A DNA stretch of 64,000 bases from Candidatus Poribacteria bacterium. GTDB taxonomy: Bacteria; Poribacteria; WGA-4E; WGA-3G. Under the pieces are notes generated by a model. The model was given only the letters and a program-made list of their open reading frames with translations. It did no database searches and was not told the origin of the DNA. This document shows, in pieces, positions 1 to 64,000 of the stretch; within the stretch, counting starts at the first letter, position 1; the number at the start of each line of letters is the position of its first letter. A program made the translations under genes and the position numbers. The stretch lies in contig JAJDWA010000026.1 of assembly GCA_022825825.1 (NCBI GenBank), forward strand, positions 1-64,000, given 5' to 3'.

Positions 1-65
1 ACAAGTGTCGAGAAACTTTCTCTGGCATTTTTCACCTCAAAGGTAGAGTTTTAAGGTGAAGTATA

Positions 66-99
66 GCAGATATAGCGTGAAAAATCACGCTATATCTGC
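66..99. repeat. Perfect 15-bp stem / 4-nt loop hairpin (GCAGATATAGCGTGA-aaaa-TCACGCTATATCTGC)
   Basis: Read directly from sequence; intergenic, upstream of the FGE-like gene; no clear T-tract. Confidence 0.8.
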
Positions 100-251
100 A
101 TATCCAAAAATATTAACGATTGTGATAAAAAACAATCAAAACACCTAAAACTAAATAACCCTGGAACTCGGTGGTATCTATTGAGAATTGCATTCAAATG
201 TGCTATACTAAGATAAGTTGTAAACTCAACCCTTATTCTCTACGTACCGAC

Positions 252-971
252 ATGCACATAGAATATCTCAACTACCCTTTAGTTCATATTCCTGCCGGCC
301 CATTTACGATGGGAACTTATCCAACGGGAATGCGGAAGACCGATCCCGAAGAACCGCAACGCAGTGTCACACTGGATTCCTACGCCATTGGCATCTATCA
401 CGTTACGAATGTACAGTACGCGCAATTTGTTGAGGCAATAGGATATAGACAACCTATGTATTGGGGAGATGAACGTTTCAATGCTGAAGATTTTCCGGTT
501 GTCGGTGTGAGTTGGTCCGATGCAACTAATTTTTTAGAGTGGATCAGCAGTGTAACAGGCGAGACGTATCGTTTGCCGACAGAGGCAGAATGGGAAAAAG
601 CAGCACGTGGCACCGATGGCAGGGAGTATCCTTGGGGAAATGTATGGGATGCAAGTCGGGCAAACACATCGGAATCTCAACTGAAAAAGTTAACCCCAGT
701 TGGTAGTTATCCAAAGGGTATCAGTCCTTTCGGGTGCTACGATATGGCAGGAAATGCTTACGATTGGTGCAGCGATTGGTTTCATGCCGAAACATACAAA
801 TACTCACCTACGGATAATCCGATGGGTGCAGTTGAGGGGAGGCGAAAGGTTATTCGGGGTGGTTCGTGGTTACCACGTGGTGAGTATGCTGCGCGATGTG
901 CGAATCGTGCTGCGTACGAACCGATCCGTGCAGTTCATAATGTTGGGTTTCGGATTGCGATTGACGTATAA
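252..971 (+). CDS. Formylglycine-generating enzyme / SUMF1-family protein
   Basis: HIPAGPFTMGT...RLPTEAEWEKAARG...YPWGN...DMAGNAYDWCSDW...VIRGGSW...GFR motifs; ORF opens at 171 but the likely start is MHIEYL. Confidence 0.9.
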   Translation: MHIEYLNYPLVHIPAGPFTMGTYPTGMRKTDPEEPQRSVTLDSYAIGIYHVTNVQYAQFVEAIGYRQPMYWGDERFNAEDFPVVGVSWSDATNFLEWISSVTGETYRLPTEAEWEKAARGTDGREYPWGNVWDASRANTSESQLKKLTPVGSYPKGISPFGCYDMAGNAYDWCSDWFHAETYKYSPTDNPMGAVEGRRKVIRGGSWLPRGEYAARCANRAAYEPIRAVHNVGFRIAIDV

Positions 972-1116
972 TTTTTTTAATGGTGAATTAAAAATAGATA
1001 GGCCTTTTTGCCCACCGGTAGGCGAGATTTCCTAACCTCGTCTATGCAGAGTGTTCAAATAATTCTAAAACCTACAATATCGTAAGTTGTTAAATGAGTT
1101 GTAAGAAATTACTGTA

Positions 1117-2199
1117 ATGAAGAAAGAACAAATTTCAGACTCCCCGCAAGAATTCCGTAATGCGTTACTGACATGGTTCAAAAAATATCAGCGGAAGATG
1201 CCGTGGCGTGGCATTGATGATCCCTATCGGATTTGGGTTTCGGAAGTGATGCTGCAGCAGACACAGGTCAAAAAGGTTGTGGCGTATTATGAAAGATTTG
1301 TAGAGCGATTTCCAGATGTCCAGCAACTTGCAGCTGCGTCTCTTCAAGATGTACTGAAGGTGTGGGAGGGATTAGGTTACTACGCACGAGCGAGAAATCT
1401 GCATAAAGCGGCACAGTTTATCATGAAGGAGTTAGACGGAGAGATACCGAGTGACTATGCTACTTTTAGGAAATTGTCAGGGGTAGGGGATTACAGTGCC
1501 GCAGCGGTGCAAAGTATTGCTTTTAATACACCGTACGCTGCCGTTGATGGGAACATAAAACGTGTGTTAGCGCGGCTCTTCATGATAGAGTCGCCTATCA
1601 ACGAGTCTCCGTCAACAAAATGCTTTCAACAAAAAGCGGACGATCTTTTAGATCAGAAAGAACCCGGACTATTCAATCAAGCGATGATGGAATTGGGGGC
1701 AACTGTCTGTCGTCCCCAATCTCCAACATGTCTTATCTGTCCTGTGAACCAATTTTGTGAGGCATTCCACGCAGCCCGCCAAGATGAATTTCCACGCAGG
1801 CGTCCGACAGCGGCAGTGCCTGAACATCAGATCGCTGCGGGCGTAATCTACAAAGGATCAGAAGTTTTAATCGTACAGCGCCCACTTGACGGGTTGCTCG
1901 GTGGACTCTGGGAATTCCCCAATGGACAACTCACAGAAGACGAAACTGCAGAAGATGCCTGCATTCGTCACATCTCTGATGTTGTCAATCTCGCTGTTAC
2001 TAATATAAAATACCTCACCCGTGTCAAGCACGCATTCACCCATTTCAAAATAGTCGTGGATGTTTTTCAATGCGATTATCAGTCAGGTGAGGTTATTTTG
2101 AACGGACCAATAGATGCGAAATGGGTTAAACTCACTGCGCTGCAGGATTATCCGCTTCCCCGGGCAACTCATAAAATCCTGGATAAATTAATTCTGTGA
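1117..2199 (+). CDS. mutY: A/G-specific adenine glycosylase
   Basis: MPWRG..DPYRIWVSEVMLQQTQV, HhH, C-X6-C-X2-C-X5-C cluster (CRPQSPTCLICPVNQFC), NUDIX-like C-terminus. Confidence 0.95.
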   Translation: MKKEQISDSPQEFRNALLTWFKKYQRKMPWRGIDDPYRIWVSEVMLQQTQVKKVVAYYERFVERFPDVQQLAAASLQDVLKVWEGLGYYARARNLHKAAQFIMKELDGEIPSDYATFRKLSGVGDYSAAAVQSIAFNTPYAAVDGNIKRVLARLFMIESPINESPSTKCFQQKADDLLDQKEPGLFNQAMMELGATVCRPQSPTCLICPVNQFCEAFHAARQDEFPRRRPTAAVPEHQIAAGVIYKGSEVLIVQRPLDGLLGGLWEFPNGQLTEDETAEDACIRHISDVVNLAVTNIKYLTRVKHAFTHFKIVVDVFQCDYQSGEVILNGPIDAKWVKLTALQDYPLPRATHKILDKLIL

Positions 2200-3138
2200 A
2201 CCGAACTTTGCTTCGTATTTTTCCCACACTTCATCCGGTAACGGTGTACTGGCAGCGATGACATTTGCCTCTAATTGCTCAACATTAAGGCTGCCAATGT
2301 TATTGCCTTGAATCCGCTCCTCTTTCAGACAGAACTGAAGCGCAAGCTGAAGCAGACTTATTCCCTCTTCAACACACCATTCCCAAATTGGGTATGCTGC
2401 TGCAACATCACCTTCCTTTTTCCAACGTCCACGTTCAATTTCAGCATCAATATCAACGCCTGTAAGGATACCGCGGAGGATAGACCATCCGTTCATCACA
2501 CCGACATCTGCTTCCGCAGCGGCGGGTAGAATTGTATCCTGTACAGTTTGTCGGACAAGGTTGTAATCGTTGAAGCATAAGAGAAGGTCAACATCACCTG
2601 TTGCAATCGCTTTGAGGTGGAAATCGTGTTGTCGCATACCGTAGCCGACGAAACGAACGAGTCCACGTTCTTTACATTTTAGCAAACCTTCAAGTGTGCC
2701 GCCCTTTTCAAGTGTCGGATCGATTTCATGTGGATCGTGAATCAGCATACCGTCCAGATAGTCAACGTTGAGCAGTTCAAGCTGGTCCTCCAAATCGGCA
2801 ATTGCGCGATCGGCAGAATAGTTGGGTCTGCCCTGTCCGTAGCCGCCCCAGTCTGCTGCAGAGTGACAGCAAAGTCTTGCAGTTATGATAACGTCTTCGC
2901 GTGGAATTTCCTTCATTGCCAAACCGAGTTTCCGCTGCGAATCACCGTAACAGCGCGCACAATCAAAGTGATTGACACCGATAGAGATTGAGTGTTTTAT
3001 CAACGCAACAGCATCCTCATCTGAGACAAAACCGAAATTGTTGCCAAAACCTTGTGTGCCGTACGGAACGACAGGTATACTTAATTCTGTTCTCCCTAAA
3101 CGGCGTCGAGGAATAGTTGGTAAAGGTTGATTTGCCAT
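2188..3138 (-). CDS. Aldo/keto reductase
   Basis: RRRLGRTELSIPVVPYGTQGFG, NHFDCARCYGDSQRKLGLAM, AKR fold motifs; start at MANQPLP inside longer ORF. Confidence 0.9.
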   Translation of the reverse strand: MANQPLPTIPRRRLGRTELSIPVVPYGTQGFGNNFGFVSDEDAVALIKHSISIGVNHFDCARCYGDSQRKLGLAMKEIPREDVIITARLCCHSAADWGGYGQGRPNYSADRAIADLEDQLELLNVDYLDGMLIHDPHEIDPTLEKGGTLEGLLKCKERGLVRFVGYGMRQHDFHLKAIATGDVDLLLCFNDYNLVRQTVQDTILPAAAEADVGVMNGWSILRGILTGVDIDAEIERGRWKKEGDVAAAYPIWEWCVEEGISLLQLALQFCLKEERIQGNNIGSLNVEQLEANVIAASTPLPDEVWEKYEAKFGSQN

Positions 3139-3256
3139 AAAATTTCTCCTGATAGTAGTGTAGGTAGGTTCAAGAAGTGAAGATATATAATAAGAGCGCA
3201 ATGAATTGGGTTTTACGAACTACAACACATTGCGCAATGGAGTATATGCAAAAGTG

Positions 3257-3883
3257 TTAGTATTGATCCGATCCTTCAAGCGGCAACGGTACTACCCAGA
3301 TGTTTCGATACTGAACTAAATTGCCGTGATCTTGTAAACGTAACGGCCCCGGTTTAGCTACCTCTGAATCAGCACCACCAGCTGTAGTACCTGGCAACTG
3401 AACGTTATTCAGGATCACCAATCCATTCTGTAGTGCCGTCACTCTGACGTTTTCAGTCATTTCACCAGCATCATTGAACCGAGGGGCCCGAAAGATAACG
3501 TCGTAAGTTTGCCAATGAAGTGGGGGCTTACAAGCGTTAACAAGCGGTGCGAATTGGTTGTAAATTGCACCACAATCGCCCTTGCCGGGCACCTCAATAC
3601 CGTAGGAATCCAAGACCTGAATTTCATATCTGCCTTGGAAGAAAACGCCACTATTCCCTTTTGCCTGTCCACTTGCTTCAGGCATATCAGGACACATGAA
3701 TTCAAGGTGTAGGAAATGATCCATGAAAGTTTCCTTGCTTGATATGTCACCCGTGCGTGGCTCAACTATCATAGCGTCACCTTCAACTTTCCATTTCGGT
3801 TCGCCGCCGTCACGGCCTACCCAATTACTTAGGTCTTTTCCATCAAAGAGAATCACAGCAGATTCTGGAGGTGTTTGAAACAT
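3257..3883 (-). CDS. DUF1080 (3-keto-disaccharide hydrolase / LamG-like) protein
   Basis: LFDGKDLSNWVGRDGGEPKWKVEGDAMIVEPRTGDISSKETFMDHFLHLEF, NSGVFFQGRYEIQVLDS. Confidence 0.85.
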   Translation of the reverse strand: MFQTPPESAVILFDGKDLSNWVGRDGGEPKWKVEGDAMIVEPRTGDISSKETFMDHFLHLEFMCPDMPEASGQAKGNSGVFFQGRYEIQVLDSYGIEVPGKGDCGAIYNQFAPLVNACKPPLHWQTYDVIFRAPRFNDAGEMTENVRVTALQNGLVILNNVQLPGTTAGGADSEVAKPGPLRLQDHGNLVQYRNIWVVPLPLEGSDQY

Positions 3884-4033
3884 AATATTTCCTTTCTAAT
3901 GGTATACATTTTAATTTGCCTCTGTATTAGGCTTAAGGATTTCCCGCAATTTTAACGGGATTCCTCTTTTTTGTCAACGGTTAACGATTAAGGAATACAA
4001 GCACAGAAGTTACTGCTTGCATTATTTTTACAC

Positions 4034-5674
4034 TCAAACTTTCTCAGACACCTTCTCAGCCAACCTAATAAGTGCAGGGGACATGTCAGATTTTTCAAGT
4101 TCTGCTTCAATCATGACAAATTGTTGCGTTTCTGCAAGTGCAGCTTTCATAGCACTGTCAAATTCACCTTCGGTACGGGCAGCAAACGCGTGCCCTGCTC
4201 CTAACATTTTGGGGAGGTGAGTATAATGCCAATTTATTATATCATTAAAAGGCCCTTCAACAAGGGGACGCATAGTCCCGTAACCGTGATTGTTGAGAAC
4301 AAGAATAATTGGGTTAAGCCCATAGCGGATAGCTGTTGAGAGCTCAGTGCCTGTCATTTGGAAGGCACCATCTCCGACAATAACAAGTGGTCTGGAACCA
4401 GGTTTGCCCAGTTGAGCGCCAACAGCAGCGGGAATTGCAAACCCCATTGAGGTATAGTATGCCTGAGAAATAAATTCCGTGTATTCCGGAAGTCGTAAAT
4501 CCGCAGCCCCCCAAAGACAGTCACCCACATCGGGAATGACCGTCAGATCATCATTCAGAAATTGATTGAGATGTTGAAATAGGCGTTTCACTGTTAGAGT
4601 TTGGTCGGGGACCATAACAAAGGGTTCAGCAACTTCCAACACCCATTCCAAGTTCACTTCGGGGCGTTTATGGAGTTGCGGAGAACACAAACCATCCAGA
4701 AAATCCTCAAACGTAACATCTTCATACGTGGAGTAACAGACAGTGATTTTATCTGAGGTAGCATAGACACTACGACTTCGCGCAAGGTTTGCCGTGTAAA
4801 TCCCAAGGTTGACATCGGTCATAAATGCGCCGAGAATAATCAGGCAATCAGAGGTTTCAACAAGCGTTGTGATCTCTGTTCTGCCCATTGCACCGCCATA
4901 AATACCTAAGTAAAATGGATGTGCCTCTGGCATCACCGATTTCCCCAACAACGTTGTCACCACTGGAATGTGTTTTTCTTCGGCAAGTCGAAGTAATTTG
5001 TCTTGAAATCCGAATCTATGGAGTTCAACACCCGCTAAAATAACAGGATTTTCGGATTGATTTATGAACGCAATCGCATGAGATAAAGCAGCATCTAACG
5101 TTTCGGGGTCACTGTGAAGTCCACCCGTTGAAGGGCGTTGGTGCACTGATCCTTCTATGCCTACCATATCGCGTGGCAGTTCAATGTAGCCCGGACGCTT
5201 ATGCCAATAGACTGCATCCAACACTCTATCTATCTCGTTAAAGGCGGAAAAAGGTTCATCAAGCAGCGTTGATGCAACGGTTATTTCTTCATAGATATGT
5301 TGTTGTGTGTAAAAATCTCTACCTGTATGGTGCAAAAGTGCGCCTTCAGTGCGCTCTTTTATACCTGGGCCACCGCTAATAACAACAAGTGGTGATTTTT
5401 CTGCGTAGGCAGCCGTGAAAGCGTTAATCATAGATAAACCACCGACACCGTACGTCACACACGCAGCCCCCATGCCGTTTGTCCGGGCATAAGCATCTGC
5501 AGCGAATCCCGCTGTTTCTTCTCGCGTTGTGCCGATCTGTTGAATAGGACTCTGCTCAATCATATCAAAGAACTGCACTACATAATCACCAGGTATGCCA
5601 AAAATATGATTGATTTCGTAGCTCTTCAGTTTTTTTAGAAGGTACTCACCAATTGTTAGTTGTTTATTTGGCAT
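4034..5674 (-). CDS. Thiamine-diphosphate-dependent 2-keto acid decarboxylase (pyruvate/indolepyruvate decarboxylase family)
   Basis: FGIPGDYVVQFFDMIE..TTREETAGFAADAYART, GDGAFQMTGTELSTAIRYGLNPIILVLNNHGYGTMR (ThDP motif). Confidence 0.9.
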   Translation of the reverse strand: MPNKQLTIGEYLLKKLKSYEINHIFGIPGDYVVQFFDMIEQSPIQQIGTTREETAGFAADAYARTNGMGAACVTYGVGGLSMINAFTAAYAEKSPLVVISGGPGIKERTEGALLHHTGRDFYTQQHIYEEITVASTLLDEPFSAFNEIDRVLDAVYWHKRPGYIELPRDMVGIEGSVHQRPSTGGLHSDPETLDAALSHAIAFINQSENPVILAGVELHRFGFQDKLLRLAEEKHIPVVTTLLGKSVMPEAHPFYLGIYGGAMGRTEITTLVETSDCLIILGAFMTDVNLGIYTANLARSRSVYATSDKITVCYSTYEDVTFEDFLDGLCSPQLHKRPEVNLEWVLEVAEPFVMVPDQTLTVKRLFQHLNQFLNDDLTVIPDVGDCLWGAADLRLPEYTEFISQAYYTSMGFAIPAAVGAQLGKPGSRPLVIVGDGAFQMTGTELSTAIRYGLNPIILVLNNHGYGTMRPLVEGPFNDIINWHYTHLPKMLGAGHAFAARTEGEFDSAMKAALAETQQFVMIEAELEKSDMSPALIRLAEKVSEKV

Positions 5675-5782
5675 ATAAAGTGCCTCAACTACGCGTGACC
5701 GTAGATTATAAAAGAATGGTATTGCTTGCTTATTAATATGGTCAGTTCATTTGTTAGGCAACATCGTCTGCTAATCAGGCTG

Positions 5783-6538
5783 TTATTCATTGATGTAATC
5801 TGAACGTAATATGAATGTATGCGATGACCAGCTGCTTGTGCGCACATCAAGCACAGCTTCAATTGCCTTAATATCTTCCAATTCCCCATAAGTAGTGGAA
5901 TCTTCGGAATTAGCAAACTCAAACTCAACCAGCCGGTGAGGAGTTTCGCCATAGTAGTTATCGTAAGAGGCTATTGTCTTCAACTGAGCCGGCCCGACTG
6001 TCGTAGGTGAAACGGATTCAACCCAATCCAGATATGCCTGTTTTCCACCAAGAGGATAATTAATCAACAAAACGCCTTTAACTGGCCAGTTCCCTTCTTC
6101 GCTTTTTGCGTAGTCGGAACGTTGGATAAATGTGTACAAGCTTACATCGCTTGCATGGTTTGGGAGATCGCTCATAATATCAGCTATCTCAGGGCGATTC
6201 AGATATGCTGCCATATCAAGAAAACTATCAAATTCATACTCAACAAGCCGATTTGGACTCATAGTTGGGTCTGCATTATCGTAAGAACGTATTCGGCGGA
6301 CCTCTTCAAAGGCTTGCAGCGTTGGCGCAACGGATCTAACCCATTCAATGTAGGCATCCTTTCCACCTTCCGGGTAGTCAATTAGCAAAACAATTTTCAT
6401 AGGAATCGCTTCCACCATACTATCTTCCGGTGGAATAGAATCCATGACCACGTCTTGTACTCTTTGACAGCCTGTAAGCGAAAATAGCACAACAATGAAA
6501 ATTAGTAAAAACAAACTACCTAATTTTTGTGTCATCAT
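5783..6538 (-). CDS. Secreted lipoprotein with two tandem homologous ~100-aa domains
   Basis: Signal/lipobox-like FSLTGC; internal repeat KIVLLIDYPEGGKDAYIEWVRSVAPT.../GVLLINYPLGGKQAYLDWVESVSPT... Confidence 0.7.
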   Translation of the reverse strand: MMTQKLGSLFLLIFIVVLFSLTGCQRVQDVVMDSIPPEDSMVEAIPMKIVLLIDYPEGGKDAYIEWVRSVAPTLQAFEEVRRIRSYDNADPTMSPNRLVEYEFDSFLDMAAYLNRPEIADIMSDLPNHASDVSLYTFIQRSDYAKSEEGNWPVKGVLLINYPLGGKQAYLDWVESVSPTTVGPAQLKTIASYDNYYGETPHRLVEFEFANSEDSTTYGELEDIKAIEAVLDVRTSSWSSHTFILRSDYINE

Positions 6539-6670
6539 CTTTTCCTTTGCAATAGTAAAATTTGGTATTTTTTTAACAGTATTCTTTTGGAATGCAAAAG
6601 AATATTTAAAACTATTTTATGCAATATGAATATAAAAATCAAGTTTTAAAATTAGAAACGAGCAATTGAA

Positions 6671-7003
6671 TCAGTTCGTTGTATTTTGCTCTTCTAATTG
6701 TGTTTGGATTTTGATATCCTCGTCTTCCACGATAACGGGGTACGTTCTAATCCGCAAACGCGTATCCGTTTGGCATTCACCTGTTTCTGTGTTGTAAGCG
6801 TATCCGTGAACAGGACAAACAACAATCCCGTTCCGTATACGTCCCCGACCAAGTGAACCCATTGCATGCGGACAAGTATTGTCCACAGCACAGAACTTAC
6901 CGTTTTCATTCAAAATAGCGATCCGTCTTCCGTTGACCGTAAAAGATTTTCCGCGCCCTTCTTTAATTGCAGATGTTTTCGTGACCGTTGTCCATTCAGA
7001 CAT
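6671..7003 (-). CDS. Rieske [2Fe-2S] ferredoxin-like protein (NirD-type)
   Basis: CPHAMGSLGRGRIRNGIVVCPVHGYAYNTETGEC (CxH...CxxH). Confidence 0.92.
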   Translation of the reverse strand: MSEWTTVTKTSAIKEGRGKSFTVNGRRIAILNENGKFCAVDNTCPHAMGSLGRGRIRNGIVVCPVHGYAYNTETGECQTDTRLRIRTYPVIVEDEDIKIQTQLEEQNTTN

Positions 7004-7008
7004 AGTGT

Positions 7009-8712
7009 TTACTCCTTAACGCTTCCAAGTGTTATACCCTGCACAAATTCGCGTTGCATTGCTAAAAAGAGAATGACAATTGGCAACAGCGACAGCAGTG
7101 TTCCTGCCATTAACATGCCGTAATCTTGCCGATAGATACCGATGAGATTTGCTAAACCGATAGGTAACGTATATTTTGCCTCATCGCGCAAAACGATAAG
7201 AGGCCAAAGATACCCGTTCCACGAACTCAAAAAAGAATAGATTGTCAACGCACCAAGTGCTGGCTTGATGATGGGCAGCACAATGCGATAATATATACCA
7301 AATTCTGAACAGCCATCAATACGTGCGGCATCAAGCAGTTCCGAAGGGATGGTAACAATAAATTGCCGCATCAAAAATACGCCAAACGCTCCTACAGAAA
7401 ATGGGATAATAATCGCTTTGTAACTATTGAGCCAACCGATATCATACATTAATCCAAACAACGGAACAAGCAGGACCTGAAACGGCACCATCATGGAAGC
7501 AAGCAGGATACCAAACAGGATTGTCTTACCCCGGAACTGATATTTCGCAAACGCATATCCGCCAAGAGAACAGAAAAACAAGGTGAGAAGCGTTGAGGCA
7601 GTCGCAATGAAAACGCTGTTGATAAAATACCTATTATACGGTACTGTTTTCCATAAATTGCGATAGTTAGAGGTGAGTTTATTCCATACAATTGATAAGT
7701 AAGACGGTCGGTGAATTGTTAATTGTAGTAACAACTTGTTTTCAGTATCTGGTAGGGTTGTTTCACTTTTCAACAGTTCCTGCTTTGAAACGAATTGTCG
7801 CATCGGGATGTGCGATGATTCTAACTCACCGGGAATACCATGCAATCGCCATACGGTATCCTCCTGTAGCGCAGTATCTAAAACATAAGGATATGTAGGT
7901 TGATAGGTAGTGCCGTTCACCGTAACAGTTAAAGATAAGTGATGATATGATGCATCACCTTGGACAGGAAGTATAATACGGCGAATCCGGTCAATTGGTA
8001 CAAGAGCCGAAATCGTAGTTGTCAAGCGGACATTGCTTTCGTTTTGGAAGTCATAGGATAATGCGGTAATTGGTTCTTGAACATCAGACTCTTGAATCTG
8101 TTTTAATGTATCTGAATCGGCTTCCCATTTTATAGATTCTATCTCTATTCGGTTGAATTCTATATCTTCTATTTCAATAGTGCCTAAGTTAACCTGACGG
8201 TAAACCGAGTTCCAAATCGTGTCAATCGTTTCAGGGATAATAGAATCCTCTACTTGATTAATAATAGACTCTGTTGTACCATTCCACACCTCAGTCGGTA
8301 GTGTCGCAACATGCTGCTGCCAAACACCTTCTGTCATCTCGGTTTGTAAATCTTCAGAAAAATTAGAAGGTGCAAGTCGTGGATTTGTCCTAACGTGTTC
8401 ATGGACATTTTTCCAAATTACTGATTCTAATTTAGGTTTTAACGTTTTCCATGTGTCAGGATCAACTGTAGTAGGTCTTTTGATTTTTGGATAAACATCA
8501 GTGAGGATATAGGGTGACGATGTGATGCGGGGTGGCAGTTTGGGAAACCATCGAATCGGCACAGCAAAGACTTCATCAGCTGTCTTGAAAGAGGAACTTA
8601 ATAACCACAGAAGTGGCACCATTGTGCAAAAAGCGGCAACAACGAGAAGCGGATATCCTATACCGATGAAGACTTTTCTCTGAACACGTCGGTGTTTATT
8701 ACTTCGATTCAT
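7009..8712 (-). CDS. ABC sugar-type permease (MalG-like) with large extracytoplasmic insertion
   Basis: N-terminal TM followed by SSSFKTADEVFA; C-terminal EAA loop ELLDAARIDGCSEFGIYYRIVLPIIKPAL; ~300-aa insertion between. Confidence 0.88.
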   Translation of the reverse strand: MNRSNKHRRVQRKVFIGIGYPLLVVAAFCTMVPLLWLLSSSFKTADEVFAVPIRWFPKLPPRITSSPYILTDVYPKIKRPTTVDPDTWKTLKPKLESVIWKNVHEHVRTNPRLAPSNFSEDLQTEMTEGVWQQHVATLPTEVWNGTTESIINQVEDSIIPETIDTIWNSVYRQVNLGTIEIEDIEFNRIEIESIKWEADSDTLKQIQESDVQEPITALSYDFQNESNVRLTTTISALVPIDRIRRIILPVQGDASYHHLSLTVTVNGTTYQPTYPYVLDTALQEDTVWRLHGIPGELESSHIPMRQFVSKQELLKSETTLPDTENKLLLQLTIHRPSYLSIVWNKLTSNYRNLWKTVPYNRYFINSVFIATASTLLTLFFCSLGGYAFAKYQFRGKTILFGILLASMMVPFQVLLVPLFGLMYDIGWLNSYKAIIIPFSVGAFGVFLMRQFIVTIPSELLDAARIDGCSEFGIYYRIVLPIIKPALGALTIYSFLSSWNGYLWPLIVLRDEAKYTLPIGLANLIGIYRQDYGMLMAGTLLSLLPIVILFLAMQREFVQGITLGSVKE

Positions 8713-9589
8713 CTGTTTGCTTATCTAATTCGCTTAGATCCACTACGCTGGCACGTTGGATATCATCTTGGTATTTGAAGACACAACCTAACGTCTCAGT
8801 AACAACATCCGCGTCCAGTTGTGATTTACCGAGTGCTAAAATCGCTAACCCCCAATCCAATGTTTCAGCAATTCCAGGTTTTTTATAGTAATCCCCTTCA
8901 CGCCACAGTTGCATCATCTGACACAACTGCTGTGCAAGGTGTTCATTGATTTGTGGCAGCTTCGTCTGAACAATCGCCAACTCCTTCTCCACCGTCGGAT
9001 AATCTATCCATTGATAGAGGCACCGTCGTTTAAGCGCTTCATGCACCTCGCGTGTCCGATTTGAGGTTAGCACAACATAGGGAATCTGTTTTGCCCGGAT
9101 CGTGCCGATTTCAGGTATTGTGATTTGGAAGTCGGACAAAATTTCAAGTAGAAACGCCTCAAATTCACTATCACTCCGATCAACCTCATCAATAAGCAGG
9201 ACAGGTGGGACATCTCCGTTGCCTTGGATCGCTTCAAGTAGCGGTCGTTTCAGCAGAAATTTTTCGGAAAATAGATCTGTGCCGATCTCCTTTTTGTCAC
9301 GTCCTTGTGCCTCATCTATACGGAGTTGCAAAATCTGTCGAGTATAATTCCATTCATATAGCGCGCTGTTTGCGTCCAGCCCTTCATAACACTGCAACCG
9401 AATCAGGTTTGCCCCTGTGGCATCTGCAAGCACTTTTGCTACCTCGGTTTTGCCAACACCCGGTTCACCCTCTAAAAAAATCGGTTTTTTGAGATGATGG
9501 GCGAGATATAGCGTTGTTGCTAAACCCTTATCTGCAATGTATGCCTGTTTTTCACATAAAACCTGGACGTTTTCAATTGATTCAAACAT
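8699..9589 (-). CDS. MoxR-type AAA+ ATPase (CoxD-like)
   Basis: PIFLEGEPGVGKTEVAKVLA (Walker A), PPVLLIDEVDRSDSEFEAFLLEILSDFQITIPEIGTI. Confidence 0.9.
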   Translation of the reverse strand: MFESIENVQVLCEKQAYIADKGLATTLYLAHHLKKPIFLEGEPGVGKTEVAKVLADATGANLIRLQCYEGLDANSALYEWNYTRQILQLRIDEAQGRDKKEIGTDLFSEKFLLKRPLLEAIQGNGDVPPVLLIDEVDRSDSEFEAFLLEILSDFQITIPEIGTIRAKQIPYVVLTSNRTREVHEALKRRCLYQWIDYPTVEKELAIVQTKLPQINEHLAQQLCQMMQLWREGDYYKKPGIAETLDWGLAILALGKSQLDADVVTETLGCVFKYQDDIQRASVVDLSELDKQTDESK

Positions 9590-9644
9590 AGTTTAGAGTT
9601 GTATAGTTATTTATAATTCACTATAAATCCAAATATCCTTTGGG

Positions 9645-10256
9645 TTATCTGTTTTCGCGTAAGGCACGTTCATAATCTTCACGATAATCAATATCTCGCA
9701 GCACATCATCAGTGTCCACGGGGACGTAGTGGATATCTTCCTTGTGCGATTTAAAAAGAGATCGGACTCCACCACTCTCTTCACCTAATGCTAAAATTTC
9801 ATTAGCATACTGATGATGAAAAATGACAGGATGCCCGCGCTTATAATTGTAACTCGGCAAAGCAATGCCTTTATCAGTTTGTGCGTAGGCATCAATCACC
9901 TTGTCAATTAATTCAGAGGCAATAAAGGGTTGGTCAACCAACATAAGTGAGAATGCATCTCTTGTATTCGCGAAGTTAAGCGAACGGATACCCGCTTGTG
10001 CAGAGGTTAACATGCCTTCACGATAATCGGGGTTAAAAACGATTTTAACCGGACGTTCCATCAATAGATCTTGAATTTGTTCAGCGCAGTGTCCAACGAC
10101 AACGATAACCTCACTAAACTTAGCCTCAAGCATATTGTCAAGCACAGTCTCAACAATTGTGCTTTTGCCAAAAGGAAGCAACTGTTTCGGTTGTTCCATC
10201 CTTGTAGATAGCCCCGCGGCAAGCAGTATTCCTGAAATAAAAGGTATTTCCGCCAT
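9645..10256 (-). CDS. Molybdenum cofactor nucleotidyltransferase family (MobA/MocA-like NTP transferase)
   Basis: GILLAAGLSTRMEQPKQLLPFG...VVVGHCAEQI...LMLVDQPFI...RGHPVIF. Confidence 0.88.
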   Translation of the reverse strand: MAEIPFISGILLAAGLSTRMEQPKQLLPFGKSTIVETVLDNMLEAKFSEVIVVVGHCAEQIQDLLMERPVKIVFNPDYREGMLTSAQAGIRSLNFANTRDAFSLMLVDQPFIASELIDKVIDAYAQTDKGIALPSYNYKRGHPVIFHHQYANEILALGEESGGVRSLFKSHKEDIHYVPVDTDDVLRDIDYREDYERALRENR

Positions 10257-10259
10257 AAC

Positions 10260-11219
10260 TCAATATTTAATGTCAAAAGACTTATAATCGCCTGTGAAGG
10301 CGCGCTCCTCAATCTTTACGTCGTCTACTCGTGAAGCGGGTGGGCCTAGCCGTAGTTTTTCCACCAATGCATCTAACTGCATTTTATCGCCTTCCGCGAC
10401 GACCTCTACCTTGCCATTCCTTAAATTCTTAGCATAACCATTAATTCCGAGTTGCTGGGCGTTCCTTCGCGTGAAATTACGGAAGTTGACCCCTTGCACC
10501 TTGCCACTTATTAACACATATAGTTGCATTTTCCGGTTTACCTCAATAATCAGTTTGACAGGAGTTCCAAGTTCTGGCAATAAGTCGTCATTCTTTTTAT
10601 ACAGATTCTCCTCTTCCGATTCAGGTAACGGGTTAATAAACAGTGTAGTCGGGTCTACATGATTAAGGGCGGCCATATCGTTGGTGGAATATGCCAACGG
10701 AATCATTGCGTCTTCATCTTCGCCATCAAGATCGTACACCATTCGTGAACCTGTGTACATCCAAGCGACACGTTTCATCGGTTTCTTGGTTTTTACATTA
10801 TACAATAGGTCTTCACCGCGTACTTTTTTTGTTTCTTTGTCAACCGTCCATTCAACATTGATGATAACAGATGGGCCTTTAGCAGGAATCTTTTCCTCCG
10901 TTTCCATGTCTTGGTCAACAGGATTTCCGGGTTTCACCCCAAGTTTGTCCATCGCTTCGTATATTTCTTTCGCTGTCGCATCAACAACTATGATACTTTC
11001 ATACTCTTTACCGTTAGGACCGCAAAAAAGATATTCAACAGCACCTTTTAGGTGTGAGTCGTATTCACCGAGTGCTTTGGATATTTGCCCTTTTAAAACA
11101 ATTTTTTTCTCTTTCTCCATAATCTGAAGATGACCGTCTGTCCAAGCGACGTTAGATGTAATCAAAACGCACAAACCTAAGCAAACAATTACCGCAGTTG
11201 TATAACACAAAAATTTCAT
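10260..11219 (-). CDS. Secreted YdjY-like domain fused to C-terminal acylphosphatase domain
   Basis: N-terminal signal peptide MKFLCYTTAVIVCLGLCVLIT; C-terminal VLISGKVQGVNFRNFTRRNAQQLGINGYAKNLRNGKVEVVAEG acylphosphatase motif. Confidence 0.8.
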   Translation of the reverse strand: MKFLCYTTAVIVCLGLCVLITSNVAWTDGHLQIMEKEKKIVLKGQISKALGEYDSHLKGAVEYLFCGPNGKEYESIIVVDATAKEIYEAMDKLGVKPGNPVDQDMETEEKIPAKGPSVIINVEWTVDKETKKVRGEDLLYNVKTKKPMKRVAWMYTGSRMVYDLDGEDEDAMIPLAYSTNDMAALNHVDPTTLFINPLPESEEENLYKKNDDLLPELGTPVKLIIEVNRKMQLYVLISGKVQGVNFRNFTRRNAQQLGINGYAKNLRNGKVEVVAEGDKMQLDALVEKLRLGPPASRVDDVKIEERAFTGDYKSFDIKY

Positions 11220-11253
11220 GAGAGAACTCCTTTGATGTATTAACACATTGTTT

Positions 11254-12087
11254 TTAGAAAGTATAACTTAACCCGTTAAAAATTTCCAGATCATGTTTTC
11301 TAATGCCAGTAGGCGGTTCGTTATCATATCGGAAATTTATACGAAGCGGAAGTGCCAACTTTGTTGTTAGGCGGAACAAAATGCTACCCTCAAACAGAAT
11401 GCGATAATCAGCTACACGCCTCACATGCACCTGATAATATCCTGTCGCGCTCGTAGAAATACGTTCATCCAGCTGCGCTGTCCAATTGATATAATTGGTA
11501 GAACGGATAATACGAGTAGTAATATCGCTTGTTGCCTTGTCCTTAATACGTTCGTGTTCCCACATAGCCCCAGTCCCTAAATAGAGGTTAAATCGTGATT
11601 TAGGTAAACGTGCAGCGAAGCGAACACCGCCTCCTACTAAATTTCTGTCGTTTAGCAGAATTGATTCATTGAATTGTTTTTGGACGAAAGATTCAATCAA
11701 GATGTGATTTGTTAGGTTTCTAATAATGCGTCCGTGTGCCATGCCTTTGTTGGTAAAAAATGCACTGTTTTTTCTACCTTGCTGAAGACTTCCGAAAATA
11801 AAACCGTGATATGTTTTGGACAAGTAATCGGAACGGAATCGTGTTCTCAAGGTAAGTAGTTCAGTATTCCCGCTGCGATACGCTAAATCAAGGTTGATGT
11901 TGTTATACCATCCCGGTTTTAACTGCATCTTCTTCATCGTTTCGCCTGTAAAAATGTTAACTTGCGCTGCGACAGGGAGGCAAATGAAAAGAAAGAAAAC
12001 AAGAAACATCAAGGCGGTGTGAAAAATAAAACAGGAAATTGGACAAATACGTTTTTTAGATGTAAAATAGAGAAAACTTTTTAGCAT
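11254..12087 (-). CDS. DUF481-like outer-membrane beta-barrel protein
   Basis: WYNNINLDLAYRSGNTELLTLRTRFRSDY; C-terminal aromatic FNGLSYTF. Confidence 0.65.
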   Translation of the reverse strand: MLKSFLYFTSKKRICPISCFIFHTALMFLVFFLFICLPVAAQVNIFTGETMKKMQLKPGWYNNINLDLAYRSGNTELLTLRTRFRSDYLSKTYHGFIFGSLQQGRKNSAFFTNKGMAHGRIIRNLTNHILIESFVQKQFNESILLNDRNLVGGGVRFAARLPKSRFNLYLGTGAMWEHERIKDKATSDITTRIIRSTNYINWTAQLDERISTSATGYYQVHVRRVADYRILFEGSILFRLTTKLALPLRINFRYDNEPPTGIRKHDLEIFNGLSYTF

Positions 12088-12109
12088 ATCAAAAGATGGA
12101 ATTTAAACA

Positions 12110-13075
12110 ATGGATCGAATCCTGATAGATACAGACCCTGGTGTAGATGACGCTTTAGCAATCCTCCTTGCGATGAAATCTCCTGAATTACGAGTGGAGG
12201 CAATAACTACCGTCAGTGGAAACGTGCACGTTGAACAAGCAACACAAAACCTATTGACGATTTTAGGTTTACTCGAATTATCTGCATATCCTATTATCGC
12301 GAAAGGAGAAGCGCACCCACTTGTAAAACCACTTGTGAAGGCAGAACACGTACACGGTGAAGATGGATTAGGCAATATTAGTAAGCTGCGCAATTTTGAT
12401 GGAAGTCTACGGTATCCATTAGCACACTGTGAAATTTCAACACTCTCCGGTTTTGACTTAATCCTTGAGATGGTAGATCGTTATCCTGATGAGTTGGTTG
12501 TTGTTGCTTTGGGGCCCTTAACAAACATTTCGAAGGCAATCCGAAAAGATGCGAAACGGATGCAGAGACTTCAAAGCATCGTCTTGATGGGTGGTGTGTT
12601 TAGAGAATACGGTAACGTTACAACTACTGCAGAGTTTAATGTCTTTGTTGATCCGCATGCTGCACATGATGTATTCAATTCCGGTATCCCTGTTCACATT
12701 GCCCCGTTAGATGTAACACATCAAGTGGTTTTAACAGGTGAACGGCTGAATGCAGAAATCGAAGGGCGAAGTGATAAAATATCCTGCTTTCTTAAGGAAT
12801 CCACCCAGGCCTGCATGGAATTTTACCGTGAGCACATAGGTTTTTACGGATTGCATATCCACGATGCATTACCTATCGGCATGTTGACACATCCAGACTT
12901 TTTTGAGAGTGTTGATGCTTATGTACAAGTTGAAACCGAAGGCAATTTGACAAGTGGCATGACTGTTGCTGACCTGCGGCGCGAACGGCAAAGGCCAATT
13001 CCGAACGCAAGTGTTTGTGTCAAAGTAGATTCAGACGCGTTTTTAAACCATTTTTTCCAGCGGGTACTCTCATAG
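12110..13075 (+). CDS. Inosine-uridine-type nucleoside hydrolase
   Basis: ILIDTDPGVDDALAILLAM, VALGPLTNIS, EFNVFVDPHAAHDVF, HDALPIG. Confidence 0.93.
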   Translation: MDRILIDTDPGVDDALAILLAMKSPELRVEAITTVSGNVHVEQATQNLLTILGLLELSAYPIIAKGEAHPLVKPLVKAEHVHGEDGLGNISKLRNFDGSLRYPLAHCEISTLSGFDLILEMVDRYPDELVVVALGPLTNISKAIRKDAKRMQRLQSIVLMGGVFREYGNVTTTAEFNVFVDPHAAHDVFNSGIPVHIAPLDVTHQVVLTGERLNAEIEGRSDKISCFLKESTQACMEFYREHIGFYGLHIHDALPIGMLTHPDFFESVDAYVQVETEGNLTSGMTVADLRRERQRPIPNASVCVKVDSDAFLNHFFQRVLS

Positions 13076-13154
13076 TCAATCTAAATTCTCCAAATGTCTC
13101 CTATAGATTTGTAGTTTTGTAGTAGCGTAATTCGTTGCACCTCTTTTGGAATTT

Positions 13155-13328
13155 GTTGAGTTTTATTCCCGTTATCCCTTTATGTGTCAAATTAGCGGTC
13201 CATACCCTGGTAGGCGCGTTTCCAAAACGCGCCTACCAGGGGGTACTAAATCGAGATCAGAAGATTTCCCTCCAACAAGAGAGTCTCCCCTTAAGTTGAC
13301 ATAAGGGTAGCAAAGCAAAACTCAACGA
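13155..13328. repeat. MITE-like element with imperfect terminal inverted repeats enclosing a perfect hairpin
   Basis: Left GTTGAGTTTT...CCCTTTATGTGTCAA versus right TTGACATAAGGG...AAAACTCAAC. Confidence 0.5.
13205..13241. repeat. Perfect 17-bp inverted repeat CCCTGGTAGGCGCGTTT-cca-AAACGCGCCTACCAGGG
   Basis: Direct reading; member of dispersed GGTAGGCG hairpin family. Confidence 0.85.
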
Positions 13329-13459
13329 CGAACTCACAATTAAAACGTTATAATGTCTATTTTTGGTGCTCTTCTCTGTTCCGTCCTGCCCAACCTACAG
13401 CTTCGCTCTTCCCGACCTACGAAAAAACCCAGGAACTGGAGAGGCGGAAGGTCCGCAAC

Positions 13460-15334
13460 CTAATCCACATTATCAACCGTGAGATCCCACAACAACACAA
13501 TGCCGCCTCTGCTGCTACTTGCGATTGTTTTTCCATCCGGGCTAAACGACACGCAAAAGACCCAATTCGTATGTCCCGATAGTGTGTGAAGGTGTTCACC
13601 TGTGTGTGCGTGCCACAGACGAATAGTGTTGTCTCTGCTGCCACTTGCGATCGTGGTGCCATCCGGGCTAAACGATACGCTACCGATCCCCTCCGTATGT
13701 CCCGATAGTGTGAGGAGATGTGTGCCAGTGTGTGTATGCCACAGACGGACGTCATAGTCATAACTGCTACTTGCGATTATGTGTCCATCCGGGCTGAACG
13801 CGACGCTATTGATCCGGACCCTATCCGTATGTCCCGATAGTGTGCGAATATGTGAGCCGGTGTCCACGTCCCATAGGCGGATGGTTCCGTCCCCACTACC
13901 ACTTACGATAGTTTTTCCATCCGGGCTAAACGACACGCTTTCGACATAATCCGTATGTCCCGATAGCGTCTCGATATGTTCGCCTGTGTCCACCTCCCAC
14001 AGATAGAGGGTATTGTCTACACTGCCACTTACGATTGTTTTTCCATCCGGACTAAATGAGACACAGGTAACCGAATCCGTATGTCCCGATAGTGTGTGAA
14101 TATGTTCACCTATATCCACGTTCCATAGACGAATGGTGTCGTCAAGACTCGCACTTGCGATAGTTTTTCCATCCGGGCTAAACGATACGTTATAGACCCA
14201 ATCCGTATGTCCCGATAGTGTGCGGAGGTGTGCACCGGTGTTGGCGTCCCACAGACGGAGGCTATCCCAACCGCCAGTTGCGATTGTTTTTCCATCCGGA
14301 CTAAACGATACGCTATTGATCCCACGTATATGCTCCGATAGCGTGCGGAGATGTGCACCGGTGTTGGCGTCCCACAGACGGATAGTGCTGTCATCACTGC
14401 TACTTGTGATAGTTTTTCCATCCGGGCTAAACGACACGCTTTCGACCCAATCCGTATGCCCCGATAGCGTGCGGAGATGTTCACCTGTGTCCATATTCCA
14501 CAGACGAATAGTGCTGTCAAGACTACCAGTTGCGATAGTTTTTCCATCCGGGCTAAATGACACACTTCTGACCCCTTCTTTATGTCCCGATAGTGTGCGA
14601 ATATGCTCGCCGGTGTCCACATCCCACAGTCGGATGGTATTGTCATCACTTGCACTTGCGATGATATTTCCATCCAGGCTAAACGACACGCTACTAACCC
14701 CATCCGTATGCCCCGATAGTGTGCGAATATGCTCGCCGGTGTTGGCGTCCCATAGACGGAGGATATTGTTGTCCCAACCACCACTTGCGATGATATTTCC
14801 ATCCGGGCTAAACGCAGCGCTATAGACCCAATCCTTATGCCCTGATAGTGTGCGAATATGCTCGCCGGTGTTGGCGTCCCACAGGCGGATGGTTCTATCA
14901 TCACTTGCGCTTACGATTGTGGTCCCATCCGGGCTAAACGCAGCGCTATAGACCCAATCCTTATGCCCTGATAATGTGCGAATATGTTCGCCGGTGTGTG
15001 CACTCCACAGACGAATAGTGTTATCCCCACTTGCGCTTACGATAGTTTTTCCATCCGGGCTAAACGACACGCCGAGCACCTCACCTGTATGCCCCGTGTA
15101 TAGGTCAAGTTCTTCACCTGTCTGTGTCCTGTATATCCAAATACCAATTGCACTGGCAACCGCAAGCTTCGTGCCATCGGGAGAATAGGCTATTTTGTTT
15201 ATTCCACCTTTACCGAGTCGCATTTTTACACCTTCAGGTAAACCCCATTGAATATAATCTTGGGCAAAGGTGCTTGGTGTGATTGTAAGTGCTATGAACA
15301 GTTTCATCAGAATTGAACACAACATATTTTTCAT
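13460..15334 (-). CDS. Secreted WD40-repeat protein (14 repeat units)
   Basis: Signal peptide MKNMLCSILMKLFIALTITPSTFAQ; 14 units of GHTDxVxSVSFSPDGKTIxSxSxDxTIRLWDxxTGEHxxTLS. Confidence 0.93.
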   Translation of the reverse strand: MKNMLCSILMKLFIALTITPSTFAQDYIQWGLPEGVKMRLGKGGINKIAYSPDGTKLAVASAIGIWIYRTQTGEELDLYTGHTGEVLGVSFSPDGKTIVSASGDNTIRLWSAHTGEHIRTLSGHKDWVYSAAFSPDGTTIVSASDDRTIRLWDANTGEHIRTLSGHKDWVYSAAFSPDGNIIASGGWDNNILRLWDANTGEHIRTLSGHTDGVSSVSFSLDGNIIASASDDNTIRLWDVDTGEHIRTLSGHKEGVRSVSFSPDGKTIATGSLDSTIRLWNMDTGEHLRTLSGHTDWVESVSFSPDGKTITSSSDDSTIRLWDANTGAHLRTLSEHIRGINSVSFSPDGKTIATGGWDSLRLWDANTGAHLRTLSGHTDWVYNVSFSPDGKTIASASLDDTIRLWNVDIGEHIHTLSGHTDSVTCVSFSPDGKTIVSGSVDNTLYLWEVDTGEHIETLSGHTDYVESVSFSPDGKTIVSGSGDGTIRLWDVDTGSHIRTLSGHTDRVRINSVAFSPDGHIIASSSYDYDVRLWHTHTGTHLLTLSGHTEGIGSVSFSPDGTTIASGSRDNTIRLWHAHTGEHLHTLSGHTNWVFCVSFSPDGKTIASSSRGGIVLLWDLTVDNVD

Positions 15335-15416
15335 GATTTTCTTATATCTTCTGTTGGGCAGAAAATGGAGTTGACAGTTATAAGTTTCGCTGCACTCTAC
15401 CCAACTTACGAATTTA

Positions 15417-15929
15417 CTATTGCACACCGATCAGATGCCTTGGAATACGGCGTAGATCAGCATGCGGGTCACGCCGTAACGAACGTGGTATCTCTAATTC
15501 GGGCATTTTTAGTGTATTAAAAGCAACTCGTTGTTCATCGGTAAGTTCTGCGTAAATTTCTCGGAGGAGTTTTTCGATTTCTTTTTGGAATGTGCTTCTT
15601 TGTGAAAGAAATTTCCTGACTTTAGTGCGAATCTGGTTAAGATTACGTCGCCTTTGTGCTGTGCTTAGACCTCCATCGTAGCGATAAAATTGTCTATCGC
15701 TCTCAATGGCGCGATATTCCCGCAAATCTCCCTCTAACTGCTGTTTCTCAAAATTGTAATCATCAACAATATCGCGAATAAGTTTCAGTTTAGGTTGAAT
15801 TATCTTCTTCTGTTCATCGGTAAGTTGAAGCTCAGAACTGCTTTTCGGAATATCTATTAGTTTGGTCGCACCACATCCTGCAAGAAAGCAGCACAGGAAC
15901 GAAGAAAACAAAATCTTACGAAATACCAT
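15417..15929 (-). CDS. Small lipoprotein with LTDEQ motifs (Spy-like helical protein)
   Basis: Lipobox FLAGCGATK; LTDEQKKIIQPKLKLI and ELTDEQRVAFNTL. Confidence 0.55.
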   Translation of the reverse strand: MVFRKILFSSFLCCFLAGCGATKLIDIPKSSSELQLTDEQKKIIQPKLKLIRDIVDDYNFEKQQLEGDLREYRAIESDRQFYRYDGGLSTAQRRRNLNQIRTKVRKFLSQRSTFQKEIEKLLREIYAELTDEQRVAFNTLKMPELEIPRSLRRDPHADLRRIPRHLIGVQ

Positions 15930-15944
15930 AGCAGTTGCTCGTTT

Positions 15945-17453
15945 TTAGTTTAGTGTGTACAATTCACCATATTTTGTCCGAAGATAGTTGATATAAGGCT
16001 CAATCGTCATCGGTTCACCCGTTGCACGTTCAATAATTTCAGGTGCGGTGTACTTCGATCCATGTTGGTAAATATTGTTTTTCAACCAATTGTGCAGTGT
16101 GCCGAATTCACCCTTTTCAATTTCAGTAGATATTTCAGGGTGTGCTTCAAGCGCAGCCGAGAAGAATTGTGCGCCTAATATATTACCCAATGTATATCCT
16201 TGGAACGAACCACCGATGAGTCCAAAATACCAATGAACGTCTTGCATAACACCGTTTTTGTCATCTGGCGGTACAATACCAAAATCATCTTCAAATCGTT
16301 CGCGCCAAGCGTTAGGTAGGTCTTTGATCTCCATTTCGCCTTCCAATAGTGATAACTCAAAATCAAAACGCAACATCACGTGTAGATTATAGGTGACCTC
16401 GTCTGCTTCAGTGCGGATGAGCGAACGTTCAACCTTATTAATTGCACGGTGAAATGTATCAAGAGGCACAGAATTGAGTTGGTCAGGAAAGATATTTTGT
16501 AGCTGCGGATAAAAGCATCTCCAAAATCCTTTGCTTCTCCCAACAATGTTTTCCCAGAGACGCGATTGGCTTTCATGCACACCTGCTGAAGTGCCGCGCG
16601 CAAGCGGTGTGCCTTCAAAGTCCGGACAAATCCCTTGTTCATAGAGTGCATGGCCGGTTTCGTGCATTGTGCAAAAAAGTGCCTCACCCAAACTATCCTC
16701 TTTCGAACGGGTTGTGATTCTAACATCTCCCAATGAAAACTTTGTCATAAACGGATGATGTGTTTTATCTTGTCGTCCGCGATTGAGGTCATAACCAAAC
16801 TTTTTGGCAACTTCCATACCGAATTCCAACTGTTTCGCTTCTGGATAATGTTTATGTAGGCATGAATCATCTGCAGGAGTTTGCGAAGTGATAGCAGAAG
16901 CAATAGGTACAAGTTCTTTGCGCAGCTCACCAAAGACACGGCTGACATCTGCTGCCTTCATACCGTAATCCCTCGGTTCAATCAACGGATCAGCGATGTG
17001 ATCATATCCAGGAAAGAAATTGGCGGATTGACGGCTATACGCAAGCGTTTTTTCAAGGTAAGGACGCACTCTCTCAAAATCATTTGCAGGACGTGCTTCT
17101 GTCCAAACCTGATACGATTCTGATGTGTGGGTTGCGACCTCTGCCATGAATTTTGCGGGAATTTTTATGGCACGTTCATATTTTCTGCGGGTGACGCGAA
17201 GCAAACTTGCTTCGTCAGAGTCGTAACCGAGGCTCTCTCCATAAGGTGTTAGGGTATCAAGTAGTTTTCCGATTGCAGGGTCAGTGAATTTTTCGTGTGC
17301 TATACGGCTAAGTGTTGCAGTTTGTCGGGCGCGCGCGGCAGCACCACCGGGCGGCATGTAAGTAGATTGATCCCAGTGCAAAAGTCCTGATGCGGATTGG
17401 ATATCATTTACCTCAATCAAGCGTATTTTGAGTTCTTGAAATTTGGATTGCAA
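15945..17453 (-). CDS. Carboxypeptidase Taq, M32 metallopeptidase
   Basis: HETGHALYEQG zinc motif, HWDQSTYMPPGG, GTSAGVHESQSRLWEN; probable TTG start after GGAG. Confidence 0.95.
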   Translation of the reverse strand: MQSKFQELKIRLIEVNDIQSASGLLHWDQSTYMPPGGAAARARQTATLSRIAHEKFTDPAIGKLLDTLTPYGESLGYDSDEASLLRVTRRKYERAIKIPAKFMAEVATHTSESYQVWTEARPANDFERVRPYLEKTLAYSRQSANFFPGYDHIADPLIEPRDYGMKAADVSRVFGELRKELVPIASAITSQTPADDSCLHKHYPEAKQLEFGMEVAKKFGYDLNRGRQDKTHHPFMTKFSLGDVRITTRSKEDSLGEALFCTMHETGHALYEQGICPDFEGTPLARGTSAGVHESQSRLWENIVGRSKGFWRCFYPQLQNIFPDQLNSVPLDTFHRAINKVERSLIRTEADEVTYNLHVMLRFDFELSLLEGEMEIKDLPNAWRERFEDDFGIVPPDDKNGVMQDVHWYFGLIGGSFQGYTLGNILGAQFFSAALEAHPEISTEIEKGEFGTLHNWLKNNIYQHGSKYTAPEIIERATGEPMTIEPYINYLRTKYGELYTLN

Positions 17454-17600
17454 GGTAATTCTCCTTAAAATAGGGTGTAGGATGGAATGCTGTAACCTAC
17501 ATTCTATCATAATCGGATGAGGTATTCAACGAAATTTGGAATTGAAGGGTGTGCAAAGTTTTTTGCATGTGTGCTGTCTGAATCTTGGATTATCTCGGAT

Positions 17601-18752
17601 TTATCGGGTTTCTCGGGTTTGCTCTCTCTCATAAAACTCAAGCCACTTGTCCGGGGCAGGACGTCCAAGTAGGCGCTCATAGTTTTCTGGCGTAACTTTG
17701 ATTCCATCAAACGAGACCACTCTCTCCAAATCGCGTTGCCGTTCGTCAACAAGGGGTGGCGGCTCATAGATGACGTTGTTATCGTCATCAAGGTAGACAA
17801 TCTCTATGTCCTTGGGTTCAATGCCGTTGTATAGGAGATTTTTCCTCTGTTCTTCTGTCAATAGAACCCCAAACGTACTCATGCGTTCGCGGCCTTCACC
17901 TATGTTAACATAGGTAATTCTCCCCACTCTGGGGAAATATTTATCAGGGTCGTTGGGATCGAAGAAAACCGTTGATGATTTACCAGGGTTTTCTGCGCGC
18001 ACCTTTTGAACGATGCTGTATTCCCAGACTTTTCTGTTGATGAAACCGTCCGCATATTCTTCAAAGTTGGTAGTGATCGGAATGTCGTGTTGTCCAGAAA
18101 TCCACTCTTCAGGTTTCTCTTTTTGCCGGAGAAGAGATTTCCGCACGCTAAGATAAAAACGATAATCGTTATAATTGTTAAAGTGCGCGCCTTTCTCAAG
18201 GAGCGTCTTGAGCCATGCTTCTTTCGGATAGTGTTCATCTAAGTATGCTTCTTTCGGATGCTTGTCTCTAAGAACAGCATCAAACTCAGCGAGCAGAGAG
18301 GCAGGAGTTTGCGGCTGAGGTCCCTGATAGACACCCAATTCCGCGATGCTTTGCAAGCCACCTGGATATTCCGGGGGCGGTTTCAGCCACCATTGAAGAC
18401 GTTTTCTATACCGTGCGAGCGATTCCCGGAGCCAAGCACGTTTTTCTGCTACCTCCTCAGAGCTGTCTTCTATCCAATGCATAGTGAGATAGGGCGTTTT
18501 GACTTTCCCGTTCAGGATCACCTCGGCAAGTAGGACTTCTACAGTTGCGTCCAGCCATTCTTCCCATGTTTCGACAGGTTGTTGCTTCGCTTCAGCGAGT
18601 TTAGACTCGGAAGCCAACGGGTGCAAGTGGGTACGCGGGCCACGCGGCACCGGCCATCCTTCTTTTACTGGCGGGGAACGGAAGAAGACAAACAAACTAA
18701 CGACCAACAAACCTAAAAGTGGAATCGCAATAAAAAGAGTTTTACGTAACAT
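17601..18752 (-). CDS. Conserved hypothetical, N-terminal membrane anchor/signal
   Basis: Hydrophobic N-terminus MLRKTLFIAIPLLGLLVVSLFVFF, long ORF. Confidence 0.6.
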   Translation of the reverse strand: MLRKTLFIAIPLLGLLVVSLFVFFRSPPVKEGWPVPRGPRTHLHPLASESKLAEAKQQPVETWEEWLDATVEVLLAEVILNGKVKTPYLTMHWIEDSSEEVAEKRAWLRESLARYRKRLQWWLKPPPEYPGGLQSIAELGVYQGPQPQTPASLLAEFDAVLRDKHPKEAYLDEHYPKEAWLKTLLEKGAHFNNYNDYRFYLSVRKSLLRQKEKPEEWISGQHDIPITTNFEEYADGFINRKVWEYSIVQKVRAENPGKSSTVFFDPNDPDKYFPRVGRITYVNIGEGRERMSTFGVLLTEEQRKNLLYNGIEPKDIEIVYLDDDNNVIYEPPPLVDERQRDLERVVSFDGIKVTPENYERLLGRPAPDKWLEFYEREQTRETR

Positions 18753-18985
18753 TAATATTTCTCCTGATCGTATTACCCGAAGACAAGCATGTAAGAGTTT
18801 AAGTAATCGTCAAATTCTTAAAACGCATTGTAAATCTCTTTATTATCGGTGGACTGTTAAGTATTTTCCCACAGTCCATTTTTCGTTATAAAATGCAGTG
18901 TCTTTTGACACTTTTGATGAGAAAATTATAATAGGAGACATGACATAACAATACCATGTTTTCGTGTTATTTTCAAACAAAAAAC

Positions 18986-19028
18986 TTGTATCTATCACCG
19001 CTTCCAACCGGAACGGTGATAGATACAA
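18986..19028. repeat. Strong hairpin TTGTATCTATCACCG c TTCC aacc GGAA CGGTGATAGATACAA
   Basis: 15-bp perfect outer stem plus 4-bp inner stem read directly. Confidence 0.8.
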
Positions 19029-19318
19029 CAACAATAGCCCGCGACGAGATACGCCGTGCGAGCACAAAAATATCGCAGTATACAAACTCTGCGATAAGAC
19101 CTTGTAATGTAAATTACCGAATGTGAAGTGGGGGGTGATTAACCGATAGTTAACACGAATCCACAAGCACTACACTTGGGCAAATTCCTGCTCACGTGAC
19201 AGATAAATTGACGGTCAGTTTGTTATAATCACCATAATCCACGATTCTGAAAAATAAAGTGGTATAATTTACAGAATTCGTATAAAATCATGGTATACAC
19301 ATAAGAAAGGAAACGAAA

Positions 19319-21235
19319 ATGAAACATATTTTAATATGCATTGGACTATTTTTAATCACAACCGTGTCCTTTGCACAAACATTAACTTTCACATCAATAG
19401 ATTACCGCGAAGACATGCTTTTAGCCAAAGAACCTATCATAACGGGATTTGAAGGTTCATCAGCGGTTGTAGAATTTGAGACGTTAATTGATGCCCCTGC
19501 AGCTGTAGCATATTACGGTGTTCCACATACAGAAGGCGACTTGACAACGCCCCGTTACCGTAAGGTCGCAAAGGGAACACATATTGAAGACAACAAAACA
19601 CGGCATCAAATCAAAATGGATATATCTAAACTTGAGGATGTACATTACGATACGGGGTTGATCGCTAACAATGGTGGCGTGATAGTCTATCGCATAGAGG
19701 TTTTCGATTCACGCGTCCAGACAACACGTGCTTATGACCGTCGTTTGCGCTACAAACGGGATGGTGAACCTAAGACAGGCACTTATACGTCGCTTGTTAC
19801 TTTGACAGAAGGACCATTTATTGATCTCGTCACACACGATTCCGCTGTCATCTCTTGGGAAACTGATGTTCCTACGAAAGGAACTGTGTTGTCGGATAAC
19901 AGGGAATTTTTGTCCTTGGATCCTTCAGTCCGACATGAAGTCCGTCTTACAAAACTCAAACCAAATACCGTCTATTCCTATCAGGTAAATTATGGTGTCT
20001 ACACACCACCGTATGCTTTCAAAACGGCACCTGCACAGGGAACAAGAACCTCTTTTAAGTTTGGATTTATGTCTGATTCTCGTGCTGGCGTCGGTGGAGG
20101 AGAGCGCGCCCAGAATGGAGTCAACGCAAAAGACCTTGGGCGTTTTGCAATAGAACTCTATAACAAAAAAGCGGATTTTGTCTGTTTCGGTGGCGACCTC
20201 ATCAACGGTTATACATCTGATGTGAAGGATTTTGAATCACAACTTGAAACATGGAAACGAACAATTCAGCCTGTCGGCGCGAATATCCCCTTTTATGAAT
20301 CCATCGGGAATCATGAGCAAGTTGGGAAGTATTTCAAAGTTGAAGCACCACACCTCAAACAGGACGAATACTATATTCAATTTACCGGCACAGTCGGTGC
20401 AGAGAGTGCTGAGACAATTTTCGCAAAAGAATTTGTTAATCCTCGCGGGAGCCGCTACGGATTGGGTGTGCCAAAGCCTGAAACAAAAGGCAGGCGTGAT
20501 ATGGGTGGTGAGGATGTTGGCCCGTCTTATGATGAAAACGTCTACTCATTTACTTATGGCAGGACTCATTTTATATCTCTGAACTCAAATTATTGGTCAA
20601 CAGGTTACAGAAATTTAAGCGCGTTCGGTCAAAAATCGCAGGATAAAACAGCGATAAATCTTGCTCTTAAGCATCTCGGCGGCAATAGGGAAGGATACGT
20701 TATGCCAAACCAGATGGAATGGCTGGAGAAAGAATTAGATGCTGCACAAAAAGACCTAAATGTGGATTGGGTGTTCATTATCCTTCATGAACCGCCATTT
20801 CCGAACGGTGGACATGTTAAGGATGCGATGTATTGGGGAACGCCGGGAAATGGTGAGCTCGGTGGTTACAATGATAAAAATGTACCGATGGGTGATGTTC
20901 TTGATATGCGAAACAGGTTTTGGAAAATTGTTTCAAGTAAGTCCAAAGTGTTAGGCGTGCTTTGTGGAGATGAACATAATTACAGTCGTACTTTGATAGA
21001 TTCAACAATTAACCCAGAATTTCAGTTTCCCGTATGGCAGATTATCAGCGGCGGTTGCGGTGCCCCATATTACGTTCAAGATAAATCGGTGCCATGGGTG
21101 GAAAAGGTCAAAGCGTTCGCCATTGATAAACATTTTTGCTTGTTTTCAGTTGAGGGCAAAAAAATCGGATTGGAAGTTTACAATGACAGCAGTCAGTTAT
21201 TGGATAGTATTGACAACTTAACAACGATTCGATAG
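19319..21235 (+). CDS. Purple acid phosphatase-like metallophosphoesterase with N-terminal FN3-like domain
   Basis: FGFMSDSRAG, FVCFGGDLING, ESIGNHEQ, VFIILHEPPF, GVLCGDEHNYSR metallophosphatase motifs. Confidence 0.85.
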   Translation: MKHILICIGLFLITTVSFAQTLTFTSIDYREDMLLAKEPIITGFEGSSAVVEFETLIDAPAAVAYYGVPHTEGDLTTPRYRKVAKGTHIEDNKTRHQIKMDISKLEDVHYDTGLIANNGGVIVYRIEVFDSRVQTTRAYDRRLRYKRDGEPKTGTYTSLVTLTEGPFIDLVTHDSAVISWETDVPTKGTVLSDNREFLSLDPSVRHEVRLTKLKPNTVYSYQVNYGVYTPPYAFKTAPAQGTRTSFKFGFMSDSRAGVGGGERAQNGVNAKDLGRFAIELYNKKADFVCFGGDLINGYTSDVKDFESQLETWKRTIQPVGANIPFYESIGNHEQVGKYFKVEAPHLKQDEYYIQFTGTVGAESAETIFAKEFVNPRGSRYGLGVPKPETKGRRDMGGEDVGPSYDENVYSFTYGRTHFISLNSNYWSTGYRNLSAFGQKSQDKTAINLALKHLGGNREGYVMPNQMEWLEKELDAAQKDLNVDWVFIILHEPPFPNGGHVKDAMYWGTPGNGELGGYNDKNVPMGDVLDMRNRFWKIVSSKSKVLGVLCGDEHNYSRTLIDSTINPEFQFPVWQIISGGCGAPYYVQDKSVPWVEKVKAFAIDKHFCLFSVEGKKIGLEVYNDSSQLLDSIDNLTTIR

Positions 21236-21316
21236 GTGTGATTCAATCTATCTTAATATATGACAAAATCTATTCCCAAATTTGTCTAATTTTCGTAACA
21301 TTTTATCGTTATAATA

Positions 21317-22276
21317 TTGGGGAATGCTATCAAAAAAAGGAGCAATCTGGTGACGGTTGACAAGTGGATACGAGAAGGTTATGTATTAGTCTTATATATT
21401 GTGATGCTTAGCTGCTGCCTTTGTTTCAATAGTTGTTCATCTAATTCTGGGACAGCAAACGGGTCTTCAAATGCAAAACGTGCCATCATCAAGAATAAAG
21501 GATCCGATACGATGGTTAATTTGGCACAGGCTTGGGCGGAAGTATATTATGGTGTTTCTGATACTGTGTCTGTTGAGGTATCCGGTGGCGGATCAGGAAC
21601 AGGTGTTGCCGCGTTGATCAAAGGCACTGTGGATATTGCAAACTGTAGCCGACAGGTAAAGGACAAGGAAAAACAGCAAGCCATGGAAAACACAGGTAAA
21701 GAACCTATTGAGTTTATCGTTGGATATGATGCACTCGCTGTTTATGTCCATAAAGAAAACCCTTTGGACAAAATTACTATTCCGCAACTTGCAGAAATAT
21801 ATGGTGAGGAAGGGAACATAACCAAATGGGATCAACTTGGCATAGCAAATTCTGGATGCCGAAGTGACAAAATTATCCGAATCAGTCGTCAATCCAACTC
21901 TGGCACTTACTTTTATTTCAGAGAAGCACTGCTTGGTAAAGAACGGGACTTTGAACTTGGCTCCTTAGATTTACATGGATCAAAAGACGTGGTAGAAGTC
22001 ATTGGGCGGACCCACTGTGCCATCGGTTATAGTGGCATGGGATATGCAACTGATCATGTGAAGATGTTAGAAGTTGCAATAACTTCAGATGAACCGTATT
22101 ACGCACCGAATCTTGAAAATGTCATTGCCAAAACATACCCAATTGCGCGTCCTTTGTATATGTATTCCCTTGGCGAACCTACCGGAGAAGCGAAAGCATA
22201 TCTGGATTGGATTTTTTCTGCAGAGGGACAAAAGATCGTTGAGGAACTCGGTTTTGTGCCGTTGGAAAGCAATTGA
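21317..22276 (+). CDS. pstS: Phosphate ABC transporter substrate-binding protein
   Basis: KGSDTMVNLAQAW, VEVSGGGSGTGVAALIKGTVDIANCSRQ, SNSGTYFYF; lipobox-like FNSC; precise start uncertain. Confidence 0.9.
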   Translation: MGNAIKKRSNLVTVDKWIREGYVLVLYIVMLSCCLCFNSCSSNSGTANGSSNAKRAIIKNKGSDTMVNLAQAWAEVYYGVSDTVSVEVSGGGSGTGVAALIKGTVDIANCSRQVKDKEKQQAMENTGKEPIEFIVGYDALAVYVHKENPLDKITIPQLAEIYGEEGNITKWDQLGIANSGCRSDKIIRISRQSNSGTYFYFREALLGKERDFELGSLDLHGSKDVVEVIGRTHCAIGYSGMGYATDHVKMLEVAITSDEPYYAPNLENVIAKTYPIARPLYMYSLGEPTGEAKAYLDWIFSAEGQKIVEELGFVPLESN

Positions 22277-22338
22277 AGGATATTACAACTGCAGTAAACT
22301 TTGAAATCATTGGGACACTTCTGTGCCGCAAACTGTTT

Positions 22339-22408
22339 GAAGATTAAGAAAATATTTCGGTAATTTGGCAGCGAAGTCCAGCGCGTTTACAAAACGCGCC
22401 TACCAGGG
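22339..22408. repeat. Dispersed 27-bp repeat (GAAGATTAAGAAAATATTTCGGTAATT) plus GCGCGTTT/AAACGCGC hairpin
   Basis: Inverse-orientation copy at 50924-50950 (1 mismatch). Confidence 0.7.
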
Positions 22409-22533
22409 TTTGATGAAAATTAATAGTGTCCCATTAATTGTCCGTTTTACTATAGTTTCGCGGTTTTCAATCCGCTACAAGTGATTTATACTGTCAGAAC
22501 AAAAAATTTCTAACCGAAATACTTAGTTAATTT

Positions 22534-23439
22534 ATGAATAACCAAAAAAACAAAACTGGGAAAAAAGCACCTTTTTTAGAGACACTTATTGAATCGTTTA
22601 TCCGATTATGCGGGATTAGTTCAATTATTTTCGTTTTCGGTATCTTCTTCTTTGTGTTTAAAGAGGGGGCAGGTTTCCTTTTTGGTGGTTTGGATATATG
22701 GGAATTTTTGACAAGTGAAGAGTGGTATCCAACATCTCTCAACAACAAAAGATATGGGACCTTCGCTTTAATTCTCGGAACATTTAGTGTTACAGCGTTA
22801 GCAATGTTAATTGCTGTCCCGTTTGGTCTGGGTGCTGCGATCTTTGTGTCGGAATTCTGTAGTCCAAAGTTGAGAGAAACATTTAAGATCGTTATCGAAT
22901 TGCTCGCTGCAATCCCATCAGTCGTGTGGGGATTCATCGGATTAACGGTGATGAATCAGTTAATTATCGCGGTTTTTAATGCCCCAATCGGTTTAACAAT
23001 GTTAAACGGCGGTATTATGCTGGCACTTATGAGTGTTCCGATAATAGTCTCTATAGCGGAGGACGCGCTGAAGGCGGTTCCCGATTCCTATCGTGAAGCG
23101 GCGGAGGCACTTGGGGCAACTCGGTGGCAAGTAATCTACCGTGTCCTTTTACCTGCGGCAAAAAATGGGTTATTAGCGGCGGTTTTACTCGGCGCTGCTC
23201 GTTCTATTGGTGAAACAATGGCGGTTTTGATGGCAACAGGACATTCAGTCAATATCCCGTCTGGCCCGCTCTCTTGGATTCGCACACTCACAGCAACTAT
23301 TGCAGCGGAATTAGGTGAAGTCGCACAAGGTGATGAACACTATCAAGTGTTATTTATAATCGGTATCCTACTTTTTACTATCACGTTCGTAGTGAACCTT
23401 ATTGCTGATTTGGTTATCAAGGGCATTCGACAAAGTTAA
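22534..23439 (+). CDS. pstC: Phosphate ABC transporter permease
   Basis: PSVVWGFIGL, DALKAVPDSYREAAEALGATRWQVIYRVLLPAAKNG. Confidence 0.93.
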   Translation: MNNQKNKTGKKAPFLETLIESFIRLCGISSIIFVFGIFFFVFKEGAGFLFGGLDIWEFLTSEEWYPTSLNNKRYGTFALILGTFSVTALAMLIAVPFGLGAAIFVSEFCSPKLRETFKIVIELLAAIPSVVWGFIGLTVMNQLIIAVFNAPIGLTMLNGGIMLALMSVPIIVSIAEDALKAVPDSYREAAEALGATRWQVIYRVLLPAAKNGLLAAVLLGAARSIGETMAVLMATGHSVNIPSGPLSWIRTLTATIAAELGEVAQGDEHYQVLFIIGILLFTITFVVNLIADLVIKGIRQS

Positions 23440-23460
23440 CATCAGTCTAAAAAGGAATAT

Positions 23461-24378
23461 ATGAATAGCAATACAAACATATCACCAGAAACAATGTTTA
23501 CTGAAACAGACATCGGACGGCGGAACCGATTTGTTGAAAATATTTTCAAAGCATTCTTTTTTTTAATGACCTGCCTGATGATTCTACCGTTGCTTCTAAT
23601 TATCGGATACCTTTTCTATAAAGCACTACCGGTGCTGTCTTTAGACTTCCTGTTTACAAATCCGAAGGATAACATGCGTGCTGGCGGGGTGTGGGCACCG
23701 TTCCTTGGTACAATTTATCTGGTCGTGGTTTCGCTATTAGTTGCAGCACCGATTGGCGTATTCGCAGCAGTATACCTTAGCGAGTATGCGCGTGATAATT
23801 GGTTCACACGGATTGTGAACTTAGCAGTCGTGAATCTGGCTGGTGTGCCGAGTATTGTGCACGCGTTGTTCGGTGTGGGCGCATTTGTACTGTTCGCTCG
23901 TCTGGGAGAGTCAATTTTGGCAGCTTCACTCACATTAGCAATTATGACGCTTCCCGTTATTATCGCAAGCACCACGGAGGCACTCAAAGCCGTTCCGATG
24001 TCTTTCCGAGAGGCGTGTTGGAATATGGGTGCTACACGTTGGCAAACAATCCGTAGAATTGTGCTACCCAATTCAATCAGCGGTATTCTAACAGGCGTTA
24101 TTTTACAGGTATCTCGCGCAGCGGGCGAAACAGCACCGATTATGTTTACTGGGGCAGTATTCTTTAAACCTATTGTAGAAGGAAACCCTTTTGCATATAA
24201 TATAACAGAACAGTGTATGGCACTTTCTTTACACCTCTATACGATTTCAACACAGGTACCGGATGTGATAGAAGGCATTCCTTACGGTACAGCAATCGTG
24301 TTGGTCGGTAGCGTTCTGCTTGTAAACGCTGCGGCAATTGTCTTACGGATATATCTTAGGACGCGAAAGAAGTGGTAA
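23461..24378 (+). CDS. pstA: Phosphate ABC transporter permease
   Basis: AGVPSIVHALFGVG, EALKAVPMSFREACWNMGATRWQTIRRIVLPNSISGILTG. Confidence 0.93.
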   Translation: MNSNTNISPETMFTETDIGRRNRFVENIFKAFFFLMTCLMILPLLLIIGYLFYKALPVLSLDFLFTNPKDNMRAGGVWAPFLGTIYLVVVSLLVAAPIGVFAAVYLSEYARDNWFTRIVNLAVVNLAGVPSIVHALFGVGAFVLFARLGESILAASLTLAIMTLPVIIASTTEALKAVPMSFREACWNMGATRWQTIRRIVLPNSISGILTGVILQVSRAAGETAPIMFTGAVFFKPIVEGNPFAYNITEQCMALSLHLYTISTQVPDVIEGIPYGTAIVLVGSVLLVNAAAIVLRIYLRTRKKW

Positions 24379-24468
24379 CCTTCTGATATGGAAATATGAG
24401 GTGCCGCTAATTGGTATCCTCAATTCCTAACCGAGGATTGCTATCTCGCCGAGAAGGCGTAAAATAGG

Positions 24469-25212
24469 ATGTTACCTATGTTGAACGATGTTAACGGAGG
24501 ACAATCTGACATACGAAAAAAATTAGAAAATATTGTTGAAGGGGCTGTTTTTAGCGGAATTATTCAATTTTTAATCCTTGCATCAGCAGTTGCCTTTGTG
24601 TTGGAAACCGAAGAATCTTTTGATAAGTATGAAACGCATTTTCATATTATAGATTGGGGCTTTTTCGTACTGTTTACAGCAGAATACATTCTGCGTATCT
24701 ATACCGCACCGGTCAAAAAAGATTTCATATTTAGTTTCTTTGGAATTGTTGATCTACTTGCAATTTTACCGTCTCTCGTGTTGATTCCCGGGTTTCGGGT
24801 GCTACGTGTTCTCAGATTCTTACGCGTTTTCAGAATCTTTAAAGCCACCCGATTCATCTTGGCAGTGGATAGAATGATTGATGCATTAGGTGAAGTCAAA
24901 AGGGAGCTTCTGGCGCTTGTAATTCTATCCGCACTGTTTGTTTATTTAGCTGCATGTGGCATCTACTTTTTTGAAAGAGGGACACAAGAGGAGGCATTTG
25001 GTTCTATCCCTGATGCAATGTGGTGGGCAATTGTAACGTTAACTACCATTGGTTATGGTGATGTGTATCCAATGACCACAGGCGGCAAAATATTCACTGC
25101 TTTTGTTGCTTTAGTTGGTGTCGGGCTTATCGCTATTCCATCGGGATTGTTAGCCTCTGTTCTTACTAAAGCACGGGTTGAAGAGGAACTATCGGAAGAA
25201 GATGAAAAATAA
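24469..25212 (+). CDS. Voltage-gated-type potassium channel (6TM, Kv/KvAP-like)
   Basis: S4-like RVLRVLRFLRVFRIFKATR, selectivity filter TLTTIGYGDVYP. Confidence 0.92.
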   Translation: MLPMLNDVNGGQSDIRKKLENIVEGAVFSGIIQFLILASAVAFVLETEESFDKYETHFHIIDWGFFVLFTAEYILRIYTAPVKKDFIFSFFGIVDLLAILPSLVLIPGFRVLRVLRFLRVFRIFKATRFILAVDRMIDALGEVKRELLALVILSALFVYLAACGIYFFERGTQEEAFGSIPDAMWWAIVTLTTIGYGDVYPMTTGGKIFTAFVALVGVGLIAIPSGLLASVLTKARVEEELSEEDEK

Positions 25213-25576
25213 ATACGGAATTATTCAGAAGATTTTTGCGGTTGTTGTTCTATTGTTGATTCTAAATTTCTTTTTCGCATGCGGAATTTACTATTTTGAA
25301 AGAGAGGCGCAACCTGAAGGATTCGGATCAGTTCGCGCTGCTATGTGGTATGTTTTTATCACATTAACGACAATCGGTTATGGAGAAATTTATCCTATAA
25401 CATTCGGTGGGAGACTCTTTAGCGGACTGACTATGATAACTGGCTCCTTGATTGGTTTAATATGCTTCATCTGGATAATTTGGGGTATATTAAAAGTATT
25501 TTTAAAAAAGTCCGGATGGGAATTACGAAAAATAGAGAGGCAAGAGAACCGTGAAAACCAAAATTCAGGTTTCTGA
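25202..25576 (+). CDS. Small 2TM potassium channel pore protein
   Basis: Two hydrophobic helices flanking TLTTIGYGEIYP; likely start MKNKYGII overlapping the upstream gene end. Confidence 0.82.
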   Translation: MKNKYGIIQKIFAVVVLLLILNFFFACGIYYFEREAQPEGFGSVRAAMWYVFITLTTIGYGEIYPITFGGRLFSGLTMITGSLIGLICFIWIIWGILKVFLKKSGWELRKIERQENRENQNSGF

Positions 25577-26306
25577 CCTAAAGGTTCATTATGGTAATAT
25601 ACAAGCACTAAACGGGATTTCCTTTGATGTCTACGAAAATGAAATCCTCGGCATCATCGGTCCTGCACAGTCAGGTAAAACGACTCTATTAAAAGTCATC
25701 AATAGAACCTTGGAATTTGCCCAAGGGACAACCGTAGAAGGTTCAGTGCAGCTTGACGGAGTTGACATCTATTCAATTCGTGATGTGCACGGGTTGCGTA
25801 GACGTATCGGGATGGTGTTGCCATTGCCAGTGGGGTTACCGTTGTCTATCTACGACAACGTTGCCTTTGCTCCGAGAACCGCAGGAATGCGTAAAAAAGC
25901 AGAATTAGATGAGATCGTTGAGCGATGCCTTCAACAAGCAGCACTATGGGATGAAGTGAAGGATCGATTGGATAGCCTCGGTACTAAACTATCAGGTGGG
26001 CAGCAGCAACGATTGACAATTGCGAGGGCACTTTCTCATCAACCGGAAATTTTGTGTCTTGATGAATTCTCTATCGCAGTTGATCCAATAACTACGATGC
26101 GTATTGAAGATGTTCTCAAAACACTGAAAGATGAGATGACAATTCTACTCGTCACAAATTTGGTTCAGCAAGCAAAACGGTTGGCAAACCGCACAGCATT
26201 TATGCTGAACGGAGACCTTATAGAAATTGACGACACAGACGTGATCTTTTCCGATAATCCTGCAAGTCAATCCACTTTTGACTACATCACTGGTAACTTC
26301 GGATAG
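25551..26306 (+). CDS. PstB-like ABC ATPase 1 (canonical LSGGQ, Q-loop and H-loop degenerate)
   Basis: Walker A GPAQSGKTT; GMVLPLPVGLP (Q to P); LSGGQQQRL; LCLDEF; LLVTNLVQQ (H to N). Confidence 0.88.
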   Translation: MKTKIQVSDLKVHYGNIQALNGISFDVYENEILGIIGPAQSGKTTLLKVINRTLEFAQGTTVEGSVQLDGVDIYSIRDVHGLRRRIGMVLPLPVGLPLSIYDNVAFAPRTAGMRKKAELDEIVERCLQQAALWDEVKDRLDSLGTKLSGGQQQRLTIARALSHQPEILCLDEFSIAVDPITTMRIEDVLKTLKDEMTILLVTNLVQQAKRLANRTAFMLNGDLIEIDDTDVIFSDNPASQSTFDYITGNFG

Positions 26307-27100
26307 TGCACAGAGGAGTATCTCACTTGGAAACAAATAACCGTAGCATTGAAACCCAAAATCTTAGTCTTTGGTACGGCGATTTTCAAGCACTTATAGA
26401 TGTGAGTGTGAATGTCCCTGCTGGTAAAATCACATCCCTTATTGGTCCTTCTGGATGTGGAAAAACGACACTCCTGCGTTGTTTTAACCGTGTAAATGAA
26501 CGTTACGGGAACGTTACAACAAAAGGTGAAATTAAAATTTTAGGAAAAAATATATACGATCCAGATGTCTCTCTGCTTGAATTACGAAAAACAGTGGGTA
26601 TGGTATTCCAACGTCCGAATCCGTTACCGATTTCAGTTTACGATAATATTCTTTTCGGTTTGCGTATTCATTCTCCGTTTGGCAGTTTAACACGCGCAAA
26701 ATCCGATGAAATAGTTGAAGAAGCACTCACCTCTGTATTTCTATGGGACGATTTGAAAGATAAACTGAAGACACGAGCAACATCATTGCAACTTGAACAG
26801 CAACAAAAACTCTGTATCGCACGCTTGTTGCCCCTCAAACCGCAGATTATTTTAATGGATGAACCGTGTTCGGCGCTTGATGCGAAAGGCACTCTCGCTG
26901 TTGAAGAACTAATGTCGGTTCTTGCTGGAACATACACGTTTTTAATCGTGACACATAATATGGCACAGGCACGCAGAGTCAGCAGTGAGTGTATTTATAT
27001 GTTCCTCGGAGAACTTATTGAACACAGGGAAACACAAGCTCTGTTCGAAACCCCTGAACATCCAAAAACAGCAGATTATGTGCAGATGCGATACGGATAG
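26306..27100 (+). CDS. PstB-like ABC ATPase 2 (signature motif degenerate, other motifs intact)
   Basis: GPSGCGKTT; GMVFQRPNPLP; LQLEQQQKL in place of LSGGQQQRL; LMDEPCSALD; VTHNMAQ; exact start codon uncertain. Confidence 0.88.
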   Translation: MHRGVSHLETNNRSIETQNLSLWYGDFQALIDVSVNVPAGKITSLIGPSGCGKTTLLRCFNRVNERYGNVTTKGEIKILGKNIYDPDVSLLELRKTVGMVFQRPNPLPISVYDNILFGLRIHSPFGSLTRAKSDEIVEEALTSVFLWDDLKDKLKTRATSLQLEQQQKLCIARLLPLKPQIILMDEPCSALDAKGTLAVEELMSVLAGTYTFLIVTHNMAQARRVSSECIYMFLGELIEHRETQALFETPEHPKTADYVQMRYG

Positions 27101-27200
27101 GTTAGAATGTGTAAGTGTCCTAAAATTTGGAATATATAAAAGGTTTAAACCAGAACCTGTTCGGAGAAAGGCATTCAGTTTTCATTGGAATGCTAATATC

Positions 27201-27932
27201 ATGAAGAGGTCAGAACTGATATTTCAGAGCATCGCCTTAATTACATTGGCAGTTGCATTCATACTTTTTTGGAATTTCAGCAAGGGTGTGTCATTTGTAG
27301 AAAATGGTACGCTATTCGATGCAACTGTTACAGACTCATATTCTGTCCTACAAGAAAATCTCAATCGTATGATTCCCATTCTATTGGGGGCAATATTATT
27401 TAGTGTTGCAATTGCATTTTACTTAGAAGAATATTTGGCACGAACAAGTTGGAAATATCAAATTATTGCACGCCAAATTGCGATTTTGGCAAGCATTCCG
27501 TCTCTTTTATATGGCATTTTAGGTACTTACTTTTTTGTTTTTAAGACAGAATTTGGTTCGTTTTTCACCCACGCGTTAACTTTTGTTTTACTTGTTTTGC
27601 CGATTACTATTCAGTCAACGCAAAGGGCTATTAGAGGTGTTGACATATCAGTTCGTGAAGCGGCTTATGCATTAGGTGCAAAAAGAAGGCACGTGATAGT
27701 TCACCATGTTTTTCCACACGCTTTTTCTACAATTATGGCTGGAATTTTTATCGCGATTTCCCGTACTCTTGCCATTTCTGCGCTAATCATTGTAGTTTAT
27801 GTATGGACAGAACATACACCGCAATCAGGAGATCCTTTTCATATTCCAGGTAGTGTAATTGTTCTTCTGTTATTGTCACTGCTATCCAGTGTTCTTTCAA
27901 GTTTTCTTGAAGCGAAAACGAATTGGTCCTAA
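27201..27932 (+). CDS. PstA/PstC-like ABC permease (third permease)
   Basis: AILASIPSLLYGILG, VDISVREAAYALGAKRRHVIVHHVFPHAFSTIMAG; upstream ORF opens at 26985. Confidence 0.83.
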   Translation: MKRSELIFQSIALITLAVAFILFWNFSKGVSFVENGTLFDATVTDSYSVLQENLNRMIPILLGAILFSVAIAFYLEEYLARTSWKYQIIARQIAILASIPSLLYGILGTYFFVFKTEFGSFFTHALTFVLLVLPITIQSTQRAIRGVDISVREAAYALGAKRRHVIVHHVFPHAFSTIMAGIFIAISRTLAISALIIVVYVWTEHTPQSGDPFHIPGSVIVLLLLSLLSSVLSSFLEAKTNWS

Positions 27933-27979
27933 ATATCCTTGATTTTACGGCAGCTTTAACATAAGGATCTAACGAAAGC

Positions 27980-28750
27980 ATGCAATCACACAAAACAGAG
28001 CCCATCATGCATATACACGATTTAAATGTTTGGTACGGCAAAAGCCAGATACTCAAGAACCTAACATTTGATGTACTGCCGAGGCAAGTAACTGCCTTTA
28101 TCGGTCCTTCAAATAGCGGTAAAACGACCTTAGTGCGTTGCTTAAATCGACTAAATGATTTAAATGTGAACTTTAGACATACCGGTAAGATTCTCCTGAA
28201 AGGGAATGATCTTTATGCCCCAAAACTAAAAGCCTCAAAAATTGCCCAGCAGATAGGCATGGTTTTCCAAAAGCCGATACCGTTCCGCAAATCTATCTAT
28301 GAAAATGTTGCATATAGTGCCCGGCTTCGCGGAATAAAACAGTCCGATCAGCTTGGTCCTATTGTTGAAGAAAGTCTCAGAAAGGCACAACTCTGGAATG
28401 AAGTATATAAACACCTTCGCACTTCTCCCGATGTCCTGTCTAACGGTCAAAAACAGCGGCTGTGCATTGCCCGCGCATTGGCAGGAGCTCCAGAAATTCT
28501 AATTTTTGATGAACCTTGCGAACAGTTAGATGCAGCTGAAACACCTAAATTGGAAGCAATTGTTCAGAATCTCAAAAGTCATTATACCCTCATCTTTGTT
28601 ACCAATAAAAGACGGCAAGCCGCGCGAGTGTCGGATGTCGCAGGATTCTTATATAGTGGGGAATTAGTTGAATTTGGACAAACTGAACAAATCTTTACAA
28701 ATCCGAAAGACAAACGAACAGAAAATTATGTGACTGGTAGGTTAGGTTAA
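27980..28750 (+). CDS. PstB-like ABC ATPase 3 (LSNGQ signature, H-loop His to Asn)
   Basis: GPSNSGKTT; GMVFQKPIPF; LSNGQKQRLCIARAL; LIFDEPCEQLD; FVTNKRRQAARVSD. Confidence 0.88.
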   Translation: MQSHKTEPIMHIHDLNVWYGKSQILKNLTFDVLPRQVTAFIGPSNSGKTTLVRCLNRLNDLNVNFRHTGKILLKGNDLYAPKLKASKIAQQIGMVFQKPIPFRKSIYENVAYSARLRGIKQSDQLGPIVEESLRKAQLWNEVYKHLRTSPDVLSNGQKQRLCIARALAGAPEILIFDEPCEQLDAAETPKLEAIVQNLKSHYTLIFVTNKRRQAARVSDVAGFLYSGELVEFGQTEQIFTNPKDKRTENYVTGRLG

Positions 28751-28773
28751 TCTAAACTTACGAGAAGATAGCA

Positions 28774-29451
28774 ATGCAACATTATCTTGAGTCGGAACTC
28801 AAAGCACTTCAGCACCAACTTCTTAAAATGGGTGGTATTGCAGAGAACATGTTGCGCAATGCTGTTGAATCAGTCCTAAACCGTGATGAGGGTTTGGCAC
28901 AACGCGTTATTACAGCTGACGATACAGTAGACAAACTCGAAAATGAAATTGAAGCGAGATGTATTCAACTAATTGCCCGTCATCAACCTGTAGCTTTTGA
29001 ATTACGTTATTTAACTATGACACTCAAGGTAAACAGGAATATCGAAAGGTTAGCCGACAAATGTGTTTCTATTGCCAGACGTAGCCTTGAACTTTTGGGG
29101 TATCCCCCAATGCAGCCTTTTGTTGATCTTCCTTCTGTAACCCGTATAATTCAAGGGATGGTCCAAGATGCGCTTGATGCGCTTGTCCACCGTGACGCTG
29201 AACTCGCAAAAGAACTCCGCGAACGCGATAAAAAAGTTAATACTGCCTATGAACAGATGGTGCGTGACCTTTGTGTTATTTTAGCCGACCAACCACAACT
29301 CATTCAGTCTGGCATTAGTGTCCTACTGCTTTTTCGGCATCTGGAGCGGGTTGGAGACCTTGCAGCAAATATTGGCGAGGAGGTATATTATCTTGTCAAA
29401 GGAGAGGTTATTCGGCATGCTGACATCGCCATAGAAACATCTGTGGAATAA
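28774..29451 (+). CDS. phoU: Phosphate transport system regulatory protein
   Basis: LESELKALQHQLLKMGGIAENMLRNAVESVLNRD, DDTVDKLENEIEARCIQLIARHQPVAFELRYL, HLERVGDLAANIGEEVYYL. Confidence 0.95.
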   Translation: MQHYLESELKALQHQLLKMGGIAENMLRNAVESVLNRDEGLAQRVITADDTVDKLENEIEARCIQLIARHQPVAFELRYLTMTLKVNRNIERLADKCVSIARRSLELLGYPPMQPFVDLPSVTRIIQGMVQDALDALVHRDAELAKELRERDKKVNTAYEQMVRDLCVILADQPQLIQSGISVLLLFRHLERVGDLAANIGEEVYYLVKGEVIRHADIAIETSVE

Positions 29452-29482
29452 TCACAGTGACCGCTGCCCGCTTTTTTACTTC

Positions 29483-30712
29483 CTACCGTTCTTCTGAGTA
29501 AAAATGGACATCTCGTTGAGGGAAGGGGATAGTGATGTTGTATTCCTTAAACTTTTCCCAAATCATAAAATGAAGGTCGCTTGCAACATCGAAACGCATA
29601 AAAGAATCCGGAATCCACGCTAACAATTCAAAATCTAAGGACGACTCACCAAAATTAGTAAATCGAACAAACGGAGCAGTAACGTTTTCCATTTCAGGTG
29701 TTGGCTCTTTAATTACCTCTGGGTGTGCATGCGCTGCCTCAATCAATGCCTTTTTGACAATCTGGACATCAGAACCATACGACACGCCTACCAGAACATG
29801 AATCCTAAAACGCTGGTTATAGTGTGTAAGATTATGAACAGGTTCTGTAATTAATTGTGAATTGGGAACAATAATCTCCTTTTCATCAAGTGCCATAATC
29901 ACGGTTGAACGAAGGTTGATGCTCGTTACCCTACCAAAGATGTTCACGTCCATGATTTCTACTAAATCCCCGATTTTGATGGGACGTTCAAAGATTAATA
30001 TTAATCCTGATATCAGATTTGAGACCACATTTTGCAACCCGAACCCAATACCGATACTCAAGCCCCCAAAAATAATAGCTAAACTTGTGAAACTTACACC
30101 TATAGTTCTTAGGCTGATAAGAACGCCAAATATAATAATAGTGAAGTGAAAAAAACGGAGGATGATAAATCGTGTATGTCTTTGAATTTGAAAAGCTTGT
30201 AATACTTGCCGCTGAAGTATCCACTGCGCGTACTTTGAGAGGACATACATTCCGAAGATAATAGCGAATCCATAAAAGAGACTCGCTAAGGTTAATCTGC
30301 GGGCACCGTCATCAACTACTGCAGGCTTTCTGCCAAGAAGTGTTTGGAAAAAAGAAGAAATCCCTGTTGGACTCTCAGTCGGTTTTTGGGAGGGTTGAAA
30401 TAGATCCGCGAGCGGATAAGTAAAAACTCTACCAAAAAGCCCAGTCCTAATGTCAGCGACATTGAATCCTACGCCTATACCAATAATTATGACAATCAGA
30501 AACAGGATGGCAAGCAACCGATTTTGAATGTTTTCTTGCATTCTCAACCGATTAAAAAGGCGTCGGAACCAACGGCGTAAGAATCCTGCGATGAAAAAGG
30601 AAACAGCCACAACTCCGATCAACAATAATATTTGACCGACTGTTACAGGCTTCTCCAAAGTGATAGCAGTTTTTCCAAGGAATTCTTCAACTTGTTGTCT
30701 TAATTCGCCCAT
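29483..30712 (-). CDS. MscS-family mechanosensitive ion channel
   Basis: GLSIGIGFGLQNVVSNLISGLILIFERPIKIGDLVEI, TVIMALDEKEIIVPNSQLI. Confidence 0.93.
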   Translation of the reverse strand: MGELRQQVEEFLGKTAITLEKPVTVGQILLLIGVVAVSFFIAGFLRRWFRRLFNRLRMQENIQNRLLAILFLIVIIIGIGVGFNVADIRTGLFGRVFTYPLADLFQPSQKPTESPTGISSFFQTLLGRKPAVVDDGARRLTLASLFYGFAIIFGMYVLSKYAQWILQRQVLQAFQIQRHTRFIILRFFHFTIIIFGVLISLRTIGVSFTSLAIIFGGLSIGIGFGLQNVVSNLISGLILIFERPIKIGDLVEIMDVNIFGRVTSINLRSTVIMALDEKEIIVPNSQLITEPVHNLTHYNQRFRIHVLVGVSYGSDVQIVKKALIEAAHAHPEVIKEPTPEMENVTAPFVRFTNFGESSLDFELLAWIPDSFMRFDVASDLHFMIWEKFKEYNITIPFPQRDVHFYSEER

Positions 30713-30749
30713 TTTATGCTATCCAATGCCAATTGCACACAACACACTT

Positions 30750-33146
30750 TTAATCAATTGCGATCGGTTTAATTGAGTGGACAAACAACACGTCATTTAC
30801 CCCTTGGTATCGTTGCAACACGTAATCTAAGTCTCCGGAACTTATATCATCTACAGTTAATCCTGTGATAACTAAATCTGCCTGAGCGGATCTGAGTGCT
30901 ACTTCTTGTTCCAATGCTTCTTCACTTTCATAAGACACGGATGTTACATTTTGCATTGAAATAGGCAGTCTTCCTTCTTTGATGACCGTTGAGAGTTGAT
31001 CCGCATCAAGTTCAGTGTCCCAAGAAGTGGAACATGCAAAGAGACGGATTTTTGCCCGTTTCCATTCTGGATGTCCCACCAGAATATAGGCAAGCAACAA
31101 CATCATTGGTACATTAGCTATATTGTCATCTGTTACCCAGATGTGAATTGACGATCGGTATCCAAAGCGGTGTTTGGTCGACCGTAGAATCAGAACGTTA
31201 AATAGCGATTCCACAGCAAGACTGGCACCTTGCTGGACCTCAGGGATTTCTTCTGGGTGGTTTTCATCAAATTCAAGTAGGATGGTATTATTTGGCAAGC
31301 CAGAGATTCCAGGCATCTGCAGCACCTGTGCCAAAGCAAGTTGGAATGTCGGACAAATCAAGGAGTCAACATAAATACCCGCACCACTTGCCTCCGATTG
31401 TTGGATTAGCGCTTCAACATGTATGCGTGCAGAGAGTTCTTCAGGGAACGAATAATCTCCGGGGAAAAATTGAATAAATTGTCCGAATCCCTGTCGATGA
31501 CAAATCCAACGCAGTAGATCAAAATGTCCAAGCCGCCGTTCACCGAATTGGGTGATGCCGACAATTGAAGGTTGCCAACCGCTCTCGGGGAAATTCGCCC
31601 TATTTTTCTGTAAGGTAGTCTGTAGCCATCGGGTTAACTGAAACATTGTGCCTTGAAAGATTCCTATCATATCGCGTTGTTCACTGCGTCCCTGGCGGAG
31701 TCCAATGTAAATTGCGACTATGAGAAAAATTGAGAGGAATGCGTAAGACACACTTATCTGAAACATCATCAAGCCACACATAACAGCACCTAATAAGGAG
31801 ACAAACCAGCGAGAATGGAAGGTCGGGCGATAGGATGGATTGCCAGCAAAATGTTCAAGGAACGATACAACACAGAGCGCACCGTAAGTTACTAAAAAGA
31901 ACATGGTTAGAATCTGGGCAATGAAGTTAAGCTCACCGATAGCGACAAACACAATGGCGATAGCACCTGAAACAAAGGTCGCTGGTATCGGTTCCTGTGA
32001 CTTTCCAACACCTGTTCGCATGAGACGGTTCAGGCCTGGAATCGGTAAAACGTTGTCACGCGCGAGTGCTTGTAACGTTCTTGGTGCTACCATGATTGAA
32101 CCGAGCGCGGATGAAAACGATGCTGCGCCCAATCCAATGAAAATAGCTGGGTGCCATGCAGATATATCTGCCATAATAATTCTGTCTGTATCAGCAAGTT
32201 GCGCTGGTGTGGCACATTGCCATAGTTTAATTGCAACAAGAACATATACGATCATACCTGCCAACGTTGCGGTGATAGTGCCAAGAGGGATACTGCGTTG
32301 AGGGTTTTTCAGATCACCAGATAATCCTAAACCAGCAATCATTCCTGTGAATGCAGGAAAACAGATAGCGAAAACCTTGCCGAAGGGATCGCCATCTGGA
32401 ATACTTGCTGTGATGCTCACTCTGCTCGAACGGGGTTCCTCAGGTTCCTGTTTTACAATATCGGGGCCCTTATCCTGAACTTCGGACGCCCCATTTACAA
32501 TCTCAGGGACAGTATCTGTACCCTCTGTTACTACTCCACCCATAAAAAAAGCGATAAGTGATACTGCCAGAATTGCACAGATGCACCACAAAATTGAAAC
32601 CCCCATATTAGCACCTTTAGACAGCATAATTACGATAAGTATGATAGTGCAAGGAATGCTGATCCAACGTGCGTTGATCGGATCGAGCGGGTTATCAATA
32701 TCTCGATAGTGTGTCGATATGTAGTCCGCTATCGAACTAAGAACAGGATCAAAAGCTTCTGCAAACGCTACCATATAGAACGCTATTGAAATGGCTTGCG
32801 AAATATATAAGGCGAAACCAATAGTACCACCGATACTTGTCCCGAATGATCGGCTCACAATGTAGTACGCACCACCCCCAGCAACTCGCCGGTTCGTTGC
32901 GATCTCAGATACAGCCAGAACAGTCGGAATGGTCACAAGATGTCCAAGCACAACGATGGCAAGCGTTCTTAAGAGACCTACATTTCCGACAGCATAACCA
33001 AAACGTAAGAAAAGAATTGCTCCAAGAATTGTACTGATTGAGGCAAGGAAGACAGGAGCAGTACCAAAACCGTGTCCGTGTTGTTGATCAGTTGGATTAT
33101 TACTACCAAATCTGGATCGATATTGTTGTCCCAATTTTGAGAACAT
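30750..33146 (-). CDS. SLC12-like (cation-chloride cotransporter family) APC permease
   Basis: GTAPVFLASISTILGAILFLRFGYAVGNVG, GGAYYIVSRSFGTSIGG, FPAFTGMIAGLGLSGDLKNPQRSIPLGT. Confidence 0.88.
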   Translation of the reverse strand: MFSKLGQQYRSRFGSNNPTDQQHGHGFGTAPVFLASISTILGAILFLRFGYAVGNVGLLRTLAIVVLGHLVTIPTVLAVSEIATNRRVAGGGAYYIVSRSFGTSIGGTIGFALYISQAISIAFYMVAFAEAFDPVLSSIADYISTHYRDIDNPLDPINARWISIPCTIILIVIMLSKGANMGVSILWCICAILAVSLIAFFMGGVVTEGTDTVPEIVNGASEVQDKGPDIVKQEPEEPRSSRVSITASIPDGDPFGKVFAICFPAFTGMIAGLGLSGDLKNPQRSIPLGTITATLAGMIVYVLVAIKLWQCATPAQLADTDRIIMADISAWHPAIFIGLGAASFSSALGSIMVAPRTLQALARDNVLPIPGLNRLMRTGVGKSQEPIPATFVSGAIAIVFVAIGELNFIAQILTMFFLVTYGALCVVSFLEHFAGNPSYRPTFHSRWFVSLLGAVMCGLMMFQISVSYAFLSIFLIVAIYIGLRQGRSEQRDMIGIFQGTMFQLTRWLQTTLQKNRANFPESGWQPSIVGITQFGERRLGHFDLLRWICHRQGFGQFIQFFPGDYSFPEELSARIHVEALIQQSEASGAGIYVDSLICPTFQLALAQVLQMPGISGLPNNTILLEFDENHPEEIPEVQQGASLAVESLFNVLILRSTKHRFGYRSSIHIWVTDDNIANVPMMLLLAYILVGHPEWKRAKIRLFACSTSWDTELDADQLSTVIKEGRLPISMQNVTSVSYESEEALEQEVALRSAQADLVITGLTVDDISSGDLDYVLQRYQGVNDVLFVHSIKPIAID

Positions 33147-33288
33147 TATAAAATTTCCTTCATTTTAGAAATGTATTCATTAAAATAGATGTGTTTCGAA
33201 ATATCGCATATCCTAAAAAAATCTAACACTAACCTAATACCATTATCTGTTTACAAAGAATGCCCAAGCATGATGTGATGATTGATGA

Positions 33289-34080
33289 TTATAGTGTGAC
33301 TCGCAAAATTGATAGATATTTATAGTGTAAGTTCTCTGTTAATGGTGCACTATTGTAAGTTAAAGATCCACTTAAACGCAATCCCAGTCGAGTTGTAAGG
33401 TTAAAAGTAAGAGCAGGCTCTGCCGAAAATCTATAATTCTTAAAGCCTACTTCCAGTGTAAATTTCAGGACCGTATTAAGTTTTTTCCAACCTATAGAAG
33501 AAAACGCTAACCATCTAAACGAAGTAGGATCGAATTTCCTTATTGTAAGATTTTTGTAAGGTTGAATATTCTCAATGAAATAACCAATACCCCCAGAAAT
33601 GCGAAGCGTGCCATTTTCATATATCCCTGGTCGAACATAACTCCCAAGCTGCGAAGTCAAAGCACTGCCTTTATTAATGTTACGTTCTAAATTTGTGAAT
33701 GCTTCTATTCCAAATTTGTTAATACGCATCCCACCTTGTAGATGTACCTTGATAATTTCTGAATCCACTCCGTCTTCGTCAGATGCTTGCGAACCGAAGA
33801 CACCTCCCCAACCGTTTATGTTTTTTAATGGTAGGACCGCAGTTAAAGAAAACGTTTGCGATCCACTATCGCCAGAGATCCCAAAGTCTACTGTTTTTGC
33901 ATCGGTTGGCAAGTCAGCAAACTGAGAGGACGCAGGCATAACATAACAAATTGAGAAAATTAATGCAAATGTAATTTTACGCACGCCACTGAATTTTACA
34001 CGTCTGTTTTTCAGAACTTGTTTATCTGTTACGTTTTTCATGTTTTCACTGCGGTGTCGTGCCGTATTTTTCAGGGACAC
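33289..34080 (-). CDS. Hypothetical outer-membrane beta-barrel-like protein
   Basis: Signal-like FALIFSICYVMPASSQ; alternating strands near C-terminus. Confidence 0.45.
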   Translation of the reverse strand: MSLKNTARHRSENMKNVTDKQVLKNRRVKFSGVRKITFALIFSICYVMPASSQFADLPTDAKTVDFGISGDSGSQTFSLTAVLPLKNINGWGGVFGSQASDEDGVDSEIIKVHLQGGMRINKFGIEAFTNLERNINKGSALTSQLGSYVRPGIYENGTLRISGGIGYFIENIQPYKNLTIRKFDPTSFRWLAFSSIGWKKLNTVLKFTLEVGFKNYRFSAEPALTFNLTTRLGLRLSGSLTYNSAPLTENLHYKYLSILRVTL

Positions 34081-34096
34081 TCAGCTAATTTTGACC

Positions 34097-34663
34097 TCAA
34101 TTAATATACCAGTTAATTAAAAGACCTATTAAACACGCGTCTGTTAAACCCCCAACGATACAACCGCCTAACGCCCAATTATATCGTTGTTTTTTCATTT
34201 GAATCTTGTATTCATCAATATAAAAGGCAACATATTGAGGTGACTTGCCGAGGGTCCGCGCAGCTGGAATAGACTTAAGATTTCTTTGTGATAAAATAGG
34301 ACCAGCGATAGGTAAGAAACAACCAGTTGTAAACCACAAAGTTTTATTAATGTGTGCTTTCACATCTCGTTTTGCATCTGCAATCGCTTGTTCGACATCT
34401 GATTTAGGTAGATTATCAGTCTTTTTTATTCCCCCTGGCACAATTATTTCAACTTCCCCTGAAGGTAATTGTTGAACATCATATTGCTCAGCTGTACGTT
34501 CTTGTGCGTAGGTAGACGTTAGTAAATAAACACTAAACGTTAGAGTGATAATGACAAAAACCAATAAATCAAAATAGGAACTGATCTTCATTTGTTCTCC
34601 TTTTATATTTTCATTATGAATTATCCGCTTTCTTTTCATAAACATGTGTTGTGGAAGTAGCAT
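34097..34663 (-). CDS. Hypothetical membrane protein
   Basis: ORF with N-terminal and C-terminal hydrophobic segments; likely start at MKISSYFD. Confidence 0.45.
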   Translation of the reverse strand: MLLPQHMFMKRKRIIHNENIKGEQMKISSYFDLLVFVIITLTFSVYLLTSTYAQERTAEQYDVQQLPSGEVEIIVPGGIKKTDNLPKSDVEQAIADAKRDVKAHINKTLWFTTGCFLPIAGPILSQRNLKSIPAARTLGKSPQYVAFYIDEYKIQMKKQRYNWALGGCIVGGLTDACLIGLLINWYIN

Positions 34664-35333
34664 CCGAATAAATTACGAGGAGTTTACCATCCCACGTATA
34701 TGTGCTAACAGATAGTTGTGGGATTCCATCTGAAAACCAATTGATTGTCCCTTTTTTATCATTAAACGGTTCAACTAACTGATATGAACCAGAGAAAAAT
34801 TGAGCATCTTCTTCAAATTGTCTTGTAAAAGTTGTAGTTGTTAGACGCATTATTCCACCTAACGATTCCACGGTTTCTCCATTTATTTGAGTGCGAACAA
34901 GTTCATAGAATCCTTTAAGCGCGTTAGCAACTTCATACGTTTTAGAATAGACTATAATCGTTGTTGATTCTGATGCCTGTTCTTCTCCACCATCTCGCAC
35001 GGACACATGAACCGTAACCGTTTGTGCTGGAATAACCTCTTCAGGTTGCGTTGGGGCAATCCATTCCACTTCTGCTTCAGTGTCATTTTTTAATATCCCT
35101 CCTGAAACGTTCCATGAATATGTCAATTCATCATCTTCTGGGTCAAAAACACCGACCTTAAATTTGACGCTCTCACCGTACTGAACCTGTTCTGGTACGT
35201 TGAAACTATTGATTTTCGGCGGATCGTTTCTTAAACTCTCAATTTGTTCACACCCACTCAACGATATGACTAATATGATAAACAAGATAATTGTCCGACA
35301 ATATTCAGATTTGAATTTAATACTTTTCATCAA
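34614..35333 (-). CDS. Hypothetical lipoprotein with Ig/PKD-like domain
   Basis: Lipobox ISLSGCEQI; KVGVFDPEDDELTYSWNVSGG...WIAPTQPE. Confidence 0.65.
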   Translation of the reverse strand: MMKSIKFKSEYCRTIILFIILVISLSGCEQIESLRNDPPKINSFNVPEQVQYGESVKFKVGVFDPEDDELTYSWNVSGGILKNDTEAEVEWIAPTQPEEVIPAQTVTVHVSVRDGGEEQASESTTIIVYSKTYEVANALKGFYELVRTQINGETVESLGGIMRLTTTTFTRQFEEDAQFFSGSYQLVEPFNDKKGTINWFSDGIPQLSVSTYTWDGKLLVIYSDATSTTHVYEKKADNS

Positions 35334-35472
35334 AATCCCCTTTTAACAATCTATAATGGAATAATTGAAACAAGAAGAATCAGGTTTTGTGTGTTTACTA
35401 CTTGCTGTATAATTTAAAGTCGTTTCTTTATTTTATAGTGAATCACAAAAATAATTAGACACTTCATCCCGC

Positions 35473-35503
35473 GGTAGGCGAGGTTTCCTAACCTCGCTGA
35501 TGC
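35473..35503. repeat. Dispersed hairpin GGTAGGCGAGGTTTCCTAACCTCGCTGATGC
   Basis: Member of GGTAGGCG...TTTCCTAACC family. Confidence 0.7.
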
Positions 35504-35827
35504 AAGTGTGGTATTAATTCTAAGATTCGCCATAAATAGATTCGAGAGTAGGTTTCTCAATTGATTAGGCCCTCCCGTAATCAGATTAATTGATAGAAAT
35601 ATGATGCCTTACATTATACTTTAGTCATGAATTGTTTGTCAAATGAAATACGAGTTGAAGGTGTGTAAACTGAGTTCCAAACAACGGGCGGGCACAGGGA
35701 CCCGCCCGGACAATAAGCGGAGAGATGATTTTGCCAAAAACTTACATACCTACATAAAAAACGTTCTACTTGACTTATACTCCTTGTTATGTTAGGATAG
35801 ACGCAAAAACCGCAGGAGAAATGATCC

Positions 35828-37603
35828 ATGACACTGATATCTATGTTTGAACAGTCAGTTCAGAACTACGGCAACAAATCCGCATTAGCACATAAACCGA
35901 AAGGTGGTACTTATCAGGATATCTCTTACGCAGAATTCGGCGAATCGGTAGATGCTTTTAGTAAGGGTTTAAGAGCGTTAGGGATACAAAAAGGGGACAG
36001 GGTCGCAATCTTATCCGAAAATCGTCCAGAATGGGCTATCTCCGACTTTGGTATTCTCAAAGCCGGGGCAGTTAACGTGCCGATGTTTTCAACATTGACA
36101 GCAGCACAAGTTGGCTATATTCTCAAAGATTCTGGGTCAAAAATAATCTGTGTCTCGACTACGGAGCAACTGGAAAAGGTGATTGCAATTCGGAATGAAG
36201 TAGAGACACTTGAACAAATAATGGTCTATGATTCGATTGAAAGTAAACCTCCTGAAGGCGTTTTAGAATTTGATCGGATATGTCATCGTGGTAAAGAAAC
36301 AGATGCACTTGAAGAAATTGGCGTGAATGAAGACGACATTGCAACAATTATCTATACCTCTGGCACGACCGGTGATCCGAAGGGTGTTATGCTAACGCAT
36401 GCGAATTTTCTCTCAAACTTTAAGGCGTGCAAAACGCTTATTGATGTTGATGAAACAGATGTATTGTTATCCTTCCTTCCGTTATCGCATGTGTTTGAGC
36501 GGCTTGGCGGGCACTATGTCCCGCTGTTTTCTGGCGCGAAGATAGCTTATGCAGAAAGCACTTTTACAGTTGCCCAGAATATGCAGGAGGTTTCGCCGAC
36601 GGTAATGCTTAGCGTACCGCGCTTGTATGAAACAATGCATGATAGGGTTTTACGTGCTGTCCAAGCAGGTTCATCGCTCAAACAGAAGATTTTCCACTGG
36701 GGGGTTTCAGTCGGTTCAACGGTGAGTTCAAAAATTCAACAAGGAGAAAAACCATCTGCGCTTTTGCAGCTGCAACAAAATATCGCGGATAAACTTGTTT
36801 TCGCGAAATTGAAGGCAGCAACAGGTGGACAACTACGATTTTTCGTGTCCGGTGGTGCTGCATTACCACAATCAATTGCCGAGTTTTTTCACGCAGCAGG
36901 CATTCTGATTTTGGAAGGATACGGCTTAACAGAAACTTCCCCTGTTATTAGCATGAACTATCCGAAGAAATGGAGGTTCGGAACGGTCGGAGAACCTATT
37001 CCCGGTATTGAAGTGCAGATTGCTGAAGACGGTGAGATTTTAACCCGTGGACCACATGTGATGAAGGGTTATTTCAACAATGAAGACGCAACTGCAGAGG
37101 TTATTGATGGTGAGGGATGGTTTCATACTGGTGACATCGGCATTATTGACGATGACGGGTTCATCAAGATTACTGACCGGAAGAAGAACATCATTGTGTT
37201 ATCCAACGGTAAAAATGTGGCACCGCAACCGATAGAGAGCCAACTGGTGCAAAGTCCTTTTATTGACCAGATTATGTTGGTGGGTAATGAACGAAAAAAT
37301 ATTGCTGCGTTGATTGTTCCGAATTTTGATGCGCTCAAATCGTGGGCATCAGAGAATAGCGTTGATTCGTCTGACATTCCTGAGATGTTAAAAATCCGTG
37401 AGGTACAACAACTTATTCAAAGTGAGATACGGGAACGTTTGAGAGATTTTGCTGACTTTGAACAGGTTAGACGGTTTACGCTGCTTGAAAAGGAATTCTC
37501 ACAAGAAGAGGATGAAATGACTCCTACGCTGAAGTTGAAGCGAAACGTTATTATTGAAAAGTATACTGATGTGATAGAGGGGATGTACCCGGAGGAATCG
37601 TAA
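35828..37603 (+). CDS. Long-chain acyl-CoA synthetase (AMP-forming)
   Basis: IIYTSGTTGDPKGVMLTHANF, EGYGLTETSPVISMN, GWFHTGDIGIIDDDGFIKITDRKKNIIVLSNGKNVAP. Confidence 0.94.
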   Translation: MTLISMFEQSVQNYGNKSALAHKPKGGTYQDISYAEFGESVDAFSKGLRALGIQKGDRVAILSENRPEWAISDFGILKAGAVNVPMFSTLTAAQVGYILKDSGSKIICVSTTEQLEKVIAIRNEVETLEQIMVYDSIESKPPEGVLEFDRICHRGKETDALEEIGVNEDDIATIIYTSGTTGDPKGVMLTHANFLSNFKACKTLIDVDETDVLLSFLPLSHVFERLGGHYVPLFSGAKIAYAESTFTVAQNMQEVSPTVMLSVPRLYETMHDRVLRAVQAGSSLKQKIFHWGVSVGSTVSSKIQQGEKPSALLQLQQNIADKLVFAKLKAATGGQLRFFVSGGAALPQSIAEFFHAAGILILEGYGLTETSPVISMNYPKKWRFGTVGEPIPGIEVQIAEDGEILTRGPHVMKGYFNNEDATAEVIDGEGWFHTGDIGIIDDDGFIKITDRKKNIIVLSNGKNVAPQPIESQLVQSPFIDQIMLVGNERKNIAALIVPNFDALKSWASENSVDSSDIPEMLKIREVQQLIQSEIRERLRDFADFEQVRRFTLLEKEFSQEEDEMTPTLKLKRNVIIEKYTDVIEGMYPEES

Positions 37604-37850
37604 GCATCAAGTTTACAAAGCCCTCCGACAAGGACATTGAACGGCGTTAAATCGATAAATGTTGGGGTTCGCTTATTTTTCCCGAATATTGACATCAAAT
37701 GGGTTAACTCCTTGATTTCGGCTAACATTCTGTCCTGTCCAGCATCTTTTTTCGAGTGCAAGGGAAATTGCAATTTTCCTTGCATTCCAACAGCATATCC
37801 TCTAAACTAACACATCAAATCAAATACATTTCTCATAAGGAGAAAACGGT

Positions 37851-38936
37851 ATGGCAATCCGCGTGGGTATTGTGGGTACGGGTGGTATTTCGCGTGCGCA
37901 CCACAGAGCTTACACCAAAGTAGGTGGATTTGAGATCGTTGCGGTATGCGACATTATTGCTGAAAAAGCGCGACAAGCTGCGGAAAACTGGGGTGTTCCA
38001 AAAAAGAACGTATTCACAAGTTACAACAAGATGCTCGAAATGGATGAGATTGACACGGTGAGCGTTTGTACATATAACCAAGCACATCGACGACCCACCG
38101 TCGCTGCGTTGAATGCGGGTAAACACGTCTTCTGTGAAAAACCGATGGCAGCGACGCTCGCGGATGCAACCGCGATGGTGCGTGCGGCAAAAACGTCGGG
38201 CAAAATACTGCAGATTGGCCTAAAAAGCGCGTTTACACCACAACTTCAATTTGCCAAAAAAGTAATTGATAAAGGCATCCTCGGTGATATTTATTATTCC
38301 GAATCAGCAAGATGTCGGCGGCGCGGGAATCCTGGACGGACGTTTATCTACAAAAAGACAGCGGGGGCTGGCGCAATCGTTGACATCGGTGTCTACAACT
38401 TGCACAACTCGCTTTATGCGATGGGGTATCCGAAACCGGTGCGTGTTTCAGCCATTACCGAAGACTACATCTCAATGCAAAATCCGAGGTTCCGGGATAG
38501 AATGGATGTAGAAGAGTTCGGCGCGGCGTGGGTTCGGTTTGAAAACGGCGGTGTGATGGTATTTAAGATTTCGTGGGCAGTGCATGCAAACTCGCTCGGT
38601 GGCATCTTCTGTCTCGGTAAGAATGCTGGAATATCTTTAGACGGACCGATCGTTTTTGCAGATTCCTATAGCAAAGAACTGCAGAAACTGGTGAAGTCCG
38701 AGGGGCTGACCGCTAAAGCCGATCCGCCAGAGGGAATGACGACTATTACCTTCAAGGGATTTCCGGAGGTTGACGTTTGGGAAGCACAAATGACTGCCTT
38801 CCGTGAAGCAGTCAAAACTGATGCCGTGTCACCGCTGCCCCCCGAAGGTGTTCTACTTACGAATGTGATAATGGATGGTATCTTCCGCTCACATGAAAAT
38901 AGGAAAGAGGTGGCGGTGAAGGTTCCTGATATTTAG
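37851..38936 (+). CDS. Gfo/Idh/MocA family oxidoreductase (paralog copy A)
   Basis: VGIVGTGGISRAHHRAY, NAGKHVFCEKPMAATLADA. Confidence 0.93.
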   Translation: MAIRVGIVGTGGISRAHHRAYTKVGGFEIVAVCDIIAEKARQAAENWGVPKKNVFTSYNKMLEMDEIDTVSVCTYNQAHRRPTVAALNAGKHVFCEKPMAATLADATAMVRAAKTSGKILQIGLKSAFTPQLQFAKKVIDKGILGDIYYSESARCRRRGNPGRTFIYKKTAGAGAIVDIGVYNLHNSLYAMGYPKPVRVSAITEDYISMQNPRFRDRMDVEEFGAAWVRFENGGVMVFKISWAVHANSLGGIFCLGKNAGISLDGPIVFADSYSKELQKLVKSEGLTAKADPPEGMTTITFKGFPEVDVWEAQMTAFREAVKTDAVSPLPPEGVLLTNVIMDGIFRSHENRKEVAVKVPDI

Positions 38937-39061
38937 TAATATTATTGACGAGTGTCACACCCACTGTTCACTCTAAGGTTTGAATAAGAATTTGACATTT
39001 TTTCGGAATTCTGTTATTTTAATCTTATTCAGTTTGCATTGAAAAACAGGAGGAAATTGAG

Positions 39062-39868
39062 ATGGCGAAGATTGTAGAATTTAAAGATATTCCCTTGAAT
39101 GACCTTGTAATTGGGACAAGCCAGGTTCGCGTAAGCGATGTGAAAAAGGATATTGATGAACTAGCAGAAAGTATCCGCAAAGTAGGACTTTTGGAGCCTA
39201 TACTCGTTGCCCCATTAGAAGATAGTGAAAAGTATGAAATTATACTTGGCCAAAGACGTTTTTTAGCCCATCAGAGGCTTAGCGAAAAAACAATCACGGC
39301 TGGGATACTTGACGAACGTTTGGATGAAATTGACGCAAAGGTCTTGTCGGTAACTGAAAATCTTGTTCGTAGTGACCTAAATCGGAAAGATCTTATTGAC
39401 GTTTGCACATACCTCTATAAGCATTATGCGTCAGTTGGAGCAGTGGCAGAGGAAACAGGTCTTTCCCCTGAAAAAGTGGGTGAATATGTTAAATATGATA
39501 GGTTAATCCCTGAACTTAAAAAAGTAGTTGACAGTGGAGAAGCGAACTTGAAGGCTGCTCTCCGTGCTCAGGATGCTCTCGCTACAGACAGTCCATCAGA
39601 TCCACAAAAAGCCGTAAAACTTGCAAAAGAAATGACTGGCATGATCGGGGCACAACAAGATAAGATCAAAAAGGAACTAATAGACGATCCTGCGGCATCT
39701 GTAGATAAAGCTATAGAAGATGCAAAAAGTGGTGAAAAAGTAACCCAAATTGCTGTTACTCTCGGACATCAAGTTCATAGATCATTAAGACGTTTTGCCA
39801 AAGATGAAGAAATCCCCATAGATGAAGCAGCTGCAATGTTAATTGAAAAAAGTGGATTAGCACATTAG
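39062..39868 (+). CDS. ParB-fold (ParB/Srx N-terminal domain) protein
   Basis: IDELAESIRKVGLLEPILVAP..YEIILGQRRFLAHQRL..ENLVRSDLNRKDLID. Confidence 0.88.
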   Translation: MAKIVEFKDIPLNDLVIGTSQVRVSDVKKDIDELAESIRKVGLLEPILVAPLEDSEKYEIILGQRRFLAHQRLSEKTITAGILDERLDEIDAKVLSVTENLVRSDLNRKDLIDVCTYLYKHYASVGAVAEETGLSPEKVGEYVKYDRLIPELKKVVDSGEANLKAALRAQDALATDSPSDPQKAVKLAKEMTGMIGAQQDKIKKELIDDPAASVDKAIEDAKSGEKVTQIAVTLGHQVHRSLRRFAKDEEIPIDEAAAMLIEKSGLAH

Positions 39869-39973
39869 AAAACAGTTACTGAATAAAAAGACAAATGTTA
39901 TCAAAACCGTCGTGGGATATAGAACATATTCGCTTACGATTTAGCATAATGTATAAATTATATTATAAGGAAA

Positions 39974-40930
39974 ATGTTTTCCAATACTCTACAAAAATAT
40001 CTCCAAAAGTTTAAAAAGTTGCGTGTAGACAAAGCACACGGAGAAGCTCCTCACAAACCTCTCCTTCTGTTAGCAGTTATTGAACTAATTGAGCAAGGGC
40101 AAATTCAGGAAAATAAGATTTTCCTGTCTCCAGATTTGGCAGAATCCTTCATGAAATATTGGGCAAAAGTAGTGACGGATCGGAGACCTAATATCGCTTT
40201 GCCATTTTTCCACTTAAAAGGCGACGGATTTTGGCACCTACATGCAAACACTGGGTACGAAAATGCATTAAGTGTTGCTAGTCGAATTAGATCGATTTCT
40301 CGCCTTCGTGAAGTGATTGCGTATGCAAGTTTGGATGATAATCTTTTTGCTTTGCTCGTCGCTCCCAATGATCGAGAGGTAATTCGTCAAACTCTTATCC
40401 GTACCTATTTCCCCGATTTCGAGCATGAGATTGAAAGTCTCATTGCAGAAGAACATCAGATTGGCGAGTACAGACAGTTACTGCTTCGACAAGTAGAATA
40501 CGCATTTTCACATCAGCAACCGATAGTCCCAATCCAAACAGATACTCCAATTCGTACTGCGGGTTTTCGCAAAGCAATCATGCGAATGTATGATTACACT
40601 TGTGCTGTATGTCGTTTGCGTATCGTTACAATGGATGGAGAAAGTGCGGCTGACGCTGCCCATATCATGCCGTTTCATATTTCGCAGAATGACGATGTGC
40701 GGAATGGAATATCGTTATGCAAATTGCACCATTGGGCATTTGACAAAGGTTTGCTTTCTTTAAGCAAAAACTATAAAGTGATTGTTTCAGAACTTATGTC
40801 CGATAGGAGACCGACGGAGTGGATGCTTACCGAACTTCGCGATAAGTCTATTCTATTGCCTGAACATGAGCTACTATACCCTGCTCAGGAAGTTTTGGCA
40901 TGGCATCGTGAGGAAGTACTTAGAAAATAA
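39974..40930 (+). CDS. HNH endonuclease, resembling phosphorothioate-DNA-binding (SBD-HNH) restriction enzymes
   Basis: N-terminal HKPLLLLAVIELIEQGQI...RRPNIALPFFHLKGDGFWHL; C-terminal CAVCRLR..AADAAHIMPFH..NGISLCKLHHWAFDKG. Confidence 0.82.
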   Translation: MFSNTLQKYLQKFKKLRVDKAHGEAPHKPLLLLAVIELIEQGQIQENKIFLSPDLAESFMKYWAKVVTDRRPNIALPFFHLKGDGFWHLHANTGYENALSVASRIRSISRLREVIAYASLDDNLFALLVAPNDREVIRQTLIRTYFPDFEHEIESLIAEEHQIGEYRQLLLRQVEYAFSHQQPIVPIQTDTPIRTAGFRKAIMRMYDYTCAVCRLRIVTMDGESAADAAHIMPFHISQNDDVRNGISLCKLHHWAFDKGLLSLSKNYKVIVSELMSDRRPTEWMLTELRDKSILLPEHELLYPAQEVLAWHREEVLRK

Positions 40931-41009
40931 CTCAACGCGGTGCTAATGTTGTCCAGGGAGGAATTCAGGAAACTTGAACGTATCTTAAAGACAAAAAAAT
41001 GAAATATAA

Positions 41010-41684
41010 TTATGAATCTTGGTCGTTTGATTGTGAAGCAGTAGTCTGATTTCGCCTTAGTTCTTTAGGTAAAAATACATCAATTTCCTCATCTGAAAAT
41101 GTCATATCCTCATTGTACTTCAGTGCTTGTTGTGCTTTCTTATAAGCTTTAGAAGTGGTACTTGGTGCACTGGAATAAACCAAATGGAGCTCATCCATCA
41201 AGGTATCTCTTTCCTGCTGTATAATCTCTGACGATTTTTCTCCAATTGCTATATCTGTGATTAACGACAGATATTTTTCTCGAATAAGCCAAATATTATT
41301 CGCTGCTTGTTTATGCTTTTGGGCAAGCTCAGCTAAATTATAGTCCTTCGTATATAGGGTCAAACCAAGAAGAACTGCTGAAATTGAACTGGCAATGACT
41401 GCACCTACTCTTGCTAAAACGATAAGTTGAGAAATACAACCAACCGTCGTTATTGCAGATAGAAAAATTACCCAGAATTTCATTCTTGACAGGCGTTTTA
41501 GTAGAATATCAGCACATTTTTCATGAGTTTTGTGCGAATAAACAACTCTACCAAAACACTCACGTAACTGTCCTTCAAGTATCTGGCGCGATTCAAGCAA
41601 GTCATTAATTGGGGAATGACGTTCCAAAGATTTCCCTCCATTTTCGCTTAGCAGAATATTCACGTTTTGGTTTAGCTTGTTCAT
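41010..41684 (-). CDS. SLATT-like 2TM effector protein (CBASS-associated)
   Basis: Two TM helices FWVIFLSAITTVGCISQLIVLA / GAVIASSISAVLLGLTLY followed by long helical region; start MNKLNQN chosen inside longer ORF; overlaps upstream CD-NTase gene. Confidence 0.72.
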   Translation of the reverse strand: MNKLNQNVNILLSENGGKSLERHSPINDLLESRQILEGQLRECFGRVVYSHKTHEKCADILLKRLSRMKFWVIFLSAITTVGCISQLIVLARVGAVIASSISAVLLGLTLYTKDYNLAELAQKHKQAANNIWLIREKYLSLITDIAIGEKSSEIIQQERDTLMDELHLVYSSAPSTTSKAYKKAQQALKYNEDMTFSDEEIDVFLPKELRRNQTTASQSNDQDS

Positions 41685-42486
41685 GTTTAATTGCTTCAAG
41701 CGAAATATTGTAACACCTTTTAGCCTTCCATTGGAAAAGACCTTTGCTGTAAACATACTGATTACTGCCTGGAGCGCGCCAGTATACCTTATCTCCTTTT
41801 TGGTTAGCCAGAAAAAGAAAAAAGTCTTTACACATATAATCGTAATAGAAAAAAGATTTATCCTTGTATTTCCAATCGTAGATGAATTGGTAAGCAAGTG
41901 TGTCAATTAAAAGACCGCCCATCGGCACATTCCAATTTGACTTCCATGCTCGCATCATCCTGCATAATGGAACTAAGTTGTTGTTGCTGGTGTTGTCCCT
42001 AATTCTGATAGCCTCAATTTCTGGTTTAGGGTTTGTTAAACCCCAACTCCCACCGCTATTTGTGTTAGGATATTTATAACTACCATATGAGTTTAAAAAG
42101 GCAGGAACGACTTCAAACGTGATACCATCAGCAAAGGAAATTTCAATTACTTGTCCATCTGCACCTATAACTGTAGATGAGTACGTCTCTGTAACGGATT
42201 TTTTTACCGTTTGAAGCAGAGCTGATTGACCATTACCCTGATATTGATCGTACCGCCTGTACATTGAATTGGGGAGTTGAAAAATCATATCAAGATCACT
42301 AAATCCTTGAATCGCAGTATTGCGGCCATACGAACCCACATATAGACTATGTGAGGTATCAGATGTTGTGTTCCAGAAATCTGTATTTAACCGACGGGTT
42401 ATCGCCTTGTAGCGAGTAGAAATAGTCCCTCCATCCTGAACCTGAATGTTTGTGCAAAACGTGCTGAACCAATTTGCTAATCCCAT
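41605..42486 (-). CDS. CD-NTase (SMODS-type cyclic oligonucleotide synthase)
   Basis: GSYGRNTAIQGFSDLDMIFQLP (GS...DxD) and FEVVPAF third acidic position. Confidence 0.85.
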   Translation of the reverse strand: MGLANWFSTFCTNIQVQDGGTISTRYKAITRRLNTDFWNTTSDTSHSLYVGSYGRNTAIQGFSDLDMIFQLPNSMYRRYDQYQGNGQSALLQTVKKSVTETYSSTVIGADGQVIEISFADGITFEVVPAFLNSYGSYKYPNTNSGGSWGLTNPKPEIEAIRIRDNTSNNNLVPLCRMMRAWKSNWNVPMGGLLIDTLAYQFIYDWKYKDKSFFYYDYMCKDFFLFLANQKGDKVYWRAPGSNQYVYSKGLFQWKAKRCYNISLEAIKHEQAKPKREYSAKRKWREIFGTSFPN

Positions 42487-42520
42487 TTGATCCCTCTATG
42501 AATTCAATTCTCAGAATAGT

Positions 42521-44527
42521 TTAGAAGTAACTTTCTTCAATTGTAGTGTGTCCGTCTGATTTATGATACTCTAAATGGAACGTATGTGAGATATAAGGTT
42601 CCATCAATGAATGAAAGAATTCATCAACTTCAGTATCGGTTGAAAGCAAGATCATTTGATGGCTTGCATGCGGAAAATAACGTTCAACAAGAAGTTTTCG
42701 ATGGCTACTATCCAAACGACCAAGCGGGGTATCAAGAATCATCGGAAGCGGTTTACCTGATGTTTTTGCCAATCCCCACAACAGAGCAGTTGTATAAATC
42801 TGCTTTTCACCTGCCGATAATTCTTCTTTTGAAAGCTCGCATCTGTTTGAATCATATAAGGTCACTGCAAACGTATCTGGGTTAATTTCAACCCGGCTAA
42901 TTCGATCTGGTTTGTGTGAAAGTTGGTTAAAACTTTCTACAATTGAATTTCCAAGTGTCACAATTTTTGCTTGTGTGAGCAGGGATGTATACGAAGATAG
43001 AACAGACTTGACCTGGCTTACCTGTTGTTGTCGTTTAATATGTGCTTCACCAAGTTGTTGTGTGTGACGTAGTTTCTCAAGTTTTCTTTCTGCTTCCACC
43101 AATTGGCTGTTCAAGGATCGGATCGTTAAGTCTTGATCTTTTTCCTGCTTGCAAAGTTGGCCAAGGTTCTGATTTAATTTGGAAAGTTTCTCTATCAAAG
43201 GCTTCAATACCTCTTCGTCAGGTGCTTTCTGAAGATATTGTTCTACCTTTTGCAATTCTAATTCCGCATTTTTTAAAGCGTCATTCAATTTTCGAAATTT
43301 TTGAGGAATGTCGTTGAGACAAGTTTTAATCCATTCAAAGAGTTGATCGTATTCAGAGGATGAACGTTCACGTGTTTTCTCAAAGCTCTCTAATTCCTTT
43401 GGAAGTTCAAGTTGTGTCTTCAGTTCTGGAGCAATCTTTGAGTAAACAAATTCTATTTCAGACTCCGAAAAGGAATTATCCCAAAAAGAAGCGGATGTAA
43501 GGTCATTAATAAGCTTAGTGTTTTCTGTTTTCAATACACGATTTTTCTCTTCCCATTGATCGTATTCAATCTCTTTACGAAGTCGCTTTTCTAATCGCAT
43601 TAGTAAATCTGGTACAAGTGCGAACGGGAACAAATTCCCACATAGGTCACGAATTTCATTTTCTAATTTTTCAATTTCAGTAGAGAGTTGCTCCTGTTGA
43701 AGTTTCAAACTCTCTCGTTTTTCTGCGTAACCGCCGCCTTCAGCTGCAATTTGAGATTCTTGTCGGGAAATCTGGGTCTCTAATCTTTCAATTTTAGTTT
43801 GTGTAGATTCTAAGTGTTCAGTTACGTCATTGAGGGATGAGCTAAGATCCGCAATTTCGGATTCTGCAGCCTCAATCTCTTGTTGCAAGGGTTCGGGACT
43901 GTTCTGTTTTGCTAAACGGTTTGCATAGATGCTAAGATCTGATTTCAACCGATCTACAAGGTTTAACCCGAGCAGAGATTTAATTGATTCGGCAAGGAAC
44001 TGATCATGGCTGGAGTCGTCAGTTAATTTCTGTATATCTTCACCATCAAAAAAGAAAAATTGTGATACACCTATTGGAATTAGTTCATTAATATAATCTT
44101 GCCAATATGCTGCATCAAAATCTGCGTTTAACTGGTTGTCTTCGGACACGAAAAAACTTTCTTTTACTGAACGGTGAGTTTTGCCTCGCTGTTGCCAAGC
44201 ACGCTCAACTCGATAATGTTTTTTTTTACCGCCTCGTGCATATTCAAACTCAAGTGAGACGGAAGCGCTATCTAACGGTAACGACGAAGTCGGATTACGG
44301 TGAATCATTGTGGAAAGGTACTCGTAATACTCATTGCGGCTAACCCTTGCACCTAAGGAACGTTTGCCGTAGAGACAAAGGCGAACTGCATCAAGCAGTG
44401 TTGTTTTACCGGCACCATTCATCCCACCAATTAAGATGACAGGGCCTGTACCGTTCGGTGTCATCTGAATATTATGTGATTCGCGAAATAAGCCGAAATT
44501 GTTGAGGGAGAGTTTGTGGAGAATCAT
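42521..44527 (-). CDS. dndD: DNA phosphorothioation system ATPase DndD
   Basis: MILHKLSLNNFGLF..GGMNGAGKTTLLDAVRLCLYGKR, FFFFDGEDIQKL, coiled-coil, LSAGEKQIYTTALLWGLA, PMILDTPLGRLD. Confidence 0.9.
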   Translation of the reverse strand: MILHKLSLNNFGLFRESHNIQMTPNGTGPVILIGGMNGAGKTTLLDAVRLCLYGKRSLGARVSRNEYYEYLSTMIHRNPTSSLPLDSASVSLEFEYARGGKKKHYRVERAWQQRGKTHRSVKESFFVSEDNQLNADFDAAYWQDYINELIPIGVSQFFFFDGEDIQKLTDDSSHDQFLAESIKSLLGLNLVDRLKSDLSIYANRLAKQNSPEPLQQEIEAAESEIADLSSSLNDVTEHLESTQTKIERLETQISRQESQIAAEGGGYAEKRESLKLQQEQLSTEIEKLENEIRDLCGNLFPFALVPDLLMRLEKRLRKEIEYDQWEEKNRVLKTENTKLINDLTSASFWDNSFSESEIEFVYSKIAPELKTQLELPKELESFEKTRERSSSEYDQLFEWIKTCLNDIPQKFRKLNDALKNAELELQKVEQYLQKAPDEEVLKPLIEKLSKLNQNLGQLCKQEKDQDLTIRSLNSQLVEAERKLEKLRHTQQLGEAHIKRQQQVSQVKSVLSSYTSLLTQAKIVTLGNSIVESFNQLSHKPDRISRVEINPDTFAVTLYDSNRCELSKEELSAGEKQIYTTALLWGLAKTSGKPLPMILDTPLGRLDSSHRKLLVERYFPHASHQMILLSTDTEVDEFFHSLMEPYISHTFHLEYHKSDGHTTIEESYF

Positions 44528-44609
44528 TGTTGCCCACTATCACGTTTAGGTTTCTATTCCAAATTGGTGCGATTAAAAATTTATGGAGAATCATTGTTGC
44601 CCACTATCA
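44517..44609. repeat. 26-bp direct repeat (TGGAGAATCATTGTTGCCCACTATCA) x2, 67-bp period, at dndC/dndD junction
   Basis: Copies at 44517-44542 and 44584-44609, identical. Confidence 0.9.
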
Positions 44610-45994
44610 GGCAGACTGTCGCGTACTTCTTTTTCTGAACGCCAATCCTCCTGGAAAATGGCATCAATTCGGGATTGGATTCCAGCGCGCCGACTCATTC
44701 CATCCATTTGACGCTCGGTATCTAACAATTTTGCTACAAGCGTAACAGGGACTCCATTTTCACTACAGATTTTAGATAATAGTTCCTTGTCTGATGCCGT
44801 AAAAGCAGTTGTATCGTCAACAACCCATTCGCGCTCACCAACAACATCACTATAAATCTGCGGTACCGCATCTTCCCAATCTTGTCGTTCTGTTCTCCAA
44901 ATTTTGCGAATTTCTTCAAGTTCGTCGTCAGTGATAAGTTTAATTTCGGGGTCAGGCCCTTCTTTGCGAACCTGTTCTTGTGTTTCAAGAAGTTTTTCTA
45001 ACAGTTCTTGGCAGAATTTCAGCGTATAGGGCCCGTGAATAAGTTTATTATTTAAGATAGTAACTTGACCGTTACTTCGCCTATGTTCACGGATTTTAGG
45101 TTTCTCTTCAGGGTTTTGAGTGTCAGCAAGGAAGTCACGGAACTCAAGTAGAGGCAACATCCAATCTTCTCCACTATCAATAAGCCCTTCCATTGCTTTA
45201 TCTTTTGTAACCACGGTACAGGTCCAACACCCAAAGCGACTGTTTCCACAAGACGGAGTCGTTTCATCAACAACAAGTGGACATTCACCTTGAGCATTTG
45301 AGTTTCGATAGAGGGTGACAAGTTCCTTATTATCGTTGTTCCATGGTGAAGGAACATTCAATAAATAGAACCAAACATCGTTTAAACTGAAATCAACAAT
45401 AGGTGCGTAGACAAAAGCATTCGGTAAAGTGTTATGTCGTAAAAGCAATGAATTCTGTATACTGTGCATGCTTAAGACTTGGTCTCGGGTAGTACTTTCC
45501 CCCTTACGGACCCCAAGTACCATAATAACTTCACCATGTTCAGCAACTCTGTCCAAGATAAACCGATTGGCAGGTTTGATCTTCATGCGATCAGTACACC
45601 ATCTAAATTTGCTGTAAGGTGCGGGGTAACCTTTACCAATAAGATTAACCCAAAACGTATCTTCTATTTTCGGGCGGACAATATCTGTCTGAAATGGCAT
45701 TTTTTCTTTGCGTGCAACTCTTTCGAGACGTTCAAGGGTACTTGTAATATAACCAACGATCACTGGTGTTTCTACGAGGGTATCGGATGAAATTACATAG
45801 ACAGGATACTTCCGATCTTCTGGTGGCAACTCAGCGAGGGCATACCAAACCAGTTGTAATGCAGCGGTAGAATCTTTTCCTCCACTATATCCAATTACCC
45901 AAGGTCGCGCATTCTTGAGATAAACTTCTTGAATCTCGCGGTGGATATCATTAGGTGTGCGTGAATCAAAGATGCTGTATGCGGTTTCTGCCAT
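44591..45994 (-). CDS. dndC: DNA phosphorothioation sulfurtransferase DndC (PAPS-reductase-like)
   Basis: RPWVIGYSGGKDSTAALQLVW, CTDRMKIKPANRFI, GVRKGESTTR, Cys cluster CGNSRFGCWTC. Confidence 0.93.
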   Translation of the reverse strand: MAETAYSIFDSRTPNDIHREIQEVYLKNARPWVIGYSGGKDSTAALQLVWYALAELPPEDRKYPVYVISSDTLVETPVIVGYITSTLERLERVARKEKMPFQTDIVRPKIEDTFWVNLIGKGYPAPYSKFRWCTDRMKIKPANRFILDRVAEHGEVIMVLGVRKGESTTRDQVLSMHSIQNSLLLRHNTLPNAFVYAPIVDFSLNDVWFYLLNVPSPWNNDNKELVTLYRNSNAQGECPLVVDETTPSCGNSRFGCWTCTVVTKDKAMEGLIDSGEDWMLPLLEFRDFLADTQNPEEKPKIREHRRSNGQVTILNNKLIHGPYTLKFCQELLEKLLETQEQVRKEGPDPEIKLITDDELEEIRKIWRTERQDWEDAVPQIYSDVVGEREWVVDDTTAFTASDKELLSKICSENGVPVTLVAKLLDTERQMDGMSRRAGIQSRIDAIFQEDWRSEKEVRDSLPDSGQQ

Positions 45995-46263
45995 AATACA
46001 TGCTCCGTCCAGTCCAACAAATGTTGGAATAACATATAACGCTTCCATTTTATTGTAAGTACATAAAGTATAACATATATATACAATTTTTTTACATGTT
46101 TTTTTTAAGTTTTATTTTGGCATGTTTCCTAACCACCAGGATGGTGAATTTCTGTATAAAATGAATACCAAATGGCCTCTACATTTTTTCCTTGCATTTC
46201 CAACTGAATATCGTCTAAACTAATACATCAATACAATTGCATTTCTCATAAGGAGACAACAAC

Positions 46264-47349
46264 ATGGCAGTACGAGTAGGTATTATTGGTACAGGTGGCA
46301 TTTCACGTGCCCACCGGGGTACCTATGAAAAAGTAGGCGGTTTTGAGATTGTCGCTGTCTGCGACATTATCAAAAGTAAGGCAAACCAAGCTGCTGAAGA
46401 GTGGGGTGTCCCAAAAAAGAACGCCTTTTCAAGTTACAACAAGATGCTTGAGATGGATGATCTTGATGCTGTGAGCGTCTGTACTTACAATCAGGGACAT
46501 CGGAGGCCAACGGTTGCGGCATTGAACGCCGGTAAACACGTCCTCTGTGAAAAACCGATGGCAGCAACGCTTTCAGATGCAACTGCGATGGTACAGGCAG
46601 CAAAGGAATCAGGTAAAATCTTACAAATCGGTCTCAATCCCACGTTTGATCCGAGGCTCCAATTCGCGAGGAAACTGATTGACGAAGGATTTCTTGGTGA
46701 TATCTATTATTCTGAATCTGCCGGGTGCAGACGGCGCGGGAATCCGGGACATACGTTCATCTACAAAAAGACAGCGGGGGCGGGGGCAACCGTTGATATA
46801 GGTGTCTACAATATGCACAGATCGCTATTTGCGATGGGGTATCCGAAACCGGTGCGTGTCTCTGCTATTACTGAAGACTACATATCAATGCAGGATCCGA
46901 GGTTCCAAGGTAAAATGGATGTGGAAGAGTTCGGCGCGGCGTGGGTTCGGTTTGAAAATGGCGGTGTGATGGTATTTAAGATTTCGTGGGCAGTGCATGC
47001 AAACTCGCTCGGTGGCAATTTTCATCTCGGTCAAAAAGCAGGGATTTCTTTGGATGGACCGGTTATTTTCGCAGATGCATACACAGGCGATCTCAAGAAG
47101 TTTGTCGAATCAGAGGGACTAACAGCGGAACCTGATCCACCGGAAGGTATGACGACTATCCAGCTATCAGGATTCCCAGCATCTGATAACTGGGCGAAAC
47201 AGATGATCGCTTTCCGTGAAGCCGTCAAAGCAGACGCACCGTCACCGATACCACCGGAAGGTGTACTCCTCACGAATGTGATAATGGATGGTATCTTCCG
47301 CTCACATGAAAGTAAGAAAGAGGTGGCGGTAAGAGTTCCTGAGATTTAG
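46264..47349 (+). CDS. Gfo/Idh/MocA family oxidoreductase (paralog copy B)
   Basis: VGIIGTGGISRAHRGTY, NAGKHVLCEKPMAATLSDA; same length (361 aa) as copy A. Confidence 0.93.
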   Translation: MAVRVGIIGTGGISRAHRGTYEKVGGFEIVAVCDIIKSKANQAAEEWGVPKKNAFSSYNKMLEMDDLDAVSVCTYNQGHRRPTVAALNAGKHVLCEKPMAATLSDATAMVQAAKESGKILQIGLNPTFDPRLQFARKLIDEGFLGDIYYSESAGCRRRGNPGHTFIYKKTAGAGATVDIGVYNMHRSLFAMGYPKPVRVSAITEDYISMQDPRFQGKMDVEEFGAAWVRFENGGVMVFKISWAVHANSLGGNFHLGQKAGISLDGPVIFADAYTGDLKKFVESEGLTAEPDPPEGMTTIQLSGFPASDNWAKQMIAFREAVKADAPSPIPPEGVLLTNVIMDGIFRSHESKKEVAVRVPEI

Positions 47350-47368
47350 AGATTAACAGAAAACTTTA

Positions 47369-47427
47369 GGCGAGGTCTGTCCTTCGCTTCCCCAATCATT
47401 GTAGGGCGAGGTCTTTGTGCCTCGCCA
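47369..47427. repeat. GGCGAGG...CCTCGCC hairpin (dispersed repeat related)
   Basis: GGCGAGGtctttgtgCCTCGCC at the end of the copy B intergenic region. Confidence 0.55.
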
Positions 47428-47428
47428 C

Positions 47429-48481
47429 TTAAGTATTACGGATAACAAAAATCTTTCCGCGTTTCCCACCAACATCTACGCTAACCCGTTGCATCGTTTT
47501 CAACGATTTTTGCTGTTTGAGTATCTTGTCCAAAAGTGTGGACTGCAATGTTAACAACACCATTTTTCCATTCGGCTTAAGCACAGTTTCATATTGATGA
47601 AGACATTTTCTGTAAAGGTTCGCAAGTTGAGAGGATTTTTCATTTTTTTCGACTGCCGGTAAGTTGCAGACAATTTTGTCTACAGAATTTGGTTTTAGAG
47701 GTGGGGATTGTGCGTCCCAATGGAAAAACTGACGTGGTTGATGCTGTCTCCCAAAATTTCTTTGCGTAGCATTTAACGCGTCTTTTGAAATATCTCCACC
47801 GATAAGATAACGGTACCGCTGTGCAAAAGCACGCTCCAATAGTATTGTTCCCGCCCCGCACATCGGATCTAAAAAAATGTCGTTTGCGTGCGGTTGCGAA
47901 AGCCACACCATGCCATAAGCCAAAGTCGGTTTGATAGATTGCGGCACGTGTGTCTGTTTATATGAACGTTGTGCCATCTCAGGTTTTGAAAGTCGTATAC
48001 TGATATAAGCATCCTGACCATGCACCTCTGCCCAAACGTCTAACCCTGAACTTGATTGTGTCAATTGCCAACCTCGGTCAATCAACACCCTTTCAACGAT
48101 CTGTTGAAAGTCCCTTTTCTGAAAATTGCGAAACCCTGACATCCGACTGATAACACGAAACGGAACCCGTTTTCGTATACTGAGACCTACTTGTCGGCAA
48201 CATGTCAGTGTTTCTCCGAAGTTGAATCGAGTGAGTGATTGTCTTATCGCAGTTAAAGAACTACGTGAACGCGTCATATTCGGAATATGTTTTATCACCA
48301 CAAAAAGATGTTCCGCTGTCCGCAGCGATAATAAATCCTTCGGATTGCCTGAGTATTGGAAAACAATTCGTTGCGGTTTCCGCATAAGGATTTTGAATTT
48401 TTCGGTAGTACCAAAACGCGCAATTATCTCTTGGCGAGCGGTATTTTCCAATCCTGCAGTGACGAAAATTGAATAGATCAT
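47429..48481 (-). CDS. THUMP-domain RNA methyltransferase (TrmN/Trm14/RlmL-like)
   Basis: TLAYGMVWLSQPHANDIFLDPMCGAGTILLERA, VDKIVCNLPA. Confidence 0.85.
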   Translation of the reverse strand: MIYSIFVTAGLENTARQEIIARFGTTEKFKILMRKPQRIVFQYSGNPKDLLSLRTAEHLFVVIKHIPNMTRSRSSLTAIRQSLTRFNFGETLTCCRQVGLSIRKRVPFRVISRMSGFRNFQKRDFQQIVERVLIDRGWQLTQSSSGLDVWAEVHGQDAYISIRLSKPEMAQRSYKQTHVPQSIKPTLAYGMVWLSQPHANDIFLDPMCGAGTILLERAFAQRYRYLIGGDISKDALNATQRNFGRQHQPRQFFHWDAQSPPLKPNSVDKIVCNLPAVEKNEKSSQLANLYRKCLHQYETVLKPNGKMVLLTLQSTLLDKILKQQKSLKTMQRVSVDVGGKRGKIFVIRNT

Positions 48482-48491
48482 CTGTCTCCTT

Positions 48492-50747
48492 TTATGGCTG
48501 TGGCCAGTTTAGGTGTCGGTGCAGGAATTGAAATGTTTTATCGGAATTAATCTGATGTCCGCCATCAAAGAATTCGATTTCGGTCTTGTCCGCTATACCG
48601 AGCCGAACGTAAAGGCGGCGCACCGTAGCGAATTCATGTGCTACCCACTCATCGGGTGCTACGCCATCATCATGACCACGTTCCACCATAAACGGGCGCG
48701 GCGCGATTAACCCCGCCATCTCGGAGTAGTTGAACGTGTTTCCTAAATCAAACTCAGGCATTTCATATTCACCAGTGAACATGTAGCTATACCGAGAGTC
48801 AAAGGTTGCATTTTTCACAATCCACTCATTGAAATCGGCTGAACAGATAGAACACGCGTATCGTTCAAGCACTGCTGGCACACGCATTGCTGTTTTTCCA
48901 CCGTAAGAGAGTCCATAAAACCCAATTCGGTTTTCATCAACGAACGGAAGTTCTGCTAACCAGTCAAGTGTGCGTTCATGTTGGCGGATAATCAACGAAA
49001 ATAGCGACCATTTAATTGGATTCGCTTTGCGTTGAATAACACGGAAAGCATCCTGACCAATATATGGGTTCTGCGGTGCGTAGGTGATAAATCCTCTATC
49101 TGCCAACTGTGCTGCGTAAGAGTGATACACCGATTGAATTTTGGGATCAGCAGTATCCTGCGGTCTGCCCTCTAATCCATGCTGACAAACAACAACAGGT
49201 CGTTGTTCCCCCGGTTCAAGGTCGTTCGGAAGGAGTAAAATGCCGTAAGCGAAGACATCTTTCCATACATCAAGCACAACTTCATACCCCTTCCATTTAG
49301 GTTCGTCATAAATCAGGCGAGTTCTCGGATTAGCAGGAACGTCGGGCGGAGGACACCGACCAATAACTTCATCCCAGAAATAGATTTTGGCATCAACGCA
49401 TGTCTCTTCCCACTTTGCCAATGAAGATGTATCCGTTTTATTCCAGAAAAATTCTTGGCGTCGCGTTGCTGCCTCCCGTAAAAAACGTTGTGTCAGATTG
49501 ACAAGTTGCATAAACTGACGTTGTTGGCGTGCATCGTAGTCAAATGGTTTTGTAGTGTCTGATGTTAGAGATTGGTTTTTATCAAAATGAGGATTTCCAA
49601 CGCCAAGACTCGTAAGTAAAGCGGTCAACGTCTCTGTGGAGCCAGGTAATCTATTTTCAGGACAAATTAAGTGTATGTTATCCTCACACGCAAGTTTTTG
49701 ATAAAAGGTACTTGCACGATTGAACTCTGCCTCTACCGATTCCAGTGGTGGTGACACAAGTTGACCGGGCGCTGCTCCTCCACGTCCATCTCGTCGTGTT
49801 GGTGGTCCAGCTACTTCAGGACCTCCACTCGCTTCAACAATTAACGGACGTGGTGCAATAAGACTCGAAATTTCAGCATCACCAAATTCGTGAAGCAATC
49901 CCCATACATTGCGATAAATCGGTTCGCGCCAAACGTCCTCGCGCGATTGAAAATATCCAGTAACAACTGTTGCCTGAATTCGTGTATCTGCGGCAGCACT
50001 ATAGAAAGCAATCAATCCACCTTCACCATAACCGATTACCCCAATAGGTTCATCAAAAGAGGACATCCAGTCTACAAGCGATAAAACTTTCTGAACCTCA
50101 TATCCGATGATATGTCTTCCCAATTGGTATGCCATTCGGTAAATGAATTCACGATGCGGTTGATTGGTAAACGCACCAATTTTCGGATTGCCAGAGTAGG
50201 TATCCTCACGATTAATTAGAAGTGGGATAACGACACGACACCCCGCACTTGCTAAATGCCTTGCAAACTGAGTGTCAAGCGGGAGTTCATCGGTAACACC
50301 TGCAATCATCTCAGGGGTCCAGTCGGCATCCGGCAATGCGATTACTTGAGCGACAACCGGTGTCCTATCATTTGGTTCTAACAGCAACCCCTCACCTTCT
50401 ACCTCATCAAAAACTTGCCACCGGACGCGCGACACGGTGAAATTCTCACCTTCTGCAATATGCGCGGCGGCATTTGTCGTACCAAGATATGAAAGCGAAT
50501 TGATAGGCAAACGTTCATCGTAACACCCAATCTGTTTTCTAAAACGTTGCCTGTTCGGTTCAACAGATTCGGTGTATGCTGTGTGGGAACTATAATCCCG
50601 ATGCCACAACGTTTCACGTTTCTCTGCTGCAGCTTCTATAGCACGAGTAACATAATTATCAAGGTCTTCAACCATTTGTGCGGCAAGGTCACCTTCGAAT
50701 GTTAATGGTACCGTCCCTTGTAATTCTGACGCGTGATTTTTTGACAT
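48492..50747 (-). CDS. Tandem-domain alpha/beta hydrolase (acetyl-xylan-esterase/dienelactone hydrolase-like)
   Basis: C-half IGFYGLSYGGKTAM nucleophile elbow; N-half IGVIGYGEGGLIAF; both followed by LIAPRPxxVE. Confidence 0.8.
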   Translation of the reverse strand: MSKNHASELQGTVPLTFEGDLAAQMVEDLDNYVTRAIEAAAEKRETLWHRDYSSHTAYTESVEPNRQRFRKQIGCYDERLPINSLSYLGTTNAAAHIAEGENFTVSRVRWQVFDEVEGEGLLLEPNDRTPVVAQVIALPDADWTPEMIAGVTDELPLDTQFARHLASAGCRVVIPLLINREDTYSGNPKIGAFTNQPHREFIYRMAYQLGRHIIGYEVQKVLSLVDWMSSFDEPIGVIGYGEGGLIAFYSAAADTRIQATVVTGYFQSREDVWREPIYRNVWGLLHEFGDAEISSLIAPRPLIVEASGGPEVAGPPTRRDGRGGAAPGQLVSPPLESVEAEFNRASTFYQKLACEDNIHLICPENRLPGSTETLTALLTSLGVGNPHFDKNQSLTSDTTKPFDYDARQQRQFMQLVNLTQRFLREAATRRQEFFWNKTDTSSLAKWEETCVDAKIYFWDEVIGRCPPPDVPANPRTRLIYDEPKWKGYEVVLDVWKDVFAYGILLLPNDLEPGEQRPVVVCQHGLEGRPQDTADPKIQSVYHSYAAQLADRGFITYAPQNPYIGQDAFRVIQRKANPIKWSLFSLIIRQHERTLDWLAELPFVDENRIGFYGLSYGGKTAMRVPAVLERYACSICSADFNEWIVKNATFDSRYSYMFTGEYEMPEFDLGNTFNYSEMAGLIAPRPFMVERGHDDGVAPDEWVAHEFATVRRLYVRLGIADKTEIEFFDGGHQINSDKTFQFLHRHLNWPQP

Positions 50748-51039
50748 GATTTTCCTCGCTTATTCGGACTCAGACACGCAATTAATTAATGGCGCGACTA
50801 CAAATTTACTACATGAAGATTAATTTATTAATTCGGTCCTTTTGGAGAAAACTCTGGCAGAATATGCGTCCGGTATTCTGCATTGGTCGGGAAACCGCAT
50901 CTACCGGGTTTGGGAAGAATTAGAATTACCGAAATATTTACTTAATCTTCGGACAGATTGTGCTACTATGTGGCAACTTATGTTATTTAGAATTCTATCA
51001 TAGATTATGCTACTGCGTCAATTTCTTATTTCTCCCAGG

Positions 51040-51191
51040 CAGGGTTATTTATAGTGAACTTTAGAATTAACAGGACATTTTGAGTTGTCCGAGGGAATTC
51101 CGATTCCCGACTATCAGTGAGTTTCGTCGCGATTCGGAGATCGCTCCTACAAAAAATGTGCTTCTGTAATTCTTAAAACTAAATAACCCTG
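51040..51191. repeat. MITE-like element with TIR CAGGGTTATTTA...TAAATAACCCTG
   Basis: 12-bp perfect TIR extended by imperfect match; right-end motif ACTAAATAACCCTG also at ~153-166. Confidence 0.6.
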
Positions 51192-51207
51192 ACTAAATAA
51201 AAAAATG

Positions 51208-51236
51208 TTGACAAAAGATATGAAATGTTGTATAAT
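51208..51236 (+). promoter_or_regulatory. Perfect-consensus sigma70 promoter TTGACA-N17-TATAAT
   Basis: Direct reading: TTGACA AAAGATATGAAATGTTG TATAAT. Confidence 0.75.
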
Positions 51237-51239
51237 ACT

Positions 51240-51268
51240 TTTTGTAAAGTTATGTATACTTTACAAAA
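51240..51268. promoter_or_regulatory. Perfect 11-bp inverted repeat TTTTGTAAAGT-N7-ACTTTACAAAA immediately after the -10 (possible operator)
   Basis: Direct reading; sits over the expected +1. Confidence 0.65.
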
Positions 51269-51278
51269 GGTGTAATAG

Positions 51279-51455
51279 ATGCACAAGATGCATGTGTTGC
51301 CCCTGGGCACGCTTCACCCCTCCCCCGCGAGGGGGCGCGCCGACAGTGGTGTTAGCATTTATCCACTCTCAGCGCGTAGCCATGCCATTGTAAGGAATGA
51401 CAAGGCTGGTTTTCATTTTAACACAAGTCCTACGCTTGTTGCTATAGAAATATGA
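51279..51455 (+). CDS. Possible small ORF (58 aa): MHKMHVLPLGTLHPSPARGRADSGVSIYPLSARSHAIVRNDKAGFHFNTSPTLVAIEI
   Basis: Open frame immediately downstream of the consensus promoter; no homology evidence available. Confidence 0.35.
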   Translation: MHKMHVLPLGTLHPSPARGRADSGVSIYPLSARSHAIVRNDKAGFHFNTSPTLVAIEI

Positions 51456-51628
51456 AAACCAGCGAGCCCGAAGGAAACAGTTGACAGCAACTTTCCATTT
51501 TCCTGCCAACTTCTCCTTTAGGGTCTGTCATAATTAGAAAGACCGCTGGACGCAAATGACGTTCAACGGGATAAATATAACGATATGCTCGGAAGAGTAT
51601 ATCCACTTCTATTAAGGAGAAGAAAATA

Positions 51629-52573
51629 ATGAGATTTAAAACAATCGGCATCGCCGTGGCGATGCTTTGTTACCTGTTGCTAATCGGAATGGTGCTAACG
51701 TCTTCAGCTTTCGCGCAGTTAGCTATAGAGGATCATGATCCCAAAAACATAGATGTTTGGGCCAGCGTGTATTTAGATCAGCTTGAGTATGATCCAACGG
51801 GAGGGGGCGTGGTCTATCTCGATGGCAGCTTTGGTCTTTACAACATGGACGCACATAGAGGATGCGTCTATACTTTTGAAGTACGTCTCGAAATCTTTAA
51901 AAAGAATAAGGCCAATGGCAAATATGATACGCTTACCCCTGACGCTAGAACAAACCCACTGATAACTGGCACTTTAGATGAGGCAGCTGAGCCTTGGGAG
52001 AACTTCGATGCGGATGGTTCTGACAGCAAAAGCTTACATATCTCCTGTTTAGGCGGCACTCATGTAAAAGGTGACGATTTCAAAGCGGAAGCCACAATAA
52101 CGCTGAATGTGACGCAGCGTGGGTGGACAGAGTCATGGCAGATAAGACAGCACATTTTATATTTTACACACGATCCCGAGACGGATGAAGAAGAGATCCA
52201 CGGTATCGGGCCGACAACGGATGGCGACGAGTTTTCTGACGATTGCCAAGTCGATTCGCGGAGCAAAGACCCTGAGAAGGATGAGGGACAGAACTGGCAG
52301 TCACTGGTGATCACAGAGATCCCGTATGATGTAATTTATTGGTATGTCAAAGCCCCCGGAGATACCAGCTATTACGGGACAAACAAAGTAACGGCTTGGG
52401 GTGACGGCGCCGCAAGGCGTTCAACCTTTACCTACGATTTTCCATTGGGGGACGGTAATGACAATACGACAGGGGCTTATTACCAAATTGGAGCCCTTGT
52501 TCACAGGTCGGATAATGAAATCAAATGGTACTCCTATGAAGTCTGGGTCAATGACGCACCCGGACACGATTAG
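51629..52573 (+). CDS. Hypothetical secreted protein
   Basis: Signal peptide MRFKTIGIAVAMLCYLLLIGMVLTSSAFAQ, long ORF. Confidence 0.6.
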   Translation: MRFKTIGIAVAMLCYLLLIGMVLTSSAFAQLAIEDHDPKNIDVWASVYLDQLEYDPTGGGVVYLDGSFGLYNMDAHRGCVYTFEVRLEIFKKNKANGKYDTLTPDARTNPLITGTLDEAAEPWENFDADGSDSKSLHISCLGGTHVKGDDFKAEATITLNVTQRGWTESWQIRQHILYFTHDPETDEEEIHGIGPTTDGDEFSDDCQVDSRSKDPEKDEGQNWQSLVITEIPYDVIYWYVKAPGDTSYYGTNKVTAWGDGAARRSTFTYDFPLGDGNDNTTGAYYQIGALVHRSDNEIKWYSYEVWVNDAPGHD

Positions 52574-52594
52574 TTTGAATGTGCAAATAACAAC

Positions 52595-52620
52595 GGTGGG
52601 TGCGGTTTCCTAACCGCACC
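52595..52620. repeat. Dispersed hairpin GGTGGGTGCGGTTTCCTAACCGCACC
   Basis: Same family as copies at 1017, 35473, 61574. Confidence 0.7.
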
Positions 52621-52667
52621 TTGCCCATAAACATTTGATTTGTGCATCCGTCTAATGGAGGTGAACA

Positions 52668-53645
52668 ATGATCGGGCATCGTATACCCCTTTACTGCTTG
52701 TTCCTTTTATTATTCTTACCAACGCTGACACACGCAAAAATCGTTTTCAAATCATATCGAGATGGAAGTAAAAGTCTGTATGTGATGGACGATGACGGTA
52801 GTAATGTTCAAAGGTTGACAGCATCACCTGGATGGTGGCCTGAGTGGTCTCCGGACGGAAAACAGATCGCTTTTACAGCAAAACCTCCGGGGGTACCGAA
52901 TTGGCCGCAAATTCGCGCTATATATATCATCAATAGTGATGGCACAGATGAATATCGACTCACCGACGAAGATACTCGTGAGCGGGGCCCGACCTGGTCT
53001 CCCGATGGTAAATACATCGCCTTCGAGAGTAATCGACTGGCCGAACCTGGAGTGGGACAGATTGACATCTGGCGGATAACTCTGGAAACAAAAGCACTAC
53101 GAAGACTGACACGCGCACGCGAAGACGAATGGTATTCTATTCCTTCCTGGTCTCCTGATGGCAAATATATCGCTTACCAGGACGGTGGTGGCATTTATCT
53201 GATACTTGCTGATGGACGCAGACCTCAAAGGCTTGGGCGAGGTGAACGTCCTGACTGGTCTCCTGATAGTCAATCTATTGTGTCTCATGAGGATATACAC
53301 GACGCGAATGGGGAGTTTATTACAAGTAAAGTTGTCATTCACAATATTAACACGGGCAAACGTCAGATTTTAGACACCCCTGACAAGTGGTTAATCCATA
53401 GTACGTGCTTTATGGGGCCTAAACAGGTGTTAATTGCTGCAAGACATTGGGATAAAAACAATCCGAATCGTGATAAATTTGACATCCACAGCTATCACCT
53501 TATGACAAGAGAGATCGTCAACCTGACAAACACACCAGGGGATGATGATTTCGCAATGGATTGGATTAGTGATGATGTGCTCTCTGTCTCTCCAAAGGGA
53601 GACCCCAAAAAAGTCACGGTAACGTGGGGCGAGATGAAAAAGTAA
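52668..53645 (+). CDS. TolB-like PD40 beta-propeller protein
   Basis: Repeated WSPDGKxIAFxS / LYVMDDDGSNVQRLT motifs; signal peptide. Confidence 0.85.
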   Translation: MIGHRIPLYCLFLLLFLPTLTHAKIVFKSYRDGSKSLYVMDDDGSNVQRLTASPGWWPEWSPDGKQIAFTAKPPGVPNWPQIRAIYIINSDGTDEYRLTDEDTRERGPTWSPDGKYIAFESNRLAEPGVGQIDIWRITLETKALRRLTRAREDEWYSIPSWSPDGKYIAYQDGGGIYLILADGRRPQRLGRGERPDWSPDSQSIVSHEDIHDANGEFITSKVVIHNINTGKRQILDTPDKWLIHSTCFMGPKQVLIAARHWDKNNPNRDKFDIHSYHLMTREIVNLTNTPGDDDFAMDWISDDVLSVSPKGDPKKVTVTWGEMKK

Positions 53646-53808
53646 AACCTTAAATGAGAAGTGTACATAATTATTTATACTGATATTTATCAGAATTGCT
53701 GAGAATCCATTAAATATCAATACAAAGCGGTCTTAAGCCATGAAAATGCGTTTATTTTGAAGATTTGACTTGATTTAAAATGCATGAATTGTCATCCTAA
53801 TTAAAAAC

Positions 53809-53906
53809 AGGACTTACGCAAATTCAGGTAACCCTGTTTAGAATTTTGTCCTTTTCAAGGCTTTACCCCCTTTATCCCACGCAAGCGAAGGGAATGTGTA
53901 AGTCCT
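53809..53906. repeat. Short MITE-like element with TIR AGGACTTACGCA...TGTGTAAGTCCT
   Basis: Direct reading of inverted ends, 98 bp. Confidence 0.6.
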
Positions 53907-53931
53907 AAAATTTCTACATTTGATTATACTT

Positions 53932-53998
53932 AACCCAAGTTGCTACCTATAAGATTCCAGACATCTAAACACCGTTTTAATCAAAAAAGTGCATTATT
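53932..53998. repeat. Dispersed repeat copy 1 (AACCCAAGTTGCTACCTATAAGATTCCAGACATCTAAACACCGTTTTAATC)
   Basis: Matches copy at 59526-59595. Confidence 0.7.
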
Positions 53999-54113
53999 TG
54001 CGAAAGTTTTGTAGCGTCCACTGTCAGTTTGCGCACTAATAGGCACAATCTAACAGATTATGCTACAAAGGTGGCAAACTTTAAGATTATTAAATCTGTG
54101 AAGTTTTTCAACT

Positions 54114-55301
54114 TTAAATGATCCTTTCTCTTTTTAACGCTTCTACCTCTTCATAAGACATTTTCAATACATCTGTCAATATCTCTACAGTGTGTTCTCC
54201 AAGACTTGGTGCGGGAGTATCTACATCACCAGGTGTCTCGGAAAGTTTTATCGGCACACCCGGTACTGCCACAGCACCCGTAACCTGATGCATCACTTGC
54301 GTAATCATCTCCCGCGCTTGAATCTGTGGATGATTAACAACTTTGTCAATTGTGTTGATAGGACCGCACGGAACACCGATTTTTTCAAGAGCCGTAATCC
54401 ATTCATCAGTTGTGCGTTGCCGCATAATTTCAGAGAGAATAGGATATAACTCGCTATGGTTTGCAGTCCGTTCTGCGTTAGTGTTAAAACGTGGGTCAGA
54501 GATCAGGTTTTTCTGATCTACATGCTCACAGAATTTTGCCCACAACGTATCGTTACCGATAGCAATAATAATGTGTCCATCTGCGGATTCGAACGCTTCA
54601 AAAGGTGTTATTGCAGGGTGCCGACTTCCTAAAGGTTGAGGAATTTCGTCTGTCGCAAAATAGCGCACAATTGCATTCTCTAATACTGCTACAAGACTAT
54701 CTAACATTGCAACATCTACTAACTGACCCTTTCCACTGTTGTTGCGATGATGGAGTGCGGACAGGATACCGATTGTTGTGAAGAGCGCAGCGGTAATATC
54801 GCTAATAGATGTTCCCACACGCACAGGAGGCCCATCTGGTTCACCTGTAATACTGATTATACCACCCATCCCTTGGATAATCATATCATAGGCACCCTGT
54901 TTTGCTAAAGGGCCGGTCTGTCCAAAACCGGAACAGGCAGCGTAAATGAGCGATGGATGCTCTGATGCAAGCGTCCCATAATCCAAACCTAAACTTTCCA
55001 TAGTCCCCGGACGGAAATTTTCTACTAAAATGTCGCTCTGTTTAACGAGTTGTTTGAATATGGCTTTTCCACGTTCGGTTTTGAGATCGAGTGTTATACT
55101 TCGTTTGCCACGATTTACACTCATGAAGTAGAGGCTAAATTCGTTTTTAAATGGTCCGAAATTGCGCGATTCATCTCCAATCCCTGGTTGTTCAATTTTA
55201 ATCACATCAGCCCCAAGGTCGCTGAGGATCATTGTCGCATAAGGTCCTGCAAGCACTCTCGTTAAATCTAATACCTTTATGCCGTCCAATGGACCTGCCA
55301 T
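54114..55301 (-). CDS. CaiB/BaiF-type class III CoA transferase
   Basis: LDGIKVLDLTRVLAGPYATMILSDLGADVIKIEQPGIGDESR, NRGKRSITLDLKTERGK. Confidence 0.95.
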   Translation of the reverse strand: MAGPLDGIKVLDLTRVLAGPYATMILSDLGADVIKIEQPGIGDESRNFGPFKNEFSLYFMSVNRGKRSITLDLKTERGKAIFKQLVKQSDILVENFRPGTMESLGLDYGTLASEHPSLIYAACSGFGQTGPLAKQGAYDMIIQGMGGIISITGEPDGPPVRVGTSISDITAALFTTIGILSALHHRNNSGKGQLVDVAMLDSLVAVLENAIVRYFATDEIPQPLGSRHPAITPFEAFESADGHIIIAIGNDTLWAKFCEHVDQKNLISDPRFNTNAERTANHSELYPILSEIMRQRTTDEWITALEKIGVPCGPINTIDKVVNHPQIQAREMITQVMHQVTGAVAVPGVPIKLSETPGDVDTPAPSLGEHTVEILTDVLKMSYEEVEALKRERII

Positions 55302-55439
55302 ATATTTGTTCCTTTGTCTGCGAAAAAGTTGCTTTTCAAATGCACACGTGCTAAAATGAAGTCAACCTATATTAGCAGCAAATAGCGTCTATGTCCATAA
55401 GTTTTTGAAAAGGACGATGTCGCTTGAAGGAGAATATCA

Positions 55440-56516
55440 ATGGATAAACTAAAAATCGCGCATATAGGAACAGGTAACCGAGGATCTAATACATACCTTC
55501 CACTGATAGCAAAATTGAAAGATGACTTAGAACTCGTTGCAGTATGTGACACACACGAAGGGAGAGTCAAAGCGCAGGGTGAGCAGTACCAAGTGGCTGC
55601 CTATACAGATACTGAGCAGATGTTGGAGACAGAAAAACCAGACGTCTGTTCTATTGTTATCACACCGAGTAACAATCACATTCCTGGTCTTCTCTGTTCG
55701 CAACATGGCGTAAGTTATTGCACAGAAACGCCGATTAATACCGATCTCAAACGTGCAGATATGATGATTGAAGCAGCCAAAGAGCATGGCACGAAGTTAG
55801 AGGTCAACGAAAACTATTACCGCCGCCCTTCTGAACGTATCAAACGCGCGATGATTCTGGAAGGTATATTCGGCAAGGTGAACGTTGCACATAACGATTT
55901 CCGCGGACACGGCTATCACGGTATTGGTCTTATACGGAGTTATATCGGTTTTGAAAATGAACCTGTTCAGGTTTACGGTTTTAATAAATCGTTTAGTGTG
56001 CAGGATCACGTGTGGCGAAAAGGACAACCCAGGCGTAAGAAAGAGGATTGGCAACATGCAGTCATTGAATTCGCTAATGGTGCAGTAGGGATTTTCAATT
56101 TCAGTAGCCTCTCTTACGGTTCACCACTCCGTGGATTTAATGGAACAAAATTCTACGCAGAGCGCGGGATGTGTTTCCGAGACGATGCTGTCATCTTGAA
56201 CGATGATGCAGACGAGCAACGTCCGGTTTCTATTACACGTAAAACGAATACTGTTGACGGTTATGAAACGCTTGCTGCCCTTGTTGCCGACACTACTCCC
56301 GAAGTTGTGTGGGAAAACCCATTGCAGAATTATCCGCTCAGTGACGGTGAAATTACTGTCGCATCGGAATTAATGAGTATTGCAAATGCTGTACGAAATG
56401 ATACTGAACCGGAATATGGTGCATACAATGGGCGTAAAGATAGGGAAATTGATGTTGCTATGGGGCGTTCATGTGCAAATAACGGGGCCCCTGTTACTTT
56501 TCCATTTGAGTACTAA
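55440..56516 (+). CDS. Gfo/Idh/MocA family oxidoreductase
   Basis: KIAHIGTGNRGSNTYLPLIA..VAVCDTHEGR..YCTETPINTDLKRADMMIEAAKEHG. Confidence 0.88.
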   Translation: MDKLKIAHIGTGNRGSNTYLPLIAKLKDDLELVAVCDTHEGRVKAQGEQYQVAAYTDTEQMLETEKPDVCSIVITPSNNHIPGLLCSQHGVSYCTETPINTDLKRADMMIEAAKEHGTKLEVNENYYRRPSERIKRAMILEGIFGKVNVAHNDFRGHGYHGIGLIRSYIGFENEPVQVYGFNKSFSVQDHVWRKGQPRRKKEDWQHAVIEFANGAVGIFNFSSLSYGSPLRGFNGTKFYAERGMCFRDDAVILNDDADEQRPVSITRKTNTVDGYETLAALVADTTPEVVWENPLQNYPLSDGEITVASELMSIANAVRNDTEPEYGAYNGRKDREIDVAMGRSCANNGAPVTFPFEY

Positions 56517-56612
56517 ACAAAGAAAATGTTCCGTCCTGTAGCGTTGATTTGAGAGATTTTCCCTTGTTATTATCATCATATTTGGGTATACTTTAGAGAT
56601 AGCTTAGTATTA

Positions 56613-57521
56613 TTGGAGGATCAAAAGGCGATGAAATATTTTCGACCAATTTTTGTTTTGCTACTTATATTTAGTTTAGGTGTCTCCCTACTCGCTAACG
56701 AATGGGCAGACTTCTACTTCCCAGACAAACTTGGCAGTTCCTGGGTTTATGAAGATCAAGACGGAAATGAACTAACGCGTTATGCTGTTGAGGCAGAAGA
56801 AGTTGATGGGAAAACATTTCGTGCGTTTGAGTATGAACCTGAGATAGATGATTGGGAAAAATATTTGTATGCTGTACATCCTTTTCTCTATCAAGTCGGT
56901 GAAGAATGGATTGCATTTTATGTTGGGGATAACATAGAAATCGCTACTAAGTCAATCTTAAGTAAACAACTTGATGAAACGCTTGCGACCATCCGGCAAT
57001 TGACCGCGGGACAACTTCCAGAAGGAGTTACGATGGATTTCAATTACACCATTGAACCGAAAGCCCAAGATTATTTTTATCTTTTTCCAACGCCTGTGGC
57101 ATATAATGAAGAGTGGATTGCTATGGAGTTAGACGTGAAAGTTGAAATGACTATGGACATTCAGGGGGCACCCGTTGAAATTCCGGAAGAACTTAAAACT
57201 ATCTCTTCTACGACTAATGTTGTTGAAACAGGTAACGTTATCGAAAAAGAAACTGTTGAAACAGAAGCAGGGACGTTTAAAGACTGCTTAAAAATTGAGT
57301 ATCGTACTAAAACAACTGTAGACACAGAACTCCCTCCCGAATACAAGCAGCTCCTTCCTGAACAACAAACTAATGAATCTGTTTCAACCTTGTGGTTAGC
57401 CCCAAATGTTGGAATTGTCAAATTCGAGAGTCAACAAGAGAATTCGGATGAAGTGAAAACACTTGAATTAAAAAGCTACGAAATCCAATCTGATGGATCC
57501 GAAAACGGGGATACAAAATAA
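56613..57521 (+). CDS. Tandem secreted paralog 1, unknown function
   Basis: [63 protein letters not shown]; likely start MKYFRPIF. Confidence 0.75.
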   Translation: MEDQKAMKYFRPIFVLLLIFSLGVSLLANEWADFYFPDKLGSSWVYEDQDGNELTRYAVEAEEVDGKTFRAFEYEPEIDDWEKYLYAVHPFLYQVGEEWIAFYVGDNIEIATKSILSKQLDETLATIRQLTAGQLPEGVTMDFNYTIEPKAQDYFYLFPTPVAYNEEWIAMELDVKVEMTMDIQGAPVEIPEELKTISSTTNVVETGNVIEKETVETEAGTFKDCLKIEYRTKTTVDTELPPEYKQLLPEQQTNESVSTLWLAPNVGIVKFESQQENSDEVKTLELKSYEIQSDGSENGDTK

Positions 57522-57586
57522 TCTGCAAAACGTGCTTGTACTGCTATCATCAAATTAACGATCCTTTTATAAGGTGAACACTTCAC

Positions 57587-58549
57587 ATGTTGAAAAAACT
57601 GTGTCTTTTCTTGATATTTTTCCTAACTTTTTACTTCAGTACGACTCTAATAGGAAACGAATCCACGCAAAAGTCCTTTCCAAGTACGCTTGATAGTTTT
57701 TGGGTTTATGAAGACCAAGACGGTAACGAGTTGACACGTCGTGCGATTGAAGGAGAAGAAATTGCGGGGAAGATATATAACGGTTTTAGTTTCGAACCTG
57801 CGTTAGAAGATTGGGCAGATTTTAACCGTTACATGCATCTTTCTCTGTTTAATATTGGAGAGGAATGGATAACATTTCTTGTTGAAGATGAAATCGAAAA
57901 GGCAGTAAAAGCGCGTCTTACCAAGGAGATGGAAATTTTCTCTAAAATGGTGAAGAACTCTTTAGAAAACAACTCGCCACCCGAACTCGATCTTACCGTT
58001 GAGCTTAACTATAGTGTAGCGGTGGAAGCAAAAGACGATTTCAATTTACTCCCAATCCAAACAACTCCCGATAAAGAATGGGATGCAACGCAAATTAATG
58101 CCAAAATCACCATGAAGTTTGACATACAAGGATTGCCAGACTTCCAGGGTGCCGCAGAAATGTCTGAAATCACGCTTGATTTCACTATCCTTGAAACGGG
58201 AAAAATCGTTGGCACAGAAACCGTTGAAGTAACCGCTGGGACGTTTGAAGATTGTTTGAAAATCGAGTATCGAACGAAAACAGAAATGACAGCATCCCAA
58301 CCAACAGCAACGGAAGACTTACCAGGTGAATCGATTACGACTTTATGGTTTGCGCCCAATGTTGGCATTGTCAAATTTCACCAACAATCTGATAAGATTT
58401 TTCTCAATATGATGTCAGAAAGAGATGTCGTTGATGCGACAATGTCTGATGAAGAAGCTGCTGAGATTACAGCTGCTTCTGTCAAAACTTATGAATTAAA
58501 GAGATACAAAATAGTACCAGGTGCATTGCAGGACAATAGTAAGAATTAA
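57587..58549 (+). CDS. Tandem secreted paralog 2, unknown function
   Basis: [65 protein letters not shown]. Confidence 0.78.
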   Translation: MLKKLCLFLIFFLTFYFSTTLIGNESTQKSFPSTLDSFWVYEDQDGNELTRRAIEGEEIAGKIYNGFSFEPALEDWADFNRYMHLSLFNIGEEWITFLVEDEIEKAVKARLTKEMEIFSKMVKNSLENNSPPELDLTVELNYSVAVEAKDDFNLLPIQTTPDKEWDATQINAKITMKFDIQGLPDFQGAAEMSEITLDFTILETGKIVGTETVEVTAGTFEDCLKIEYRTKTEMTASQPTATEDLPGESITTLWFAPNVGIVKFHQQSDKIFLNMMSERDVVDATMSDEEAAEITAASVKTYELKRYKIVPGALQDNSKN

Positions 58550-58606
58550 TAGGTTCTAATTGTACCTGGAAATAACTAAACGATAACAAAATATGGAGGA
58601 ATCCTC

Positions 58607-59524
58607 ATGTTAAAAAAAGTTTCTGTATCATTGATATTTTTATTACTCTTGAGTTTTAGTGTTACTTTGTTAGGGAACGAGTCAGTGCATAAATATTTTC
58701 CCGGCACATTAGATAGTTTTTGGGTTTATGAAGACCAGGATAAAAATGAGTTGACACGTTATTCAATTGAAGGCGAAGAGATTGCTGGTGAAACGTATCG
58801 TGCCTTTAGTTATGACCCTGAGTTAGAAGATTGGGCAAATTATAGTTATTTTATTCATCCGGGGCTATATAATGTGAATGATGAAGGAATCATACTTGTT
58901 GTTGACGAAGAGGTAGAGAATGCCGCCGAAGCGCGTCTTATAAAGGAAATGAATATTTTTGTCGAAGCATTAAAAGGACAGGCTCCGCCAGGGGTAGAGG
59001 TGCCTGACTTTAATATAGGCGTTGAGGTTGAGGCACAAGGACAAGAAAATTTATTGCTGCTACCTGAAAATGTTGTGGTGGATGAAGAATGGGACGTAAA
59101 CCAAGTAGAAGTCAATGCTAAGATGATCATTGAAGGGGCGGGCGTTCCAGAGAATGAACAATTGGGGATGGATTTCACGATTATAGAAACAGGAATTGTG
59201 CTTGGCACTGAAACTGTTGAAACAACTGCTGGCACGTTTGAAGACTGTTTGAGAGTTGAATATCGCACAGAAACAACAGCAGTATTGACCCCAACGCCTC
59301 CACCTGATGAAGTAGCGCCTCCAGGAGAAACTGTAACGACAGTCTGGTTTGCTCCGAACGTGGGAATTGTGAAACTTCATCAAATATCAGGACATCTTTT
59401 CTTAGACATGATACCGAAAGATGCAGGTTTTCCTGTAGCTCTACCTCCTCCTACTGAGAGAACGCTGGAATTAAAAAGATATGAAATCAAAACGATTGAA
59501 TCGGAAAGTGGTACTGAAAATTAA
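58607..59524 (+). CDS. Tandem secreted paralog 3, unknown function
   Basis: [67 protein letters not shown]. Confidence 0.78.
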   Translation: MLKKVSVSLIFLLLLSFSVTLLGNESVHKYFPGTLDSFWVYEDQDKNELTRYSIEGEEIAGETYRAFSYDPELEDWANYSYFIHPGLYNVNDEGIILVVDEEVENAAEARLIKEMNIFVEALKGQAPPGVEVPDFNIGVEVEAQGQENLLLLPENVVVDEEWDVNQVEVNAKMIIEGAGVPENEQLGMDFTIIETGIVLGTETVETTAGTFEDCLRVEYRTETTAVLTPTPPPDEVAPPGETVTTVWFAPNVGIVKLHQISGHLFLDMIPKDAGFPVALPPPTERTLELKRYEIKTIESESGTEN

Positions 59525-59659
59525 TATAACTCAAGTTGCTACTTATAAGATTTTAGACATGTAAACACTGTTTTTAATCGTGAATGGTTTATTATTCACC
59601 AGGATTTTGTCCCACAAACTGGAAAGTTTGCGGGACAAGGTAGCAACTTGGGTCAATAT
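59524..59659. repeat. MITE-like element, TIR (..CAAGTTGCTA...TAGCAACTTG..), copy 2 of dispersed repeat
   Basis: Left end matches 53932-53998; right end TAGCAACTTGGGTCAATAT is inverse of left. Confidence 0.6.
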
Positions 59660-59703
59660 ACAAGAATTCAGACATCATTTACCACTCAATTGGAGGAAAT
59701 TCC

Positions 59704-60576
59704 GTGTTAAAAAGACTGAACATCATTTTAATACTTTTATTTATCTTTGGCTTTGGTGGGACATTGCTGGGAGATGAATCTGCAAATAAATATTTTCCAT
59801 CAACGCTGGGAAGTTATTGGGTTTATGAAGACCAAGATGGAAATGAATTAACGCGCCGCGCTGTTGAAGGTGAAGAGATTGCCGGTAAGACTTTTCCAGC
59901 CTTCAGTTATGAACCAGAGTTAGAGGATTGGGCGGACTACAGTTATTTTATTCATCCTTCCCTATATCAAGCGGGTGAGACAGGAATTAAGTTGGTTGTT
60001 AGCGATGAAGTTGAAAAGGCAGTTAAGGCACGTCTTTCTAAAGAGATGGAGACCTTTATCGAAATAATGGGAAACGATGACCCAACTGCGAATATCTCCT
60101 ACACTATTGATGTAGAAGCAGAAGACCATTTCTATCTGCTGCCGACATCCATAACCCCCGACGAGGAATGGGACGTAAACCAGATAAAAACTAACCTTAA
60201 ATTAATTGATGAAGATACTGAAGAGTTTTCTATAGATTTCACAATTATAGAAACAGGAATTGTCCTTGGCACGGAAACTATTGAAACAGCTGCTGGAACG
60301 TTTGAAGACTGTTTGAAAGTTAAGTATCACACTGAAACTACGGCGGTATTTACGCCACCCGTTCCACCTGAAGAAGTAGATTCTCCGGGAGAAACTGTAA
60401 CGACTGTATGGTTTGCACCGAATGTTGGAATTGTTAAATTTCATCAGAAAACGGAACACACTTTTTTAGAGTTGATCCCGGACGACGAAGGTTTACCTTT
60501 ACCGCCTGCTCCTGTCCCGAAAACTCTTGAATTAAAGAAATATAAAATCAAATCGGATAAATCGGAGGTTGAATGA
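59704..60576 (+). CDS. Tandem secreted paralog 4, unknown function
   Basis: [67 protein letters not shown]; overlaps hemB start by 4 nt. Confidence 0.78.
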
Positions 60577-61550
60577 GCATATTTCCAATTTATCGGCCCA
60601 GACGTCTACGTGCAAATGAAAACCTGCGGCGACTTGTTCGGGAAACGCATCTGTCGGTAGATGACCTTATTTATCCAATGTTTGTCGTCCACGGAAAAGA
60701 CACGGCAAATGAAATATCTTCTATGCCAGGATGTTACCAATACTCAGTGGATAGACTCGTAACCGCTGCAAAAGAGCTTGCATCCCTCGGTATTCCTGGA
60801 ACTATCTTATTTGGAATTCCAGAAATGAAGGATCCGCTTGGATCTGAAGCTTATGCAGAAGATGGTATCATTCAGCAGGCGGTGCGTGCTATTAAGGACG
60901 CGGTGCCAGACTTACTTGTGATTACAGATGTTTGTCTGTGTGAATATACCGATCACGGTCATTGTGGTATCATTGAAGGCGGAGAGGTGCAGAACGATCC
61001 AACGCTTGATCTGCTTGTTAAAGAGAGTGTGTCGCACGCACAGGCGGGTGCTGATGTCATCGCGCCATCAGATATGATGGATGGTCGTGTCGGTGCAATT
61101 CGCGACGCATTAGACGAAGAAGGCTATGAAAATATACCTATAATGGCGTATTCAGCAAAATATGCCTCTGCTTTTTATGGACCCTTTCGTGAAGCGGCAG
61201 AATCCGCGCCACAATTCGGGGACCGCCGTTCATATCAGATGGACCCAGCAAATTCTGAAGAAGCACTAAGAGAAGTAGCGTTGGATATAGAGGAAGGAGC
61301 GGACATTGTGATGGTAAAACCTGCACTCTCATATCTTGACGTTATCCATCAAGTGAAAACAGAATATCAGATGCCTGTTGCAGCCTATAACGTCAGTGGC
61401 GAATATGCAATGATAAAGGCAGCAGCACAGAATGAATGGATTGACGAGAAACGCGTAGCACTGGAGGTCTTAACAAGTATTAAAAGGGCTGGAGCAGATA
61501 TGATTTTGACCTACTTTGCAAAGTCGGTCGTTGAATGGCTTGAAAATTGA
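60573..61550 (+). CDS. hemB: Delta-aminolevulinic acid dehydratase (porphobilinogen synthase)
   Basis: [83 protein letters not shown]. Confidence 0.97.
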
Positions 61551-61573
61551 GGTTAGGAATGTGAATAGGTAAT

Positions 61574-61598
61574 GTGCGGTTAGGAAACCGAACCTACC
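61574..61598. repeat. Dispersed hairpin, inverse orientation (TGCGGTTAGGAAACCGAACCTACCG)
   Basis: Reverse complement CGGTAGGTTCGGTTTCCTAACCGCA matches the family. Confidence 0.65.
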
Positions 61599-61661
61599 GT
61601 GATGGATCAATAATGTTTGGTTTTACTATAACAACTATAAAACTGGAATTGGAGGAACGAA

Positions 61662-62945
61662 TTGGAGAGCAGCAAATCCTTATCAGCGTGGCAGAAATCA
61701 CAACAATTTATCCCTGGCGGTGTTAACAGTCCTGTCCGTAATTTTAGCAAGGTTGGCGGACATCCTCGCTTTATTGATCGAGGTGAAGGGGCCAAGATTT
61801 ACGACATAGATGGAAACGAGTATATTGATTATGTCGCATCATGGGGACCATTAGTTTTGGGGCATGCACATCCTGATGTGGTGGAAGCCGTCAGTACCGC
61901 AGCATCGCGAGGCACAAGTTTCGGGGCTCCGACAACATTAGAGACCGAACTCGCAGAAACTATCGTCAACGCAGTGCCTTCCATTGAACAAGTCCGACTT
62001 GTCAATTCAGGCACAGAAGCGACAATGAGCGCAATCCGTGTCGCACGCGGTTATACTGGTCGCAATAAAATCATCAAGATAGATGGATGCTATCACGGAC
62101 ATGTAGACTATCTATTGGCAAAAGCAGGTTCAGGCGTTGCAACTTTCGGTCTTTCGGATAGTGGTGGTGTCCCCGAAGATTTTGCACGAAATACACTCAC
62201 TATCCCTTTTAACGATCCTGAAGCATTGAAAACAACAATTGAGGCTAATGCGGATGAGATCGCTTGTCTCATTCTTGAGCCAATTATGGGCAACATGGGT
62301 ATTATCCCACCGCGTGAGGGTTACCTCAATGAACTGCGTGAGATTACTGAACAGCATCGTATCGTGCTTATCTTTGATGAAGTAATTACCGGCTTTAGGG
62401 TTGCTTATGGCGGCGCGCAGTCATATTATAACGTTACACCAGATATGACATGTTTAGGGAAGATAATCGGTGGTGGTTTGCCTGTCGGTGCGTACGGCGG
62501 AAAACGGGAGATTATGCAGTGCGTTGCCCCAGAAGGTGATGTGTATCAGGCAGGCACATTATCTGGTAATCCGTTGGCTGTCACTGCAGGTATAACAACT
62601 TTGAGAAAGCTGGCAGAACGAGGTGTTTATGAAAAACTGGAAAGTCGCGCTGCTACCCTTGCAGATGGATTGGCAGAAGCAACCCAAAAACATGGAATTG
62701 ATGCATGGCATAGCCGCATCGGTTCAATGCTGATGCTATATTTCACAGCAGAGACTGTTACTGATGCAGATGGAGCACGAACTGCGGATATAGAACGTTA
62801 TCGTCAGTACTTTTGGGGTCTCCTTGAACGTGGCGTGTACATTGCCCCTTCCCAATTTGAAGCAGGATTTGTATCGTTAGCGCATTCCGAAGAAGACATT
62901 AACACAACCGTTCAAGCCGCAACTGAGGTAATCGCTAATCTCTAA
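61662..62945 (+). CDS. hemL: Glutamate-1-semialdehyde 2,1-aminomutase
   Basis: [94 protein letters not shown]. Confidence 0.97.
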
Positions 62946-62964
62946 ACAGTAGTAAAGGAATTGA

Positions 62965-63945
62965 ATGTCAAGTTTTGATCAGATTGTAAATTTAATTGCC
63001 GATGATCTTAGTGCTGTAGAGGCGAAACTCACTGAAAATACAGCGAGCGAATATAGTTTTGTAGATATGGCGGTTCAACATGTTGTAGAAGGTGGCGGTA
63101 AACGTCTACGTCCTATCCTTGTGGTGCTTTCTGCAAAAGCGTGTGAATACGAAGGTGCTGATGCACACACACTCGCAGCAGTTGTTGAACTTATCCATGT
63201 TGCATCCCTTGTGCATGATGATGTTCTTGATGAAGCTGCGATCCGACGTGGGCGTGAAACATTGCATACAAAATGGGGCAATAAGGTTGCCGTACTTGTT
63301 GGAGATTATTTGCATGCGCGTGTACTTGCCATGCTCGTTTCCCGCCGCGCAGACGATCCTGCAATGGCAATTCTCGCTGATACTACTCAGGCAATGTGTG
63401 AAGGGGAAGTGATACATGCCTACAAAAGCGGAGATTTCGATATATCAGAAAAGGAATACCTCAAGATAATTAGTTTTAAAACCGGTAAGTTAATTGCTGC
63501 TTCTTGCACACTCGGCGCGATCCTCGGGCCTCAGGACACCCAACAAATTGAGGCATTCACTGCCTACGGCAAACAAATTGGCACTGCATTCCAAATTGTA
63601 GATGATCTGCTCGATTTCGTGGAAGCTCCAGAAAAATTAGGAAAAAATGCCTTTGGTGACCTTCGTGAAGGGAAACTTACCTTTCCTATTATACATACCC
63701 GAAAAGTATGTAATGATGATGAGAAACAAACACTTGAAAAAGTGCTCAGTCCTGACACCGATGAAACCGAAGCTATCACCTTTGTTGAATCTTTATTCCA
63801 AAAATATGGCGTAGAAACCCACTGTTTGGCAGTTGCGCAAGGCTATGCTGATCGTGCAAAAGCGGCATTAGTAAAGGTGCCGCAATCAGATGCGAGGTTT
63901 GCCTTAGAAAACCTCGCTGATTATGTCGTCTCACGGGATTCATAG
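62965..63945 (+). CDS. Trans-polyprenyl diphosphate synthase
   Basis: GGGKRLRPILVVLSAKA, VHDDVLDEAAIRRGRETLHTKWGNKVAVLVGDYL, QIVDDLLDF (DDxxD motifs). Confidence 0.95.
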   Translation: MSSFDQIVNLIADDLSAVEAKLTENTASEYSFVDMAVQHVVEGGGKRLRPILVVLSAKACEYEGADAHTLAAVVELIHVASLVHDDVLDEAAIRRGRETLHTKWGNKVAVLVGDYLHARVLAMLVSRRADDPAMAILADTTQAMCEGEVIHAYKSGDFDISEKEYLKIISFKTGKLIAASCTLGAILGPQDTQQIEAFTAYGKQIGTAFQIVDDLLDFVEAPEKLGKNAFGDLREGKLTFPIIHTRKVCNDDEKQTLEKVLSPDTDETEAITFVESLFQKYGVETHCLAVAQGYADRAKAALVKVPQSDARFALENLADYVVSRDS

Positions 63946-64000
63946 GTAAGATGTTTTATCCAGCACACATAAATCTGCAAAACAGAAAATGCCTTGTTGT

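Follow-up and report, generated by a model that had tools for sequence, protein, structure and literature searches.

A putative phosphorothioate-dependent SBD-HNH endonuclease adjoins a Dnd writer lacking dndE in Poribacteria

HNH-A, a 318-residue protein encoded in a Poribacterial genomic island, is probably a phosphorothioate (PT)-dependent, type IV-like restriction endonuclease whose neighbour is a Dnd writer from which dndE has been lost and which probably makes no PT. The window analysed is a 64,000-nucleotide stretch of contig JAJDWA010000026.1 from a sponge-associated Candidatus Poribacteria bacterium (GCA_022825825.1). This reading is based on the fold and pocket of the sulfur-binding domain (SBD), the intact HNH residues, the absence of dndE from the assembly, a recurrent exclusion between HNH-A and dndE, and dndE stubs that survive in related loci. 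The absence of dndE is likely the simple answer to the self-conflict feared for a PT cutter beside a PT writer. As a protein, HNH-A belongs, in diverged form, to a kind of enzyme already known. What appears new, as far as was found in the available passages of the literature, is the repeated natural disarming of the Dnd writer at dndE wherever HNH-A adjoins it in Poribacteria.

Locus organisation

The island lies between two Gfo/Idh/MocA paralogs in an assembly of 75 contigs that is 84% complete. It carries dndC, dndD, a CD-NTase gene and a SLATT_4 gene on the minus strand and the ParB_N and HNH-A genes on the plus strand. HNH-A is convergent with the dnd operon and lies outside it. The preliminary description of this DNA had placed an HNH nuclease beside dndCD, and this arrangement stands, as both dnd genes score above the cut-offs of their families. 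The features are as follows.

37851..38936, plus strand: Gfo/Idh/MocA dehydrogenase, left flank of the island (Pfam, synteny)
39062..39868, plus strand: ParB_N protein, probable leftover of an SNF2-ParB-HTH_ParB-339 aa module (Pfam; module present in dndE-type loci)
39974..40930, plus strand: HNH-A, SBD-HNH protein of 318 aa, putative PT-dependent endonuclease (Pfam, NCBIfam, PDB and fold matches)
39989..40408, plus strand: sulfur-binding domain of HNH-A, aa 6-145 (8h0l match, fold, pocket residues)
40601..40762, plus strand: HNH nuclease domain of HNH-A, aa 210-263 (PF13391, conservation)
41010..41690, minus strand: SLATT_4 2TM effector, start approximate (PF18186, 8.8e-69)
41605..42486, minus strand: CBASS-type CD-NTase (SMODS; PF18144, 1.5e-53; PADLOC cyclase, 2e-138)
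42487..42520, minus strand: junction at the expected start of dndE, which is absent, the CD-NTase starting directly (no PF08870 in the assembly; frames read)
42521..44527, minus strand: dndD, intact (TIGR03185, 552 bits, cut-off 246)
44591..46048, minus strand: dndC, intact (TIGR03183, 578 bits, cut-off 290)
46264..47349, plus strand: Gfo/Idh/MocA dehydrogenase paralog, 80% identical to the left one, right flank of the island (Pfam, synteny)

Between dndC and dndD, at 44528-44590, the end of dndC and the start of dndD (GATAGTGGGCAACAATGATTCTCCA) are duplicated. Directly downstream of dndD, positions 41010-42486 hold a complete-looking short CBASS operon with overlapping ORFs, in which both the CD-NTase and its SLATT_4 effector are present.

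Domains, fold and sulfur pocket of HNH-A

The C-terminal residues 210-263 of HNH-A match the HNH_2 family (PF13391, E 1.8e-11), bearing out its description as an HNH-type nuclease. The HNH residues C210, C213, H230, N244, C249, H252, and H253 are intact, as they are in every Dnd-linked HNH-A copy long enough to read. Nearly the whole protein (aa 11-317) matches NF045808, 'phosphorothioated DNA-binding restriction endonuclease', with an E of 2.1e-41. The score of 141.9 bits is below the curated cut-off of 180 bits, and relatives scored singly reach 133-146 bits. HNH-A is therefore named here a diverged SBD-HNH protein rather than a member of NF045808 as curated. A Pfam search of the protein returned no match to DUF262 or DUF1524.

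The N-terminus had been likened to the SBD of ScoMcrA-type enzymes, and this resemblance is found at the level of both sequence and fold. Residues 6-145 match PDB 8h0l, the SBDHga1 domain crystallised with PT DNA, with an E of 3.7e-22. A profile of 22 relatives also matches the ScoMcrA SBD (5zmo, E 8.6e-6), and the motifs quoted in the preliminary description are present. An AlphaFold2 model of HNH-A (pLDDT 84.6) has 8h0l_B as its best structural match (E 1.3e-9, probability 1.00, TM by target 0.81), followed by the SBDs of SprMcrA and ScoMcrA.

Alignment to the ScoMcrA SBD, which had been proposed as a check on the sulfur pocket, shows that the pocket is conserved. Residues H116, R117, and P165 line the pocket of ScoMcrA, where R117Q reduced PT binding (PMC6224610), and they align to H27, K28, and P77 of HNH-A. 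The remaining pocket residues of the window copy, L76 and H80, correspond to Y164 and A168 of ScoMcrA and are the same in SBDHga1, to whose pocket that of the window copy is identical. Across the HNH-A family P77 and F78 are invariant; K28 is replaced by Q in several Poribacterial copies, and some family members have N or Y in place of H27. At seven loci (L066, L068, L069, L094, L100, L103, and L104) HNH-A paralogs stand in tandem pairs with differing pockets (H/N/Y27, K/Q28), which suggests different specificities within the pairs.

A Dnd writer without dndE

No PF08870 match to DndE was found anywhere in the 84% complete assembly, and reading of the frames after dndD in the window locus revealed none. 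A dndE remnant was considered and rejected, as only a shared GAATTCATA follows dndD, too short to count. Replacement of dndE by another small gene was likewise rejected, with no ORF common to the interval between dndD and HNH-A across loci. Since dndE is essential for PT in S. lividans (PMC2653506), the writer in the window probably makes no PT. The preliminary description had posed the pairing as either self-conflict or new logic. A clash with a working Dnd writer would indeed be a problem, but nothing here supports a need for new logic, as dndE is missing.

PF08870 matches occur in 17 of the 86 genomes of the phylum. Fifteen are intact dndE genes, all adjoining an orthologous dndC; one is truncated (G081) and one lies in a distantly related Dnd-like set (G079).

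Mutual exclusion of HNH-A and dndE

HNH-A, dndC, dndD, and dndE were mapped in the 86 genomes, giving 26 readable orthologous dndC loci. Fifteen of these have dndE and no HNH-A, while the other 11 have HNH-A and no intact dndE (Fisher p = 1.3e-7). The same exclusion is seen genome-wide. Intact HNH-A is found in 0/15 genomes with this dndCDE type versus 41/55 others from the same three families (p 1.1e-7); a truncated copy in G032 is the sole HNH-A among the 15. Most of the sampled genomes are MAGs, with G030 (2 contigs) and G081 (1 contig) nearly closed. Two controls bear on the source of this pattern. A second SBD-HNH family, HNH-B, occurs together with dndE in 10 of the 15 genomes, and 34 genomes combine HNH-A with sspD, a gene of the Ssp writer. 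The exclusion is therefore explained neither by assembly quality nor by a property of SBD-HNH proteins in general.

The genome G079 sets a boundary to the rule. It carries intact HNH-A copies on one contig and the distant Dnd-like set on another, indicating that the exclusion covers the orthologous dndCDE type and not every Dnd relative. Marks placed in a different sequence context might explain this pairing. The Dnd-like operon of G079 (L189 3900-10674, G079:C72) encodes a 691-aa SMC-like ATPase and a 388-aa DndC (41% identical). Of its two further ORFs, one of 508 aa matches DndE at its N-terminus, and one of 594 aa begins in a DUF262-like manner and is a possible DndI/SspE-type effector.

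Probable repeated loss of dndE

The switch between dndE and HNH-A has occurred many times. On supported branches there are at least six state changes on the DndC tree and five on the DndD tree. Independent contrasts run in the expected opposite direction in 6/6 pairs, with a sign test that is barely significant on these supported branches (p 0.031); the best tree without a support filter gives nine independent pairs. The E-less state is found at the tips of the DndC and DndD trees rather than in deep clades.

Traces of the lost gene remain. In five HNH-type loci a dndE stub, still readable as dndE, directly follows dndD, with about 10-14 codons in G043, 15 in G064, 18 in G066, 20 in G030, and 73 in G081. 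Three further HNH-type loci (G051, G067, and G075) lack dndD as well, dndC being followed by a dndD stub of 20-24 codons and then HNH-A. Thus dndC and dndD are both intact in 8/11 HNH-A loci with dndC, and dndD is lost in 0/15 dndE loci. The deletions are always on the HNH side of the dnd operon. Relaxed selection on dndC and dndD was not detected, as N/S of the dndE-less lineages is no higher than that of their dndE-carrying sisters. This may reflect recent losses or a retained role for DndCD; recent loss is the preferred reading because the stubs can still be read as dndE and the E-less loci fall at the tree tips.

Neighbouring modules

PbeA and PbeC are partner genes of DndCDE-type writers. 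They accompany dndE in 9/15 loci and are found in 0/11 of the others (p 0.0024). In the cassette of DndB and a GIY-YIG nuclease, HNH-A is present at nine loci without dndE and absent from the two with dndE. The cassette of GIY-YIG nuclease, DndB (PF14072), and HNH-A, in the order c15-c14-HNH, is also seen in genomes without dndCDE (L088, L089, L094, L098, and L100). A reading of c14 and c15 as a methylase and Vsr was rejected, as they are DndB and GIY-YIG. The idea that HNH-A serves as R gene in a methyltransferase-based restriction-modification system was also rejected, since the methyltransferase-like gene c70, recognised by its sequence, lies close to only two relatives (L092 and L096). No shared mobile cassette end was seen downstream of HNH-A.

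The preliminary description allowed that the nuclease may require the ParB-like partner or the CBASS signal, and the distribution of these genes makes both unlikely. The ParB ortholog is present in seven genomes, and in all but that of the window it stands in a dndE-type locus without HNH-A. At such loci it is part of a module of an SNF2 helicase, ParB_N, HTH_ParB, and a 339-aa protein for which no Pfam match was found (L083 5398-9389, L070, and L075), with parts of the module in L077, L080, and L084. The ParB gene of the window is probably the last survivor of this module. CD-NTase and SLATT genes occur in 3/11 loci with HNH-A and dnd and were not found beside HNH-A in the Dnd-free loci examined, indicating no constant link.

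HNH-B and relatives beyond Poribacteria

HNH-B proteins are true NF045808 members in Poribacteria (306-361 bits) and are often found beside ssp genes. Of the 34 Poribacterial genomes with this canonical EcoWI-like SBD-HNH type, 25 have it no more than 10 kb from sspD. At four loci (L181 279-8268, L178 648-5949, L183 4793-10593, and L185 4135-9803) it is arranged with sspB, sspC, and sspD as in an operon. This puts a nuclease of the PT-dependent type inside a PT-writer locus, possibly in place of SspE. In some genomes HNH-B is followed by a TIR protein, including that of the window (copy L099 7193-8137), which is without sspD. EcoWI itself occurs in 236/5426 E. coli genomes.

Plasmids of cyanobacteria and Chloroflexota carry relatives of HNH-A at 35–40% identity, as does Herpetosiphon. 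On two Picosynechococcus plasmids the dndC near the HNH gene is without its 5' part, which fits the exclusion. A Candidatus Chlorohelix plasmid breaks it. There a 36%-identical homolog lies convergently to a full dndB-C-D-E set and a second dndB (L190 8918-14920). Its DndE is a genuine PF08870 protein, and H27 of the pocket is Y in the HNH homolog. The rule thus holds strongly within Poribacteria without being universal.

Proposed explanation and its alternatives

From these observations we infer PT binding, DNA cleavage, toxicity and an order of events. The SBD of HNH-A would bind the Rp sulfur and the HNH domain would cut nearby DNA. Its standing function would be to attack PT-marked DNA entering from Dnd-positive relatives, and it would kill cells with a working Dnd writer. 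Where the nuclease and the writer met in one locus, the survivors would be those that lost dndE. As loci were sampled by dndC, the subsequent order is a reconstruction in which dndD would erode next and then dndC. The requirement of dndE for PT and the incompatibility of SBD-HNH enzymes with dndA-E are carried over by analogy from published studies of other systems. In S. coelicolor, ScoMcrA proved incompatible with dndA-E, and PT-free exconjugants had mutated dnd genes (PMC3009677). One such exconjugant had a dndE frameshift, and the plasmid lacking dndE escaped restriction (PMC3009677). Taken together, this suggests that the conflict has been settled repeatedly by breaking the writer. Protective binding of PT by the nuclease, which the preliminary description had also raised, is rejected on the distribution of HNH-A and dndE, as such binding would be expected to place HNH-A alongside a complete writer, the opposite of the pattern observed. 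It is barely conceivable that PT shields the host from HNH-A by restriction-modification or DndI-like logic. Known PT-linked nucleases, DndFGH and DndI, do spare PT-marked self DNA (PMC11662687), but HNH-A occurs in settings that lack the orthologous writer or have it only in part, opposite to what such logic predicts, and neither a DUF262 nor a DUF1524 domain was found in it.

The exclusion may instead stem from turnover of a defence hotspot without any toxicity, with HNH-A and dndE-side modules alternating in one slot and recombination from the HNH side removing dndE as the outermost gene of the operon. HNH-A and dnd do share one slot, which adjoins the Gfo/Idh genes in one family and lies between c42 and c43 in a second, several breakpoints lie near gene starts, and all deletions are on the side this account expects. 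Such recombination could be the source of part of the pattern. As a full account it is unlikely, as dndE-type loci accept many other modules, including the DndB/GIY-YIG cassette minus HNH, the breakpoints fall inside or before dndE every time and never beyond it, and G081 keeps its 73 dndE codons with other genes between the stub and HNH-A. That the SBD has lost sulfur specificity, leaving an ordinary sequence-specific or relaxed nuclease and an exclusion of other cause, is likewise unlikely. The sub-threshold NF045808 score, the substitutions at positions 27 and 28, and the nearby c70 gene in two relatives would fit, but the invariant P77 and F78, the SBDHga1-type pocket of the window copy, and an exclusion specific to the PT writer gene dndE do not. 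It is improbable, too, that DndC and DndD work without DndE, with DNA binding or nicking provided by HNH-A or some other factor. Purifying selection on intact dndC and dndD in most of the HNH-A loci, at the level of their dndE-carrying sisters, is consistent with such an E-less PT system, in which the convergently encoded SBD-HNH protein would perform DNA recognition or nicking through its SBD. Against it stand the additional loss of dndD restricted to HNH-A loci, the tip placement of the E-less state, the lack of a common replacement gene, the position of HNH-A outside the operon, and the essential role of dndE in S. lividans. A PT-dependent HNH-A beside a disarmed writer thus remains the favoured explanation.

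This bears on a wider question. According to PMC7461809, fewer than 3.6% of PT-cutting enzymes lie near dnd genes; that study lists possible reasons, including a mutated dnd cluster, while leaving open why PT cutters stand beside PT-writer genes at all. Nucleases linked to dnd, SBD-SRA-HNH proteins included, are surveyed in PMC10853773. The HNH-A/dndE exclusion is not reported in the passages available from either paper. Poribacteria offer a replicated natural case that points to one answer, in which the dndE of the writer is lost and its stubs are still visible. With one chromosomal slot holding a PT writer in some relatives and a PT cutter in others, gene exchange between the groups would be one-sided.

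Comparison with known systems

SBDHga1 (8h0l) is one of the closest known counterparts, sharing its fold and the pocket pattern H-K ... L-P-x-x-H with HNH-A, although the two are only about 35% identical; a literature search found no papers on SBDHga. EcoWI-like SBD-HNH endonucleases (NF045808) share the SBD-then-HNH order, a length of about 300 aa, and the catalytic residues, but are 28–32% identical to HNH-A, which scores below their cut-off. ScoMcrA and SprMcrA share the SBD fold. ScoMcrA has an SRA domain that HNH-A lacks, and its pocket tyrosine is a leucine in HNH-A. DndI and SspE are, like HNH-A, HNH nucleases tied to PT systems; however, they combine DUF262 with DUF1524 and work with a PT-making host, and neither applies to HNH-A. 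DndCDE-PbeABCD is represented in the window by orthologs of dndC and dndD; dndE and the Pbe genes are absent from this locus, whereas relatives carry intact versions with PbeA and PbeC.
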